Assembly: GCA_004376375.1 (NCBI GenBank)
Contig: SOJX01000026.1
Location: forward strand, 1 to 54,502
DNA: 54,502 nt
Direction: 5' to 3'
DNA from: Planctomycetota bacterium
GTDB taxonomy: Bacteria > Planctomycetota > E44-bin39
The notes below the pieces were generated by a model, which was given only the letters and a program-made list of their open reading frames with translations, searched no databases and was not told the origin of the DNA. Made by a program: the position numbers and the translations under genes. Positions 1-54,502 of this stretch are shown piece after piece (position 1 is the first letter of the stretch; every line of letters starts with the position of its first letter).

Positions 1-61
1 AGAGTCAAGAGTCAAGAGTCAAGAGTCAAGAGTCAAGAGTCAAGAGTCAAGAGTCAAGAGT
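1..61. repeat. Heptanucleotide tandem repeat (AGAGTCA)n
   Basis: Eight or more perfect copies of AGAGTCA run from the first base of the window. It is one of at least a dozen intergenic tracts here with a 7-bp period. Its position at the window edge suggests that such a tract ended an assembly contig. Confidence 0.95.
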
Positions 62-65
62 CGGA

Positions 66-89
66 AGGGCGGACATTCCTGTCCGCCCT
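66..89. repeat. Palindromic hairpin, GGGCGGACA type
   Basis: AGGGCGGACA and TGTCCGCCCT form a perfect 10-bp stem with a TTCC loop, followed by CTTTAATTAA. It resembles the GGCAGACA hairpin at 21862-21881 in layout and is probably one of the dispersed palindromes of this genome. It could also act as a weak terminator. The remaining bases up to 307 are AT-rich and show no gene. Confidence 0.7.
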
Positions 90-307
90 CTTTAATTAAT
101 ATGAGGACTATGATATTTACGGTTATCCAACTGAGTGAACCCGTTCAGACGCCAGGAAGTATAAAAAGAAGCAAACTCAGAATTGCCTGCTCGGTTGTCA
201 GCTGCATATAGCCGTATTGCCAAAACAGGGACACGAATATATAAACACTTACAGGCTGGGTATATAAATGCCTATATGGCAATATAATAACGTTGTATGG
301 TTTTCAA

Positions 308-335
308 TTGACATTTACTCAATTATGAATATAAT
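308..335 (+). promoter_or_regulatory. Sigma-70 type promoter for the HEAT protein at 450
   Basis: TTGACA (308-313) and TATAAT (330-335) are both perfect consensus hexamers, separated by 16 bp. The element lies about 115 bp upstream of the chosen start at 450. Confidence 0.7.
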
Positions 336-449
336 CTATATAGAGTCGAAAGCTTGCTTAGGGATGTCCGGGGTTATTTGAATAGCATTCTCAATGTCTC
401 GTCGAAATAAGTGCCGCAGTACATCAGAGCCGGGATTGGGGAAACGGTA

Positions 450-2810
450 ATGGTTTTGAAATTCAGTCTTGGAATAGCGTTTCTGTTTACGCTGCTCTTC
501 GGGAGCATGTTTGCGTACCAGCCGCTTCGATTCTGCCTGCTGGAATCCAGCCTGCACCGGCAGGAGGAACCAATAGATGATAAAACAATATCGGTAATAA
601 CTGCCAGGCCCAACAAGGCTTTATCGCTGGCCCGTAAACTGCTGGAGTCCGGAGAAGCAAAATCAGCAGTCAGCGCATGCAGCATCCTTTCAAGTCTCGG
701 GAACAATCTCTGGCGGGAAATGCTGCCCGAGCTGGAAAAAATACTTGACTGCCCGACATCAGAGAAAACGGATGCGGTCGCCGGGCTTTTAATTGTCCAC
801 GGAATCTCATGGCGGAAAAAATATGAAAAGCTTCCCGTGCGCCGGCGGAACGTTTTATCTTACCTGCTGCTGCGCTCCAAAGACGCCAAGGCCCGGATCG
901 CGACGGCGAGAATACTCCAGCAAAGCAAGGATGAGTTTGCATTGCCCCTGCTTCTGAATTCGCTTGGAAAAGACCTTGATAATAATGTCCGCGTAGCAGC
1001 GGTGTGTGCGCTTTCAAGAAAGCGGGACAGCCGCTCAATCGGGCAATTGAGCAGCTCCCTGCTGAACGATGAATGCAGCGAGGTTCGCCGTATATCGGCA
1101 TCAACACTCGGCGCTATAAAAAATTCCAGCGTCATTAAGCCGCTTCTGGAAGCTCTTCGAAAAGACAACGACTGTAACGTAAGAACAATGGCGGTCAACG
1201 CGCTCGGAAGAACTCGTAACCCGGAAATATCGGGTCCGTTGAGGGAGATGCTTGGGAGCGAGTTAAACCCCCGCGTCCGTTCGGAAATTGTCTGTCGGCT
1301 CGGGAATTTCAAGGATTCGCAAAATGTCGACACGGTAATAAATGCTCTTGAAAGTGATTCCAGTAAGAACGTCCGGATGGCAGCCGCAGGGGTACTGGGG
1401 AACAAAAGGAGAGCCGGGGTGATGGAAGCCTTGCTGAGGGCTTTTCAGGGCGATGCCAGTATTGACGTCCGCGTCGCTGCGGTAAACGCCCTCGGTGCGA
1501 TCAGGAACGCGTCAGCGGTTGAGCCGCTTCTTGAAAAGCTTAAAGTTGAAAAAGCCGGCAGGGTGTTCAACGCAATTACATGTGCGCTGCAAAACATCCA
1601 GGATCCCCGCGTCATACCCATCCTGCACGGCTTTTTCAAAGACGAGGCTTACACGTCCTCGCGCGGCACACTGGCAAACGCTATTTCGAACTTCAAAGAC
1701 TCTCGATCCGCAGACCTGTTCATAGCCGCGCTCAGAGACCCGGACTATTCGGTCCGAAACGCCGCGATCAGGTGGCTCAAGTACAACCACACCGGCGCAA
1801 TAATCAAGCCGCTGCTTGACATCATCGCTACCGAACCCTATTCCTACTACCGCAGGATCGCGGTTGAAATCCTTCAATCATGCAACAACAGGAGTACAAT
1901 CAAGCCGCTCATGGAAGTAATGGAAAAAGACGAAAACGCGGGCGTGCGGTGCGCCGCAATGATTGCGCTGACAAAGCTTGAGGGTAAAAAAATACTGACT
2001 CGGATTATCGGGGCGCTCCAGAACGACGGCGATGCAATCGTCCGCTGCCAGGCGATCAAATCGCTCGTAAATTTCAGAGACAGACGGGCTATTGACCCGA
2101 TCGTGAACGCGCTTGAAAACGACGGTGAATCAAGCGTTCGACTCTCGGCTGCAGTGGCGCTCGGCCGGTTCAAAAACTCATCAACCCTCCCCGTGTTGTC
2201 GAGAGCATTTAAAAACGACAAAGACATGCGTGTGCGCGGCGAGGCTGCAATCTCCATCGGGCTTTGTAAAGGTTACGGCGAAGTAAACCTGCTGGTCTCC
2301 AATCTTGAGCTCGGGTTGGAATGCTCGGTAGTTTATGACCACAAATCGTACAGATCGAATATGGTCGGCCGCTACCGGACTCATGCCCACCCCACGATTG
2401 CGGCGATTTGGGCGCTCGGCGAGCTGGGCGACAACGCAGCCACCCTCAAGCTGGTGGGACTGCTGAATTGCAGAAAGAATGTTGAAATCATCTATCCAAC
2501 CGGCCAGAGCTTTGCGTGTGTCAGCCCCGGCGTCGCAGCCGCAAAAGCACTGGGAAAAATCGGCGACAAGCGCGCGATTGTACCCCTTATCACGGCATTT
2601 CAGAATGATTTCGACAAGCAGGTCCGGGAGGCGGCGCGTGCTGTGCTGTCACGGATGCCTGAATTCCCCGGTTGCAGCGCCGGCGATACCTTGCCGAAAC
2701 GCACCTGGATAGCCGGGACAGTGAAACGCTGGTATCGAGAAAATAAATCCCGCCTGAAATGGGATTCCCGTAACCGCCGCTGGTTTCTCGGACCCGCAAA
2801 ACAGGACTAA
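450..2810 (+). CDS. Exported HEAT-repeat protein
   Basis: The protein has 786 residues. An N-terminal hydrophobic segment (about residues 5-22, FSLGIAFLFTLLFGSMF) acts as a signal peptide or anchor. It is followed by some 15-18 HEAT repeats of about 30 residues (recurring VRxAAxxALG and AVxPLL patterns) from about residue 120 to 740. The tail resembles a WYRENKSRLKWD segment. I chose ATG 450 over an upstream GTG at 411 because it places the hydrophobic segment at the N-terminus and has GGGGAAA just upstream. HEAT arrays are protein-binding scaffolds and no enzyme motif is visible. The gene is monocistronic behind a strong promoter at 308-335. The binding partner is unknown. Confidence 0.85.
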   Translation: MVLKFSLGIAFLFTLLFGSMFAYQPLRFCLLESSLHRQEEPIDDKTISVITARPNKALSLARKLLESGEAKSAVSACSILSSLGNNLWREMLPELEKILDCPTSEKTDAVAGLLIVHGISWRKKYEKLPVRRRNVLSYLLLRSKDAKARIATARILQQSKDEFALPLLLNSLGKDLDNNVRVAAVCALSRKRDSRSIGQLSSSLLNDECSEVRRISASTLGAIKNSSVIKPLLEALRKDNDCNVRTMAVNALGRTRNPEISGPLREMLGSELNPRVRSEIVCRLGNFKDSQNVDTVINALESDSSKNVRMAAAGVLGNKRRAGVMEALLRAFQGDASIDVRVAAVNALGAIRNASAVEPLLEKLKVEKAGRVFNAITCALQNIQDPRVIPILHGFFKDEAYTSSRGTLANAISNFKDSRSADLFIAALRDPDYSVRNAAIRWLKYNHTGAIIKPLLDIIATEPYSYYRRIAVEILQSCNNRSTIKPLMEVMEKDENAGVRCAAMIALTKLEGKKILTRIIGALQNDGDAIVRCQAIKSLVNFRDRRAIDPIVNALENDGESSVRLSAAVALGRFKNSSTLPVLSRAFKNDKDMRVRGEAAISIGLCKGYGEVNLLVSNLELGLECSVVYDHKSYRSNMVGRYRTHAHPTIAAIWALGELGDNAATLKLVGLLNCRKNVEIIYPTGQSFACVSPGVAAAKALGKIGDKRAIVPLITAFQNDFDKQVREAARAVLSRMPEFPGCSAGDTLPKRTWIAGTVKRWYRENKSRLKWDSRNRRWFLGPAKQD

Positions 2811-2830
2811 AAGGCTATCTTCCGTAAAAT

Positions 2831-2865
2831 GATTTACGATTTGCGATTTACGATTTTCGATTCAT
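2831..2865. repeat. Degenerate heptad repeat (GATTTAC-like)
   Basis: The units GATTTAC, GATTTGC, GATTTAC and GATTTTC follow one another with a 7-bp period, directly after the stop of the HEAT gene. Confidence 0.8.
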
Positions 2866-2894
2866 TTCTGCATTCCGAAATCCGCAATCAATAT

Positions 2895-2927
2895 GACCCG
2901 GGACCCCGGGACACAGGACCCGGGACC
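2895..2927. repeat. Degenerate heptad repeat (GGGACCC-like)
   Basis: Repeats of GACCCGGG/GACCCCGGG alternate with GGACACA at a roughly 7-bp period. The tract is also strongly self-complementary. Confidence 0.7.
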
Positions 2928-2943
2928 AATTACCGCCTTTCAG

Positions 2944-2971
2944 TTGCAGTTCCTGCAAAATCACATAGAAT
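2944..2971 (+). promoter_or_regulatory. Possible sigma-70 promoter for the gene at 3021
   Basis: TTGCAG (2944-2949) and TAGAAT (2966-2971) are spaced by 16 bp in an AT-rich stretch. Each hexamer has one or two mismatches to consensus, so this is tentative. Confidence 0.35.
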
Positions 2972-3020
2972 ATAAATATATAAGTCATATTCCAAGTGCA
3001 GTAGTTACGGAGAAGCCATT

Positions 3021-4811
3021 ATGAGGTTTATTTTGTCGCTTGCAATGATTGGAGTTTTGATTGTCACTGTTGAAGCGGGGGGAAAAAAGGACTACAGTAA
3101 ATCCCAGCCAGTGCCGGAAGATGCCAAAATCTATCTTGAGCTCGAGAAGGAAGAGTATTTCCTCGGCGAAGTCGTTAATATCCGTTACGTTGTCGAAAAT
3201 ATGGGGAAAGAAGAATTCGCAGTTTATACGGGCGGCGACTACCGCTTTGGCATGCGGGCAAACAGTTTCAAAATTAAAGTAAAAGGGCCCAAAGGAAAGG
3301 CACCCGACCCCTACCCCTCGGGATTTAGCACCGGAGGACTCGCCGGATGGGCGGCGGTGAAGCCGGGGAAAAAATTCGTTAGAGAACTCGAGCTTCACAG
3401 GTACGCCTTAATTGAAGATGAAGGAGAATACTCTATCGAGGTGTCACACTACCTGGGCTGGGGCAAGTTCAAACCGGATGATATACGTAATGTGAAAACC
3501 GAGATATCGTTCAAAATGCCGGATGAAAAAGAGGCAAAAAAGATCGTGGACGATATGCTCAGCTCGGATGAGAAATCCGAGGGCTTAATTGCAATAAAAT
3601 ACCCCGTATATCTTCCTTATCTCGTTGAAAAAGTAAAAGGATACAGAAGTAAGGCGTTTGATGGAATCCGGCTGATACCGACGCCGGAGGCGACTGAAGC
3701 ACTGATTGATCTGTTGAATTCCTCCGGCGACTTTTATGCGGTCAAAGCCGCCGGAACCCTCAACTACCGCCTGCCCGACCCGAGGCTGAAAACCAAGTAC
3801 CCCGGGCGCAGCATATGGGAGCCGAGTTTTGCGTTCGAAAGATCGTATCTTGTCGAATGTTCATGGAAGAAGGAATTTGCGCCGAGGGTCCGCAGGGGCG
3901 CCGCAAGGCTTCTTGGCATGAAAAGCGTTCAGGCGGAAGTCTATGCCGCTTTCATGCTCGAATGTGTAGGCAATGCGGAAGATATGGGCGTGCTTATCGA
4001 CGGCCTGGATAATGCGGTAAGGCGGACAACAACGCTGGAATTCGAAGATTCCTGCTATCCAAGGCCCCGGGGATCATGCAAAGCCCTGACAGGAGCGGTG
4101 AAGGTACTTCTCGAGCGCGGAGGACAGGCCCCGCGTGAGCCTGAAAAGCCCGGAGAGATCGTCACTTTCCTTATCGCAATAAGCGAAAAGGAAGATTTCC
4201 GCCCGGATGGATTTGAAAAGAAAATTGAAAAGTTTCTCAGACACGAAATTCCTTACGTTCGCGAGCAGACTCTTATAAACACTCCTTTTCCTCTGTCTGA
4301 CGGGATAATCAGGATTATGCCCGGCCTGCTTGCGGATAAGAACGTTGATGTCCGGATCGAGGCATGCAAGCTGGCTGAGAGATCGAAGACAGCCGAGCTC
4401 AAAGAACCTGTTTTGAAAGCACTCCGAGCCGCAAAGGAAGACTGGCTTTTGGGGGCCACGTACGCCGCGGCCTGCAGTCTCGGCACCAGATTAGAAGTTC
4501 TTGAGATATTGATCGATCGCCTCGGCGATGACGAGGTACCAGGGGAAATCCTGGACTATCTTGCCGGCTATATAAAAAATCACTATTGCTTTTCAAGACC
4601 GCCCAAGTTAAGTAACGAAGAAGTCGGCGAGGCGCAGAAACTCTGGAGAAAATTCCTGAGTAAATATGAAAAGGAAATCGCGGAAGGGCGCCAATTCGAT
4701 ATTGCCAATCCTGATATCTCACCAGCGATGTTTCCCCGCTGCGGGCTCATGAACAGCAATACACGAGAAGAATGGCCAAAGTCCGAAAAAAATGATTCAC
4801 ATGGGAAATAA
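3021..4811 (+). CDS. Secreted protein with N-terminal beta domain and HEAT-like repeats
   Basis: The protein has 596 residues. Residues 1-19 form a signal peptide (MRFILSLAMIGVLIVTVEAG). Residues about 30-165 look like an immunoglobulin/BsuPI-like beta sandwich: 'YLELEKEEYFLGEVVNIRY' and 'YSIEVSHYLGWGKF' are alternating strands with a 'yFlGE.v.i' start. From about residue 175 to 540 there are HEAT-like helical repeats (ATEALIDLLNS, VDVRIEACKLAERS). No catalytic motif is seen. The 3' end overlaps the next gene by 20 bp, which suggests co-transcription with the pilin-like LamG array. Substrate or partner is unknown. Confidence 0.8.
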   Translation: MRFILSLAMIGVLIVTVEAGGKKDYSKSQPVPEDAKIYLELEKEEYFLGEVVNIRYVVENMGKEEFAVYTGGDYRFGMRANSFKIKVKGPKGKAPDPYPSGFSTGGLAGWAAVKPGKKFVRELELHRYALIEDEGEYSIEVSHYLGWGKFKPDDIRNVKTEISFKMPDEKEAKKIVDDMLSSDEKSEGLIAIKYPVYLPYLVEKVKGYRSKAFDGIRLIPTPEATEALIDLLNSSGDFYAVKAAGTLNYRLPDPRLKTKYPGRSIWEPSFAFERSYLVECSWKKEFAPRVRRGAARLLGMKSVQAEVYAAFMLECVGNAEDMGVLIDGLDNAVRRTTTLEFEDSCYPRPRGSCKALTGAVKVLLERGGQAPREPEKPGEIVTFLIAISEKEDFRPDGFEKKIEKFLRHEIPYVREQTLINTPFPLSDGIIRIMPGLLADKNVDVRIEACKLAERSKTAELKEPVLKALRAAKEDWLLGATYAAACSLGTRLEVLEILIDRLGDDEVPGEILDYLAGYIKNHYCFSRPPKLSNEEVGEAQKLWRKFLSKYEKEIAEGRQFDIANPDISPAMFPRCGLMNSNTREEWPKSEKNDSHGK

Positions 4812-5517
4812 TCAAACCGGCGAGGTTTCGACGCGGCTGATTGTCGCGCTGGCGGTTGTCGGCGTGCTTATCATTGCGGCCGTGCCGTTCGGCTGGTACA
4901 TGTGGAAGCCGACCGTACAGTTTATCGAATACTCAATGGGTTACGGGCTCGAATGGGAAGAAGATTTTGAAGAGTTTTCAAGAAGTGAATGGAGAGCGGA
5001 TGAGCGCGTCAAGATCGTCGACGCCCCGGAGCGTCCGGGTGAAAAATGCGCGTACATAAACGGCAGCTTCGACGTGGTCCTGTCCCGGCCCGTAACCGGG
5101 AAACCGCCGCTCGAGATCGAATTCGACGTCAGGCTGAAAGACGACATTATTCAGGAAATATACTGCTTCTATTCCCTTTTCTTCAGGATCCGGACGCGCC
5201 CGGAAGTCTGCCTCCTGAAATTATACACGAGCGGTATTGCGGAAACCGGAGCGCAGAGGGGGATAGAGAAAGACAAAACAAGCATCAGGAAAGACATCGG
5301 TTTCGAAAGCGGCAGATGGTATCACGTGAAAGTGCTGTACGAGCACGTCGGCGAAAACTGCAGGATAACGACAACGGTGGATAAAACGCTGATCGGCAAA
5401 AAGGATCTGCCGCTTTCGAAATGGCAGGCCATATGGGAGGAAGCAAATATCGGCTTTGTGCCCGGTTACGGCAAATCATTCATAGACAATGTCAGCATCC
5501 GCAGGATCAGAAAATGA
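4792..5517 (+). CDS. LamG-like protein with inverted-charge pilin-type leader, copy 1
   Basis: The protein has 241 residues. It starts with a short leader ending in Gly, then EVSTRLIVALAVVGVLIIAA, then Pro. This has the size and pattern of a type IV prepilin helix, but +1 is Glu and +5 is Arg instead of Phe and Glu. Residues about 55-240 are beta-rich and match a concanavalin/LamG-like fold: EEDFEEF near the start, 'GRWYHVKVLYEHVG' and a final 'GKSFIDNVSIRRI' strand. ATG 4792 overlaps the upstream gene; ATG 4801 is an alternative. It stops with TGA, and ATGA links it to copy 2. It is probably a surface or pilus-like assembly subunit with a lectin-like domain. That role is inference. Confidence 0.75.
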   Translation: MIHMGNNQTGEVSTRLIVALAVVGVLIIAAVPFGWYMWKPTVQFIEYSMGYGLEWEEDFEEFSRSEWRADERVKIVDAPERPGEKCAYINGSFDVVLSRPVTGKPPLEIEFDVRLKDDIIQEIYCFYSLFFRIRTRPEVCLLKLYTSGIAETGAQRGIEKDKTSIRKDIGFESGRWYHVKVLYEHVGENCRITTTVDKTLIGKKDLPLSKWQAIWEEANIGFVPGYGKSFIDNVSIRRIRK

Positions 5518-6245
5518 TCTGTGTCAGAAAAACGGGAGGCGAAGTCTCGACGCGGCTGATTGTCGTCCTGACGATAGTCGGCGTGCTCATCGTCGCGGCC
5601 GTGCCGCTGGGATTTTATGTTTACCCGAGCATCAAGCAGTTGTTCGCAAAACCAGAACAGCTTGAAATCATTTTTGAAGAAGATTTCGAAAGCGGCGAAC
5701 TGGCCACCGAATGGAAATCGTGGAATCGAAACCAGATTTCAATAGACGGTAAGATAAAACGCGGCGGTAATTACTCGTGCCGGATGTCGGGGGGCATGGG
5801 AAGCATGGGATCGAGCGGAATCCGCAGGTCCTGCGATTCCAGGCTGCCCGTTGTCATCGAGTTCGACTGTTACAACGGGATCGAACCATTCAACAGGAAT
5901 GCACACGATGGAAAGGGGATAGTTGTCCTCTTTCAGACCGGAGGAGGCTCGCATTACTGGCTTTTTTCCTTCCATAAACCCGGTAGTATTGCTCTTGGAT
6001 GGGTGCCGGATAAGAAAGTCGAATGGAAGGCGGGCAGGTGGTACCACGTCAGGCTGAAGATAGAGCTGGTCGAGAAGAAGCTTTTTGTGAACGGAGACGT
6101 TAGCGGCAGAAGCTATAAAAAAGAACTATCCAACGCTTACGACTGGATGAAGAAATGGGAAAACGTCGACTTCTCTTTCAGCTGCGGTACCGGCACGGCA
6201 TATTTCGATAATATCCGGATTTACCAGGCAGTAAAAGATGATTAG
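5514..6245 (+). CDS. LamG-like protein with inverted-charge pilin-type leader, copy 2
   Basis: The protein has 243 residues and is a paralogue of its neighbours. It begins MICVRKTGG, then EVSTRLIVVLTIVGVLIVAA. I chose ATG 5514 because it overlaps the previous stop in ATGA and gives the same short basic leader as the other copies; the frame is open further upstream, but without the leader. The C-terminal domain (about 60-240) has EEDFESGE, 'GRWYHVRLKIELV' and 'GTAYFDNIRIYQ', typical of a LamG/ConA-like jelly roll. The leader-coding DNA is much better conserved between copies than the rest, which suggests recent duplication or gene conversion of this segment. Confidence 0.75.
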   Translation: MICVRKTGGEVSTRLIVVLTIVGVLIVAAVPLGFYVYPSIKQLFAKPEQLEIIFEEDFESGELATEWKSWNRNQISIDGKIKRGGNYSCRMSGGMGSMGSSGIRRSCDSRLPVVIEFDCYNGIEPFNRNAHDGKGIVVLFQTGGGSHYWLFSFHKPGSIALGWVPDKKVEWKAGRWYHVRLKIELVEKKLFVNGDVSGRSYKKELSNAYDWMKKWENVDFSFSCGTGTAYFDNIRIYQAVKDD

Positions 6246-6957
6246 GCATAAAGGCGAAGTCTCGACCCGGCTGATTATCGTCCTGACGATAGTCGGCGTG
6301 CTCGTCGTCGCGGCCGTGCCGCTCGGGTTTTATATTTATACTCCCCTTACGAAACTGTTTAAAAACCCGGAGCGGTTCAAGCTCGCCTGGGAGGAGACCT
6401 TCGAAGGCGGAAAATTTTCTGAAAGCTGGACTACTTGGGGGAACGTCAAAATCACGAAAGACGCGGCGCGGAGCGGCGATTGGGGATACCACGGCTTCGG
6501 GAGCCTGACCCACTACGGTTCATGCGGCCTCACGCGCCAGTTCGAAATAAAGCCGCCGTTCAGAGTCGAAGTAGACATGAAAAACGGAGACGAGCCGTTC
6601 GGAATGGGAGGCCTTGACGGTCGCGGGTGCATCTACGTGTGGGAGACCGGCAGGCGGGATCACGGGCTGGATATATTCCAATTCGGCGACGAAAAAGTCC
6701 TCCGGTTCTGCGGAAAACTGTATAAAAAACACAAATGGGTCCCCGACAAATGGTATCGTATTAGCGTGCTGTGCGAAAAAGTGGGCGGAAAGTTCCGCGT
6801 AACGCCCACGGTCAACGGAAAGAAACTCCCGCCGACCGCGATCCCTCTTCGGCGGTGGATGAAAGACTGGAAGAACGGAAATCTTGCCATTGTCTCCAGT
6901 TCGGGCACCTGCCTCATCGACAACATCCGCGTTTACCGCGTGGTGGAAGATGATTAG
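6238..6957 (+). CDS. LamG-like protein with inverted-charge pilin-type leader, copy 3
   Basis: The protein has 239 residues. It begins MIRHKG, then EVSTRLIIVLTIVGVLVVAA. The ATG lies in ATGATTAG, so its first codons overlap the stop of copy 2. The C-terminal domain carries EETFEGGKF, 'DKWYRISVLCEKVG' and 'GTCLIDNIRVYRVV', matching copies 1 and 2. Together they form a translationally coupled array. The Gly-Glu junction after the basic leader is where a prepilin peptidase would cut if the leader is used. No catalytic residues are evident, and a carbohydrate- or protein-binding role is an inference from the fold. Confidence 0.75.
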   Translation: MIRHKGEVSTRLIIVLTIVGVLVVAAVPLGFYIYTPLTKLFKNPERFKLAWEETFEGGKFSESWTTWGNVKITKDAARSGDWGYHGFGSLTHYGSCGLTRQFEIKPPFRVEVDMKNGDEPFGMGGLDGRGCIYVWETGRRDHGLDIFQFGDEKVLRFCGKLYKKHKWVPDKWYRISVLCEKVGGKFRVTPTVNGKKLPPTAIPLRRWMKDWKNGNLAIVSSSGTCLIDNIRVYRVVEDD

Positions 6958-7087
6958 AAAACTCAACAACGGCGAAGTCTCGACGCGGCTGATTGTTGCG
7001 CTGGCGGTTGTCGGGGTTCTTATCGTCGCGGCCGTGCCCGCGCGTAAGCTTGCCGTTTTTCAATCCGCGTTGTATACTTTATGGTAA
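6950..7087 (+). pseudogene. Truncated fourth copy of the pilin-leader/LamG family
   Basis: Only 45 residues remain: MIRKLNNG, then EVSTRLIVALAVVGVLIVAA, then a short unrelated tail ending in TAA. The start again sits in ATGATTAG, overlapping the stop of copy 3, so the duplication junction is preserved but the LamG domain is gone. The leader DNA resembles that of copy 1. It may be a decayed copy or a leftover of unequal recombination. It could still be translated as a tiny membrane peptide. Confidence 0.7.
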
Positions 7088-7092
7088 GAGTA

Positions 7093-7114
7093 ATCCTGCC
7101 GGGAACGGCAGGAT
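7093..7114 (+). terminator. Hairpin at the end of the LamG array
   Basis: ATCCTGCCG and CGGCAGGAT form a perfect 9-bp stem with a GGAA loop, six bases after the stop of the truncated copy. The following AATTTC is a poor T-tract, so termination efficiency is uncertain. Confidence 0.45.
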
Positions 7115-7146
7115 AATTTCATCTGGTATTATTACGGATAATGTAA

Positions 7147-8325
7147 ATGAGCTTCCTTCCGCCGGATTATGAGCAGTATATTAATGAAGCATACGAGAGC
7201 CATAACGGCGATGTTTACCGTTTCCTCGAAGAAATACTCGCAATGGTTGAGAGCGGCCTCCCGGAACCGCTTCTGGTCGCCGTGGGGGAAATACTTGAAA
7301 AAGAAACAGATCCCGTAAGGTCAGCCAATCTTCGCCTCCTGATCGGCCGCCTCAGAATGAAAAAACAGGATTACAGGAATATAATACCGGGGCTCGGCGA
7401 TATCCACCTGGACGAGTCCCTTCCCGGAAATCTTCGCTGTTGCGCGTACTGGCTACACGCTCAGGTGCATGTTGCAAATGCCGATGCAGACAAAGCCCTC
7501 GACTGCTGCCGCAAAGGCCTTGAAATCTCCAGCGACATTGAAGACCGCACGGCAGTAGAAATTCTGAATACAACCGGGGTCTGTTATTTCCATTTGGAGC
7601 AGTATGAAGACGCGATCCGGTATTTCGAAAAATACATTCAAGCTCTGGAAGATATCGGGGATACCGTGCCAAGCAAGGCCTATAACAATATTGCGGTCAA
7701 CTACAGTAGTCTCGGAGAATCGAAGGCCTCAATAGATGCATATAAAAAGGCCTTGGCCATCGAGAAAAAAAACAGAAACCCGAGATCGATCGCCATTGCT
7801 CTCTCGAACCTCGCGGGGCACTTCCTCACCCAGAACAATCCTGAGAGCGCCCTGGAATATTCGGAAAATGCCTTTGATATGCTCGAGGATGTGGAAGACA
7901 ACTTCTGGAGGTCGCAAACTCTCATCAACCTGACCCAATCCAACTTGCTGCTCGAAAAATACGACGACGCGATGAAAACCGCGGAGCAGGCCGTCTTCAT
8001 TGCGAACAGTTCCCAGAGAGTTTCAGAAATAGCCGATGCCATGCTGACGAGAGCCATTGTATTCGCAAAACTCGGGAAGCCCGACGCCGCCGACGCAATA
8101 GAAAAAGCCGTGATTTACTTCGAGTCAAATTCGGTCAGGTCTTCAGACTTCATGGAAATGGCTCTTTTTGAATGGTCGAAGCTGGTTGATCCCGATACTT
8201 CCCGCAGACTCCTCCTGAAGGCAAAGAGAACCGCTGAAAGCAGATCGCACATACCGCTCTTTCAAATGATGCTGGACAAGGTAAACGCGGCGCTTTCCGG
8301 CCACCCCGGCAGTCCCGCCCGCTGA
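7147..8325 (+). CDS. Cytoplasmic TPR-repeat protein
   Basis: The protein has 392 residues and no signal peptide. From about residue 45 to 380 it consists of tetratricopeptide-like helical pairs, for example 'NTTGVCYFHLEQYEDAIRYF', 'AYNNIAVNYSSLGESKASID' and 'ALSNLAGHFLTQNNPESAL', ending with a less regular helical region. Repeats with this spacing resemble the TPR stretches of the kinase-activator fusions elsewhere in this window. TPRs bind protein partners and no enzyme domain is attached. The gene starts at ATG 7147 and ends with TGA, followed within 20 bp by a stop in the same frame. The convergent neighbour is the CNNM gene. Confidence 0.85.
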   Translation: MSFLPPDYEQYINEAYESHNGDVYRFLEEILAMVESGLPEPLLVAVGEILEKETDPVRSANLRLLIGRLRMKKQDYRNIIPGLGDIHLDESLPGNLRCCAYWLHAQVHVANADADKALDCCRKGLEISSDIEDRTAVEILNTTGVCYFHLEQYEDAIRYFEKYIQALEDIGDTVPSKAYNNIAVNYSSLGESKASIDAYKKALAIEKKNRNPRSIAIALSNLAGHFLTQNNPESALEYSENAFDMLEDVEDNFWRSQTLINLTQSNLLLEKYDDAMKTAEQAVFIANSSQRVSEIADAMLTRAIVFAKLGKPDAADAIEKAVIYFESNSVRSSDFMEMALFEWSKLVDPDTSRRLLLKAKRTAESRSHIPLFQMMLDKVNAALSGHPGSPAR

Positions 8326-8338
8326 ATATATCTTATAT

Positions 8339-8378
8339 ACTAACCACTAACCACTAACCACTAACCACCAACGACTAA
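8339..8378. repeat. Heptad repeat (TAACCAC)n
   Basis: Four to five copies of TAACCAC/ACTAACC with a 7-bp period fill the gap between two convergent genes. Confidence 0.85.
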
Positions 8379-9377
8379 CTACGCCACGTCGTGCTCGTCC
8401 TCGATGTTGCCGACGAGTTCTTCGATTATATCTTCGAGCGTAACCAGGCCCGCCGCTTTCCCCTCCGCGTCGAGAACAATCGCCTGGTGCAGCCGCTTGG
8501 ATTGGAAGTCCTTGAGCTGTGAGTCTATCTTGCGCTCAAAAGACGTGTAAATGGGCGGGCGCAGAATCTTTTTCAGAGAAAATTTATCGCCTTCTTCGAT
8601 ATGCCGGAAAAGGTCTTTCGCGTGGAGGATGCCGACGATTTCGTCTTTCTCCGTGCCGGTTACGGGAATCCTGGTCATGCCTTTATGCATAATCGTGTCA
8701 ATCGCCTGTTTCAGGCCGGAGTCTTCGGCGATTGTCACCATTTTATCCTTCGGCACCATCACCTCGCCGACTTTTTTGTCGTTCAGCGTGAAGACCCGCG
8801 CAAGCATCTTCCTTTCGTCTTCGGTTATGGTCCCGTCGTCCCATCCCATCTTTATGCACATGCGGATTTCCGACTCTGTCATAAGCGGCTTTTTCATCTT
8901 TCTTACGTCGATTCCGAGAAGCCGAAGCAGCAGGTTGGAAACAGAAGTCGCGAGCCATACGAACGGGCCCAGGATAAACACGAGGAACTTCATGATAGGC
9001 GCCGTCCAGAGCGATACCGGCTCGTTATAATACTTCGAGTAAATTTTCGGCGTAATGTCGGCGAATATCAGGATCACAATGGTGAGCACGGCGGTAACGT
9101 ATACGATCCCCCTGTTCCCCCAGATTGAGATTGCGAGCGCGGTCGCAATCGCGGACATCGCGATATTGACCAGGTTGTTGCCGAGAAGGATTGTCCCGAT
9201 AAGCTTTTCCGGTTTTGCGAGGACGCCCTCGATTATTTTCACCCTGCGTGGCTTGCTTTCGGCCATTACTCTCAGGCGGAGTTTGCTGACCACCATCAGC
9301 GCGGTCTCGGAGCCCGCGAAGAACGCCGACAGAAAAAGCAGGACAAGCAGAGCAATCGCCAGCAGGAATAGCGCCAT
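8379..9377 (-). CDS. CNNM/CBS-pair membrane protein, CorC-less
   Basis: The protein has 332 residues. Residues 1-140 form a DUF21/CNNM transmembrane domain: an N-terminal hydrophobic helix, then 'FFAGSETALMVVSKLRLR', then 'LLGNNLVNIAMSAIATALA', 'ADITPKIYSKYYNEP'. A linker with 'MTESEIRMCIKMGWDDGTI' leads to a CBS pair at about 195-325 ('VMVPKDKMVTI', 'GLVTLEDIIEELVGNIEDE'). The family is linked to Mg2+/Co2+ export or resistance. The usual C-terminal CorC_HlyC domain is absent, since the chain ends right after the second CBS motif. GGAGGT lies seven bases before the ATG. It is transcribed separately from its neighbours. Confidence 0.9.
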   Translation of the reverse strand: MALFLLAIALLVLLFLSAFFAGSETALMVVSKLRLRVMAESKPRRVKIIEGVLAKPEKLIGTILLGNNLVNIAMSAIATALAISIWGNRGIVYVTAVLTIVILIFADITPKIYSKYYNEPVSLWTAPIMKFLVFILGPFVWLATSVSNLLLRLLGIDVRKMKKPLMTESEIRMCIKMGWDDGTITEDERKMLARVFTLNDKKVGEVMVPKDKMVTIAEDSGLKQAIDTIMHKGMTRIPVTGTEKDEIVGILHAKDLFRHIEEGDKFSLKKILRPPIYTSFERKIDSQLKDFQSKRLHQAIVLDAEGKAAGLVTLEDIIEELVGNIEDEHDVA

Positions 9378-9436
9378 CTATAAACCTCCATGATTACGGA
9401 TGGAGTTCAGTAACCGTCTGCCTGACAGGATTGGTA

Positions 9437-10807
9437 TCAGGCCTTCAGCTTCTTGTGGAAATACCTGAACTGGTGGTACGAGAGGCCGAGTGAGCGCGCG
9501 GCCTGGGCCTGGTTTCCGCCCGCCGCTTCGAGCGCGTCCTTTATCAGCCGCTTCTTGAAATTCTCGACACGCGTCTCGAAGTCCTTGCCCTCGACGCTGA
9601 TTTCCTTTTTCGGAAGCATGCCGATGTCTTCGGGCGTTATCTCGTTCGTCGTATCGCGGTAGGCTGCGCGCTCGATCTTGTTCTTGAGCTCGCGGACGTT
9701 GCCGGGAAAATCGTATTCGCGGAGGAATTTGAGCGCTTCCTTCGACAGCCGCTTACCGCGGAAGGCGGGGATTTCCTTCATGAACTGGTTGAGAAAGTAG
9801 CGCGCAAGGACTTCGATGTCGCCCTCGCGTTCCCGCAGCGGCGGTACGCGGATGACCTCGAACGACAGCCGGTCGTAGAGGTCGCGCAGGAACTTGCCGG
9901 TCTCCATTTTTTTCTTCAGGTCCCGGTTGGTCGCCGCGATAATCCGCGCATCCGTTTTTGTCTCCGTCGAGCCGCCGACGCGCGTGAACGTCCCGTACTC
10001 GACGACGCGAAGAATCTTTTGCTGGAACGAAAGCGTCATGTTGCCTATCTCGTCGAGGAACAGCGTGCCGCCTTTGGCAAGCTCGAACTTCCCGTGGACG
10101 AGACTGTCCGCGCCGGTGAAGGAGCCCTTTTCGTGCCCGAAAAGCTCGCTCTCGAGAAGCGTGTCGGTGAACGCCGCGCAGTTGACGCACACCAGCGGAC
10201 GGTTCGGACCGCCGCAGGCGTGAATCAGCCGCGCGATGATTTCCTTGCCCGTCCCACGCTCGCCGACAAGGAGAACCGGCCGCGGTATCTTCGCGACGCG
10301 GTGCGAAAGCTCGATAACCTTCTGAATCTGCGGCGACTCGCCGACGATTTCATGTCGCGCGCGGTCGGCCTCGCGAAGCAGCACGTTCTGCTCGTCGAGC
10401 AGCCGGTTGCGGTGGATCAGACTGATAAGGTTCTTCATCTTGCCGAGCAGAGTCTTTACGCGCTCTTCCAGTTTTTTCCCGCGGACGAGAAAATCGGTCG
10501 CGCCCGCCTTGACGGCCTTGGCCGCGACGTTGACGTCGCCCTTGTCGGCCACGGCCACGATCGGAATTTCCTCGTCGACCAGCCGGAGCTCGGGAAGGAT
10601 GTCGAGCCCGCGGAGTTCGCCGTCGCCCAGGTTATAATCCACGAGCACGAGATCGTACGGCAGCCCCGAACTCAGCTTCAGCAGCAACTCTTTTGAATCT
10701 CCGACATGATGGACTTCGCAACCCTCGCCGATGGCGGCGGCGAATGTCTCGCCCAGCTTATGCAGGTCCTTTTCCGGCGTATCAAGAATCAGTACCCGTT
10801 TCGGCAT
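9437..10807 (-). CDS. Sigma-54-dependent response regulator, NtrC/PspF-like
   Basis: The protein has 456 residues. A receiver-like domain (1-125) has the phosphoacceptor Asp57 in 'LVLVDYN', but the usual acidic pair near residue 10 is reduced to one Asp (LILD). The AAA+ sigma-54 interaction domain (about 150-385) has Walker A GERGTGKE, the loop GSFTGA (a mild variant of GAFTGA) and Walker B GGTLFLDEIG. The C-terminal helix-turn-helix (about 425-455, 'GGNQAQAARSLGLSYHQFR') is close to the PspF type. It should activate sigma-54 promoters. No cognate histidine kinase is adjacent. GGGAGGT precedes the start. It is a candidate regulator of the sigma-54 promoters at 29343, 42604, 43739 and 44839. 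Confidence 0.92.
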   Translation of the reverse strand: MPKRVLILDTPEKDLHKLGETFAAAIGEGCEVHHVGDSKELLLKLSSGLPYDLVLVDYNLGDGELRGLDILPELRLVDEEIPIVAVADKGDVNVAAKAVKAGATDFLVRGKKLEERVKTLLGKMKNLISLIHRNRLLDEQNVLLREADRARHEIVGESPQIQKVIELSHRVAKIPRPVLLVGERGTGKEIIARLIHACGGPNRPLVCVNCAAFTDTLLESELFGHEKGSFTGADSLVHGKFELAKGGTLFLDEIGNMTLSFQQKILRVVEYGTFTRVGGSTETKTDARIIAATNRDLKKKMETGKFLRDLYDRLSFEVIRVPPLREREGDIEVLARYFLNQFMKEIPAFRGKRLSKEALKFLREYDFPGNVRELKNKIERAAYRDTTNEITPEDIGMLPKKEISVEGKDFETRVENFKKRLIKDALEAAGGNQAQAARSLGLSYHQFRYFHKKLKA

Positions 10808-11023
10808 TTCAACCTCCCGTGATTTCGCAGCATTTTATCATCTATATGAATAATTAGTAGGAAAATATGATAATTTTCACCATATTGTGAGCTTTTCCAC
10901 CATACCGCTGCTTTGCTGGATTTCGCATAATCCTTTTAGCCTCAATCAGATACGTAATTCGCGCATTATGGCATCGGATTTGATATATAGACAGCTAAAG
11001 ACCGAAGCGATTTCTCAAACATG

Positions 11024-11092
11024 GAGCCTGTAACAGAAGCTTTTCTCTCGCGGCTGGCTGTGAACGGCGATTGTTACAGGCTCACAGGAGGT
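11024..11092 (+). promoter_or_regulatory. Leader hairpin ending at the Shine-Dalgarno of the gene at 11098
   Basis: GAGCCTGTAACA (11024-11035) and TGTTACAGGCTC (11072-11083) are a perfect 12-bp inverted repeat enclosing 36 bases. The right arm ends two bases before AGGAGGT (11086-11092). A similar but shorter hairpin precedes the sister gene. This arrangement could control ribosome access. Confidence 0.55.
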
Positions 11093-11097
11093 AAAAG

Positions 11098-11637
11098 ATG
11101 TACGGTGCATCAGGAGCAGCAGGCATTACGAATGCAATCAACAACCTGAGCAGGGCGACGTCAAAGCGCGGCGGCTGGCGCATACGCAGGATAAGATGCA
11201 GCAATCCTGAAAAGAACATCCCGATGCAGATAAAGCTGCTCGGCTCGCGGCGCCCGGCGTGGAGAACGAAAGCGCTCCAGAGTCTTATCAGCACGACCTT
11301 CCGTGACGCCGGCCCGGAACAGGAGGCCTGGAAAAACTGGTATCGCGAAAACAGGGACCGCGAGCGCGCCGACTGGGCGTGCGACGCGCTTGAAAGAGCA
11401 GGCGTTTCCGTGTTAGGTCTCTCATTGGAGAGATTCATTCCGGCATGCATTGAAGCGCTCAGGAACGCGGCCGTACTCGTTCGCTCGGCAGCGTTTTATC
11501 TTCTGAAGCATTATACCGGCCGCAAGGCCCATTTTCCGGTACACGCAAACGCGCAAAAACGCGAGCCACACATTCAGGAATGGTTTGAGTGGTGGAATAC
11601 GAAAGGCATCAGAAATTCGAAGGGAGGAAAAAAATAG
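11098..11637 (+). CDS. Small basic HEAT-like helical protein, paralogue 1
   Basis: The protein has 179 residues. It is a tandem paralogue of the next gene. Both share a Gly-Gly-Trp-Arg N-terminus, the block 'IPMQIKLLGSRR', a 'NWYRENRDRERADWACDALE' segment and 'IPACIEALRNA...RSAAFYLLKHYTGR'. The helices have HEAT/ARM character, with a C-terminal aromatic motif (WFEWWNTKGI). There is no signal peptide or membrane segment. A strong AGGAGGT is placed five bases before the ATG and preceded by a 12-bp hairpin. It lies divergent to the NtrC-type activator. I do not recognise a named family; function unknown. Confidence 0.75.
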   Translation: MYGASGAAGITNAINNLSRATSKRGGWRIRRIRCSNPEKNIPMQIKLLGSRRPAWRTKALQSLISTTFRDAGPEQEAWKNWYRENRDRERADWACDALERAGVSVLGLSLERFIPACIEALRNAAVLVRSAAFYLLKHYTGRKAHFPVHANAQKREPHIQEWFEWWNTKGIRNSKGGKK

Positions 11638-11638
11638 A

Positions 11639-11666
11639 GACCGGTAATAGTGCCGGTCCACAGGAG
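11639..11666 (+). promoter_or_regulatory. Short leader hairpin and Shine-Dalgarno of the gene at 11674
   Basis: ACCGG, an 8-base loop (TAATAGTG) and CCGGT form a small hairpin, followed by CACAGGAGGT. This repeats in reduced form the hairpin-then-CACAGGAGGT layout of the first paralogue. Confidence 0.45.
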
Positions 11667-11673
11667 GTGAAGT

Positions 11674-12216
11674 ATGCACAATTACATTAGAGGCATTCAG
11701 ATCGCGCTCAACAATGTCAAGCGCGCAACGAGCAGGCGCGGCGGCTGGCGAATGAATGTCAAGAGAAACGGAAGTCCGGAGAAAAACATTCCGATGCAGA
11801 TAAAGCTGCTCGGCTCGCGCCGCCAGGCGTGGAGGATGAAGGCGCTGCTGAACCTCATCAGCACGACGTTCTGCGATTACGGAACGGACCAGGATGCCTG
11901 GTGGAGCTGGTATCGCAGGAACAAGGACCGCGAGCGCGCCGACTGGGCATGCGACGCACTGGAGGACGCGGGCGTCGAGGTGCTCGGCCTGTCGCTTGCG
12001 GAGTTCATTCCGGCCTGCATCGAGGCGCTGCGCCATGTACACAAAATCGTCCGCGCGGCGGCGTTCTATCTTCTGAAACACTATACCCGCAGGACGGCGC
12101 ATTTCCCCGTCTACGCGACCGCGGGCAACCGCGAGCCCCACGTCCGCGAATGGCGCAAATGGTGGAGCACCCGCGGCATCCACCGCCTCGGCGGCAACGG
12201 CGGCAACGGGCGGTAA
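11674..12216 (+). CDS. Small basic HEAT-like helical protein, paralogue 2
   Basis: The protein has 180 residues and is strongly similar along its whole length to the upstream gene: 'IPMQIKLLGSRRQAWRMKAL', 'RERADWACDALEDAGVEVLG', 'IPACIEALRHVHKIVRAAA'. The C-terminus is glycine/asparagine-rich. The pair arose by tandem duplication and both reading frames are intact, so both are probably in use. There are 36 bases between the genes, with their own hairpin and Shine-Dalgarno. No function can be assigned from motifs. Confidence 0.75.
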   Translation: MHNYIRGIQIALNNVKRATSRRGGWRMNVKRNGSPEKNIPMQIKLLGSRRQAWRMKALLNLISTTFCDYGTDQDAWWSWYRRNKDRERADWACDALEDAGVEVLGLSLAEFIPACIEALRHVHKIVRAAAFYLLKHYTRRTAHFPVYATAGNREPHVREWRKWWSTRGIHRLGGNGGNGR

Positions 12217-12294
12217 TGTTGTGTTTTGCTTGAAGTATGGCGGATACCATTTAGAATATAATTCCAATGAAATAACCGTCACTGGAGATAGATC

Positions 12295-12561
12295 ATGCCT
12301 GAAAATTACAAGGTCACGATCGAGGTCGACAAACTGACGAAGGAATGCCCGGCCGGGCACAGGCTCGGCGACAAGTGGGAAACGACCCGGCCGGACCAGC
12401 CGCTTACGATATGCCCGGTCGCGCTCACGGCCGTGTGGCAGAAAATCTATGCCATGCTCCTGGGCGCGGATTTCTGGTGGGCCGACGACCCCGACGTCGC
12501 GCTTTTTTCCTGCCCGGACGTGGGAATCGTCACATTCAAAATCTCCCGCGAAACTGTGTAA
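12295..12561 (+). CDS. TIGR04076-like small protein
   Basis: The protein has 88 residues. The pattern 'YKVTIEV...CPAGHRLGDKWE...ICPVALTAVWQKIYAMLLGA' and a closing 'CPDVGIVTFKIS' strand matches what I recall of the TIGR04076 family: short proteins with two or three conserved Cys and a Trp-rich centre. The three cysteines here (Cys19, Cys40, Cys77) are in such positions and may bind a metal. The biochemical role of the family is not known to me. A possible -10 (TATAAT) lies at 12257-12262 without a clear -35. Confidence 0.6.
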   Translation: MPENYKVTIEVDKLTKECPAGHRLGDKWETTRPDQPLTICPVALTAVWQKIYAMLLGADFWWADDPDVALFSCPDVGIVTFKISRETV

Positions 12562-12604
12562 GGGATACGGGATAAGGGGTAAGGGATAAGGGTCGTGGGT
12601 CGTT

Positions 12605-12760
12605 TTTATTGCGAATTGCGAATTGGAAATTGAGAATTGCGAATTGAGAATTGCCAATTGAGAATTGAAAATTTCAAATTAACAATATTCAATATTCAAT
12701 ACTCAATATTCAATACTCAATACTCAATACTCAATACGCAATTACCAATCTAAACTTTCT
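12605..12760. repeat. Long degenerate heptad repeat tract (AATTGAG / ACTCAAT types)
   Basis: A run of units such as AATTGCG, AATTGAG, AATTGCC changes gradually into ATTCAAT and ACTCAAT units, keeping a 7-bp period for about 150 bases. The preceding stretch (12562-12600) has GGATAAGGGGTAAGGG-like units. No gene is present between 12562 and 12914. Confidence 0.85.
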
Positions 12761-12765
12761 GACCC

Positions 12766-12797
12766 GGAACTCGGTACTTGGTACTCGGTACTCGGTT
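12766..12797. repeat. Heptad repeat (GGTACTC)n
   Basis: The units GGTACTT, GGTACTC, GGTACTC with a 7-bp period are the reverse-complement relatives of the GTACCGA tracts at 48490 and 54448. Confidence 0.8.
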
Positions 12798-12806
12798 CCC
12801 TTCAAT

Positions 12807-12835
12807 TTGCATAATCCGCAATCATGTTGTATAAT
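12807..12835 (+). promoter_or_regulatory. Sigma-70 type promoter for the pseudopilin gene
   Basis: TTGCAT (12807-12812) and TATAAT (12830-12835) are separated by 17 bp, about 80 bases before the start at 12915. Confidence 0.65.
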
Positions 12836-12914
12836 TAAGCAGAGGCGCGGGCGTTACTGCCACGTTCTTTTATCCGCACAGGCTCTTTGAAAACTCGAAA
12901 GGAGGTGATGATGC

Positions 12915-13472
12915 ATGGGGAAATTGCGTAACCGCGGGTTCACGCTTGTCGAAATCCTGGTCGTTATCGGTATCATAGTACTACTTGCCAGCCTTTCATA
13001 CGCTGGAATAATGTCGGCCATGGAGTACGCCAAGCGCTGCGCCTGCATCAGCAATCTCAGACAGATCGGTCTTGCCGCTCTCACTTATGCCCAGGAAAAC
13101 GATGCAAACATGTTTCCGTGGGCGGGTGAAGACGCGACCGCAGTCGACCACCTGAACATTCTCATCGAATCCAACGCGATGCTTACACCCGAGCTGTTCG
13201 TCTGCCCCGCCTCGAAGGGGAAAGTTCCCGCGAAGGAAGACGAGAATGGACGCTTCATTCTGACCGAAAAGAACTGCACGATCAGGTGCTCGAAAGTACC
13301 GCTTTCACCTGGTGACTACCCCAAGAAGATTCTCCTGGCCGACGCCCATATGAGAGGCAACGGCGACGATTCTTTCGGCGGTCACAAGGGCGGTATCTGC
13401 GTCTACCGGATCGGCGGCTCGTGCGAGTTCGTCAAGGTGAAGAAACTCCCTGACGGATGGGTCAAGCCGTAG
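12915..13472 (+). CDS. Type IV/II pseudopilin-like protein
   Basis: The protein has 185 residues. It carries a canonical class III leader: basic MGKLRNRG, then FTLVEILVVIGIIVLLASLS with Glu at +5, so a prepilin peptidase should cut after Gly8. The globular part starts with 'CACISNLRQIGLAALTYAQE', as in PVC-type H-X9-DG pseudopilins. Near the C-terminus 'GGHKGGICVYRIGG' is a reduced version of that motif. AGGAGGTGATG stands before the start; an overlapping ATG at 12911 is out of frame. It ends at TAG before a strong terminator. It probably forms part of a type II secretion-like pseudopilus. No secretion genes are near. Confidence 0.88.
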   Translation: MGKLRNRGFTLVEILVVIGIIVLLASLSYAGIMSAMEYAKRCACISNLRQIGLAALTYAQENDANMFPWAGEDATAVDHLNILIESNAMLTPELFVCPASKGKVPAKEDENGRFILTEKNCTIRCSKVPLSPGDYPKKILLADAHMRGNGDDSFGGHKGGICVYRIGGSCEFVKVKKLPDGWVKP

Positions 13473-13490
13473 GCATCACGCCTGAGAACG

Positions 13491-13524
13491 ACGGCGGCGC
13501 GATTATCGCGCCGCCGTTGTTTTA
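13491..13524 (+). terminator. Rho-independent terminator of the pseudopilin gene
   Basis: ACGGCGGCGCGA and TCGCGCCGCCGT form a perfect 12-bp stem with a TTA loop, followed by TGTTTTA. It starts 18 bases after the stop codon. Confidence 0.85.
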
Positions 13525-13525
13525 T

Positions 13526-13550
13526 GTAGGGGCGGGTCTCAGACCCGCCC
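13526..13550. repeat. Dispersed palindrome of the TGTAGGGGC family
   Basis: TGTAGG leads into the stem GGGCGGGTCT, one unpaired C, then AGACCCGCCC, followed by TTTTATG. Relatives with the same GTAGGGGC edge and different inner stems lie at 21823 and 27700. It may add to termination. Confidence 0.75.
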
Positions 13551-13612
13551 TTTTATGTAGGGGTAAAACAATACTTGCCAAAGCCTTCGAAAGGCATTAT
13601 GCTGAAAAAACC

Positions 13613-14287
13613 ATGGCCAAAACGAAAACCAGGAAAAACGTCCTGATGAAATTCTATCGCGCCCTTTTCGCGCGCTTCGGACACCGCGACTGGTGGCCGG
13701 GCTCCACCCCTTTTGAAGTCATGGTCGGGGCCGTGCTTACACAGAATACGAACTGGTCGAACGTCGAAAAGGCGATTCACAATCTCAAGAAAGCGCGCAA
13801 GCTCACACCGCACGCGATTAACCGTCTTTCAGAACGCGGGCTGGCCCGACTTATCCGCCCGAGCGGCTACTTCAACGTCAAGGCGAAGCGCCTGAAATCG
13901 CTTGTGCGCTGGTTCGTCGGCGAGTATCGCGGGAAAATCGAAAACTTTTCCGGAGTGCCGACTAAAAAACTTCGGGAAGAGCTGCTGGGGGTTTACGGTA
14001 TCGGCGAGGAAACCGCTGATTCTATTCTGTGTTATGCGCTTGAAAGGAAATCCTTCGTCGTCGATGCGTACACGAGGCGGGTCCTTTACCGCCACAGGCT
14101 GATAAAGGGAAAAGAGTCGTACGGGGAAATAAAAGAGCTGTTCGAATCCAGCCTGCCGAAAAGCCTGCCGCTGTACAACGATTTCCACGCCCAGATAGTC
14201 GCCGTCGGCCATCGCTACTGCACGCCGCGCAAGCCGAAGTGCGAAAAATGCCCGCTAAACAGTTTTCCCGTTAGAAAAGTTAAATAA
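13613..14287 (+). CDS. HhH-GPD DNA glycosylase, MagIII-like
   Basis: The protein has 224 residues. 'GAVLTQNTNWSNVEKAI' (39-55), the helix-hairpin-helix 'LLGVYGIGEETADSILC' (124-140) and the catalytic Asp151 in 'VVDAYTRRV' fit the endonuclease III superfamily. The Lys used for lyase activity in Nth is replaced (GIGEETA), as in MagIII 3-methyladenine glycosylases, so a monofunctional base-excision glycosylase is likely. The C-terminal iron-sulfur loop is incomplete: Cys203-X6-Cys210-X2-Cys213, but residue 219, where the fourth Cys is expected, is Pro. I chose ATG 13613, because upstream in-frame codons run through the palindromic repeat. The gene acts alone in its transcription unit. Confidence 0.85.
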   Translation: MAKTKTRKNVLMKFYRALFARFGHRDWWPGSTPFEVMVGAVLTQNTNWSNVEKAIHNLKKARKLTPHAINRLSERGLARLIRPSGYFNVKAKRLKSLVRWFVGEYRGKIENFSGVPTKKLREELLGVYGIGEETADSILCYALERKSFVVDAYTRRVLYRHRLIKGKESYGEIKELFESSLPKSLPLYNDFHAQIVAVGHRYCTPRKPKCEKCPLNSFPVRKVK

Positions 14288-14314
14288 GCTTCGCGCTGCA
14301 AAAGTGATAAGTTA

Positions 14315-14400
14315 ATAAGGGCTAAGGAGCTTCGCTTATTATTTAATAAAATCCTTATTTCTTATCACCTATCACTTATCACCTATCTCATATCTGTATC
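14315..14400. repeat. Heptad-like intergenic repeat (CTTATCAC / TAATAAG types)
   Basis: Units such as CTTATCACCTATCACTTATCACC recur with 7- to 8-bp spacing between the glycosylase and the transporter. Confidence 0.6.
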
Positions 14401-14428
14401 CCGTTTCCCCGGCGCATACTGTTTTCAT

Positions 14429-14457
14429 TTGACAGTTTTCAAACCGCCTGATACGAT
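14429..14457 (+). promoter_or_regulatory. Sigma-70 type promoter for the SLC12-type transporter
   Basis: TTGACA (14429-14434) and TACGAT (14452-14457) are spaced by 17 bp, 62 bp before the ATG at 14519. The short leader contains no recognisable riboswitch. Confidence 0.65.
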
Positions 14458-14518
14458 AACTGCGACCCGAGAGGGTGGTAGTACACGCCCATCAAAACGC
14501 CTCCAAGAGTGCCAGAGC

Positions 14519-16846
14519 ATGCCCCATACAGTTCACATCCAGCGCAAGAGGTTCGGAGCTTTCGGCGGCGTCTTCACTCCCTGCACGCTGACGATCCTCG
14601 GCGTTATCATGTTTCTTCGGACCGGCTACGTCGTCGGCAACGCGGGGATCGTGGGCGCGCTTTTCATACTGCTTCTTGCGAAGTTCATTACGGTTCTCAC
14701 TTCGCTTTCGCTTTCCGCGGTTGCGACCAACCAGAGAGTGAAGGGCGGGGGCGCATATTTCCTCATTTCCCGCTCGCTCGGCGTGGAGTTCGGCGGCTCG
14801 ATCGGGATCGCGTTCTTTCTGGCGCAGGCGATTTCGGTCGCGATGTATATTATAGGTTTTACCGAGGCGTTTTTTGCCCTGGGCCGGCAGATTGACCCGG
14901 CGCGGCTGGCGCAGTTCATAAACTGGTGCGCGGCCTGGATGCCGGGCGCGGGCGGTGCTGCCGCCACCGAGCATGTGAGAATGCTGGCCGCGTACCGTTT
15001 CATCGGCACGATAATCTGCATCGTCTTGGGCATGATAACGTTCGTCGGCGCCGGATGGGCGATAAGGCTTCAGTACTTTATTCTTGCTGCGCTGCTTTTT
15101 TCGGTCGGCGCCTTTTTTGCCGGCGCATTCCCGAGTTTCTCCGCCGAGACGTTGAAATCCAATCTGGCGCCCAGCGTTGCAGGCGGTTTCAAGCTGGACG
15201 GCGCGACTCTCAGGCTGCTGCCGCTGATTATTTTCACCCAGTTCGGCATTTTCTTTCCCGCCGTGACCGGCGTGATGGCCGGGGCGAACATGTCGGGCGA
15301 CCTCAAGGACCCGTCGAAGGCCATCCCGCGCGGGACTTTCATAGCCATCTTTTTCACCTTTATAATCTACACCCTCGCAATCCTGCTTCTGGGCGGGTGC
15401 TTTCAGCGCGGCGACCTCGTCGACCTGAATAAATCGACCATGATGGGCGACGTCGCGCGAATTGGATGGTGGACCGTCTACGTCGGCGTTTTTGCGGCAA
15501 CGCTTTCGAGCGCGCTCGGCAGTTTCATGGGCGCGCCCCGAATCCTGCAGGCGGTCGGGCGCGACGATATCTTCAAGTCGCTGCATACGTTCGGCCACGG
15601 CTCCGGTCCCAATGAGGAGCCCCGCCGCGCCGTGGTGGTTACGTTTATCGTCGCCGAGTTCGGAATCCTCCTCGGCGACCTGAATGCGATTGCGCCCGTG
15701 ATAACCATGTTTTTCCTGATTACTTACGGCATGCTGAACTTCGCGGCGTTCTACGAAGGCAAGGCGGAAAACCCCTCTTTCCGCCCGACGTTCCGGTTCT
15801 TCAACTGGGGGACCGGCCTTGTCGGAGCCATCGGGTGTACGGTCGTGATGTTCATCATGAACTGGCTGTGGGCGCTGGTGGCGATTTTTTTCATTTATGT
15901 CCTCTACAGGCAGATTCAGCGAAAGGAAATCGTAACCGCCTGGGGCGATGCAAAGAGCGGCATGCTTTTCAAGAAGGCACGCGACCACCTGCTCGCGCTC
16001 GAGAAAGCGGATCATCACCCGAAGAACTGGCGGCCGAAGATCCTCGTTATCTCGGGTAACCCCGCGAACCGGCCGAACCTGATACGTTTCGCCAACTGGC
16101 TGGAATGCCAGAAAGGCCTCCTGATAATCGCCGACATCATAACGTCCTCGCCCGAGAAGGTCCTCGAATCCCGCGAGGCATTCGAGAGACAGGTCCGCGA
16201 ATACCTGTCGGAGCACAACATTCACGGGCTTGCGGAGGCGGTCGTGGCCGATGATTTTGAATCAGGCTTTACGACCCTGATACAGGCCGCCGGCATCGGG
16301 CGCCTGAAACCCAACACGGTCTGCCTCGGCTGGTCCGAAGACCCCAGGAAGTTTACTCAGTACGCGGCCGGCATCAGACACGCCATCCAGCTTGCAAACG
16401 ACGTGCTTGTCGTCCGCGCAAAACATAATATCAACCCGGCCAAGAAAAAGAAGCAGATCGACGTGTGGTGGAGGGGGCTGGAAAACGGAAACCTGATGAT
16501 TATCTACGCGTACCTGCTCACGCAGAACGAGGGCTGGCGGCATGCAAAGATTCGAATCCTGAGAATTGTCCGCGATGAAGCGGACGCGCGGGCCGCGCAG
16601 GAGAGCCTCGAGAAACTCCTCGTCGCGGCGCGCGTGAAGGCGGAGGTGAAGGTAATCTGCTCCCAGGAAAAACCGCCGCACGTAATCCAGCAGGAATCCA
16701 TGGACGCCGACCTCGTTTTCCTCGGGATGGAGTCGCCGCCCATGGGGTGGGAAGAAGCGTTCATGAAAAAGATGGGCGGCTTCCTCAAGGGCCTTCCGAA
16801 TACGATTCTCGTCAAGTCCTCCGGCCGCGCGAACCTTACGGTGTGA
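14519..16846 (+). CDS. SLC12-type cation-chloride cotransporter (APC superfamily)
   Basis: The protein has 775 residues. 'FGAFGGVFTPCTLTILGVIM' at the N-terminus is the hallmark first helix of the Na-K-Cl/K-Cl cotransporter family. It is followed by 'FLRTGYVVGNAG' and about 11 more membrane helices to residue ~480, including 'GVMAGANMSGDLKDPSKAIP'. The soluble C-terminal part (500-775) resembles the SLC12 cytosolic domain ('PKILVISGNPANRPNLIRFA', and a closing 'LVFLGMESPP'). Expected substrates are K+, Na+ and Cl- in electroneutral symport, but selectivity cannot be read. I chose ATG 14519 because upstream residues overlap the -35. It ends at TGA before a bidirectional terminator. Confidence 0.92.
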   Translation: MPHTVHIQRKRFGAFGGVFTPCTLTILGVIMFLRTGYVVGNAGIVGALFILLLAKFITVLTSLSLSAVATNQRVKGGGAYFLISRSLGVEFGGSIGIAFFLAQAISVAMYIIGFTEAFFALGRQIDPARLAQFINWCAAWMPGAGGAAATEHVRMLAAYRFIGTIICIVLGMITFVGAGWAIRLQYFILAALLFSVGAFFAGAFPSFSAETLKSNLAPSVAGGFKLDGATLRLLPLIIFTQFGIFFPAVTGVMAGANMSGDLKDPSKAIPRGTFIAIFFTFIIYTLAILLLGGCFQRGDLVDLNKSTMMGDVARIGWWTVYVGVFAATLSSALGSFMGAPRILQAVGRDDIFKSLHTFGHGSGPNEEPRRAVVVTFIVAEFGILLGDLNAIAPVITMFFLITYGMLNFAAFYEGKAENPSFRPTFRFFNWGTGLVGAIGCTVVMFIMNWLWALVAIFFIYVLYRQIQRKEIVTAWGDAKSGMLFKKARDHLLALEKADHHPKNWRPKILVISGNPANRPNLIRFANWLECQKGLLIIADIITSSPEKVLESREAFERQVREYLSEHNIHGLAEAVVADDFESGFTTLIQAAGIGRLKPNTVCLGWSEDPRKFTQYAAGIRHAIQLANDVLVVRAKHNINPAKKKKQIDVWWRGLENGNLMIIYAYLLTQNEGWRHAKIRILRIVRDEADARAAQESLEKLLVAARVKAEVKVICSQEKPPHVIQQESMDADLVFLGMESPPMGWEEAFMKKMGGFLKGLPNTILVKSSGRANLTV

Positions 16847-16874
16847 CTTCGTCCCGTTGCAGTAACGTTTAAAT

Positions 16875-16910
16875 AAAAACACCCGGGGCTTCCGCTCCCG
16901 GGTGTTTTTT
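16875..16910. terminator. Bidirectional terminator between convergent genes
   Basis: AAAAACACCCGGG and CCCGGGTGTTTTT form a 13-bp stem with a nine-base loop, flanked by A and T runs on both sides. It serves the plus-strand transporter and the minus-strand selenoprotein operon. Confidence 0.9.
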
Positions 16911-16919
16911 CGGGCTTGA

Positions 16920-18041
16920 TTATTTTTTCTCTTTCTTTTCTATTTCCTTTTCAGGTTTCGCTTCCACCTTCTTTTCGGGTTTCGCTTCCACTTTTTTTTC
17001 AGGTTTCGCTTCTTCCTTTTTCTCCTGCTTTTTCGCCTGCTTTTCTTCTTTATCTATCTGCTTGCCGACAAAGCTGGCGTAGTTTTCCGCCGCTTTGGCC
17101 AGTGGGTGGTTTTCGTGTTTCAGTATGAAGTCGATCCAGGAATCCACGGCCTCTTCCTTCTTGTTCATGTTGTACAGGACGAGGCCCATATAGAATTCGG
17201 CGGCGATAATGTTGTCGTCCTTTTTGCATTTCTCGATAAAGAGCTTCAGCGCCTCGTGCGCATCCTTGAACTTCTTCAACCGAACGAGCACTTGGGCGTA
17301 TTCGTACTGGAGCTTGAATTTGTAACCGAGCAGGCCGTCCTTGTCGATCCCGGCGGTTTCTTCAAAAGCTTCACAGGCCTTTTTGAAAACTCTTTTCATC
17401 AGGTTGGCTTTCCCGGTGAGATAACAGGCTTTGGCCCTCAGCTTGTTATCGCCCTTGAGCTTTTCATTTTCAGCGACCTTGCCCAGCGTGTCGATAGCCT
17501 TGCCGACCTGTTCTATAAGGAGATATGTTTCGACGAGGTCGAGCATGGCCGTGATATCCGCTTCCTTCCCGTCGTCTTTCGCGGCGGCGGCTATCTTGTC
17601 CTTGAGGCCGACGATCGCCTTGAGCGCCTCCATCACCTTGTCGGTTTTTGACGGGTTCCATGTGTAACGCCCGATTTCCTCTTCCTCGTCGTTTATTATG
17701 ATGATCCCGATGGAGGGCCGGTATTTCATGACGAAGTCGCGGGTTTTCGGATTGATGACGTCGATTTTTACGCAGTTGAAAGAACTTTTGGCGAGATTGA
17801 TGAACTCTTCCGACTTAAACATTGAGTCGGAATAAGGGTCGGAGGGGCCGCCTCAGCCGCCGCTTGCGAAAACGTAGACAAGGACAGGCTTCTCGTTCTC
17901 GATCGCCTCGATCTGCGCGTCCATCAGGGACTCGCACCACTTGACCGCCGGTTTCTTGGGCTTTTCAGCCTCTTCCGCCGCGATGACGTATCCGGTCATA
18001 AGCAGCAGCGCCAGGAAGATAAATCCGGTTTTCCTCAGCAT
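16920..18041 (-). CDS. Exported thioredoxin-like/TPR protein with in-frame UGA (candidate selenoprotein)
   Basis: Read through UGA codon 63, the protein has 373 residues. Residues 1-21 are a signal peptide (MLRKTGFIFLALLLMTGYVI). 'KPVLVYVFASGG-U-GGPSDPYS' followed by 'FNCVKIDV' and a cis-Pro-like 'KYRPSIGIII' match a thioredoxin-like fold, with U at the place of the redox Cys and no resolving Cys at +3. Residues about 150-320 are TPR-like helices, and the tail is a Lys/Glu/Pro repeat (EAKPEKKV units). AAGGAG precedes the start. An 8-bp hairpin follows UGA by 20 bases. Ordinary gene callers would split this into a 62-residue and a 300-residue piece. Third structural gene of the CsoR-linked operon. 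Confidence 0.8.
17808..17832 (-). promoter_or_regulatory. SECIS-like hairpin in the thioredoxin-like gene
   Basis: On the minus strand TTCCGACT and AGTCGGAA form a perfect 8-bp stem with the nine-base loop CAATGTTTA. The stem starts 21 bases after the UGA (17853-17855) and the apical loop begins at +29, inside the 16-37 base window known for bacterial SECIS elements. Confidence 0.6.
17853..17855 (-). other. In-frame UGA codon 63 (candidate Sec)
   Basis: TGA between GGC-GGC and GGC-GGC codons. The same reading frame continues through 'PSDPYSDSMFKSEEF' into the thioredoxin and TPR region. Confidence 0.75.
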
Positions 18042-18116
18042 ATCGTTCTCCTTGAGTTATCTTCAGTTGAACCGGTATACCCGGCTGCGCATCATACCGT
18101 CGGGCTGAAGACGTTA

Positions 18117-18509
18117 TCAGGAATCCTTTTCCTTTTTCTCTTCCTTCTCTTCTTTTGCCTCGGTCTTGCCTTCCTTATCATCCTTTTCTTCCGGCGGTTT
18201 CCAGCCTCTCTTGGCGAGGTACTTCATGATCTTTCCGATTTTCTTTTTCAGTTTCTTGACAGTTTTCTCGTTCTCTTCCTTTTCCGCCTCGGCAAGCTGC
18301 TTTTCCAGCTTCTTCATTACCACGAGCGCTTTCTGGATTTCCTTTTTCCTTCTCTTTTCCGACGCGGATTTCGCCGCCTCAGAGTCCGGACCCACACCTT
18401 GGGTTCTGCATTTGCAGTTCCCTCAGGCCATTGCGGTGTCGGGAAGCACAAACGCGAATGCGGTAATCACGAGAACGGCCGCCAGGATGAGTGGAAAGAG
18501 TTGCTTCAT
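18117..18509 (-). CDS. Small exported helical protein with UGNCKC motif (candidate selenoprotein)
   Basis: Read through UGA codon 29, the protein has 130 residues. Residues 1-28 form a signal peptide (MKQLFPLILAAVLVITAFAF, then VLPDTAMA). The UGA falls exactly at the expected mature N-terminus, giving U-G-N-C-K-C, a UxxC redox-type motif with a second Cys two residues on. Residues 45-125 are a charged helix or coiled coil rich in Lys and Glu, with 'IGKIMKYLAKRGWKPPEE' in the middle. GGGAGGAC precedes the start. Without readthrough the product would be only a signal peptide, which argues for recoding. I know no named family. It may be a redox partner of its operon neighbours. Confidence 0.7.
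18423..18425 (-). other. In-frame UGA codon 29 (candidate Sec)
   Basis: TGA lies between a signal peptide and GGG AAC TGC AAA TGC (GNCKC), in one continuous frame. The downstream hairpin is weaker than at the other UGA sites: ACCC-AAGGUGU-GGGU starting at +19, or GGG/CCC around CUGC-AAAU-GCAG directly after UGA. Confidence 0.6.
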
Positions 18510-18580
18510 GCTGTCCTCCCGCCTGAAAAGTGTTATTTCACTTTATTTATATCCGGGTGTTTCTGCTGTAAATATCTATT

Positions 18581-19432
18581 CTACTCCCCGGATAGCTCTT
18601 TGTCCAGCGCTTTCGTCGCGATATAGTATGCGCGCTGCATCAGCGCCTTGATTATCAGCCCCGAAACCTTTTTCGGGTCTTTCCCGCTGTTGACGCTCGA
18701 GTCTATTTTGTCCCTGAAAATGGTTTTTCCCCGCCTTGTAATCGCAACTTCGCATGTTGAATACAAAAGCCTGATACCCGACGCTGCAGGCACCAGGCTG
18801 TCTCTGACTTCCACGGCATTGAACTCGAAACTGACGTGGAATTCCGCACCATTCGCGGCGGTAAGTTCGAAATCCGCGTCTTTGAAGGCCAGTGTGAAGA
18901 AGCTGTCCACGTAGCTTCTATTGTCCGGTGAAGGCCCGATGTAGGCGGTGGTGTAAGACAGTTTTTTCCCATCCGCCATGAGGAACGCCGGCTCGAGCTC
19001 TACGAGATGGCAGTCCGTGCAGCTGTCGTTATCGGTTTTCCACGTGTTCGAGAATTTCGGGTGCGTCCTGAGGTGGCATTCTCTGCAACCGATATGATGC
19101 GCGTCTCATATGCTGGGCGTTGTTTTTGTTTCATGAGGATAATGACAGGACCTGCAGTCACGTGGGGGAACCTCGGGATTGCCTTTGTATTCGTGGTGGC
19201 ATTCCACGCAGGTTATTCCGTATCCGCCGTCCTTTTCATCGGTGTAGTGCAGCATATGGCTGAAATAAAAAGTTCCCACCAGTACGGCCCGGTCGCCCAG
19301 AAGGATTACGTCAAGCGCGTTTCCTCTTGCCGGCTCATACACCAGCTTTACTTTCCCGTATCTGGTCGCCGTGCATGCGCCCGCGGATAATACGATAACC
19401 AGTATTAGGGTCAGGATAATTTTCTGTTTCAT
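18581..19432 (-). CDS. Tetraheme cytochrome c3-like lipoprotein with in-frame UGA (candidate selenoprotein)
   Basis: Read through UGA codon 109, the protein has 283 residues. The N-terminal signal ends near Cys20 (LSAGAC), so it may be a lipoprotein. Four CxxCH heme sites start at Cys75, Cys93, Cys116 and Cys138, two on each side of the UGA. Thus neither half alone makes a sensible cytochrome. The region 'FSHMLHYTD...CVECHHE' and 'PSI-U-DAHHIGCRECH' follows the cytochrome c3/c7 pattern, where the canonical sequence is P-x-L-K-D-A-F-H-x-x-C. Residues about 155-283 form an alpha/beta domain I cannot name. I chose Met at 19432; a further start at 19453 is possible. It is the first gene after the CsoR-type repressor. 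Confidence 0.82.
19075..19093 (-). promoter_or_regulatory. SECIS-like hairpin in the cytochrome gene
   Basis: On the minus strand GGTTGC and GCCACC pair with one mismatch around the loop AGAGAAT. The stem begins 16 bases after the UGA and the loop carries G in its second position, as in the bacterial SECIS consensus. Confidence 0.5.
19106..19108 (-). other. In-frame UGA codon 109 (candidate Sec)
   Basis: TGA between ATA and GAC, with two CxxCH motifs upstream and two downstream in the same frame. Confidence 0.78.
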
Positions 19433-19468
19433 TATCCGGCTCTCAGAAAGCACCGCGCGACCCGGTAT

Positions 19469-19750
19469 CTATGACGCAAACTTCCTGAAAAGCTTAAGTG
19501 TTTCGTTCAGCAGACTGCTGTTGTGATCCTTGTTATCAATCGCTTCCGCGACGCACCCCTTGAGGTGGTTTTCGAGAAGGATTGTGGCCAGGCCCTTTAT
19601 CGCCCCGCCAGCCGCGGCGACCTGTTTGAGGACGTCGAAACATTCCTTGTCCTGCTCGACAAGTTTTTTAATGCCGCGGATCTGACCCTCAATTCTGTTT
19701 ATCCTGTTAATTATACGTTCGTGTTCTTCCCGTGTGCCGCACAATGACAT
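19469..19750 (-). CDS. CsoR/RcnR-family metal-sensing repressor
   Basis: The protein has 93 residues, the normal length of the DUF156 family. 'RINRIEGQIRGIKKLVEQ' is the family signature. The ligand set is Cys37, His62 and Cys66 (ECFDVLK, ENHLKGC), which is the copper-sensing C-H-C pattern of CsoR. Persulfide sensors of the CstR type lack the His and FrmR/RcnR differ at the N-terminus. It is an all-helical DNA-binding tetramer that leaves DNA on ligand binding. GGAGG precedes the ATG and a near-consensus promoter lies at 19784-19811. The selenoprotein cytochrome follows after 36 bp, so the repressor probably controls its own operon. Confidence 0.92.
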   Translation of the reverse strand: MSLCGTREEHERIINRINRIEGQIRGIKKLVEQDKECFDVLKQVAAAGGAIKGLATILLENHLKGCVAEAIDNKDHNSSLLNETLKLFRKFAS

Positions 19751-19783
19751 ATCAACCTCCCTGAGTTACATATACATAGTATG

Positions 19784-19811
19784 AGTATAGCTCTTATGGT
19801 TACGATGTCAA
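19784..19811 (-). promoter_or_regulatory. Sigma-70 promoter of the csoR-selenoprotein operon
   Basis: On the minus strand TTGACA (19806-19811) and TATACT (19784-19789) are separated by 16 bp. The -10 region contains ATACTCATACTATG, a short repeated and partly symmetric stretch that could be a repressor site. The classical G-rich CsoR box is not seen. Confidence 0.75.
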
Positions 19812-20003
19812 GTGGAAAAGGAAATTTTTGCTGGCGTAACGTCTTGTGCTAGAAGTGGTTATATGGCGGGGGTAAAGAGTATCGGCGCTGGGGGTCTGTA
19901 CTGAAAAAGAGAGTCGGTATTATACTGCTCGCCCGCGGCATTTTCCCGAAACGCCGCAATCAGTACTTATAGACCAGGAGCAGCACCAGGATTCGGAATA
20001 TTG

Positions 20004-20033
20004 TTGATATCTGAATCGGTGGAATGGTAAAAT
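20004..20033 (+). promoter_or_regulatory. Possible promoter of the PEGA gene
   Basis: TTGATA (20004-20009) and TAAAAT (20028-20033) are spaced by 18 bp, some 37 bp before the ATG at 20070. The rest of 19812-20003 shows no gene. Confidence 0.5.
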
Positions 20034-20069
20034 TTACTTCGGAGACGGACGGACAGAAGGAAGGCTCTG

Positions 20070-21101
20070 ATGACACGCATATATTTTGCCGCTATCCTGA
20101 TGCTTGCGCTCCTGTTCACGCCGGCCGCGGCCGGGAGCGGGGAGCTTCTCGTAGAGTGTAACGTCAAGGCCAAGGTTTACCTCAACAAAATCTGCATCGG
20201 GGAAACCGGTTCGACTATTTCCGGGCTTCCGGACGGAACGGCGAAGATGAAAATCGTCGCCGAAGGGTACGAGCCCTGCGAGGTGGAGATCATCATTTCG
20301 GACGGCGAGATTTCCGAATGGGAGGTCGACCTGAAGAAAGAGGGTAAAGGCACTTCCACCGCCGTCGAGAAGAAGGTGACGAAACCCGCCGAAAAGCCGG
20401 CCGACAGGAAACCGCCGGTGATAGTAAAGAAACCCGGCGAGGTCAAAAAGCCCGGGGAGACAAAAGGCGACAAAACCCCAAAAGTTGACGAAGGCCCGAA
20501 ATTCGACGAGGACGATCTGGAAGCCGCAATCAAGGAAAGAGACAAGACAAAACTCGGTGAAATCCTCGACAGCAAATCCGAGTACAAGGTTAGGCTGATG
20601 GCCGCCGCCGCGCTCCACCGCCTCAAAGACGAGAAAGGCACAGATGCCATCGACGACGAGGCGGACGATAACTTCAAGAACGCGCCCAAGGACTTCCTGG
20701 AAAGATCTCCCATTATGGACGGGAGGCGCGTGCTCGATATCAAGGCGCTGGCGATAATTCTCAAAACAAAAAACGCGAAGCTCGACACGTGGGAAGAGGT
20801 CGTCGCGGCTTACCTCGCGATTATCGAGCTAAACAAACGCCTCCGGGAACTCGTGATCGAAGAAGAAAGAGCCAAGAGCGAAATGCGCACGCGCGGCCGG
20901 GGACGCCGCGGCAGGCGCAGGGCGCTGGACGACAAGGAGACGATCGCGAGCTTCGAGGAAGACAAGAAACTGACCGCGGAGTGCATAAAGAAAATCATCT
21001 CACTTCTCAAAAGCGCGGGCCATTCGAAGGACAAAGACCTGGGCGCGCTCGCCAAAGAACTCCTGAAACAGGCCGAGGATAGAATCAAAACGTCGAAGTA
21101 G
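20070..21101 (+). CDS. Exported PEGA-domain protein
   Basis: The protein has 343 residues. A signal peptide spans 1-21 (MTRIYFAAILMLALLFTPAA). A PEGA domain follows (about 24-92): 'ELLVECNVKAKVYLNKICIG', 'GLPDGTAKMKIVAEGYEPCE', with the typical G-Y-E-P. A linker rich in Lys and Pro (95-145) leads to a helical C-terminal half with an Arg-rich patch (RGRGRRGRRRA, about 275). PEGA domains are surface beta modules often near the cell envelope. The following genes encode a nucleotide cyclase and a kinase fusion, but each has its own promoter, so functional linkage is uncertain. Confidence 0.8.
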   Translation: MTRIYFAAILMLALLFTPAAAGSGELLVECNVKAKVYLNKICIGETGSTISGLPDGTAKMKIVAEGYEPCEVEIIISDGEISEWEVDLKKEGKGTSTAVEKKVTKPAEKPADRKPPVIVKKPGEVKKPGETKGDKTPKVDEGPKFDEDDLEAAIKERDKTKLGEILDSKSEYKVRLMAAAALHRLKDEKGTDAIDDEADDNFKNAPKDFLERSPIMDGRRVLDIKALAIILKTKNAKLDTWEEVVAAYLAIIELNKRLRELVIEEERAKSEMRTRGRGRRGRRRALDDKETIASFEEDKKLTAECIKKIISLLKSAGHSKDKDLGALAKELLKQAEDRIKTSK

Positions 21102-21121
21102 ATAAGACGTTACGGTTAGAC

Positions 21122-21150
21122 TTGATTTAAACTGGTTCTTGAGCTATAAT
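21122..21150 (+). promoter_or_regulatory. Sigma-70 type promoter of the cyclase gene
   Basis: TTGATT (21122-21127) and TATAAT (21145-21150) are spaced by 17 bp. The leader to 21254 is about 95 bases long and GC-rich. Confidence 0.65.
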
Positions 21151-21253
21151 TAAATAGAGAGAACTGCCGGACGCACGGGCCGGCGAAATCCTTCTGACTC
21201 CGGCGGACGCAGGGGCCGCTGATAAACGGAACACAAACGAAAAGGAGAATGTC

Positions 21254-21793
21254 ATGGCCGGCCTGAAATCCATCTCAACCCCGACCGAAACGAACCTTCT
21301 CATCGCCTTCTCGGACCTCACTCTTTTTGCCAAGTTTGCGCGCGGAGAGTCGGATCGCCGGATGTTCGACGTTATGTCCGACTACGCGGAGTACGTCGGC
21401 GGCGTTATCGAGAGCGTCGGCGGCACGGTCGTGAAATTCATCGGCGACGCCGTATTGCTCGTTTTCCCCGAAGATTCCGTCGACGCCGGGGTTCTCGCCC
21501 TGAAAAAGCTCAAAGACGAGGGCGACGCCTGGATGGCAAGCCGGGGCATTCCATGCCGGCACAGGATAAAGGCGCATTTCGGCGCCGCAGTCTGCGGGCC
21601 GATAGGAACGAAAACGGAAAAGCGCTTCGACCTGTACGGGCAGAGCGTTAATACGGCCGCCACGCTGAAATCCAGCGGCATGGCGATCTCACCGCAGGTG
21701 TTCCGGAAGCTCGAGCCGGAAACGCGCAAGCTCTTCAAGAAACACACGCCCCCGGTAACCTACATACCCGTGGAAGAGAGTCATAAAGAATAG
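21254..21793 (+). CDS. Class III adenylate/guanylate cyclase-like domain protein, likely degenerate
   Basis: The protein has 179 residues, a single cyclase homology domain. The two metal-binding Asp are present ('AFSDLTLF' and 'FIGDAVLLVF'), as are the purine-selecting Lys (VVKFIGD) and Asp (RFDLYGQSVN). The transition-state Arg normally four residues after the Asn (VNxAxR) is Thr here (VNTAATL), so catalysis may be weak or lost. No sensor, membrane or HAMP domain is attached. AAAGGAG precedes the ATG. It lies just upstream of the giant kinase-activator gene and could feed or sense a nucleotide for it, but this is inference. Confidence 0.8.
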   Translation: MAGLKSISTPTETNLLIAFSDLTLFAKFARGESDRRMFDVMSDYAEYVGGVIESVGGTVVKFIGDAVLLVFPEDSVDAGVLALKKLKDEGDAWMASRGIPCRHRIKAHFGAAVCGPIGTKTEKRFDLYGQSVNTAATLKSSGMAISPQVFRKLEPETRKLFKKHTPPVTYIPVEESHKE

Positions 21794-21801
21794 ATGTTAG
21801 C

Positions 21802-21910
21802 CGCCGCGCCTGCGCGGCGTGTGTAGGGGCACAGCGCGCTGTGCCCCTACAAAAAACGTGGGGCAGACATTTCTGTCTGCCGCATTCGACGGCCGGAGGC
21901 CGGCGAAGCA
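21802..21910. repeat. Cluster of four palindromic repeats
   Basis: In order there are: a CGCCGCGC/GCGCGGCG hairpin (21802-21819); a perfect 28-bp palindrome with GTAGGGGC edges (21823-21850); a GGCAGACA/TGTCTGCC hairpin (21862-21881); and a GGCC-GGA-GGCC hairpin near 21890-21905. It belongs to the same dispersed family as 13526 and 27700. One of the hairpins may terminate the cyclase gene. Confidence 0.8.
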
Positions 21911-21921
21911 GACCTTTTTCC

Positions 21922-21950
21922 TTGATTTATTCATTCATGCGCGATAGTTT
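21922..21950 (+). promoter_or_regulatory. Possible promoter of the broken kinase-activator gene
   Basis: TTGATT (21922-21927) and TAGTTT (21945-21950) are spaced by 17 bp, immediately upstream of the start region. The -10 is weak. Confidence 0.4.
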
Positions 21951-21976
21951 CATTGTCGCACCCGGAGTGCTGCACT

Positions 21977-23785
21977 ATGGCGCGTGAATCATCATCAGAC
22001 CACACCAGCGGAAGAGACGCTTTCAGGACGCCGATCTCGCGGTTCATCGTCTCGTCCGGTGCAGAGCGCCCGAGGGTCGAACAGGAATACGAGCCCGGAA
22101 GCACTATCGCGAACCGGTATCTGGTCGATAAAACGCTCGGCGTCGGCGGCATGTGCACCGTCTACCTCGTCGGCGACAAAACCAGGAAAGACAGGCCCGT
22201 CGCGCTGAAGCTCGTCGCGGGTGAGACGAATTCGGTAAGAATCGAGACGTTCCGCAACGAGTTCCGCATCCTTTCCCATCTCGAGCACGAGAACCTGATA
22301 CGCGTATTCGACTTCGGCGTGCTCGGCGCCGACGGCGGTTTCTATTACACGGCCGAATACATCGACGGCAAAGACCTCAGGGAGGCCGCGGCGGGCGTCC
22401 CGGAGGAGACGCTTGTCGATTATATCGTCCAGGCCTGCCGCGGACTGGAGTACGTCCATTCGCGCGGGTACATCCATTACGACGTCAAGTCGGGCAACAT
22501 CCTCGTAACCGGCGACGGCGTCGTCAAGCTCACTGACTTCGGCTTGAGCGCTCTTGCCGGGCGCGGCCTGGGCAAGCGAATACGGGGCACGCCCGCCTAC
22601 ACATCGCCCGAAATCATTATGATGGCGGACGTCGATGCGCGCGCGGACCTGTATTCCCTGGGCGTGACGCTGTACGAAATCGTTGCGGGAACGCAGCCGT
22701 TCCGCACCCGCGACCTGCACGACCTTTTCCACAAGCATGTTGCCGAAGCGCCGACCCCGCCGAGGTCCGTAAACCCGGACGTTCCCGAGTATCTCGAGCA
22801 GATTATCCTCCGGCTTCTCGCCAAGAACCCGGCCGACCGCTTCGGCAGCGCGAACGCCGTTATCGCGGAGCTGGCCAGGTTCGTGGAAGGCGAAATCGAG
22901 CTCCAGCCGGCGAGCTCGGTTGAGGGATATCTGCGGACGCCTCCCCTGTGCGGCCGCGAAAAAGAAATGAACCAGGCGGCCTTCGCTCTCGGGCAGCTCG
23001 GGAAAGGGAGCGGAAGGCATGTCGTAATCGAGGGCGTAAAGGGCATCGGGCGTACGCGCCTGCTGCGGGAAATATTCTACAGCGCACAGATCGAGGGATA
23101 TGCCGCGGTTTTCGGACGCGGTTCCGAGCCCGGGCTTTTCAGCAGCCTTGCCGACAGCCTGAAATCCTTTCCGCAGATCGAAAGCCTCGACCATCCCGGC
23201 TCTGAAGGCGGTGAAGACGGCCGAAGCGTTCCCGAAGGCGCGGCTGCGGCAAAATCCGCCTTGCCCGATGCGCTCGCCCGTATCATAGCGGCCTCGGAAC
23301 AGACTCCGGTCGTAATCTGCATAGACGACCTGCAGGACGCGGACACATACTCGCAAAAGGCGATAAAGCGGCTTTCCCAACTGCTTGCGACGTCCAGCGC
23401 GCCGCCACTGCTTTTGATTACTTCGTTTCGAAATGACGGCGGTTCGCCCGGAACTTACGCGCCCGGCGTTCTGAGGCTAAGCCTTGGCCCGCTCGACCGC
23501 GGGGAAATCGGAGAAGCCGTATCCAGGATGTTCGGCCAGTCGCGCGCTCCCGAGATATTCGTTTCGCGCCTTGCCGATTCGACCGGCGGCGTCCCTCATG
23601 CCGTGGTCGAGACAGTCCGGATGCTGGTGGCGTCGGGAAACATAACGCTGGTCGAGGGCAAGTGGCATTTCCGCGGCGGCGTAGAGGTTCGAGGTTCCCT
23701 CGTCGCTGGACGGGTTTTACGCCTCGCAGGTCGACGCGCTCGGCGGCCTTCTCCACAGATTTGCCCTCAACCTCGCGCTGCTTGA
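21977..23785 (+). CDS. 5' part of a frameshifted giant Ser/Thr kinase-sigma54 activator
   Basis: This fragment encodes a PknB-type kinase domain: glycine loop 'GVGGMCTVY', Lys in 'PVALK', catalytic 'HYDVKSGN' (a non-RD kinase with Tyr instead of Arg), 'TDFG', 'SPE'. It is followed by an Orc/AAA-16-like ATPase segment ('VVIEGVKGIGRTRLL', Walker A Lys replaced by Arg; 'VVICIDDLQDAD'). ATG 21977 matches the paralogue's N-terminus. After residue ~572 the frame leaves homology because of a 7-bp tandem duplication at 23684-23697, and the last ~30 residues are out-of-frame sequence. With one 7-bp unit removed, the whole locus 21977-27596 gives 1870 residues, close to the 1874 of the intact paralogue at 48603. 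Confidence 0.85.
   Translation: MARESSSDHTSGRDAFRTPISRFIVSSGAERPRVEQEYEPGSTIANRYLVDKTLGVGGMCTVYLVGDKTRKDRPVALKLVAGETNSVRIETFRNEFRILSHLEHENLIRVFDFGVLGADGGFYYTAEYIDGKDLREAAAGVPEETLVDYIVQACRGLEYVHSRGYIHYDVKSGNILVTGDGVVKLTDFGLSALAGRGLGKRIRGTPAYTSPEIIMMADVDARADLYSLGVTLYEIVAGTQPFRTRDLHDLFHKHVAEAPTPPRSVNPDVPEYLEQIILRLLAKNPADRFGSANAVIAELARFVEGEIELQPASSVEGYLRTPPLCGREKEMNQAAFALGQLGKGSGRHVVIEGVKGIGRTRLLREIFYSAQIEGYAAVFGRGSEPGLFSSLADSLKSFPQIESLDHPGSEGGEDGRSVPEGAAAAKSALPDALARIIAASEQTPVVICIDDLQDADTYSQKAIKRLSQLLATSSAPPLLLITSFRNDGGSPGTYAPGVLRLSLGPLDRGEIGEAVSRMFGQSRAPEIFVSRLADSTGGVPHAVVETVRMLVASGNITLVEGKWHFRGGVEVRGSLVAGRVLRLAGRRARRPSPQICPQPRAA
23684..23697. other. 7-bp tandem duplication causing a frameshift
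   Basis: GAGGTTC occurs twice in a row. Reading one copy restores 'GGVEVPSSLDGFYASQVDAL', which aligns with 'GGAEPFPIAPSLSGFYANQI' in the paralogue. The change is +1 relative to the frame. Confidence 0.9.
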
Positions 23786-23798
23786 CCGCCCCGCGTCG

Positions 23799-26700
23799 AT
23801 GACGGAAATCTCCGCGCTTCACAAGGAACCCCCGAAACGGATTGCAGCCGCGCTGGGCGACCTGGAGAAAAGGGGAATTATCAGCCGGCGCGAGGGGCGC
23901 GCCGTAATCGCAAACCAGGGCATTCGCGATGCGCTCCAGAATTCGCGTTCGCCCCAGACGATTAAGCGCAGGCACGGTGAAATCGCCGAAAAACTCGAGC
24001 GCCTCCGCGACCGCGGCCCGGGCGACCTCGAGCTCGCCAGGCATTTCCTGTTCGGTGGCATGAACAAAAAAGGCCTGCGTTACGGAGTTGCGGCAATCGA
24101 GAAGGAAGAAGTCGGCAACGACCGCGCGGCCCTCGGTCTGCTCGAGCGCATGCGCGAAGCGGCGGCCGGCGCGGCGCGTCCCGTACGCGCGGGAATTCTG
24201 TTCGCGCTGGCCCGGGCGCTAGGGACCGAAAGCAATCCTGAAGAAACGCTCGAGACTATCGACGAATACCGCCAGGCGGCCCCGAAGAAGGAGTCCGCCG
24301 CCCGCCGGGCGCAGATGGAGCGGTACGCAGCCGAGTGTTACGGCAGACTGAACCGCCCGGAGGACGCGGAGGAGTCCTGGAAGCTCGCGCTTTCGCTTGT
24401 GAAGGACGAGCCGGTCGAGTATCTGCGGACGCTGATGGCGTACGAGGAAACGCTGGAATCGCGCGGCCTTTTCGACAGGTGCGAAGAGCTGCTGATCGGG
24501 TCCGTCGACCGTGTTGAAGACCTGAAGCATTACGCCGCCTCCGAGTTCTGGGCCGCGCTCGCCCGTATCGCCATCAGGCAGGGCCGGGTGGACGACGTGA
24601 AGGAAAGGGCGGAAAAGGCGCTCGAGGTCGCCATCGAAGTCGGGGCCGGGGAGAACGCCAGCCTCGTAAATCTTCTGGCCGTGTATTATGAGGTCTCGGG
24701 AGACGCCGAGGAGGCGGAAAGCCAGTTCAGGCGCGCAAGACAACTCGCCGTCGAGCAGAATGACATGATGAGGCTGGCCAGCACCGACACGAACCTCGCG
24801 CGATTCTGTTTTCAGAAAGGGAACACGGACGAGGGGATTCAGTTCGCCCTCGAGGCGGAAAGCGTCTTCCGCCGCTACGCGGATTTCGAACACCTTTCGT
24901 TCGTTTATTACTTTATCGGTCAGGAGACGAGGCAGCGGGCCGGGTGCAGCGTCGCGCTCGACTATTTCAAGAAAGGCCTGGATTCGGCGCGGGCAGGGCA
25001 GAGCCGGATGATGGAGTTCAACCTGCTCAGCCTGCTCTCGGACGTGACGCGGCAGCAGGGGAACTACGGGGCCGCCCTGCGCTACGCCGATGAATGCGAT
25101 GAGCTCGTAAAACGCCACGGAATGCCGAAGACCGGCGGGACCGCCTGTATCCGCGCGGGAACGTATGCGCAGATCGGAAAAATATCCGAAGGTTTCGAGT
25201 GGGCGGATACCGCGCTCGGGATCGCCAGGACACTGGACAACGAGCTTGAAGTTCTTATTGCCCGTTACGCGACCAGCCACGTTGCCCTGGTCGCGGGCAG
25301 GTTCGGCTTCGGCCTCGAAAACTTGAACAAAATTCTGAGAGCCGCCGGCAACGTGAGTCAGGGCAACAGGTTCAACTTCAAGCTGCTGGCCGCGGAGTTC
25401 TACATCCTGCTGGGTCAGCTCAGGCGGGTGGAAAGGATTGTCGATGAGCTCGGGTCCGAAATGGACGCGGCGACCAGCCCGCTTGACCGCGCCGCGCTGA
25501 CGATGACGGCGGGCCGGGTAAAAATCCTGCGCAGGCAGTACCACGAAGCCGAAGAAGAGCTTCGAACCGCGAACCATCTGCTGAATCCGGACGTCAGCAT
25601 TCACGTTTACCTCCAGCTGCTTGCGGCGAGCTTCGAGCTCGAGCTTTACCGCGGCAATTCCGACGCCGCGTCGAAGCGGCTCGAAAAGATCAAATCCGTC
25701 CTCGATGAGATGCCCGACAGTTCCACTTATTTCCTTCTGCAGACCCGCCTGTTCGAGGCGCGGCTGGCGCTCCTGAACGGGGACCGCGAGCTGGCCTACC
25801 GGGAGTCGATGGCGGGGATGCACGAGGCGCGCGGCGCCGGTTACCGGCCCCTGCAGATGGAGCTGGCCAAAATCGCCGCCGGGACTTCGCGCGACAAAGA
25901 GGAATCGGAAAACCTGCGTGAAAGTCTTGAGAAACTGGCCGAAGAGCTTTCCGAAGGAATCGACGAAGAGATGCGCGATTCCGTCAGGAAGCATTTCCTG
26001 CTCCCGCCGGACCGGTTCCAGGCGGCCAAGCGCGTTTTCTCCGACTCAGAGGCCGCGGGCGAAAAGACCCAGGCCCTGCTCCAGCTAGCAATTTTTCTTG
26101 CCAGGGAAAACGATCCCCAGCGCGCGATAGACGCGGTGCTCGATGCCGCGTTTCAGATTTTTAATGTCGGGCGCGCTTTTCTTCTCGTTCGCGAGGAGGA
26201 AGGACTTTCCTTCGCCGGCAGTCGTTACGCAAAAGGGCTTACGCCCGAGCCGCCGGAGCGCCAGGTATCGAAATCGATAATCGACAGGGTTATCGAAACG
26301 GGCGAGCCGCTGTTCTCGGAACGGGCGGGCGACGATACTGTTTTTGCAGCCTTCCGGAGCGTGATAGACCTGGAACTGCTTTCCGTTCTTGCGGTGCCGG
26401 TGCGTATCGGCGGCGAAGTCAAGGGCTGCCTCTACCTCGACAACGCCGAAACTCCGGGAGCGTTCGGCGAAGAAGACAAGCGCCATGCCGTCTATCTCGC
26501 CGGCCTGACCGGCTCGATACTCGACAAGCAGATCGCGCTTGCGAACCTGAAGGAGACTTCGGAGTCGCTCCAGCTCCAGCTCGACCAGCAGTCGGCCGTC
26601 CTCGAGGTTATCCGCCGCGAGTTCGAGGAGGAGAAGAGCGGCAAACAGCGCGAATCCGGCCTCGAGGCGATTCTCGGTCGAAGCGACGTTATGCGGAAAA

Positions 26701-27596
26701 TCGTTTCCGATCTTCCAGGCATTGCTTCATCCAGCCTGCCGGTTCTTGTCACGGGCGAGAGCGGGACGGGAAAAGACCTCTTTGCGAAAGTGCTGCACAA
26801 TATCAGCGGGCGCGCCGAAGGCAGGTTCATTACCGTAAACTGCGGCAGCATCCCCGAGTCGCTTTTCAACTCCGAGTTCTTCGGCGTCGAGCGCGGCGCG
26901 TGCACCCGCGCCGACGAGTCGAAGCCCGGACTTATGGAGCTTGCCGACGGCGGCACGATTTACCTCGACGAAATCGCCGACCTCCCGAAACAGGCGCAGA
27001 ACGCGCTCGTGCGCGCCGTGGCCGAGGGCTCGATAAGGCGCGTCGGCGGACGCGAATCGATTCCCGTGAACGTGTGGATCGTCTCTTCCACCGCCCGCGA
27101 CCTGGGCGAGATGGTCGAGCAGGATCTGTTTAGAAGCGATTTGATGTATAAACTCAACGCCGTCGAGCTGAAGCTGCCGCCGCTGCGCGAGCGCAGGGAA
27201 GACGTCCCGATGCTGGCCGCGTATTTCCTGGCGGAGATCGCGGAAAAGAGCGACGGCCGGACGAAACCGCTTTCGCTCGCGGCGATGGAAAAAATCGAAA
27301 AGTATGTCTGGCCCGGCAACGTGCGGGAGCTTCAGAACGTGCTCGAGCGCGCATACATAATTTCAAAAAGAACGATAAGGCCCGAGCACCTTTCGCTCGA
27401 GAAGCCGGAAAATATTAAATTCCATCTGAAAATAAAAACGATGGAGGAAATGGAGCGGGAGCACATCCTTCAGACCCTCAAACAGCTCGGCGGCAAAATC
27501 CGCCAGACCGCCAGAGCCCTCAAAATCGGCCGCGAAACCCTTCGCCGGAAATTAAACAAATATCGTGAAGAAGGCTACCTTTCCGAAGAAGGATGA
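23799..27596 (+). CDS. 3' part of the frameshifted kinase-activator: TPR, GAF, sigma54 AAA+, HTH
   Basis: As an independent ORF from ATG 23799 it has 1265 residues. A winged-helix-like start is followed by TPR-type helices to about residue 690. A GAF domain lies at about 750-910 ('VFNVGRAFLLVREEEGLSFA' type, 'SVLAVPVRIGGEVKGCLYLD'). Then comes a sigma-54 AAA+ domain (about 945-1190) with Walker A GESGTGKD, and a C-terminal Fis-type HTH ('IRQTARALKIGRETLRRKLN'). The sigma-54 contact loop reads GACTRA (26895-26912) instead of GAFTGA, and 'ATNRD' is 'SSTARD', so transcription activation is doubtful. TGA ends the frame. The locus looks like a decaying paralogue, although both halves stay open over long distances. 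Confidence 0.8.
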   Translation: MTEISALHKEPPKRIAAALGDLEKRGIISRREGRAVIANQGIRDALQNSRSPQTIKRRHGEIAEKLERLRDRGPGDLELARHFLFGGMNKKGLRYGVAAIEKEEVGNDRAALGLLERMREAAAGAARPVRAGILFALARALGTESNPEETLETIDEYRQAAPKKESAARRAQMERYAAECYGRLNRPEDAEESWKLALSLVKDEPVEYLRTLMAYEETLESRGLFDRCEELLIGSVDRVEDLKHYAASEFWAALARIAIRQGRVDDVKERAEKALEVAIEVGAGENASLVNLLAVYYEVSGDAEEAESQFRRARQLAVEQNDMMRLASTDTNLARFCFQKGNTDEGIQFALEAESVFRRYADFEHLSFVYYFIGQETRQRAGCSVALDYFKKGLDSARAGQSRMMEFNLLSLLSDVTRQQGNYGAALRYADECDELVKRHGMPKTGGTACIRAGTYAQIGKISEGFEWADTALGIARTLDNELEVLIARYATSHVALVAGRFGFGLENLNKILRAAGNVSQGNRFNFKLLAAEFYILLGQLRRVERIVDELGSEMDAATSPLDRAALTMTAGRVKILRRQYHEAEEELRTANHLLNPDVSIHVYLQLLAASFELELYRGNSDAASKRLEKIKSVLDEMPDSSTYFLLQTRLFEARLALLNGDRELAYRESMAGMHEARGAGYRPLQMELAKIAAGTSRDKEESENLRESLEKLAEELSEGIDEEMRDSVRKHFLLPPDRFQAAKRVFSDSEAAGEKTQALLQLAIFLARENDPQRAIDAVLDAAFQIFNVGRAFLLVREEEGLSFAGSRYAKGLTPEPPERQVSKSIIDRVIETGEPLFSERAGDDTVFAAFRSVIDLELLSVLAVPVRIGGEVKGCLYLDNAETPGAFGEEDKRHAVYLAGLTGSILDKQIALANLKETSESLQLQLDQQSAVLEVIRREFEEEKSGKQRESGLEAILGRSDVMRKIVSDLPGIASSSLPVLVTGESGTGKDLFAKVLHNISGRAEGRFITVNCGSIPESLFNSEFFGVERGACTRADESKPGLMELADGGTIYLDEIADLPKQAQNALVRAVAEGSIRRVGGRESIPVNVWIVSSTARDLGEMVEQDLFRSDLMYKLNAVELKLPPLRERREDVPMLAAYFLAEIAEKSDGRTKPLSLAAMEKIEKYVWPGNVRELQNVLERAYIISKRTIRPEHLSLEKPENIKFHLKIKTMEEMEREHILQTLKQLGGKIRQTARALKIGRETLRRKLNKYREEGYLSEEG

Positions 27597-27660
27597 AAGG
27601 GGTAGGGGATACGGGATAAGGGATAAGGAATTTTCGATTTACGATTTCCGATTGTCGATT
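27597..27660. repeat. Heptad-like repeats (GGGATAAG / CGATTTA)
   Basis: Units of GGGATAAGGGATAAGG are followed by CGATTTACGATTTCCGATTGTCGATT, which keep a 7-bp period. Confidence 0.7.
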
Positions 27661-27671
27661 ATTTCTTTTAT

Positions 27672-27795
27672 CCGTCATTCTGGCGAAGGCCGGAATCCAG
27701 AATGTAGGGGCGAGGCGATGCCTCGCCCTATAATATCGGGCGACCCACCGGGTCGCCCCTACATTCTTGTCACTCCCGCCTCCACGGAAATGACG
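27672..27795. repeat. Composite nested palindrome with GTAGGGGC core
   Basis: Outer arms CGTCATT (27673-27679) and AATGACG (27789-27795) enclose a GGAATCCAG-type segment. Inside, GAATGTAGGGGCGA (27700-27713) pairs with TCGCCCCTACATTC (27753-27766). Inside that are two separate hairpins: GGGCGAGGC-GAT-GCCTCGCCC (27708-27728) and GGGCGACCC-ACC-GGGTCGCCC (27738-27758). The long and the two short folds exclude each other. Confidence 0.85.
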
Positions 27796-27798
27796 ACG

Positions 27799-29052
27799 TT
27801 ATTTCTTCTTCCCAACCTCTTTCCTCAAATCCGCTCCCCTCTTTGCGCCATAAGAAAGCATAACATTTATTGTTTCCGTGCGACAAGTAGTTGTGTACAA
27901 TTGGTCAAAAGGTGTTCCTCCAGAATTATCTAGCGCATTTATGTTTGCACCGCTCTCGATTAATAAATTAATAATAGATATGTTCTGCTCAAATGCGGCT
28001 TTGTGTAATGGTGTTTCTCCAGAATTATCTTTTGCATTAACATTAGCTCCTTTGCCTATTAGAATACTGACAGCGTTTTCCCATGCATTATTACATGCAA
28101 TTATTAGCGGAGTTGCGCCAAATGCCCCTTTAATATCTATTCGCGCTCCCGAATGGATTAATAAATCAAGAGTTTTAACATGTTCTTTATGTTCTTTACT
28201 TCCAGATCTGTTATTCAATAATTCATGGAAGGGAGTATCGCCTGAACGATTTCTTTTGTTAACATTTGCCCCCTTTTTAATGAGCATTTCCGCAACATCT
28301 TTTTTAGCATTAGAAACAGCTTCAAACAGAGGCGTATTATTGCTAATTGATTGAGCGTCTACTATTGCACCTTTTTCAATAAGTAATTGGGCAACTTCCA
28401 AATGTCCAGACTGTGAGGCCATAAATAACGGCGTACAGTTTTGCCAATCTTTGCTATCAACTGTCGCTTTTTTCTTTAGTAATAATTGCACAATATTTAA
28501 ATGACCACAATCAGATGCCAAATGTAACGGAGTAAAATTCCATTCACCCTTAGAATCAACATCAACTCCTTCATCGAGCAGTTTTCTAACATTATCAATA
28601 TTTCCCTTTGCAGACGCGCAATGTATTTCAAAACGTTTATTCGGGTGAGTCCTGAAATACTTTATAGATACTTCATTTCCAATGATATAAACGAGAGATA
28701 AAGCCAGTAGAACCAAGATACCTTTCCACCCAAGAAAAGATTTACCTATCTGAGCAAGTCTTGAAATTGGTATAGAATGTTCTTTCGGTTTGGAATATGC
28801 AACGAGCATATAGCGATTCAATACTAAGGAGAAAATAAATCCCCATAAGATACCTGCAAGCCCAAATATGACATAACTGATATTGAAAGAGTCATAATGC
28901 ATCCAGCAATACTTGCATACGGCATCTTTGTCTTCATAGTAGAGTGGGAAGAAACCAGCAAAGCCCTCTGCAACAAACACCCACACCGCGACCGAAAACA
29001 CCAGCACGTAAAAGTAGTGCCGCCTGCGGGAAATGAGAGAAGGAGGTTCCAT
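27799..29052 (-). CDS. Membrane-anchored ankyrin-repeat protein 1
   Basis: The protein has 417 residues. The N-terminus (1-125) has three to four membrane helices ('HYFYVLVFSVAVWVFVAEGF', 'NISYVIFGLAGILWGFIFSL', 'GWKGILVLLALSLVYIIGNE') and a CKYC pair. From about residue 140 to 410 there are eight to nine ankyrin repeats ('TPLHLASDCGHLNIVQLLLK', 'GETPLHKAAFEQNISIINLL'), predicted on the other side of the membrane. The ankyrin-coding DNA is visibly AT-richer than neighbouring genes, which suggests acquisition or different selection. The membrane part is closely related to the gene at 37631. No clear Shine-Dalgarno is seen. Function unknown. Confidence 0.85.
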   Translation of the reverse strand: MEPPSLISRRRHYFYVLVFSVAVWVFVAEGFAGFFPLYYEDKDAVCKYCWMHYDSFNISYVIFGLAGILWGFIFSLVLNRYMLVAYSKPKEHSIPISRLAQIGKSFLGWKGILVLLALSLVYIIGNEVSIKYFRTHPNKRFEIHCASAKGNIDNVRKLLDEGVDVDSKGEWNFTPLHLASDCGHLNIVQLLLKKKATVDSKDWQNCTPLFMASQSGHLEVAQLLIEKGAIVDAQSISNNTPLFEAVSNAKKDVAEMLIKKGANVNKRNRSGDTPFHELLNNRSGSKEHKEHVKTLDLLIHSGARIDIKGAFGATPLIIACNNAWENAVSILIGKGANVNAKDNSGETPLHKAAFEQNISIINLLIESGANINALDNSGGTPFDQLYTTTCRTETINVMLSYGAKRGADLRKEVGKKK

Positions 29053-29094
29053 ATACTAATATTCTACCCCGGCCCGCAACGAGCGCAAGGGCAA

Positions 29095-29137
29095 TCAAGA
29101 AGAAGTCCCGTGTCCCGCGTCCCGGGTCGTGGGTCAT
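29095..29137. repeat. Heptad repeat (GTCCCGN)n
   Basis: The units GTCCCGT, GTCCCGC, GTCCCGG and GTCGTGG are in register with a 7-bp period. The rest of 29053-29342 holds no gene that I can support. Confidence 0.8.
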
Positions 29138-29342
29138 ATTATATATGATTGAGTTTCATCCTTCAGCCTTCATACTTCGTTCTTTCTGCAAACTCAACTA
29201 TACAGATAAAAGTGGCCTCAGAATGGGGCATATCCGCCTGGTTGAAGTCAAAATTGCCCGCCCGTATGCAAAAAACAGGGTTTATTTGGCGTAATCCCTT
29301 GTATTTATGCGGGTTGCGCACCGGTTCTATAGGGCCGATTAT

Positions 29343-29358
29343 GGGCACAGGCATTGCT
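29343..29358 (+). promoter_or_regulatory. Sigma-54 promoter of the STAS-lipoprotein operon
   Basis: GGGCACAGGCATTGCT fits the -24/-12 consensus: GG, ten bases, GC, with GGCAC and TTGCT both intact. It ends 38 bp before the ATG at 29397. Confidence 0.75.
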
Positions 29359-29396
29359 ATTGTATATGTCAGCTTGAAATTATGAAAGGATTTCCA

Positions 29397-29675
29397 ATGA
29401 ATACAGCAGTAACCTTCGAATACCAGACAAACGGCAGCGTGAAGATGAAAGTCACGGGCAAGCTTATCGGACACAAGGCCCGCAACGGCCTCGATCTTCT
29501 CAAGAGCGTTGTCGAGCAGGGGCACCGCGATATTATTCTCGACCTCAGGGAATGCACGTCGACCGACTCGCTCGGCGATGCAATACTCGAATGGATTCAC
29601 ACGCAGAACGGCAGCCTGAGCGTCAACGTCATGAAATCGATTTTCAGCACCAACGTGATCAGCGCTTTCAACTAG
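29397..29675 (+). CDS. STAS-domain (anti-anti-sigma-like) protein
   Basis: The protein has 92 residues, one STAS domain. 'VKMKVTGKLIGHKARNGLDL' gives the first strand and helix, and 'RDIILDLRECTSTDSLGDAI' the central strand with a Ser in the place usually phosphorylated in SpoIIAA-like proteins. I chose ATG 29397, preceded by AAAGGA. It may report a partner-switch or act in envelope regulation. It is the first gene of a likely operon with three lipoproteins and sits behind a sigma-54 promoter. A role in regulating those neighbours is inference. Confidence 0.75.
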   Translation: MNTAVTFEYQTNGSVKMKVTGKLIGHKARNGLDLLKSVVEQGHRDIILDLRECTSTDSLGDAILEWIHTQNGSLSVNVMKSIFSTNVISAFN

Positions 29676-29686
29676 GAGGAAGGGAA

Positions 29687-30535
29687 ATGAAAAAGTATTT
29701 CACACTTATCGTTATTGCCGTTGCCTTCGGACTGATTGTTGCAACGCCCGGGTGCGGCGGCAGCCACAAGTCCGGCCGCAGCGGCGGCGGTTCCCCGGGC
29801 GGTGGCGGCACCGGAACCGGAACCGGCGGCGGCACCGGCGGTGGCGGCGGCGGTGGTGGCGGCGGAAACGTCAGCCTTCCTTTCGGAGGCTCGTCGGGCG
29901 GCACCGGTGGAAGCGGTTCGGGAAACGGTCTGACAACCTCGAGCGGTGTAAGCTACAACCTCATCGTCCCGTCTTCCTACGGCGAAGGCTCGCCGAACGA
30001 ATTCATGGTCGTCTACAGCGGTAACGAGGGTGTGGGAACGATGACCAGCAACCTTTACAGCATACCGACCCGGACCGGTACGTCTCATTACATATTCGCA
30101 GTCCTCGACGGGCCGACCTACGGCACCTCGGGCCAGCCCGGCTCCGACGTCCTCGACGAGGTCCGCGCTTCCTACAACATAAACAACGACATGACGTACT
30201 GCCTCGGCGAATCACGCGGCACAGGCGGAGCGGCGAACCTCGCCTTCGAGCTGCGACAGGACGTCTTCGCCGCCTACTGGGCAAACGATATTACGCAGGC
30301 AATAAGCGCGCACCATCCCGCGCAGACGGCATCGGAACTCGGCTTCGCGCCCTGGGGCAATGCCGGACCCGGCAGTCAGGTCGCTCTCGCGCAACAGGTC
30401 GTGCAGGAGATGCGCGACGCGGGATATCAGCTTCCCGACGATGCGCCGTACAGCGGTCCCGGTTACATGGATCACGGCTCGATCGACCAGTTGGAAGCCG
30501 CGCTCAGTTTCTTCGTCGGAAAATCACGCCAGTAA
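29687..30535 (+). CDS. Glycine-rich-tethered lipoprotein with alpha/beta-hydrolase domain
   Basis: The protein has 282 residues. The N-terminal signal ends 'VATPGC', a lipobox-like site with Cys22. A 60-residue Gly/Ser/Thr linker follows. The rest resembles an esterase of the alpha/beta-hydrolase fold: 'GVSYNLIVPSSYGEGSPNEF', nucleophile elbow GESRG (Ser176) and a C-terminal 'MDHGS' (His263). The acid residue is uncertain. Extracellular depolymerase/esterase activity on an ester polymer is plausible but not shown. GGAGGAAGGG precedes the start, 11 bp after the STAS gene. Confidence 0.75.
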   Translation: MKKYFTLIVIAVAFGLIVATPGCGGSHKSGRSGGGSPGGGGTGTGTGGGTGGGGGGGGGGNVSLPFGGSSGGTGGSGSGNGLTTSSGVSYNLIVPSSYGEGSPNEFMVVYSGNEGVGTMTSNLYSIPTRTGTSHYIFAVLDGPTYGTSGQPGSDVLDEVRASYNINNDMTYCLGESRGTGGAANLAFELRQDVFAAYWANDITQAISAHHPAQTASELGFAPWGNAGPGSQVALAQQVVQEMRDAGYQLPDDAPYSGPGYMDHGSIDQLEAALSFFVGKSRQ

Positions 30536-30564
30536 TTCAATAGCGAGGAACCAAGGAGGACACA

Positions 30565-31251
30565 ATGAAAAAGTCAACCATGCTCATCATCGTCATCGCG
30601 GCCTTTGCCCTGGCAATCGCCATGCCCGGATGCAGCAGCGGCAAGAAGTCGGGAAGCAGCGGCGGCGGCATCAGCGGCCCGGCAGGCGGCGGCGGAGGAA
30701 CCGGCGGCGGTGGTAACGGCGGCGGCGGTGGCGGGACAAACGGCGCGGCCACGGTCAGCGAAGGCTCGCAGTTCGCGACTTTCCAGGAAGGCGTGGATTA
30801 TCTGGCAAAAGGGCGCAGCTTTTATTACAGCCACGATCCTTACAAGGGCTGGCCGCCGAACATTGGTGAAGGAACCGGTCACACCAATCACACGTTCCCC
30901 GCAGCCTTCTCATGGGACGACGGGCTTGCACAGCGCGCCCAGGACGAGGCCGACCGCCTCGCGGGCGGCGGCTCTCCCAAAGGTACAAGCGTAAACGGTA
31001 TCGGCGGCGACTCGGCTTACAACCCCTTCTGGGTCGACGCTCTGAACACGGCGGACTGGATGATAAGCACAAAGGAAACCGACCACCATGTAACTTACGG
31101 CTGGGGCCTGTGCTGGGGCAACTACGTCGCCAAGTTTATGTGGCACTACCACGACTTCGGAGGCGACGGCCCGGTAATCACAAAATGGGGCGTGGGCGCG
31201 CACGACAACGGTGACGGCTCGACCTGGTGGGTGCTGCAGATGGCGCCGTAA
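30565..31251 (+). CDS. Glycine-rich-tethered CAP/SCP-like lipoprotein
   Basis: The protein has 228 residues. The signal ends 'AIAMPGC', followed by a Gly-rich tether to about residue 65. The globular part has 'FPAAFSWDDGLAQRAQDEAD', 'DHHVTYGWGLCWGNYVAKFM' and 'GVGAHDNGDGSTWWVLQM', which follow the order of CAP-superfamily elements (a helix with many Ala, then a GxG-Ala strand, then a final WW-V strand). CAP proteins are secreted and have diverse binding or protease-like roles. AAGGAGGACAC precedes the ATG. It is co-directional with the esterase-like and the second CAP gene. Confidence 0.65.
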   Translation: MKKSTMLIIVIAAFALAIAMPGCSSGKKSGSSGGGISGPAGGGGGTGGGGNGGGGGGTNGAATVSEGSQFATFQEGVDYLAKGRSFYYSHDPYKGWPPNIGEGTGHTNHTFPAAFSWDDGLAQRAQDEADRLAGGGSPKGTSVNGIGGDSAYNPFWVDALNTADWMISTKETDHHVTYGWGLCWGNYVAKFMWHYHDFGGDGPVITKWGVGAHDNGDGSTWWVLQMAP

Positions 31252-31346
31252 TTCTGACAGAAAACAAACGTAAGGATTTACATTCCACAGGTGCGGCGGG
31301 TTTCAGGATTCCTGGAACCTGTCGCTTATAAAAAGGAGAAGAACAA

Positions 31347-32057
31347 GTGAAAAGGCTGGTTGTTCTGATCTTTATCGTTTCGGCAGTAGGCTTGATCGCG
31401 GCGGCTCCGGGATGCAGCAGTGGAGGCGGCAAATCCAAGAGCGGGTCGTCAGGCAGCCCCACGGGCGGCGGCACCATCAACACCGGAGGCGGGACAATAC
31501 CCGGTACGGGCGGCACCGGCAGCACCGGCGGTACCGCGGGAGGCGGTTCCTGGACATATACGGGAGGCCATGCCACGGGGACCGGCGTCGGAATGCCCGA
31601 TACCAACGGCACTCCCATAGACGGAGCCGTCGACCTTTTCGAGGCCGTTAACTCTTACCGCCAGAGTCTTGGCCTGAGTACTCTTGTTGAAGATCCGAAC
31701 CTGTCCGCGGTCGCACAGGGTTATGCGGATTACCTTGTCGGGACAAGAGCGGTGTGCTCGGCGTGGGACGTGACCGACGCGGACGGAAAGACACCTGCCC
31801 AGCGCATCAGCGGGGCGGGTATAACTTTCATTAAATGCGGCGAGGCTGCATCGTACAGGCCCGCATTCAATACGGTTAATCTGATAATGAAATTATGGGT
31901 CGAGGGCGACAGCTGGAACCCGAACGGCTATAACGACGTGCTGACCGATCCGGACTGGACTCACGCCGGAGTCGGGCATGCGTACTGGCTCGCGCCGTCG
32001 ACGTGAAACCTGCCCTATTTCTATCACGCCTGGGTGATGGACTTCATCCAGAAGTAA
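31347..32057 (+). CDS. CAP-domain lipoprotein with in-frame UGA near the C-terminus (candidate selenoprotein)
   Basis: Read through UGA codon 220, the protein has 236 residues. GTG start with AAAAGGAG upstream. The signal ends 'AAAPGC', then a Gly/Thr/Ser tether to about residue 80. The CAP domain has 'AVNSYRQSLGLSTLVEDPNL', 'AQGYADYLVG' and 'DPDWTHAGVGHAYW'. The domain needs one more strand, and this is exactly what lies after the UGA: 'NLPYFYHAWVMDFIQK' then TAA, where 'AWVMDF' matches the usual YWVQDF ending. Cys171 (FIKCGEA) could partner the Sec. A 7-bp hairpin follows UGA at +15. Stopping at UGA would truncate the fold. Confidence 0.75.
32004..32006 (+). other. In-frame UGA codon 220 (candidate Sec)
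   Basis: TGA between ACG and AAC. The frame continues 16 codons through the last CAP strand to TAA. Confidence 0.65.
32021..32040 (+). promoter_or_regulatory. SECIS-like hairpin in the CAP gene
   Basis: CTATCAC, loop GCCTGG, GTGATGG form a 7-bp stem (one G-U pair). The stem begins at +15 and the loop at +22 after the UGA, with G as its first base. This agrees with the bacterial SECIS consensus. Confidence 0.55.
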
Positions 32058-32108
32058 CCGGGCGTGATAAAGGGTTATCTGGGAGATAATCCTGAATCGC
32101 AACACAAG

Positions 32109-32144
32109 AGCGCCGTGAGTAATTCACGGCGCTTTGTTTTTTTT
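32109..32144 (+). terminator. Rho-independent terminator of the STAS-lipoprotein operon
   Basis: AGCGCCGTGA and TCACGGCGCT form a perfect 10-bp stem with loop GTAAT, followed by TTGTTTTTTTT. Confidence 0.9.
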
Positions 32145-32145
32145 A

Positions 32146-32223
32146 AGCAGTCAGCAATCAGCGGTCAGCATTCAGCTAATATGAAAATATTAATAAAATA
32201 AAAAGCTGACAGCTGACAGCTGC
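32146..32223. repeat. Heptad repeat (CAGCNNT)n
   Basis: The units CAGTCAG, CAATCAG, CGGTCAG, CATTCAG are followed after a short AT stretch by AGCTGAC units, all with a 7-bp period. Confidence 0.75.
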
Positions 32224-32231
32224 TAACATGT

Positions 32232-32260
32232 TTGACTGTTAACCGTAGATATAGTATAAT
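32232..32260 (+). promoter_or_regulatory. Sigma-70 promoter of the tricorn-like protease gene
   Basis: TTGACT (32232-32237) and TATAAT (32255-32260) are spaced by 17 bp, 54 bp before the ATG at 32314. Confidence 0.8.
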
Positions 32261-32313
32261 CCCCGCTCAATATGCCTTTTCGCCGCACAAATACAAAACT
32301 ACTGGAGGAGCGT

Positions 32314-35300
32314 ATGTCCGGCAGAACATTTATAGTTGTTTTTATCGGCGTGGCAGTTTTATTTGCCGCATTGGACGGCATGGGCGCGCAGCCCGCGGGC
32401 ACGAAATTCGTGCAGTATCCCTCATACCACGACGGAACGATAGCGTTCGTCTACAAGGGGGACATCTGGATACAACCGCCGACGGGTGCGGCGCGGCCGC
32501 TCACATGGCACGACGGCGTGGACAGTTATCCCGTGTTCAGCCCCGACGGCAAGTGGATAGCTTTCAGCTCCAACCGGACCGGCAACTACGACGTCTTTGT
32601 AATACCTTCGCAGGGCGGCAGGCCGAAACAGCTCACGTTCCACTCCGGAAGCGACGTTGCCGTTGCATGGACTCCGGATGGAAAGAAAATCGTCTTCAAG
32701 ACGGGAAGAAGCAGCCTCTGGGGCTACAGGCTCTTCACCGTTGGGATGGACGGCAGACTGCCCGAAATGTACATACCCGTAAGGGCCTCGGATGCGTCCA
32801 TATCTTCCGACGGGCTGAGCGTCGTCCATACTCAGAAAAGCTCCCGCTACACGAGAAAGGGATACAAGGGCTCGTGCAATACGAAGATTTTCGTTTACGA
32901 AAAGGAAACGAAAAGATCGCGCCGCCTCCTCAATACCGACATGCATGAGAACCACCCCATGATATGCGGCGCCGACGTCTATTACGTCAGCGAGCTGAGC
33001 GGTACGTTCAACCTCTGGCGCGTGCCGCTCGGCGGCGGCAAAGCGGCCCAGGTTACGACGCACGGCAAGAACGGCGTCGCGAACCCGTCCGCCTCGCGCG
33101 ACGGCAAGGTCATCGTGTATGAGCACGAGTTCGATATCTGGAAGCTCGACGTTCAGTCGGGCAAGAGCGAAATGGTGGCCATAAACCTGGGCGCCGACTA
33201 CCGGGAAGCGCCGGTCGACTTCAAGTCGTTCAACACGTGCGACAGTTACGATGTCTCGCCAAAGGGCGACAGGGTTGTAATCGAGACGCACGGCGAAATC
33301 TTCACCGCGCCCGTCGACAAGGGACGCGTCGTGCAGATTACCGACAGCCATTACCGCGACCGCTACCCCAAGTATTCGCCCGACGGCAGGAAGATCGTTT
33401 TCGTTTCCGACCGCAGCGGGCGCGAGGAAGTTTTCATTATCGACGTCGACGGGAAGAACCTTGAAAAGGTGACCGACATCGACGCGAGGAAGCACGCGGT
33501 AAAGTGGGCGCCCGACGGGAAGCGCATTGCCGTCGCCATGAGCGACCACACGCTCCGCATTTACGACCTCGAGGCGAAAACGCACCGGGTGATGCTGAAG
33601 CTCGAGGAGCTCGCGCCCACGAGTTTTCTCTGGTCGCCGGACGGCAAGTGGATCGCATATATAAAACCGAACCGCGACCTCCAGGGCGACGTCTGCATCG
33701 CATCGGCCGTCGACGAGAACCCGGAGGAGCACGTTATCGTCGAGGACATGCCGCTCGACGAGTACCTCGAGACCTTCACGACCGAAAAGCTGTTCTTTCT
33801 CGGCGAGACGTCCGTGGACGACCGGGATATGGCGCTGTATTCGGTCTCCCTGACGAAAGAGACGGAAGACCCCGACGACCCGGAGGTGAAGGCGGCCAAA
33901 AAGAAAAAGAAGTCTGAAAAAGGGAAAGGCAAAAAGCCTGAAAAGAAACCCGGCGGCGAAGGCGAGAGAGAAAAGAAAGAGGAAGGCGAAGGCGAAAAAG
34001 AAGAGAAAGCAGAAGGCGAGGAAGAAGGTGAGAAGAAGGAAGAGAAGCCTGAAGAGAAAAAGAAAGAAGAGAAAAAGCTTCCAGAAATGAAAATCGACTT
34101 CGACCGCATCGAGAAGCGGGTCCGCAGGCTGTTCAAACCGGTCGCCCAGCTCCGCGGCGGGGCCGTCTCGCCCGACGGCAAGAGCATCGTGCTTCTTATC
34201 CGCGAAGAGACCGCCGAGAAGATGAACCAGGTGCTTTATTCGTACAACCCCGATGCCGAAAAATCCAAGCTCACGAAACTCGGGACCGCGTCCGACATGC
34301 GCTCGCTCGGCTTCAGCCCCGACGGCAAGAAGATTTTCTACCTCAGCGGCGGCAGGCTCTATTACCGCTCGGCGTCGCCGGGCTCGCCGAAGTCCGTTTC
34401 GTTCTCGGTGAAGGTCAAGATAGACAAGGCAAAGGAAATGTCCCAGGTCTTTCACGAGGCCTGGCGCGTGATGAAGCATACGTTCCACGACCCCGAGATG
34501 CACAAGGTCGACTGGGTGGCGATACGCGACAAGTACGCGGCCGCTCTCCCGTCGATTACGGACAGGACCGCGCTCGCCACTCTTATAAACAGGATGCTCG
34601 GCGAGCTCAAGGCCTCGCACATGGGCTACTACGGCGCGGGCCGGCGCAGCCGGCGGCGGGGTCCGTCAGATACGGGTATCAGCACGATGAGCCCCGGCTT
34701 CGAGCTCGAAGCGGATGCGGCTTCGGGCCTGTACCGCGTCGGGCACATCTACGAGGACGGCCCGGCCGCGAAAGACTGGGCGAACGTGAGCGAGGGCGAT
34801 TACATTCTCGAGGTCGATGGCAAACCGCTCAAGGCCGGCGAAAACTATTACAGGCTGTTCAACCACGCGCTGAACGACCGCGTCGACCTGACGCTTAGCG
34901 CAAGCATGGACGGCGCCGACAACCGCACCACGCGAATCCAGCTTGTAAGCGACAGAAGCGTTAATAGCCTGCGCTATTACGAGTGGGTCGAGGCGAACCG
35001 CGAGCACGTAAAGAAAGTCTCGAACGGGCGCCTCGCGTACCTGCATATTCCCTCGATGTCGCGCAGGCCGCTCGCCCGTTTCAAGATGGAGCTGGAGCAG
35101 TTCCGTCTGCACGAGGGGATTATTATCGACGTGCGTTTCAACGGCGGCGGCAATATCGACCAGCAGCTTCTCGACGTCCTCGAGCGCGGCTACTACGGGT
35201 TTTCGTGCCTCAGGGGCTCGGTGCCCGTGCCGCACCACCGCTCGGGCTTTTTCGGGAAAAAGTGCGTACTGCAGAACGAGTACTCGTTTTCCGACGCCGA

Positions 35301-35610
35301 AGTCTTCCCGGCCGGGTTCCGCGACCTGAAGCTGGGCAAGCTCATCGGCATGCCGACCGGCGGCGGCGTTATCGGAACCTCGAGCCACCGGCTTATGGAC
35401 GGCTCCTCGATGCGCACGCCGAGGTGGAGCTATTATTCCAAGGACAAGATCAACCTTGAGAACCTCGGCGTCCAGCCGGATATCAAGGTCGACTGCACGC
35501 CCGAGGACCAGGTGGCCGGCCGCGACCCGCAACTTGACCGCGCGATCGAAGAAATGATGAAGCAGCTGCCGGCCGAGCCGCCGAAACCGCTCGAAAGGCC
35601 CAACTGGTAA
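32314..35610 (+). CDS. Tricorn-like protease, exported
   Basis: The protein has 1098 residues. A signal peptide (1-25) is followed by a WD40/TolB-like propeller region ('SPDGKWIAFSSNRTGNYDVF', 'SPDGRKIVFVSDRSGREEVF') to about residue 520, and a Lys/Glu-rich low-complexity insert at about 525-590. Further propeller blades come next, then a core domain with Ser768-His769 (LKASHMGYY), a PDZ-like segment (about 790-870) and the S41-type domain with Ser993-Asp994 (NEYSFSDAE) and Glu1049 (INLENLG). Spacing of these residues matches the tricorn catalytic set. It should cleave oligopeptides, here probably in the periplasm. I chose ATG 32314 for its GGAGGAG and signal peptide. The KE-rich insert is unusual. 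Confidence 0.92.
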   Translation: MSGRTFIVVFIGVAVLFAALDGMGAQPAGTKFVQYPSYHDGTIAFVYKGDIWIQPPTGAARPLTWHDGVDSYPVFSPDGKWIAFSSNRTGNYDVFVIPSQGGRPKQLTFHSGSDVAVAWTPDGKKIVFKTGRSSLWGYRLFTVGMDGRLPEMYIPVRASDASISSDGLSVVHTQKSSRYTRKGYKGSCNTKIFVYEKETKRSRRLLNTDMHENHPMICGADVYYVSELSGTFNLWRVPLGGGKAAQVTTHGKNGVANPSASRDGKVIVYEHEFDIWKLDVQSGKSEMVAINLGADYREAPVDFKSFNTCDSYDVSPKGDRVVIETHGEIFTAPVDKGRVVQITDSHYRDRYPKYSPDGRKIVFVSDRSGREEVFIIDVDGKNLEKVTDIDARKHAVKWAPDGKRIAVAMSDHTLRIYDLEAKTHRVMLKLEELAPTSFLWSPDGKWIAYIKPNRDLQGDVCIASAVDENPEEHVIVEDMPLDEYLETFTTEKLFFLGETSVDDRDMALYSVSLTKETEDPDDPEVKAAKKKKKSEKGKGKKPEKKPGGEGEREKKEEGEGEKEEKAEGEEEGEKKEEKPEEKKKEEKKLPEMKIDFDRIEKRVRRLFKPVAQLRGGAVSPDGKSIVLLIREETAEKMNQVLYSYNPDAEKSKLTKLGTASDMRSLGFSPDGKKIFYLSGGRLYYRSASPGSPKSVSFSVKVKIDKAKEMSQVFHEAWRVMKHTFHDPEMHKVDWVAIRDKYAAALPSITDRTALATLINRMLGELKASHMGYYGAGRRSRRRGPSDTGISTMSPGFELEADAASGLYRVGHIYEDGPAAKDWANVSEGDYILEVDGKPLKAGENYYRLFNHALNDRVDLTLSASMDGADNRTTRIQLVSDRSVNSLRYYEWVEANREHVKKVSNGRLAYLHIPSMSRRPLARFKMELEQFRLHEGIIIDVRFNGGGNIDQQLLDVLERGYYGFSCLRGSVPVPHHRSGFFGKKCVLQNEYSFSDAEVFPAGFRDLKLGKLIGMPTGGGVIGTSSHRLMDGSSMRTPRWSYYSKDKINLENLGVQPDIKVDCTPEDQVAGRDPQLDRAIEEMMKQLPAEPPKPLERPNW

Positions 35611-35612
35611 TA

Positions 35613-35655
35613 AGTCGTGTGTCGTTTGTCGTGAGTCGTGTGTCGAGTGTCATAT
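35613..35655. repeat. Heptad repeat (GTCGTGT)n
   Basis: The units GTCGTGT, GTCGTTT, GTCGTGA, GTCGTGT and GTCGAGT have a 7-bp period, between convergent genes. Confidence 0.85.
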
Positions 35656-35661
35656 TATAAT

Positions 35662-37251
35662 CTAAAGGCCGAGGCGCTTCAGGGCTTTGTCGAGCAGCTC
35701 CTCGGCTTCTTTTATTTTGTTGCTTCTTATCAGCTTTTCGAATTCCTTCATCATTTCGCCGATAGCTGACGGGTCTTTCCCTTCCCTGTGCCATGCCCGG
35801 ATACCCTGCTGAATTTTTTTGACTTTTCCCTGGATGCGCTCACGTGTCTCCTTCATTTTTTCGGGGGATTTTTTTTCTCCCTGCCCTTTTGTGGGTTTTG
35901 TCTTGAGGTTCGTTCTCAGCGGTTTTCCGGTCAGAAATCTTTTGTAAGCCTCGATGGCTTCCTCGCTCCAGACGCCTTTTTCCAGTCTGTTGGTCAGGCC
36001 CTGGCTGGTCGCGCCGACGTTCATGACGATGACGGTCGCCCCGTAATCGAAATGCCAGCTCAGGTATTTTTCGGGGTGAATTCCTTTTCCAAAAGCGGGG
36101 TTCGCCTCGGTGCCTCCCCAGTGCGGGTTGCCGTGTTTCTTCAGTTCTTCATAGAGCAGCCTGAAATCTTTTTTCAGAGGACCGGCCGTATAGGTCGTCC
36201 ATCCCGGTCTCGAATACTTGTTGAACGCGATCCGGTTCGGCGCTTTCGAGTACTCGAGCATTTTCGTACCGGGGCAGCCCGCGGCGGCCGCGATGTGCGT
36301 GTACATCTTGTTTTTGGGGACGCCGGCATCCTTGAGCTGTTTGCACCAGTAGGCGACGTATTCCTGGTTTATCTCCGCGAGCGCTTTCGCAAAATCCTTC
36401 GGAGGCTTCTTTTTGCCATACCCCTTGTTCGTAAGCGCGTTGTAACCGAGCCGCGCCTTCGGGGTCTTGTCCTTCTCCATCATCTTTGCAATTCTGGGAT
36501 TGATTTTATCGATAACGGAATAATCCGGGAGCATCTGCTCAGCGCCCACCGTGATTCCGGCGAACAGGTATTCCTTTTTCGCTTTTTTCAGTTTCTTCAT
36601 TACCAGTTCAAAGCGCGGGATGACTTTCCCCTTGACCATTCCGGCGATTTCCTCGAGGACTTTCGGACTGTTGTAGCACATTACCGGTTCCATTTTCTCG
36701 GGCGTGCCCCAGTCGCGGTAGCGGTGGGGGAAAGGCGTTCCGTCCCAGTCCGTCCACTCGACGTTTTTTTTGTTTTCCGGGTCGTAGCCGGGTTTGTCTT
36801 TCTGATTATAGTTCCACAGGTCCGGTCTGTCTTTCCACTCGAGCGACTCGACGAAAAAGTACATCCCGATATCGCGCTTGACGGCCACGTCAACCGCTTC
36901 CTCGAGTATCGCGTCGAAGTGCTCTTTCGGGATTTTCCGCCACGTGGGAAGCGGCAGGGCAAAAGCGAGCTTATGCTTTTCATCGCCCGTCGCGCCGATT
37001 CTGTTTATTATCGTCTGAATGACGGAATCCAGATTCCCCTTCATGCCTTTCCCCTTGAACATCGAGCGGGAGGGCATGAAGACAAGGTACTGCGTCTCGG
37101 TTGTCTTGCGTTTGTATTTCGAGACAGTGTCCTTTTCCTTGCCGGGAGGCGGAGTCCCAGCGGGCTTATCCTCGGCAAGGAGCGCGAATGCGAAGAAAAG
37201 AACCAGCACGGCAATCAGTGCCTGCCGCCATTTGCATTGCATTATTTTCAT
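35662..37251 (-). CDS. Secreted TIM-barrel-like protein, possible glycoside hydrolase
   Basis: The protein has 529 residues. A signal peptide covers about 1-26 ('ALIAVLVLFFAFALLAEDKP'). Residues 50-430 alternate strands and helices with features of clan A glycosidases: 'DIGMYFFVESLEW', 'WTDWDGTPFPHRYRDWGTPE', 'YLFAGITVGAEQ' (Glu238) and 'NPHWGGTEANP' (Glu382), which could be the acid/base and nucleophile pair. The C-terminal 90 residues are a Lys/Glu-rich helical tail ('EKMKETRERIQGKVKKIQQG'). I cannot name a CAZy family. It could be an inactive barrel. Start ATG 37251; a second ATG three codons later is equally possible. Confidence 0.65.
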   Translation of the reverse strand: MKIMQCKWRQALIAVLVLFFAFALLAEDKPAGTPPPGKEKDTVSKYKRKTTETQYLVFMPSRSMFKGKGMKGNLDSVIQTIINRIGATGDEKHKLAFALPLPTWRKIPKEHFDAILEEAVDVAVKRDIGMYFFVESLEWKDRPDLWNYNQKDKPGYDPENKKNVEWTDWDGTPFPHRYRDWGTPEKMEPVMCYNSPKVLEEIAGMVKGKVIPRFELVMKKLKKAKKEYLFAGITVGAEQMLPDYSVIDKINPRIAKMMEKDKTPKARLGYNALTNKGYGKKKPPKDFAKALAEINQEYVAYWCKQLKDAGVPKNKMYTHIAAAAGCPGTKMLEYSKAPNRIAFNKYSRPGWTTYTAGPLKKDFRLLYEELKKHGNPHWGGTEANPAFGKGIHPEKYLSWHFDYGATVIVMNVGATSQGLTNRLEKGVWSEEAIEAYKRFLTGKPLRTNLKTKPTKGQGEKKSPEKMKETRERIQGKVKKIQQGIRAWHREGKDPSAIGEMMKEFEKLIRSNKIKEAEELLDKALKRLGL

Positions 37252-37274
37252 GGATATGTTCCTGTTCCTTCTTT

Positions 37275-37605
37275 GTCACTCCCGCGCAGGCGGGAGTCCA
37301 GTTTGCAGACACGCCCGGAACGGGCGGAACAAAGTAGCCTGGGGTGGAGGCCGCCAAGGCGGCCGGAACCCCAGGAAAGTGGATTATGTAAAACAACCGG
37401 CCCTGCAGGGGCCGGACAATACTCTTACGACGCTTATATTTGTTTTGCCCTTTCAGGGCAAGGATAAATTGGGTGGAACCGTTTACCTGGGGTTCCGTTC
37501 GCTGCGCTCACTCCACCCCAGGCTACTCTGTCACGCCGCTCCGCGGCGGCGAGGGATCGGGGACGTGTACCGATTTCGCGCAGCGAAATTGGTACATGTC
37601 CCCGG
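37275..37605. repeat. Island of palindromic repeats
   Basis: In order: a CACTCCCGCGCAGGCGGGAG unit (37275-37301); a CCTGGGG...CCCCAGG nest with an inner GGCCGCC-AAG-GGCGGCC-type hairpin (37338-37374); CCGGCCC-TGCA-GGGGCCGG (37397-37415); TTGCCCT-TTC-AGGGCAA (37445-37461); a second CCTGGGG...CCCCAGG element (about 37487-37522); and a ~22-bp near-perfect hairpin with GGGGACGTGTACC and GGTACATGTCCCC arms (37557-37605). No gene is present between 37252 and 37630. Confidence 0.85.
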
Positions 37606-37630
37606 AAGCCCGAGCGTAATAAAATAACGT

Positions 37631-38653
37631 TTATTCCTTATCGACGCCTGACCCCTGACTCTTGACGCTCGACGCTTTGAGTTCCTCGCCCGTCTTCGCG
37701 CCGTGTGCGCGGAGGAGCTTAATTATTTTTTCAACTTCCTTTTCTTGGTCGGCTCTATGCATATTCCCCTTACATCTCTTAATGAGGTCAAATGGAGTTT
37801 CACCGTTGTTGTTCAAAGAATTTACGTCAGCTCCTTTTTCCAATAGAAGATGGACAACATCTTTCCATCTGAATGCGGACCATACAGCATTATGCAAAGG
37901 TGTTGAGCCAAAGCTGTTTTTGGCACTTACATCAGCACCTTCATTAATCAGGATTTTTGCAGCGTCCATAAAACTGTGTTGTGCTGCCCAATGCAACGGA
38001 GTATCTCCTGAAAAATTCCTTGCGTGAATATCCGTACCGGCGTTGATTAATAATGAAGTCATTACGGAACTGTTCATTGAAAAGTACGCTAATGCATAAT
38101 GTAGAGGCGTACCACCGATATCATCCTTTAGATTAACATCAATACCAGCAGATAATGCATTTCTAACTGTGTCGAAGTTTCCACGGACTACTGCATGGTG
38201 AAAACCCGTAGTTCCTGTTGGTCCAGGTGTATTTAAAGATGGATGAATAATATAATAGCGGTGTGCTATTTTATCTCCAAGAATATATATTCCTGCTGTG
38301 ATAATTAAAATAACTAACCCACGCCAGCCCAAAAAGTTTTTTCCGTATGCTGAAAACCATGTAACGGGGACGAGATGGCTTTCAGGTTTAGAATACGCAA
38401 CGACTAACCACCGATGAATCGGATATGCGAAGACTAATCCGGCAAGAATTCCAGCAATGCCGTTTACAAGAAAACTGATATTGACAAACTTATAGAATTC
38501 AATATGCCCTGGAAGTGATAATAGGCCTGTGTTTCTGTATGATAGAGGGAAAAACCCGCCAATTAATTCCGCAATAAACAGCCACACCGCAACCGAAAAC
38601 ACCAGGACGTAAAAGAAATGCCGTTTGCGTGAGATGAGGGGAGGGGGTTCCAT
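37631..38653 (-). CDS. Membrane-anchored ankyrin-repeat protein 2
   Basis: The protein has 340 residues and is a paralogue of the gene at 27799. The first 125 residues share its membrane region (MEPPPLISRKRHFFYVLVFS, 'FLGWRGLVILIITAGIYILG'). Five to six ankyrin repeats follow ('GGTPLHYALAYFSMNSSVMT', 'GDTPLHWAAQHSFMDAAKIL', 'GSTPLHNAVWSAFRWKDVVH'). The last ~15 codons (ASSVKSQGSGVDKE) run into a 7-bp-period repeat (37640-37680), so the C-terminus seems to have been extended by repeat DNA. The ankyrin part is AT-richer than the surroundings. The role is unknown; ankyrins bind proteins. Confidence 0.82.
   Translation of the reverse strand: MEPPPLISRKRHFFYVLVFSVAVWLFIAELIGGFFPLSYRNTGLLSLPGHIEFYKFVNISFLVNGIAGILAGLVFAYPIHRWLVVAYSKPESHLVPVTWFSAYGKNFLGWRGLVILIITAGIYILGDKIAHRYYIIHPSLNTPGPTGTTGFHHAVVRGNFDTVRNALSAGIDVNLKDDIGGTPLHYALAYFSMNSSVMTSLLINAGTDIHARNFSGDTPLHWAAQHSFMDAAKILINEGADVSAKNSFGSTPLHNAVWSAFRWKDVVHLLLEKGADVNSLNNNGETPFDLIKRCKGNMHRADQEKEVEKIIKLLRAHGAKTGEELKASSVKSQGSGVDKE
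37640..37680. repeat. Heptad repeat overlapping a gene end
   Basis: The units CGCCTGA, CCCCTGA, CTCTTGA, CGCTCGA, CGCTTTGA have a 7-bp period and encode the C-terminus of the ankyrin gene on the minus strand. Confidence 0.7.
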
Positions 38654-38702
38654 ATATTAATATTCTAACCCGGGCGGCGGGAGGCGCAAGTGGAAAGGAG
38701 AA

Positions 38703-38790
38703 AAGCACTCAGCTTTCAGCAGTCAGCACTCAGCATATTATCTATTAATAATAAATATGCTGAAAGCTGAATGCCGAAAGCTGAAGGCTA
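38703..38790. repeat. Two heptad repeat tracts (CAGCNNT and GCTGAAN)
   Basis: CAGCTTT, CAGCAGT, CAGCACT, CAGCAT is followed after an AT stretch by GCTGAAA, GCTGAAT, GCCGAAA, GCTGAAG, each with a 7-bp period. The two tracts are inverted relative to each other. Confidence 0.8.
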
Positions 38791-38794
38791 AATA

Positions 38795-38834
38795 CAAAAA
38801 ACCCGCAGGCGCGCAGGTGCGTGCGGGTTTTTGT
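38795..38834 (-). terminator. Terminator of the sigma-54 operon 42509-38861
   Basis: ACAAAAAACCCGCA and TGCGGGTTTTTGT pair around a 14-base loop. A and T runs lie on both sides, so it can act bidirectionally. It starts 27 bases after the TGA stop of the DUF1570 gene. Confidence 0.85.
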
Positions 38835-38860
38835 GTTCGATAGAATTTGTTCGGACGCAA

Positions 38861-40786
38861 TCAGAGGTCGAGCTTGAAGGAATCGAATATCTTCTTGAAA
38901 TCTTTCCGGGCCTTGTTCCACCTGTCGGCCTCGCATTCGGCGACGAGGTAGTAGACGGTCCTCCGGGTCACTATGACCATCCGCCGAACCTTCAGGAGGT
39001 TTTGCGACAGGGTGCTGTTTGAGTTCGTGCACTCGTAGAGGAACTCCGCGGCCTCGTATGCGCCGACGTAGGTCCTCTTCTTGTGCAGCATTTTGAAGCC
39101 GGAGACGCCCTTGCCGTTCGCGGCGTTCTGCTCGAACCTCTGGAGTTCGATGTCGAGGCTCGCGTTCTGGTTGCGGGCGTAGCGGACGGAGAACCTCGCC
39201 TTGAGCTTTTTGTTGTTCCAGAGCATTGCGTACCCTTTAGGGAGATCGGTTTCTTCTTTTATTTCTTTCCAGTTCTTGTTCGGTTTGGCGACCTCGAACC
39301 GGTACGACTTCGAGATGAACCTCATGCCGGCGTAGACGCCGAACTTTGGAATCTCGATTTTCATGACGTACTTTTGCCATTCCTGCTCGAGTTCCTGGAT
39401 CGTCTTTCCGGTAATCTCCTGGGCCATCTTGCCGAAATCGCTTCCGTCGCGTGACGCGCGGCGTTTCCCCCTAATGATCTTGACGAGGTACTGCTCGTAG
39501 AGCGTTTTGTATTTCTTTTTCTTGGAGTCTTTGAGCAGCCACCACGTAAACGCGCCGCCGGTGCAGTAATGTGCGCCGCCGAAGCCGCGCTGCGGCGTGC
39601 TCAGCATTCTCGGGATGGTGACGTGCCGGTTCTGCTTCATCATCCCCTGCAGGTTGCGCACGCGGTCGGTGTTGAGGCCGACGAGGTCGACCTTTCCCTT
39701 CCTGGAGTCTATCTCGGCGGACTCGAAGATGACAGCCATCCCCTCGATGACCCATATAGGCAGCGACATCATGCGCCCGCCGCAGAAAAGGTCCTGGAAC
39801 TGGTGGCAGCCCTCGTGTGCGAGGACGGTCATTGTCGAGCCGGTCAGGCCGAACCTGCCGTGGAAGGCGACCAGGAGGCCCTGGCCCGGGCGATAGAAGC
39901 CGCCGACGCCGCGCGACATTCTGTATGCCTGCATGAATTCCTGCTGGCTGCGGCGGATGTGGACGACGCAGGTTTTATGCTTCGGCTCGAGGGCGGCGAA
40001 TACTTTCGAGTACTTCTTGTAGAGCGCTTCCATGACCCTGAGATACATGTCGGCGTTTGCTTTCGAGACGTTGGTGTGGAGCTCGTAGTGCTTGCTCTTG
40101 AGGATGTGGCGCTGTTCCCAGGGCACGCCCTGTTCGGCTTCCTGTTTTTCCCTGCGGAGTTTTTCCGCTTCCCTTCTCTCTTCTTCGAGGCGCCTCTTTT
40201 CCTTCTCGATGTATTCGTCTTTCTTGACAAATTTCCCGTTTTCATCCCGGGTGTAACCGGAGTTGGCCGCCTCTTCGTCGCTCATCCATTTCTTGCCGAT
40301 GCGGGAGTGGCCGAGGGCCTGGCGGGCTCCCTTGTGGTAGGGCTCGAGCTCGATGGCTTTTTCGAACGCCTCTTTTGCGAGCCCCTCCATTTTGTTTATG
40401 CGGCACCACTTCCCCAGCTTGCACCAGGCGTCGGCCGTGTTTTCTGCTTCGGTTTGATTGAGCCGCCCCTGGTACGCATTCCAGAGGGGATGCTCTTTCG
40501 TCTCTTCTTTTTTTTGGGGAGTGGTGACTTTCGGCTTTTCGATTTCGGGCTTCGGCTCCCGGCTAACCTCTTCTTCCGATACGCTTTTGATCTGGTCCTG
40601 CGGTATGACTACGGGCCCGTCCTTGGTTTCGACCGTGATTGAATCGCGGGTAACCTCGGTGATCTCGCCCCTGATTTTCTTACCGTCGGTCAGGGTAATG
40701 ACTTCCGCGTATCCGGGTATGGAAGGAATTATCAACCATGAGGTAAGGAGGGCCAGAACGGTAAGCGCAATGAGACGTACTCTCAT
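38861..40786 (-). CDS. Secreted DUF1570 / peptidase MA-like metalloprotease
   Basis: The protein has 641 residues. A signal peptide (1-27) is followed by a small beta module (about 28-75: 'EVITLTDGKKIRGEITEVTR', 'GPVVIPQDQIKSVSEEE'), a TPR-like stretch (95-160) and a charged coiled coil (185-225). The peptidase domain has H324-E325-G-C-H328 (VLAHEGCHQF) and a downstream 'WVIEGMAVIFE', whose Glu is the likely third zinc ligand, as in gluzincins. The C-terminal domain (about 480-641) is alpha/beta. DUF1570 proteins are frequent in planctomycetes. GGGAGG precedes the start. It lies 46 bp after the toroid gene, probably in one sigma-54 transcript, and ends at a true TGA before a terminator. Confidence 0.88.
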   Translation of the reverse strand: MRVRLIALTVLALLTSWLIIPSIPGYAEVITLTDGKKIRGEITEVTRDSITVETKDGPVVIPQDQIKSVSEEEVSREPKPEIEKPKVTTPQKKEETKEHPLWNAYQGRLNQTEAENTADAWCKLGKWCRINKMEGLAKEAFEKAIELEPYHKGARQALGHSRIGKKWMSDEEAANSGYTRDENGKFVKKDEYIEKEKRRLEEERREAEKLRREKQEAEQGVPWEQRHILKSKHYELHTNVSKANADMYLRVMEALYKKYSKVFAALEPKHKTCVVHIRRSQQEFMQAYRMSRGVGGFYRPGQGLLVAFHGRFGLTGSTMTVLAHEGCHQFQDLFCGGRMMSLPIWVIEGMAVIFESAEIDSRKGKVDLVGLNTDRVRNLQGMMKQNRHVTIPRMLSTPQRGFGGAHYCTGGAFTWWLLKDSKKKKYKTLYEQYLVKIIRGKRRASRDGSDFGKMAQEITGKTIQELEQEWQKYVMKIEIPKFGVYAGMRFISKSYRFEVAKPNKNWKEIKEETDLPKGYAMLWNNKKLKARFSVRYARNQNASLDIELQRFEQNAANGKGVSGFKMLHKKRTYVGAYEAAEFLYECTNSNSTLSQNLLKVRRMVIVTRRTVYYLVAECEADRWNKARKDFKKIFDSFKLDL

Positions 40787-40832
40787 TTCAGCCTCCCACT
40801 AGGATGTGTTGTCCGCGTCTCCAGTCGCAAAC

Positions 40833-42509
40833 TTACGGGACCTGCAGTCCCTTTTTCTCTTTCTTTTCTACTTTATCTTTATCTTTATCTTTCTTTTTCG
40901 GTTCATCGCTCGATATTTTCCTGCCCCCGTATTTCCCGCTCAGGAACCTGAGCCTCCCCAGGTCCACCGCGAGGAGGAAAGTGTAGATTCCGGAGCTGTA
41001 GTATATGCCGTTATTCGTGTCGTGGTCGCCCTCTTTGGGGTTTACCACGGCGCGGAAGGAGCCGTCGTCGTTCGCGTGTTCGAGAATTACCGGGAAAAGG
41101 GTCTGTACGTACTTGTTCCAGAGTCCCTTTGAAACCTGGAGGGAGCCGAGCCCGCCGCCTATGAAATGGATCGCCGGCGACGCATGCCCCATGGGTATGT
41201 CGCCCATGGTCTTGTCGAGGTACCTGATCATCTTGGTGTACATCGGATGACTGTACTTGCAGAGCGTGAATCCGAGTATGGCGCCGCCCGACCTTCCGGG
41301 GCATCCGAAGCCTCTCTGTCCGCGGCGGGTGCTGTATCCTACGCCGCCCATTCCGTTGGTGCACTGGATGACATAGTCACAGGCTTTTTTCAGTTTCGCG
41401 GAATCGACTTTGCAGCCGAGCTGTTTTGCCATGCCCAGGGTGGCGAGCGCGTAATTGCTTACCACCTCGAGCTCCACATAGTTGAGCATGTTTGGGCCGC
41501 CGGGTCCGTGCCCCCAGCCGCCGGAGGGTTCCATGCTTTCTTCGAGCTTGATTACCACTTCCTGGAGTTTTGCCTTGATCGCCGGGTCCTTGTGGACGGC
41601 GTAGCACTCGGCAAGGAACATGCCGCCTGCGCCCCAGCGCCAGACGGACTGGTTCATGTTCTTGCCGCCGCGCTTCGACTTGTCGAGCCTGGATTCCAGC
41701 GTGATGACCTTCATAACGAAATTCTTTGCGCGGTTGACGTTTGCGCAATAGGGGCCCTTGGCGGGAGTCGAGCCCGCGGCCATCATGGCGAGCGCGCAGT
41801 AGCTGGTAACGAGAACCTGGCCGTTGTAGTGGCTCATTCTGCAGGGCCAGTTTCCACCCTTGCTCTGGCCCTTGGCGAGGAAGGCAAGCGCCTTGGCGAG
41901 AACCTTATTCGTCTTGTCCGGTTTGGCGGGGCTGCCTTTTCCGCCTTTGAATTTGCCGCTGCCGTTCTTGCCGATTACGATTACCTTGCCGCCCGAGGAG
42001 TTCCTGTTCCCGTTCGAGCTTTTTGCGTTCTTTTTTGCTAGCCTTGTTCTGGGGGACCGTTTTTTCTCTTCCTTCCACTCGTCGGGTACGGTGCCTTCCA
42101 GAAGATGAATCATCTTCTGCGCTTCCTTGTTGTCCGGATCGATGCGAAGGACTTCGTTCAGCTCGTCCATCTGTTCGGCCTTGAGTCCGTTTTTCTTGCA
42201 CCATTCCGCAAGGACCATGTGGGCGTCCAGGTCGTCCTGTTTCTTTGCTAATTCGAGTTCTTTCCGCTTTGTCTCGTATTCCTTTATCAGGTCTTCCTTG
42301 GTGACTATGCGCTCGATCTCGGATCGCTCGATAGTCGTGATAATGCCTTTGGCGGTCTTCACGGTCAGCGTTCTCTTGTCTCTCTTGATGATCTCGCCTT
42401 CCACCGACCTGCCGTCCTGCAGGATTATTACATCAGCCAGTGAAACCTGTGCCGGGATGAAAAGTAGCGCAGAAAGCAGCAGAAGTATGAAGGTTTTCCT
42501 GTTGCGCAT
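40833..42509 (-). CDS. Secreted prenyltransferase/squalene-oxidase-repeat (alpha/alpha toroid) protein
   Basis: The protein has 558 residues. A signal peptide (1-25) is followed by the same small beta module as its neighbour (about 26-75: 'DVIILQDGRSVEGEIIKRDK', 'GIITTIERSEIERIVTKED'). A TPR-like helix pair and a Lys/Ser/Gly linker come next. From about residue 195 to 530 are toroid repeats: 'QSKGGNWPCRMSHYNGQVLV', 'SGGWGHGPGG', 'GMGGVGYSTRRGQRGFGCPG'. The terpene-cyclase DxDD motif is not seen, so it is more likely a binding or structural toroid than a cyclase. I chose ATG 42509 with the signal peptide, not an upstream GTG at 42578. A sigma-54 promoter lies at 42604-42619. Confidence 0.85.
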   Translation of the reverse strand: MRNRKTFILLLLSALLFIPAQVSLADVIILQDGRSVEGEIIKRDKRTLTVKTAKGIITTIERSEIERIVTKEDLIKEYETKRKELELAKKQDDLDAHMVLAEWCKKNGLKAEQMDELNEVLRIDPDNKEAQKMIHLLEGTVPDEWKEEKKRSPRTRLAKKNAKSSNGNRNSSGGKVIVIGKNGSGKFKGGKGSPAKPDKTNKVLAKALAFLAKGQSKGGNWPCRMSHYNGQVLVTSYCALAMMAAGSTPAKGPYCANVNRAKNFVMKVITLESRLDKSKRGGKNMNQSVWRWGAGGMFLAECYAVHKDPAIKAKLQEVVIKLEESMEPSGGWGHGPGGPNMLNYVELEVVSNYALATLGMAKQLGCKVDSAKLKKACDYVIQCTNGMGGVGYSTRRGQRGFGCPGRSGGAILGFTLCKYSHPMYTKMIRYLDKTMGDIPMGHASPAIHFIGGGLGSLQVSKGLWNKYVQTLFPVILEHANDDGSFRAVVNPKEGDHDTNNGIYYSSGIYTFLLAVDLGRLRFLSGKYGGRKISSDEPKKKDKDKDKVEKKEKKGLQVP

Positions 42510-42603
42510 CGAATTAGCTCCCTTTCCGTCTATGTCAGTGTATACGTTCTCTATGGCTTTGTGTTTGTTTGTTGCCACTTAATCACGTTAATATATAATA
42601 TAG

Positions 42604-42619
42604 AGCAATAATGCTGCCA
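42604..42619 (-). promoter_or_regulatory. Sigma-54 promoter P1 (toroid-DUF1570 operon)
   Basis: On the minus strand TGGCAGCATTATTGCT: GG, ten bases, GC, nearly identical to P2 and P3. The start codon is about 95 bases downstream. Confidence 0.88.
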
Positions 42620-42737
42620 AATAAAGCGGACATTACGTATTTTCTGTAAGTTACTTATACAGATAGGGTTGCGCCGGCGGCTCGGGTCTGGGTGCGTTTT
42701 TAAACATTGAATTACTCAATATTTTATATTACATGTT

Positions 42738-42750
42738 AAAGAATTATCCC
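42738..42750 (-). promoter_or_regulatory. Conserved upstream box of P1 (candidate enhancer site)
   Basis: The plus strand reads AAAGAATTATCCC, 119 bp beyond the -24 end of P1. Flanking bases (ACATG before, CATGT after) are inverted. The surrounding ~200 bp resembles the region upstream of P2. No gene lies in 42620-42890. Confidence 0.5.
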
Positions 42751-42882
42751 ATGTACATAGATGAAAACAAATTTCTTGCATATTGCTGTAACTTCTTTTA
42801 CATGAAGGGATTACAAAGTCAAGACATGGGATTTTCAGCCCTTTGCTCACTGCGGGTTTATTTATGAAATAAATGAAAATAA

Positions 42883-42915
42883 ATAAAAAAAAGCGGTTGC
42901 CGGGGGCAACCGCTT
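42883..42915 (-). terminator. Terminator of the HExxH lipoprotein gene at 42939
   Basis: AAGCGGTTGCC and GGCAACCGCTT form an 11-bp stem with loop GGG. On the minus strand it is followed by a run of eight T. Confidence 0.92.
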
Positions 42916-42938
42916 CTGTGAGTAAGGGGCAATATCTG

Positions 42939-43679
42939 CTATTGAATCGTTACATTGCAGGTTGGTGACGTACCGCCTGGGCCGGGGTGCGCCCAGCTAT
43001 GCGTCGCCTGTATCTTGGTCCAGCACTCCTGGTGTGAGACGCAGTTTTCAGTGTCGCACCACTTGTTGAAGCCTTCGCCGCCTCCATACATTGCCGCCTG
43101 GATGCAGACGCCTGCGCCCTGATTCATGCAGTTGTATTCTTCGCTTGAGAAAGGTCCGACCCAGCCGTGTCCGATTTCATGCAGGAAGCCGTGTGAAGCG
43201 ATCTCGCCGGTTGACAGCCATATCGTCCATTGACCGCCGCCGAATGAACACATTGCCGGCGGCTGTTTCATAGGTCCTTTTACCGAGTCTATTACAACGT
43301 TTCCGCCTGAGCTGCCGCAGGACAGCGTCTGATCGCGAAGGTATGCCTGGCCTTCGCACCCGATCCAGAAATTATTGGCATAAGTTTTTATTCTGCCGAC
43401 CATGTATTCCATGTCAGCCTGTGACGTATCTTCCTTTACGGTCCAGCTCAGGTCAAGTTCGTTAGCATCGCCCGGGTTTCCGCCGCCGCCGTTTCCGCCG
43501 CCGCCTGTGCCGGTTCCAGTGCCGGTGCCGGTGCCGCCCGGAGTGCCGGTCGCCGGAACGGCGCCGCGGGAGGACTTGTGTTTCTTGGAGCAACCCATAA
43601 GGGGCAGCGAAATCATCAAGGCAAGAAAGAGAATCAGGAGTCCAGATCTGGCAAAAATCACTGGAAATTTGTGTTTCAT
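42939..43679 (-). CDS. Glycine-rich-tethered lipoprotein with HExxH motif, copy 1
   Basis: The protein has 246 residues. The signal ends 'LPLMGC', a good lipobox, followed by a Gly/Thr tether to about residue 75. The domain carries 'FLHEIGHGWVGPFSSEEYNC' with H167-E168-x-x-H171, so a zinc peptidase is likely; the third ligand is not certain. Several Cys (for example NCMNQGAGVC, WCDTENC) suggest disulfides. The end 'WAHPGPGGTSPTCNVTIQ' is shared with the next copy. ATG 43679 is preceded by GGGAGAG; an in-frame codon upstream would lengthen the leader by 14 residues. Transcribed from sigma-54 promoter P2. Confidence 0.82.
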   Translation of the reverse strand: MKHKFPVIFARSGLLILFLALMISLPLMGCSKKHKSSRGAVPATGTPGGTGTGTGTGTGGGGNGGGGNPGDANELDLSWTVKEDTSQADMEYMVGRIKTYANNFWIGCEGQAYLRDQTLSCGSSGGNVVIDSVKGPMKQPPAMCSFGGGQWTIWLSTGEIASHGFLHEIGHGWVGPFSSEEYNCMNQGAGVCIQAAMYGGGEGFNKWCDTENCVSHQECWTKIQATHSWAHPGPGGTSPTCNVTIQ

Positions 43680-43738
43680 AATTCTCTCCCTGTATGTGTC
43701 CATTTGTTGCCGTTTCATCACATATCTATACTACATAG

Positions 43739-43754
43739 AGCAAACATGCTGCCA
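43739..43754 (-). promoter_or_regulatory. Sigma-54 promoter P2
   Basis: On the minus strand TGGCAGCATGTTTGCT, with GG, ten bases, GC. It lies 60 bp upstream of the ATG at 43679. Confidence 0.88.
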
Positions 43755-43873
43755 AAGAGGGTGAACATAACGGGATTTATGTAACTTATTTATTTGAAGG
43801 AGGTTGTGCCGGGGAAGCGGGAATTGGGCCCATTTTTACGTACTGAATTGTTAATATTCAGGAGATTGATGTT

Positions 43874-43886
43874 AAAAAATTATCCC
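43874..43886 (-). promoter_or_regulatory. Conserved upstream box of P2 (candidate enhancer site)
   Basis: The plus strand reads AAAAAATTATCCC, 120 bp beyond the -24 end of P2. The rest of 43755-44055 aligns loosely with the region upstream of P1 and contains no gene. Confidence 0.5.
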
Positions 43887-44055
43887 GCGTGCATAGACAA
43901 ATTCTTAATTCTCTGCTGCTTTAGCGTAAAGTCTTTCAGATGAAGTGGTTGCAATGTTGGAGGACGTAGTTTTAGCGCTATATTTGCCTGTTCATAAACA
44001 AATTGTGTAACCTGTCATACTCAATTTCAGGCAATTTCTACCTGTTTCGCCTCCT

Positions 44056-44781
44056 TTACTGAATCGTCACATTGCATGTCGGGACTGCTCCGCCGGGGCC
44101 GGGGTGTTCCCATCCGTGGGTTTGTTGCATCTGGTTCCAGCACTGCTGGTTTTCGAGGCAGTTTGAAGGATCGCACCACAGTCCAACACCTTCGCCGCCT
44201 GTGGTGCATGCACCCTGGATGCAGATGTCGTTTGCAGCGCTAACGCAGTTGTATTCCTCGCTTTGGAACGGCCCGACCCAGCCGTGTCCGAGCTCGTGCG
44301 TGAAGCATTGCATCGGGATTGCAGCTGTTGACATTCTAATCTGCCAGTAACCGCTTCCTCCCATTGCACATGCCGCAGGCGGGTTTCCGATGGGGCCTTT
44401 GATCGATTTTATCAGTACATTGCCTTCCGAGGAGTTGTTAACCAGTGTCTGCTCCCCGAGATATGCCTGGCCTTCCGTTCCATCCCAGACGCCCTGGTTG
44501 AACTTCTTTATCCGTCCGGCCATGTCTTCGAGGTCGGCCTGTGATGCATCTTCCTGGATGCCCCAGGTAAGATCCAGCGACACGGCACTTCCGGGGTCGC
44601 CGCCGTTGCCGGTGCCAGAACCTGTGCCGGTACCAGTACTTGTGCCGTTGCCGCCTCCACCACCACCGCCGTATGCGGGGGCGGAATCGCGGGAGGACTT
44701 ATGGTCTTTGGAGCAGCCGATAAGCGGTAACGCTATAGCCACGGCGGAGATAAGGATAATGAAGGTGAATGTGTTTTTCAT
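44056..44781 (-). CDS. Glycine-rich-tethered lipoprotein with HExxH motif, copy 2
   Basis: The protein has 241 residues and is a tandem paralogue of the gene at 42939. The lipobox is 'LPLIGC'. A Gly/Thr/Ser tether reaches about residue 65. The domain has 'CFTHELGHGWVGPFQSEEYN' (H162-E163-x-x-H166), 'WCDPSNCLENQQCWNQMQ' and the shared end 'GPGGAVPTCNVTIQ'. It is predicted to be an outer-surface zinc peptidase. Its own sigma-54 promoter P3 lies 58 bp upstream. No clear terminator follows, so transcription might run toward copy 1. Confidence 0.82.
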   Translation of the reverse strand: MKNTFTFIILISAVAIALPLIGCSKDHKSSRDSAPAYGGGGGGGNGTSTGTGTGSGTGNGGDPGSAVSLDLTWGIQEDASQADLEDMAGRIKKFNQGVWDGTEGQAYLGEQTLVNNSSEGNVLIKSIKGPIGNPPAACAMGGSGYWQIRMSTAAIPMQCFTHELGHGWVGPFQSEEYNCVSAANDICIQGACTTGGEGVGLWCDPSNCLENQQCWNQMQQTHGWEHPGPGGAVPTCNVTIQ

Positions 44782-44838
44782 TGTGTTCTTCCTTTGCGCC
44801 TGCTGGTTATCATCTGGTCATATAGTCGAGTTATATAT

Positions 44839-44854
44839 TGCAATAATGCTGCCA
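44839..44854 (-). promoter_or_regulatory. Sigma-54 promoter P3
   Basis: On the minus strand TGGCAGCATTATTGCA, with GG, ten bases, GC. Apart from the last base it is identical to P1. Confidence 0.88.
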
Positions 44855-44972
44855 AAAAGGATGTCAATTAACGGAATGAGTGTATCCTATTCGTATGAAA
44901 GAAGTTACATTTTAGAAACGCGGCCCGGATGGCGTTTTTTCGCAAGATTCAGCGGTTTTGGGGGTGAATACT

Positions 44973-44985
44973 GAAAAAATGTCCC
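44973..44985 (-). promoter_or_regulatory. Conserved upstream box of P3 (candidate enhancer site)
   Basis: The plus strand reads GAAAAAATGTCCC, 119 bp beyond the -24 end of P3, the same spacing as at P1 and P2. Confidence 0.4.
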
Positions 44986-44995
44986 ATTGGGAATA

Positions 44996-45125
44996 GGGGA
45001 TAAGAGATAAGAGATAAGAGATAAGAGATAAGTGATAAGTGATAAGGGAATAAGGGAATAAGAAGAAAGGATGAAGGATGAAAGTTAAGAAGTGCTGAAG
45101 TGCTGAAGTGTTGAAGTGTTGAAGT
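44996..45125. repeat. Heptad/octad repeat tract (ATAAGAG, GAAGTGCT)
   Basis: Several ATAAGAG units with a 7-bp period change into ATAAGTG and then GGGAATAA, followed by GAAGTGCT/GAAGTGTT units of 8 bp. An open frame across it on the minus strand is only translated repeat. Confidence 0.85.
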
Positions 45126-45424
45126 TAAGAAGGATTGATTTTTCTGCCGGATTATCAGGCCACACATGCGGTTTTTCCGAGTAAAAGTTTTGTAATATTT
45201 TGCATAAAATTCCGACTTTTTTCGGTTCTGAGACCCCCTTGTACCCCCTGTATGAGTCGAGAAAAGCGGGTAATCAGGCCGCAATCGGGAGGTATCGGTT
45301 GCGAAAAGACGGTATTCGTCTTTTTTTTGTGACAGTTTTTCCGGTTTTGTAACCCTGAAATTTTTCGGCATGATTTTTGTCGGGAATTAAAAGTTTAAAG
45401 TGTAATCTTGAGTTACATCAACGC

Positions 45425-45560
45425 TTTGGGAGTTAAAAGTTTAAAGTTGTAAGTTTAAAGTTAAATCCAGGAATCCGAACTTTTAACTTTTGACTTTTAA
45501 CTTTTCCCCGGCCTACAACCTGCAAACCTGCAACCTGAAACCTGTAACCCAAAACCTATT
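45425..45560. repeat. Heptad repeat tracts (GTTTAAA, ACTTTTA, AACCTGC)
   Basis: Three successive motifs share a 7-bp period: GTTTAAA/GTTGTAA, ACTTTTG/ACTTTTA and AACCTGC/AACCTGA/AACCTGT. There is no gene between 44986 and 45875. Confidence 0.8.
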
Positions 45561-45704
45561 TCCCCGGCCGAATAGTTGTTCGAGTCAAAAGCAACATTCT
45601 GGTATTCTGGTACGATAATAAGACAATGGATTTCCGGGATGCGTTTTTATGGGGAAGTGGGAAGAGGGGAAAGAGGGAATTTTGCGGTACGGGATTTGAG
45701 GGGG

Positions 45705-45790
45705 GAGTTGAAAGTTTAAAGTTGTAAGTTATAAGTTACATCCAATCCTCCGGACTTTTGACTTATGACTTTTGACTTTGAACTTTATTT
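45705..45790. repeat. Heptad repeat (GTTTAAA / GACTTTT)
   Basis: GAAAGTTTAAAGTTGTAAGTT and GACTTTTGACTTTGAACTTT units have a 7-bp period. The two halves are inverted relative to each other. Confidence 0.75.
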
Positions 45791-45875
45791 CCTGATTTCC
45801 CCCGAGCCTAATAGTAATTATCGTAATAAACCAATAAAAATTAGGAACCGTCCCCTGAGTTTATCTACAGTATTA

Positions 45876-46427
45876 TTATTTTGATTTCTTCTTCTTAGAA
45901 TTCTTCCCTTGTGCCTTTTTGCCAATTTTCCGACCATCTTTAGGCCTTTTTATTTTTTTCGCTTCCGCATGATTTGGCAAAGTATCAACAAATTTCTGAC
46001 CATATAATGACAATTTGTATTGTTTCTTTTTACCACCAGATAGAAAAAACTTAGCTCGAATCGTCGAATTGCTTATGTCACGGGCAAATCTATCATCATT
46101 GAAATTAATGCGGGCTGAATCAAATACTCTTTTAAAATCTGCCCTTTCGAGGTGCTCCTTACTTTCAGATAATTCAAGAAAACGTGCTGCAACTGCAAGC
46201 TGCTCCCCCTTGTCTTTGGGGTCCTTTTCCTCAAAATAATCTGCTGCTTTCATTTTCTTTCCAGACGGTGGCTGAATTCCCTCCGCAGGCGCTGGAGAAA
46301 AAGGCGATGCAGAATCACCGCAAAGCGCAAGTGCAGCTGTTATAATTTTGCTGCGGTCTTCCGGTGTACGGTTCTTCAATAATTTGTATATCATCGCGAC
46401 TAAATCAACAATTTTTTCTTTTCCCAT
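45876..46427 (-). CDS. Hypothetical protein with winged-helix-like C-terminal domain
   Basis: The protein has 183 residues. The N-terminal half has helices ('IVDLVAMIYKLLKNRTPEDR'), then a Pro/Ser linker. Residues about 80-160 ('AVAARFLELSESKEHLERAD', 'TIRAKFFLSGGKKKQYKLSL') look like a winged helix. The tail is strongly basic (KKAQGKNSKKKKSK), typical of nucleic-acid binding. GGAGGAT precedes the start. It is the last gene of an AT-richer co-directional island (45876-48276). No family is recognised. Similar wHTH-plus-basic-tail proteins occur in mobile or defence islands, but I cannot confirm that here. Confidence 0.65.
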   Translation of the reverse strand: MGKEKIVDLVAMIYKLLKNRTPEDRSKIITAALALCGDSASPFSPAPAEGIQPPSGKKMKAADYFEEKDPKDKGEQLAVAARFLELSESKEHLERADFKRVFDSARINFNDDRFARDISNSTIRAKFFLSGGKKKQYKLSLYGQKFVDTLPNHAEAKKIKRPKDGRKIGKKAQGKNSKKKKSK

Positions 46428-46550
46428 TAAACCTATCCTCCATTATGTATGCAGTACAAGAAGTATATATAAAGGTTTAGGGTTTTGTCAAGGATATCGT
46501 TTTTCTATTGTCACTTTCGTCTTTTATAGGTAAAAGTTATTAAACTCATA

Positions 46551-47279
46551 TCATTTTCGAATTTTCGCTAATACCAACAATTCTTGAATCATTCGTCGAT
46601 AAGCAGCACGTATATCGTCAATATCTTGTTTGTCTGTAATATAAGTTCGATCATGTGCAGCCGTATCCCCCAATTGTTTAACATCGTTCATCGTTCTCGG
46701 TGTATTTCTACTGAGCGTAATTGCAGTATCCGCCGTAATGTGTTTAATCAATTTATCAAGATAGAAAAAAACATTATTGCTCTGGATTTCGCTTTTACGA
46801 CCTTCCCGGATGTATATTTCAATAATTAATGACTCCATAAGCCGGCGGCACAATGCTGCGCATGCGTCATAGAAACCGTTATCATAACATCCATTTATTT
46901 GATGCACTAGCTTTTCGAGATATACACGGGTTCCGGCCACGAAATTATTGGGGAGGACATCATCAGAAACTTCCACAACTTTGATTGAAAGATATTCGCC
47001 ATAGTCTTCTTCCATGTCCGGTAGGCGCCGGACGTCAATTTGAAATGAGCCTTTCCTTTGACCGCTAATCGTATATCTGCTTCTCTTCAGTCCTTCCTCT
47101 AACCGTCCAACCCTTGGCATTGGAAATCCTTCATCATGGAGATCATTTGCAAGTTCTGATGCTGTGCGTTCATCAAACTCTTGAGTCTGCCGATAAAACC
47201 ATAGAAAGGCAATAGCCCGGTCAAGGTGAGATAATTTCAAGCAGGCGATTTCCTGCGCGAATTGTTCTCTATTTGCCAT
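46551..47279 (-). CDS. wHTH plus HEPN/DUF4145-like protein
   Basis: The protein has 242 residues. The N-terminal ~85 residues ('LDRAIAFLWFYRQTQEFDER', 'SRYTISGQRKGSFQIDVRRL') look like a helix-turn-helix unit. The C-terminal half has 'YLEKLVHQINGCYDNGFYDA', 'CAALCRRLMESLIIEIY' and 'LGDTAAHDRTYIT', which fits the DUF4145/HEPN pattern with its conserved Ala-Ala-His. HEPN domains are often RNases in defence or toxin systems, though DUF4145 members vary. I chose ATG 47279; it overlaps the upstream gene by 11 bp, so the two are translationally coupled. Confidence 0.7.
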   Translation of the reverse strand: MANREQFAQEIACLKLSHLDRAIAFLWFYRQTQEFDERTASELANDLHDEGFPMPRVGRLEEGLKRSRYTISGQRKGSFQIDVRRLPDMEEDYGEYLSIKVVEVSDDVLPNNFVAGTRVYLEKLVHQINGCYDNGFYDACAALCRRLMESLIIEIYIREGRKSEIQSNNVFFYLDKLIKHITADTAITLSRNTPRTMNDVKQLGDTAAHDRTYITDKQDIDDIRAAYRRMIQELLVLAKIRK

Positions 47280-47817
47280 CACTGCTTTCTGTCAAGATTT
47301 CATTCAAATACTTGACGCCGCGTCGGTTCAATTTATACCTCACCGTTTTTCCCTGTTTTTTAACTGAGTCTCCGGTAATGTATTTTGAGGCGGATCTTGC
47401 AATGTGCTTAGAGGCATTTGATGTTGAAATTGGTACGCTTAAATCAGTTGTGATTTTGCTTATTTCCCCGGATGTAAGCCCATAAGCATTATCCAAGTAT
47501 TCATGCACAATGTATAAAGGTAGTAAAATTCTGTTTACCATGCTCGTTCGGTCAAGAATCTGTGTCTCGATAATTTCGGCCTTTGAACAATCTTTTATCT
47601 GATTTATTATTTCCGCTAAATCTGGTTTTTCATCATGCGCTTTTTCCGCGGATTTTTTTGAACTTTTTCCTGAAGCCGTTTTCTTCTTGTTTCGCGTTCC
47701 AGTTGATGAAGCCTTGCCAGCACCGCCATACGATTCAAGAAGTTTCTTAACTTCCTCGAGTGTCCCATCTATTGTGACGAGCGTACCGTCTGGTAATTTA
47801 AATGTTGCTTTTGGCAT
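47269..47817 (-). CDS. Hypothetical protein: N-terminal beta-hairpin module, basic linker, winged helix
   Basis: The protein has 182 residues. Residues 1-30 (MPKATFKLPDGTLVTIDGTL) form two strands followed by a helix 'EEVKKLLESY'. A Lys/Ser linker covers 35-65. The rest contains 'NRILLPLYIVHEYLDNAYG' and a winged-helix region 'LTSGEISKITTDLSVPISTS', ending 'KTVRYKLNRRGVKYLNEIL'. The layout matches the upstream 148-residue gene, so the two may be distant paralogues or partners. AAGGAGGAACCT precedes the start. Function unknown. Confidence 0.68.
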   Translation of the reverse strand: MPKATFKLPDGTLVTIDGTLEEVKKLLESYGGAGKASSTGTRNKKKTASGKSSKKSAEKAHDEKPDLAEIINQIKDCSKAEIIETQILDRTSMVNRILLPLYIVHEYLDNAYGLTSGEISKITTDLSVPISTSNASKHIARSASKYITGDSVKKQGKTVRYKLNRRGVKYLNEILTESSDGK

Positions 47818-47829
47818 AGGTTCCTCCTT

Positions 47830-48276
47830 TTATACGCCTAACTCACTATATCCTTCTTCAGTTACAAAAAAACTAGCACCTTCTTTTTCGCAATATCCTT
47901 TTGTAACATTCTGCGTTAGCATTTCCGAGGGGTTCCCCAAGCGTTTTTGGCTATTATCACTTAACGCTTTGGAAATATCCTTTGTTAATAACCGTTTTTG
48001 TCCACGACCATGAAGCCAAGCTGCTGTTGCTAAAAAACGAAGCCACTGTTTTGATCTAGCATTACTTGCTTTTATAAATGTAGCAAGAGTTCCACTAACC
48101 TTTTTAGGAGACTTTCTTTCACCGCCACTTTCTCCGTTATCTTCTTGTATAAAGCCAGTAAAATTAATACTCGATATATCAGAGATTAATGAAAGCAACT
48201 TTTTATCTAAAAACGCCGAAGGTCCATCGTACTCAACCTCCAGTTTTCCAATACGTATTTTTATTTTGGCATTCAT
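47830..48276 (-). CDS. Hypothetical protein: N-terminal beta-hairpin module and winged helix
   Basis: The protein has 148 residues and is the first gene of the island. Residues 1-30 (MNAKIKIRIGKLEVEYDGPS) give two strands, then a helix 'FLDKKLLSLISDI'. Residues about 70-148 include 'WLRFLATAAWLHGRGQKRLL', a helix-turn-helix-like 'TKDISKALSDNSQKRLGNPS' and a final wing 'GASFFVTEEGYSEL'. AAGGAGA precedes the ATG. The next gene starts 12 bp after the stop. No named family is recognised. The island has lower GC than its neighbours and lies between heptad-repeat tracts. Confidence 0.65.
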   Translation of the reverse strand: MNAKIKIRIGKLEVEYDGPSAFLDKKLLSLISDISSINFTGFIQEDNGESGGERKSPKKVSGTLATFIKASNARSKQWLRFLATAAWLHGRGQKRLLTKDISKALSDNSQKRLGNPSEMLTQNVTKGYCEKEGASFFVTEEGYSELGV

Positions 48277-48315
48277 GAAAATCTCCTTTTGCGGTTATCT
48301 TGATTGCACGATTCA

Positions 48316-48344
48316 AGGATATCAAAATGATGTGCATAAATCAA
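48316..48344 (-). promoter_or_regulatory. Possible promoter of the four-gene island
   Basis: On the minus strand TTGATT (48339-48344) and TATCCT (48316-48321) are spaced by 17 bp, 40 bp before the start of the first gene. Confidence 0.4.
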
Positions 48345-48489
48345 ATAAATTTTATGAATTGTTGATAATTATTTGAGGCTGACGCAGAAGGGGCAATAGT
48401 GCAATTAAACAACGAATATAGGCTCGAAAGCATATGGGCATAGCACGGTACGCCCCCCAGAAGATTGATACTGGATTCCGGCCGCGGGG

Positions 48490-48598
48490 AAGAAGTACCG
48501 AGTACCGGATAAGAAGTACCGAGTACCGGATAAGAAGTACCGGGTACCGAGTACCGAGTACCAAGTACCAAGAACCAAGAACCAAGAACCAGATAAGG
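48490..48598. repeat. Heptad repeat (GTACCGA)n with AAGAACC end
   Basis: GTACCGA units interrupted by GATAAGAA change into GTACCAA and AAGAACC, all with a 7-bp period. The GTACCGA motif is the same as at the right end of the window. Confidence 0.85.
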
Positions 48599-48602
48599 AA
48601 CT

Positions 48603-51600
48603 TTATCCTTCAGAATTCCTGTATTTTGCGAGCTTGTATCTCAGCGTGTGGCGGGTGATGCCGAGTTTTTCGGCGGTTTTTCCTATCTTTCCGTTATTCA
48701 GTTCGAGGACCCGCAGAATATGCTCGCGCTCCACGTCGTCGAGTTTTATGGTTTTGGGCTCCCGGTCAGCATCTTTTTTATCACTGATAACTACGAGCTT
48801 CAGGTCGACGGGCGTAATGCTGTGTTCGGAAACCATCATCGCGCGTTCGAGTACATTCCGGAGCTCCCTGACGTTGCCGGGCCATGAATATGCTTCGAGC
48901 TGCTCCATCGCGGCGAGCGACAGCGGCTTCGGCTTGCTGCCGTGGGATGCGGTTATCTCCTTCAGGAAATGCGCGGCCAGGAGCGGGATGTCGCCCCTGC
49001 GCTCGCGCAATGGCGCTATATTAATCTCGATTGCGTTGAGCCGGAAAATCAGGTCGCGCCTGAACAGCCCTTCGTTGACAAGTTTCTGGTAATTGCGGTT
49101 CGTTGCAGAGATGATGCGGACGTTAATCCTGACCGGCTCGCGGCCCCCGATGCGGCGGATTGTGCCTTCCGAAACCGCGCGCAGCAGCGCGTTCTGCGCG
49201 GACAGGGAGAGGTCGCCGAGCTCGTCGAAAAACAGCGTGCCGTCTTCCGCAATTTCGAGAAGCCCCGGCCTGTCTTCATCCGCGCCCGTGAACGCGCCGC
49301 GTACCACTCCGAACAGCTCCGACTCGAAAAGCGTTTCCGGTATTCCTCCGCAGATTACGGTAACGAACTTGTCGTTGCCCCGCGGGCTTATATCGTGGAG
49401 CACCTTCGCCACGAGGTCTTTCCCGGTCCCGCTTTCACCGGTGAGAAGCACGGGCAGGTCAGTCGCGGCCGCGCGCCGGATCGTATTTATCAGTTCCCGG
49501 ATAGACTGGTCCTGGCCGATAATGGTGCCCAGGCTGGCCTCTTTTTCGTGCTCCAGGCGCTCGGCTCCGGGTTCGCGCCGCACGATTTCGATTTCCGGCG
49601 ACTGCTGCCCGAGGCGATTTTGCGCCGGCTGAGTGGTTTCCCCGGTTTCGCCTGTTTCACGCATGAGCAGTTGCCTGTCGAGGACTGCGCCCGCGAGACT
49701 GGCGAGGTACTCGGCCAGTCGGCGGTCGGCGTGCGTAAAGGCGCCGGCAATGCTCGCGTTGTCGAGATAAAAGCAGCCCTGGACTTCGCCGCCGACCCTT
49801 ACCGGCACGGCGAGTATCGAAAGAAGGTCTAGGTCTACCACGCTCTGGAACTGCGCGAAAACGGTCTCTTCTCTTGCATGTTCGGAGAAAACGGGAGCTC
49901 CGCTTTCAATTACCTGCTCGATTATCGAAGTCGAAACTTCCCGGTCCGGCGTTTCGGGGGACAGACCGGATGCGTAGCGGTGCCCGGAAAAAGCGAGGCC
50001 GTCCTTTTCGCGTACGACGAGGAAGGCCCGCTTTGCGTCGAGGACCCGGAAAGCGGCGTCGAGCATTGTCTCTATCGCGCGCCGGGGGTTGTTTTCACGC
50101 GCGAGGAAGATGGAAAGCTGGAGCAGTTCTTCGGTGACACCGGCATCCGAATCGCCCGGGGATTCGGTAACCGGAAGGGGAGAGCTTTCCTGTGACGGCC
50201 TCAGCAGGTGCTCGAGCGCGGTTTTTCGAATCGATTGCTCCAGCGGCTCCGTCAGCTCGGCGGCGAGTTTTTCGGCGTTTTCCCGGAGGTTTTCGGTCTC
50301 GTCTATATCGCGGGACGTTTCGGCCGCCATTTTCAGGAAGTCGAGATAAAGCAGCCTGTATCCGGCGCCGCGTGATTCGAGAATACCGCCCATCGCCTCG
50401 CGGTAGGCTTTTTCCCGGTCGCCCTCGAGCAGGGCGAGACGGGAGTGGAGGTGCCGGGCATGCAGCCGGTAGTACAGGGAAGGGCTCGCCAGTCCGTCGA
50501 CGGCTTCGTCCAGGCGTTCGAGTTTGGTTCCGGCTGTTTCCGCGTTGCGTTTCTTCAGCTCGAGTTCGACTTCAGCCAGGCGCAATTCCAGAAACGCCTT
50601 TGCATCGCGGTCCGCGCTGTGGAGGTGGCCAGACCTTCGAAATGATGTTTCCGCCCCGCTGAAGCGTGAGCGCGCGACCGCAACCATGCCTTCCAGAATC
50701 AGGAGAGAGCCGCGGCGCAGGTTGGATTTTGTTATTTCAGGGTCTGAAGAGATGCGGTCGTGCATCTCCGCGGTGCGTCCGATCTGCCCGGTCCGGTACC
50801 AGAACATCGCCATTGCCATGCCTGCTTCAAAACGTCTTTCGGCGTTCGCCGCAGGCGCGGCGGCCTTGAGGTGGTCGAGTTCTTCCCGGGCACGGCCGAA
50901 ATCACCGGCGAGCAGGGCGATCTGGAAGATCCTGTGGCGCGCAAGCATGATGGTTTCCGCATCGTTCCCTTTCATTGCCAGCTCGAGCCCCTTTGCGGCG
51001 GACTCCGCGGCGCCGGTGATATTGCCGGTAAGCGCCGATGAGGTTGCCCTGATGAGCAGGGGCATGCAGGAGGGTTCGATTCCCTTCCTTTCCGCGAGGG
51101 CGGCCGCTTCCTCGGAATAACGCGCCGCGGCCGCCAGGTCGCCCGACTCGCATGAGATGTCGGCCAGGTCGATAAGCTCGCTGTACTCCATGGCGTCCGC
51201 GCGTGCGATTCGGGCGTATTCAAGGGCCTTCAGGAGATATGAAATCGCCGTGTCCGCTCCCATGTGCGGCCACATCTCGCGTCCGAGGATGGTGTAGTGG
51301 CTCGCCAGGCGCATGAAGTCGGCGTAACGGCGGAGTATGGTTTCGTTTTCCGCGGCGATCTGCAGCGCTTCGTCGACCTTGTTCATGTCGAAGTAGAGCG
51401 ACATCAGGTTGCCGTTGATAATCGTGAGTACCTTAAAATCCCTCTGCTCGGCCGCGAGCTGCCTTGCGCGCGTAAGATACTTTTCAGCTTCGTCGAGCTC
51501 CCTTGCGAACAGGTGGTGCACGCCGAGAAGGTTTATGAGGTTCGGTCTTTCGGCCTCCCCGATTTCCCGCGCCAGCTCAAGCGCGGGCTTCGCGTAGGTG

Positions 51601-54227
51601 AAGACGAGCTCGCGCTGGTTCCTGCGAAGCGCGATCCGGATCAGGGCGATATAGATCGTCACCAGCCCGTAGTTTTTCCGGTCGCCGTAGTGCTCGAGCG
51701 CGCTCTGGAGGAGCTGTTCGGCCTTGGCGAATTTCCCGTATTTTTCGAGCACTTCCGAGCTGTAGTGCGCGATCGTGGAAAGGTACTCCGACGAGCCGGG
51801 TTCCGTCAGCTCGATTGCGCGGCGCCAGACCCGGTCCGCTTCCTCGTGACGGTTCAGGCTGGTATAGCACCTGGCCGCGTGGCGCTGCATGAGGATGCGG
51901 CGCTCTGCCGGTTCTTTCTGCGTCGCGGTCCCGAGGTACTCTTCGATAATCTCGATAAGTGTTTCAGGATCGCTTTCGGTGCTGAGCGCTTCGGCGAGGG
52001 CGAAGAGTATCTGCGTACGCGAGGAACGGGTAGCGGATTTCGAGGCCGCGCGCAGCTGTTCGAGTATTGGAATCGCCGTGGCGCGGTCTTTGGCGACCTC
52101 GCCCGCCTCGATCCCTGAAAGGCCGTACTGCAATCCCTTCCTGGTGTTCCCGGCGAGCAGAAAGTGTTTTGCAAGCTCCAGGCCGGAGGTGCCCCGGCCC
52201 CGGAGGCGCGCCAATCCTACCGCAATCCGCTTGTGCCAGCGCTTGTGGGTAATCGGCGCGCGGGACTCGAGAAGCGCGTGCCTGATTCCCTGGCTGGCGA
52301 TGGCGACCCGGCCTTCCTCACGGTTGATTATGCCCCGCTGTTCCAGGTCGCCGAGCGTTGCCGCAATCTGTTCCGCCGTCTCGTCGTGGATGGCTGAAAT
52401 CTCGGACATGCCGACCTGCCGGCCGAGCAGGGCGAGATTAAACGCCAGGTTGTGGGGGAACCTGCGCAGCGTCTTTATCTGGTTTGCGTAAAAACCCGAA
52501 AGAGAGGGCGCTATCGGGAACGGCTCCGCGCCTCCGCGGAACCGCCACTTGCCTTCGATAACCGCGATCTCATCCGAGGCGACCAGCATCCGGAGCATTT
52601 CGACGACCGCGTGGGGAATGCCGCCCGTCGCCTCGGCGAGGCGGGAAACGAACAGCTCAGGCGCGGGGACGCGGCCGAACATCCGGGTCGCGATTTCGCC
52701 GACTTCTTCGGGGCCGAGCGGGTTCGGGCGCAGGCGCGTCGTTTTTTCGACCGCGACCGGGTCTTCGCCTTCCGTGTCGAGCCACGCCGTTATCAGAAGC
52801 AGTGGGGGTGCGTCCGCGGTTGTGAGCATCCGCGCCAGCTGCTCGAGCGCGGCCCTTGCCGCGGGTGAAGTCGCTTGGGTATCGTCTATGCAGATGACAA
52901 CGGGCGTCTCGTTTGCCAGAGAGACAATCCGGGCGATCGTTTCCGGGAGAATGGGGCCGGCCGCATCGGACTCCGGTTCATCGTCGGGGCTTTGCGCAGG
53001 CGGTGCTTCCGCCGTCGACAGCGGCGCCAGCTCTCTTCCCAGGTTGTCGAAAAGCTCCGGGTCCGCGCCGCTGCCGAGGGCGGTTGCGCATTCCTTCAGC
53101 TGTGCTTCGAAACGGATTTCCTGCAGAAGGCGCGTACATCCGATGCCTGCCGGCCCTTCGATAAGTATGTGTCCGCCTGTCTGGCCTGTTTTTTCTCCAA
53201 GCCTGTCGATCGCGCGTCGGACTTCGTTCAGCTCGCGGTCACGGCCGCACAGGGGAGGCAGGCGGAAATATCTCTCGGTCGAGCCGGCCGGCTGCAGCTC
53301 GATTTCGACTCCGCGGGCCTTTGCAAGGGTTTCCATGACGGCGTTCGCGCTGTCGTAACGGTCGACGGGATTTTTCGCCAGCAGGCGCAGAATGATAGCC
53401 TCGAGATACTCCGGAATTTCCGGTTGTATGGAGCGGGGAGGCGCGGGCGGCTCGGTGACGTGGGCCTGAAAAAGCTGGTGAAGGTCGTTTTTTCGAAACG
53501 GCGGCGTGCCGGTCGTAAGCTCGTAGAGTGTAACGCCCAGCGAATACAGGTCGGCGCGCGAGTCGACGGGCGCGAGCGAGATTATTTCCGGCGCAGTATA
53601 CGTCGGCGTGCCGCGGATACGCTTCCCGAGCGCGCGTCCGGCCAGCGCGCTGAGGCCGAAGTCCATCAGCTTCACGATTCCGTCGCCGGTCACGAGAAGG
53701 TTCTGCGGTTTTATGTCGTAGTGGATGTATCCCCTCGAGTGGACGTACTCGAGCGCGCGGCAGACCTGCGCGATGTAATCGCTGATAACGTCTTCGTCCA
53801 ATGCGTCCGTGAATTTAAGCCGGCTCCTTCCCTCGATATATTCGGCCGTGTAATAAAATCCCGCGACCTCCGGCAGCATCCCGAAGTCGAATACGCGGAT
53901 AAGGTTTTCATGGTCGAGGTGGGCAAGAATGTTGAATTCGTTGCGAAAGGTTTCGAGGCGGACCTCGTTTGTCTCGCCGGCGACTATTTTCAGAGCTACC
54001 GGCAGCTCGTTTCTATTGCGGTCGCTGGCGAGATAGACCGTGCACATGCCGCCGGCGCCGACTTCGCCCTGTACGACATATCGGTTGGCCAGTATGTCGC
54101 CGGGCTCATATGGGTGCTCCAGTGCGCCGCGCTCCGCGCCGGATGAGATGATGAATCTCGACGACGGAGTCCTGTCGAGCTCCAGATAGCCGTCTTCCGG
54201 CGCAGGTTTTTGGGGGTCTTTGTCCAT
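48603..54227 (-). CDS. Giant Ser/Thr kinase-ATPase-TPR-GAF-sigma54 activator fusion
   Basis: The protein has 1874 residues. Kinase domain about 47-310: glycine loop 57-62, Lys80, H169-Y170-D171 (non-RD), D189-F-G. An AAA-16-like ATPase follows (about 325-560), with 'LIEGPAGIGCTRLL' whose P-loop Lys is Cys and 'VVICIDDTQA'. Next come a winged-helix region (about 590-680) and many TPR-type helices (about 700-1290). A GAF domain (about 1370-1510; 'LSILAVPVRVGGEVQGCFYL') precedes the sigma-54 AAA+ domain with Walker A 1597-1604 (GESGTGKD) and intact GAFTGA 1644-1649. A Fis-type HTH closes it ('GKIGKTAEKLGITRHTLRYK'). It joins sensing, phosphorylation and sigma-54 activation in one chain. It is the intact paralogue of 21977-27596. 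Confidence 0.92.
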   Translation of the reverse strand: MDKDPQKPAPEDGYLELDRTPSSRFIISSGAERGALEHPYEPGDILANRYVVQGEVGAGGMCTVYLASDRNRNELPVALKIVAGETNEVRLETFRNEFNILAHLDHENLIRVFDFGMLPEVAGFYYTAEYIEGRSRLKFTDALDEDVISDYIAQVCRALEYVHSRGYIHYDIKPQNLLVTGDGIVKLMDFGLSALAGRALGKRIRGTPTYTAPEIISLAPVDSRADLYSLGVTLYELTTGTPPFRKNDLHQLFQAHVTEPPAPPRSIQPEIPEYLEAIILRLLAKNPVDRYDSANAVMETLAKARGVEIELQPAGSTERYFRLPPLCGRDRELNEVRRAIDRLGEKTGQTGGHILIEGPAGIGCTRLLQEIRFEAQLKECATALGSGADPELFDNLGRELAPLSTAEAPPAQSPDDEPESDAAGPILPETIARIVSLANETPVVICIDDTQATSPAARAALEQLARMLTTADAPPLLLITAWLDTEGEDPVAVEKTTRLRPNPLGPEEVGEIATRMFGRVPAPELFVSRLAEATGGIPHAVVEMLRMLVASDEIAVIEGKWRFRGGAEPFPIAPSLSGFYANQIKTLRRFPHNLAFNLALLGRQVGMSEISAIHDETAEQIAATLGDLEQRGIINREEGRVAIASQGIRHALLESRAPITHKRWHKRIAVGLARLRGRGTSGLELAKHFLLAGNTRKGLQYGLSGIEAGEVAKDRATAIPILEQLRAASKSATRSSRTQILFALAEALSTESDPETLIEIIEEYLGTATQKEPAERRILMQRHAARCYTSLNRHEEADRVWRRAIELTEPGSSEYLSTIAHYSSEVLEKYGKFAKAEQLLQSALEHYGDRKNYGLVTIYIALIRIALRRNQRELVFTYAKPALELAREIGEAERPNLINLLGVHHLFARELDEAEKYLTRARQLAAEQRDFKVLTIINGNLMSLYFDMNKVDEALQIAAENETILRRYADFMRLASHYTILGREMWPHMGADTAISYLLKALEYARIARADAMEYSELIDLADISCESGDLAAAARYSEEAAALAERKGIEPSCMPLLIRATSSALTGNITGAAESAAKGLELAMKGNDAETIMLARHRIFQIALLAGDFGRAREELDHLKAAAPAANAERRFEAGMAMAMFWYRTGQIGRTAEMHDRISSDPEITKSNLRRGSLLILEGMVAVARSRFSGAETSFRRSGHLHSADRDAKAFLELRLAEVELELKKRNAETAGTKLERLDEAVDGLASPSLYYRLHARHLHSRLALLEGDREKAYREAMGGILESRGAGYRLLYLDFLKMAAETSRDIDETENLRENAEKLAAELTEPLEQSIRKTALEHLLRPSQESSPLPVTESPGDSDAGVTEELLQLSIFLARENNPRRAIETMLDAAFRVLDAKRAFLVVREKDGLAFSGHRYASGLSPETPDREVSTSIIEQVIESGAPVFSEHAREETVFAQFQSVVDLDLLSILAVPVRVGGEVQGCFYLDNASIAGAFTHADRRLAEYLASLAGAVLDRQLLMRETGETGETTQPAQNRLGQQSPEIEIVRREPGAERLEHEKEASLGTIIGQDQSIRELINTIRRAAATDLPVLLTGESGTGKDLVAKVLHDISPRGNDKFVTVICGGIPETLFESELFGVVRGAFTGADEDRPGLLEIAEDGTLFFDELGDLSLSAQNALLRAVSEGTIRRIGGREPVRINVRIISATNRNYQKLVNEGLFRRDLIFRLNAIEINIAPLRERRGDIPLLAAHFLKEITASHGSKPKPLSLAAMEQLEAYSWPGNVRELRNVLERAMMVSEHSITPVDLKLVVISDKKDADREPKTIKLDDVEREHILRVLELNNGKIGKTAEKLGITRHTLRYKLAKYRNSEG

Positions 54228-54264
54228 TTGGATGTGTCACCAAAACCACGGGCTTGTGGGCCGA

Positions 54265-54306
54265 ATTATATCTGATTTTGAGGGGAATTGGAACTGTTTT
54301 GTGCCA
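54265..54306 (-). promoter_or_regulatory. Promoter region of the giant kinase-activator
   Basis: On the minus strand TTCCAA (54288-54293) and TATAAT (54265-54270) are spaced by 17 bp; the -35 is weak. Overlapping it, TGGCAC at 54301-54306 is a perfect sigma-54 -24 element, but the -12 position reads AGTTC instead of TTGCT. Confidence 0.4.
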
Positions 54307-54430
54307 TCTGTTCAGAATTGCGGCTGTTAAGCACACAGTTTCAGTCGTTACATCTGATTGAACCTGCATGAGTTATGTAAGCACTTATTGCAGCCTGTAT
54401 GAGGTCATTGGGGTATCAATTATTATTGGA

Positions 54431-54443
54431 AAAAAATTATCCC
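54431..54443 (-). promoter_or_regulatory. Copy of the sigma-54 upstream box near the kinase-activator
   Basis: The plus strand reads AAAAAATTATCCC, identical to the box upstream of P2, in the same orientation and 125 bp beyond the TGGCAC at 54301-54306. Confidence 0.35.
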
Positions 54444-54447
54444 GGTT

Positions 54448-54502
54448 AAGAAGTACCGAGTACCGAGTACCGAGTACCGAGTACCGAGTACCGAGTACCG
54501 AG
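54448..54502. repeat. Heptad repeat (GTACCGA)n at the window end
   Basis: Seven or so perfect GTACCGA units run to the last base, as the AGAGTCA tract does at the first base. Confidence 0.95.

Follow-up and report, generated by a model that had tools for sequence, protein, structure and literature searches.

What is the meaning of a locus in which a gene for a CsoR-family regulator is followed by three genes for predicted exported proteins, each with one UGA inside its frame? It lies on a 54,502-nucleotide contig (SOJX01000026.1, assembly GCA_004376375.1) of a Planctomycetota bacterium, the whole of which was analysed and is here called the window. A preliminary description had noted a near-consensus promoter ahead of the CsoR-family gene and, behind it, three further minus-strand genes having a signal peptide and a single in-frame TGA apiece, and all of these were recovered: with TGA read as selenocysteine (Sec, U), each of the three frames runs from ATG to its terminal stop with one internal TGA. 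The four genes are predicted to be under one promoter as a single transcript. The elements are:

19784..19811, minus strand: promoter-like TTGACA-16-TATACT, 11 of 12 consensus matches, upstream of the CsoR gene
19469..19750, minus strand: CsoR-family regulator, 93 amino acids, PF02583 match
18581..19432, minus strand: tetraheme c-type cytochrome, predicted lipoprotein, four CxxCH, UGA at codon 109
19106..19108, minus strand: UGA within the cytochrome frame, Sec candidate (U109)
18117..18509, minus strand: small, predicted exported protein, UGA at codon 29, motif UGNC, terminal stop also TGA
18423..18425, minus strand: UGA within the small-protein frame, Sec candidate (U29)
16920..18041, minus strand: thioredoxin (Trx)-like/TPR protein, predicted exported, UGA at codon 63 (UGGP)
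17853..17855, minus strand: UGA within the Trx/TPR frame, Sec candidate (U63), aligned with the leading Cys of the relatives' CxxC
16871..16904, minus strand: intrinsic-terminator-like CACCCGGG-loop-CCCGGGTG, then a T-rich tract

The region has eight promoter-like sites where shuffled sequence gives 2.8 on average, and TTGACA-16-TATACT has the top score among them. The terminator-like element was read from the sequence; it is absent from the listing of the automated scan, the permitted length of which its loop exceeds. A snoRNA match at 2876-2957 of the window was taken as chance.

Is the organism equipped to insert Sec? Its genome has selA (540.7 bits), an adjoining selB (315.1 bits, above its cut-off), a tRNA-Sec with anticodon tca and a selD that itself contains a UGA, so that the absence of Sec genes, which would have spoken against the initial proposal, is not what was found. 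Further, selA is present in 10 of the 10 genomes with a U-containing cytochrome or Trx/TPR protein, as against 241 of 392 overall. It is very likely that the three in-frame UGAs are read as selenocysteine. That a suppressor tRNA or an altered code inserts some other residue is extremely improbable: the frames would be open whatever residue UGA encodes, but the genome has the Sec components just listed, 5 of the 23 listed window ORFs terminate on TGA, and the UGA column of the Trx/TPR family alternates with Cys (see below). Codon usage alone is insufficient proof of read-through at the three sites. One scan based on it passed two of them together with an antisense artefact, and another passed one of them and one other place. 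Over 340 kb of contig C42 such a scan returned 7 TGA, 6 TAA and 3 TAG with no clear excess, a result uninformative on frequency since the scan passes a single one of the three window sites and misses all six genes (L097, L098) of the N-terminal-Sec type considered below.

Two further features of the cytochrome are needed here:

19072..19090, minus strand: SECIS-like hairpin GGUUGCAGAGAAUGCCACC, spanning the codons for the third CxxCH, with covariation in nine genes
18584..18985, minus strand: C-terminal domain, residues 150-283, predicted LptE-like fold, entirely behind the UGA

Its family has nine genes, spread over 7 of the 392 Planctomycetota genomes, these being the kept ones of 21 matched places, 12 of which were dropped. 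UGA is at the same codon in 9 of 9, with one internal TGA in each and no internal TAA or TAG (the TAG listed besides TGA for the G018 match is its terminal stop). There are four CxxCH, U precedes the third, and the UGA stands four residues before a heme-ligand-like His. No member of the nine is a Cys form, and three relatives without the UGA have Glu, Glu and Ser in that column. Among the dropped rows G244 has one TGA, located behind the last CxxCH read, G374 has one TGA listed with none visible in the part inspected, and G214 and G253 have one TAG each. A pattern scan for the cytochrome core in genome contigs returned 11 stretches, five of them the known relatives (L071, L074, L076, L079, L080) and the other six read as chance.

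Might the three UGAs nevertheless be true stops, whether in pseudogenes, through sequencing errors or between neighbouring gene pairs? This too is very improbable. That nine genes from seven genomes share a single internal UGA in the same column, and have no other internal stop, argues against it, as does the part of the cytochrome behind the UGA, to which two public proteins (the gene models of which start behind the UGA) show 77% and 56% identity and which includes a domain predicted to fold with confidence. What favours true stops concerns the small protein only, for which there is no homologue and the codon score directly after the UGA is low. Decay of the downstream frames, or random residues at the UGA positions, had been envisaged at the outset as grounds for abandoning the Sec interpretation; in the cytochrome and the Trx/TPR protein the downstream frames are conserved and the positions hold U in all nine members of the former and U or Cys in most of the latter.

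The Cys at the signal-peptide end is invariant across the cytochrome family, and the protein is predicted to be exported and lipid-anchored, with its C-terminal domain predicted to be LptE-like. The class III cytochrome c model PF02085 gives 21.8 bits with the window cytochrome (cut-off 22.9), and the family profile matches HmcA and cytochrome c3, the best-matching solved structures for the heme part. The resemblance to these class III cytochromes c is in the CxxCH and His pattern of the heme part, but they are without the LptE-like domain predicted here, and we know of no Sec in any of them.

Where is the signal that directs Sec insertion? For the cytochrome it appears to overlap the codons of the protein's own heme-binding motif. 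Covariation of the stem in the nine genes is 0.349 against 0.157 when shuffled (0 of 500 reaching it) and 0.130 at the best slid position. Paired cells at the third CxxCH are 72 of 81, against 48, 48 and 51 at motifs 1, 2 and 4, where the same stem is unsupported; support is confined to the motif that follows the UGA. In seven of the nine genes (G123 and G071 are the exceptions) this hairpin is more stable than those at the other three motifs, the window cytochrome's own stem being the weakest of the nine at -5.3 kcal/mol. As G018 and G191 come from one genus and have a near-identical site, the nine genes are not independent, and Fisher values on this set are descriptive only. If the overlap is true, it would show how a signal in the RNA and a motif in the protein come to be fixed together. 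The Trx/TPR gene has its own candidate:

17809..17831, minus strand: hairpin UCCGACUCAAUGUUUAAGUCGGA, SECIS candidate of the Trx/TPR gene, -8.1 kcal/mol, spacing 28

This hairpin is not above background, 89 of 317 windows and 15 of 60 codon shuffles being as stable. Most of 15 sites set against windows of their own genes were similarly unremarkable. For the small-protein hairpin 6 of 74 such windows are as stable, and the sole site to beat every window of its own gene (0 of 269) is that of the N-terminal-Sec gene of G032. Codon shuffles for 13 sites did not set the sites apart, between 2 and 52 of 60 being as stable. Single-site energy was rejected as proof of a SECIS and the nine-gene comparison used instead; of the folding first suggested for the three sites, what stands is the cytochrome hairpin, by that comparative test, while single-site energies are unconvincing.

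In the Trx/TPR family the UGA column has U in four, C in three and S in one of eight aligned proteins, the window's included, and so U or C in 7 of 8; the alignment is without G040 and G114 (TAA inside) and G187 (TPR part only), and a G029 match in the homologue search was read as chance. The second Cys of the CxxC is Pro in the window protein, and its predicted model places U63 in the loop that joins strand 53-58 to helix 69-72. While this single protein gives no Pfam Trx match at E 0.1, the family profile matches Trx and DsbD structures, and profile, alignment and model together place it in the thioredoxin superfamily with its redox Cys or Sec at the active-site loop. A search of the protein collection retrieved only its own entry, the start of which is placed behind the UGA. 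Gene models cut at UGA in this manner can conceal an entire envelope selenoproteome.

For the small protein no homologue came from 59 relatives or from the 290 word-sharing entries compared in the protein collection, and its candidate Sec is supported by architecture, not homology: the predicted mature N-terminus is UGNCKC. It has company, in that eleven other predicted exported proteins of the source genome and a second genome have a UGA just behind the signal peptide. The resulting count of twelve excludes a weaker candidate (L025 1967), and three matches of the signal-peptide scan were chance-like and were also excluded. The arms of the N-terminal-Sec proteins are Gly-rich, for instance GGCUGGGG, GGGCUGSGG and AGUCPGGGG, with Sec beside Cys in several. 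Mammalian thioredoxin reductase has a Gly-Cys-Sec-Gly arm. The likeness, a Sec several times beside Cys on a flexible Gly-rich arm, is one of layout only, for here the arm is N-terminal and the proteins are predicted to be exported and to have Trx-like or TPR-like bodies.

To what would such a set of proteins respond? The regulator matches PF02583 (Trns_repr_metal) at 2.2e-26 and 92.5 bits (cut-off 22.8), and its best solved relative is the CsoR of 4m1p (5.5e-17), with Cys, His and Cys aligned and kept. In CsoR-type proteins this Cys-His-Cys set provides the metal ligands and binds Cu(I). Like the Cu(I)-sensing CsoR proteins, then, the window regulator has the family fold and the Cys-His-Cys; unlike them, it is linked to selenoprotein genes, and its ligand may be the same or another. 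An operon in G032, the second genome of the N-terminal UGA count and of another class, is of similar make-up: a CsoR-family gene (its product without the Cys), a P1B metal ATPase above the Cd-type and below the Cu-type cut-off, an N-terminal-Sec Trx-like protein and a Sec-cytochrome. By tblastn neither the regulators nor the Trx proteins of window and G032 matched each other, so the operons are alike in kind, with homology shown for the cytochromes only. The queries were both CsoR proteins, two Trx proteins and the Trx protein of G145, the targets eight cytochrome loci and the window, and each query found its own place only, if any; such a search is insensitive, for it misses the link between the two CsoR genes, both PF02583 members. 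At the other seven cytochrome loci no such neighbours were seen, the tblastn part of that result being of this insensitive kind.

We consider it rather likely that a CsoR-headed probable operon of three predicted exported Sec proteins forms an envelope redox relay triggered by Cu(I) or a soft metal, the metal part resting on the Cys-His-Cys kept in the regulator and on the P1B ATPase of the G032 operon. CsoR would leave the promoter upon binding Cu(I) or a comparable ligand. Within the tetraheme lipoprotein, electrons would move back and forth between the hemes and a selenol that sits a helix turn ahead of a heme-ligand His, and the UGGP thioredoxin and the peptide with N-terminal UGNCKC would act as selenol reductant or soft-metal catcher, with thiols and metal ions in the envelope as their possible targets. 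The whole might protect the cell by redox chemistry from copper or some other soft metal. It is less probable, indeed unlikely, that the three selenoproteins instead serve persulfide, polysulfide or selenite chemistry or envelope electron transfer, under a CstR-like persulfide or selenide sensor. The CsoR-family fold alone leaves the ligand unfixed, the regulator also matches the FrmR and RcnR models below cut-off, and ExtKL, a known selenocytochrome, is tied by its authors to selenite reduction (PMC5877670). Yet the two metal features just mentioned stand against it, and no sulfur or selenium gene was noticed in this operon or the G032 operon. Of the metal- or chalcogen-responsive periplasmic redox chain originally put forward, the selenoproteins are well supported; that they form a responsive chain we still only infer.

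How much of this is new? Operons of selenoproteins have been described before, as has at least one family of selenocytochromes. ExtKL (NF040886) of Geobacter is, in PMC1914089 and PMC5877670, a predicted multiheme c-type selenocytochrome with five N-terminal CxxCH and a stop between gsu2937 and gsu2936, and it is included among the selenoproteins of PMC13188914. Like it, the protein described here is a predicted multiheme c-type cytochrome in which a C-terminal part follows a single UGA, but the present one has four CxxCH with U before the third, a predicted LptE-like domain and a CsoR neighbour, and NF040886 was unmatched by it (E 0.1) and by three relatives (E 0.01). PMC13188914 also describes the Tso operon, with the three selenoproteins TsoA, TsoB and TsoC, and the SAO system, whose selenoprotein operon has an organometal theme and includes the Trx-like SaoT. 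Tso shares with the present locus multiple selenoprotein genes per operon, one with a Trx-like domain, but no protein of the locus matches TsoA or TsoC, and TsoB is matched only through its Trx region (E 0.0048, 15 of 805 bits). SAO likewise is a selenoprotein operon with a Trx-like member, but no Sao family was matched at E 0.1, and the four genes of the present operon include neither an ABC transporter nor a MerB-like protein. No NCBIfam family above cut-off matches the operon content, nor does any selenoprotein family in the 2026 review table as available (PMC13188914), in agreement with the early remark that no system of this content is described, within a literature that was largely open-access and without preprints. 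In that same largely open-access literature no Sec-cytochrome with a metal-type regulator was found described, nor was a recurrent placing of Sec at the head of secreted proteins.

A broader picture can be offered tentatively, at somewhat less than even confidence: that deep-branching Planctomycetota have a metal-switched envelope selenium redox system, with heme lipoproteins in which Sec is obligatory and the SECIS lies in heme codons, and an exported N-terminal-Sec class. As part of the same tentative picture, this class would have its Sec often beside Cys on a Gly/Pro-rich arm, as an exported counterpart of the thioredoxin reductase arm. With such candidates in hand, why a cell pays for Sec in possibly metal-facing proteins becomes testable.

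The layout put forward in the preliminary description, a near-consensus promoter followed by a CsoR-family gene and three further genes on the minus strand of the window, is present, and each of the three, with TGA read as selenocysteine (U), stays open between its signal peptide and its final stop, with a single internal TGA. Intergenic gaps are 36, 71 and 75 bases, and an eight-pair stem and then a T tract lie behind the last gene (by eye); the CsoR gene and the three UGA genes probably share one transcript. The genome holding the window (contig C6; 5.68 Mb, 157 contigs, 93.8% complete) has the full set of Sec genes for which a search had been proposed: selA (540.7 bits), an adjoining selB (315.1 bits; cut-off 242.25), selD, itself with a UGA, and tRNA-Sec with anticodon tca. 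TGA is also a normal stop there, terminating five of the 23 listed ORFs of the window. selA is present in every one of the ten genomes that encode a U-cytochrome or U-Trx/TPR protein, versus 241 of 392 overall.

A cytochrome profile, built from the first five UGA members and run on 392 Planctomycetota genomes, matched 21 places in 17 of them. UGA relatives account for nine places in seven genomes, two being in the window's own genome and two in G032, a genome of another class. These nine have 252–311 residues, four CxxCH each, exactly one internal TGA and neither TAA nor TAG. Far from being random, the UGA position is shared by 9/9 in the motif U-x-[A/V]-x-H-x-x-C-x-x-C-H. Glu, Glu and Ser occupy the U column in three relatives that lack the long C-terminal part, so no Cys form of the family has been seen. 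U lies four residues ahead of the His preceding heme motif 3; the best PDB matches are the class III cytochromes HmcA and c3, from whose analogy it follows that this His would be a heme ligand.

Folding of the UGA sites for a SECIS hairpin, also called for at the outset, gave a divided answer: single-site energies are unremarkable, but a comparative stem of the nine cytochromes covaries. Alignment of the nine genes is gap-free over the stretch from the UGA to the end of the third CxxCH, and the stem pairs codons just ahead of that motif with the one that directly follows it. Paired cells amount to 88.9%, with nine cells changed on both sides; covariation is 0.349 versus a shuffled mean of 0.157 (0/500) and 0.130 for the best slid version, and RNAalifold recovers the same stem. 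Because CxxCH codons alone yield part of such a stem, the same geometry was laid over all four motifs: 72/81 cells are paired at motif 3 versus 48, 48 and 51 at motifs 1, 2 and 4, and for the three outer pairs, outside CxxCH, 22/27 versus 6, 10 and 11. Of the nine, the window cytochrome has the least stable stem, its register shifted by one. GGUUGCAGAGAAUGCCACC is closely similar to the upper stem of the E. coli fdhF SECIS.

An invariant Cys ends the signal peptide in all nine; since its lipobox fit is good in only about half and loose in the others (by eye), lipid anchoring of the cytochrome is called predicted. The AlphaFold2 model is poor in the heme part (pLDDT <50 for residues 20–83 and 88–145) and good behind it, where a C-terminal domain, entirely behind the UGA, has a predicted structure like those of HpaA, DUF330, LptE and CsgG. 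Two public proteins, P0007 and P0010, are 77% and 56% identical to the post-UGA part of the window cytochrome; their gene models start behind the UGA position, and the UGA may have cut them.

In the small protein the UGA is the first codon after the signal peptide, which ends AMA (by eye). No homologue was found among 59 relatives and 290 word-sharing candidates of the protein collection. Eleven more signal-peptide genes have UGA at a like place, six in the window's own genome (five on contig C51, one on C25, plus one Cys paralogue) and five in G032.

Exported Trx-like and N-terminal-Sec paralogues (L numbers are stretches with their own coordinates)
L097 5571–6299, + strand, own genome, exported Trx-like family, UGA behind signal peptide
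L097 6686–7570, + strand, the same
L097 7818–8627, + strand, the same
L097 14282–15076, + strand, the same
L097 15135–15953, + strand, the same
L098 7477–8343, − strand, own genome, exported Trx-like, same N-terminal-Sec family
L099 7241–7966, + strand, own genome, exported Trx-like, paralogue of the same family
L029 2989–3963, − strand, G032 N-terminal-Sec paralogue
L100 5795–6820, − strand, G032 N-terminal-Sec paralogue
L101 7047–8078, + strand, G032 N-terminal-Sec paralogue
L101 8180–9514, + strand, G032 N-terminal-Sec paralogue
L102 471 on, + strand, G032 N-terminal-Sec paralogue

In the own-genome family UGA is followed by a Gly/Pro-rich linker (e.g. AYC/UGGGGGSRPP and GGCUGGGG, the slash marking the predicted signal-peptide end), with Cys in one paralogue; in the gene at L097 15276 the UGA comes about twenty residues further on, after a Cys/Gly-rich stretch. 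The five G032 paralogues start VYG/UGGAG, WAG/UCPSGPP, WAG/UCPGGGG, NAG/UCPAPQ and VFG/UGGSG, and in an alignment of four of them the UGA column does not vary. Weak matches point to Trx-like bodies, with TPRs in some, and no NCBIfam cut-off was reached by nine of the proteins, among them the Cys form. The small protein is joined to them only by layout. A TPR/HEAAH-peptidase-like protein (L025 1910 on, + strand) with a possible N-terminal UGA (SVG/USGG) lies ~3 kb ahead of the own genome's second Sec-cytochrome, and L099 1–6752 (+ strand) holds several adjoining lipoprotein-like genes with long Gly-Thr repeats after the signal peptide.

For the Trx/TPR protein the question whether homologues have Cys or U was answered by both: the U63 column holds U in four, C in three and S in one of eight aligned sequences, the window's included, the other UGA forms being AEWUHFC, ADWUGAC and CDAUAVQ. 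In the window protein Pro replaces the second Cys of CxxC (UGGP). In its model (pLDDT 83.7) U63 falls within a loop of low confidence that joins strand 53–58 to helix 69–72, after which the TPR helices come; one further test covered the TPR part only. Another Planctomycetota genome, G232, has tandem Trx/TPR genes (L065 53–1087 and 1102–2031, + strand), with active site CRWC in one and UGAC in the other.

A like operon is found in G032, where a minus-strand run comprises a CsoR-family gene, a P1B-type ATPase, an N-terminal-Sec Trx-like protein, a Sec-cytochrome and an FmdE-like protein. The last (L029 984–2018, − strand; PF02663), directly behind the cytochrome, has a signal-peptide-like start. 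The Trx-like protein groups with the own genome's N-terminal-Sec family; an insensitive tblastn comparison did not link it to the window Trx/TPR protein. Such neighbours were not found at the seven other cytochrome loci in ORF lists or by tblastn, an insensitive search. The window CsoR has Cys-His-Cys. The G032 regulator lacks the Cys, its best match being RcnR at 51.7 bits, below the cut-off of 138, and the ATPase scores above the Cd-type and below the Cu-type cut-off. These features make a soft or transition metal likelier than copper alone.

PMC13188914 recognizes 119 selenoprotein families and subfamilies; the heme entries in the part available are ExtKL (the Geobacter selenocytochrome), an octaheme tetrathionate-reductase-like cytochrome and a GSU2204-type CXXCH protein, and an NCBIfam scan of the proteins gave no match to those three. 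The two known selenoprotein operons nearest in form are Tso and SAO, and the present one apparently holds new families.

As to regulation, electron flow and substrates, we infer that CsoR, with its Cys-His-Cys, would release the promoter in response to Cu(I) or a similar soft ligand, with the three products working in the cell envelope. The cytochrome could store and carry electrons, its selenol lying next to a heme; the UGGP thioredoxin could be a single-selenol reductant positioned by its TPRs, and the UGNCKC peptide could offer a mobile selenol/thiol site or bind soft metals.

Elsewhere in the window, the stretch 2876–2957 (− strand) matches the Rfam model of SNORA5, a eukaryotic snoRNA, most likely by chance, since its score of 31.1 is barely above the gathering score of 30, and a cation-chloride cotransporter-like gene (14429–16846, + strand; AA_permease/SLC12 matches) converges on the operon end.
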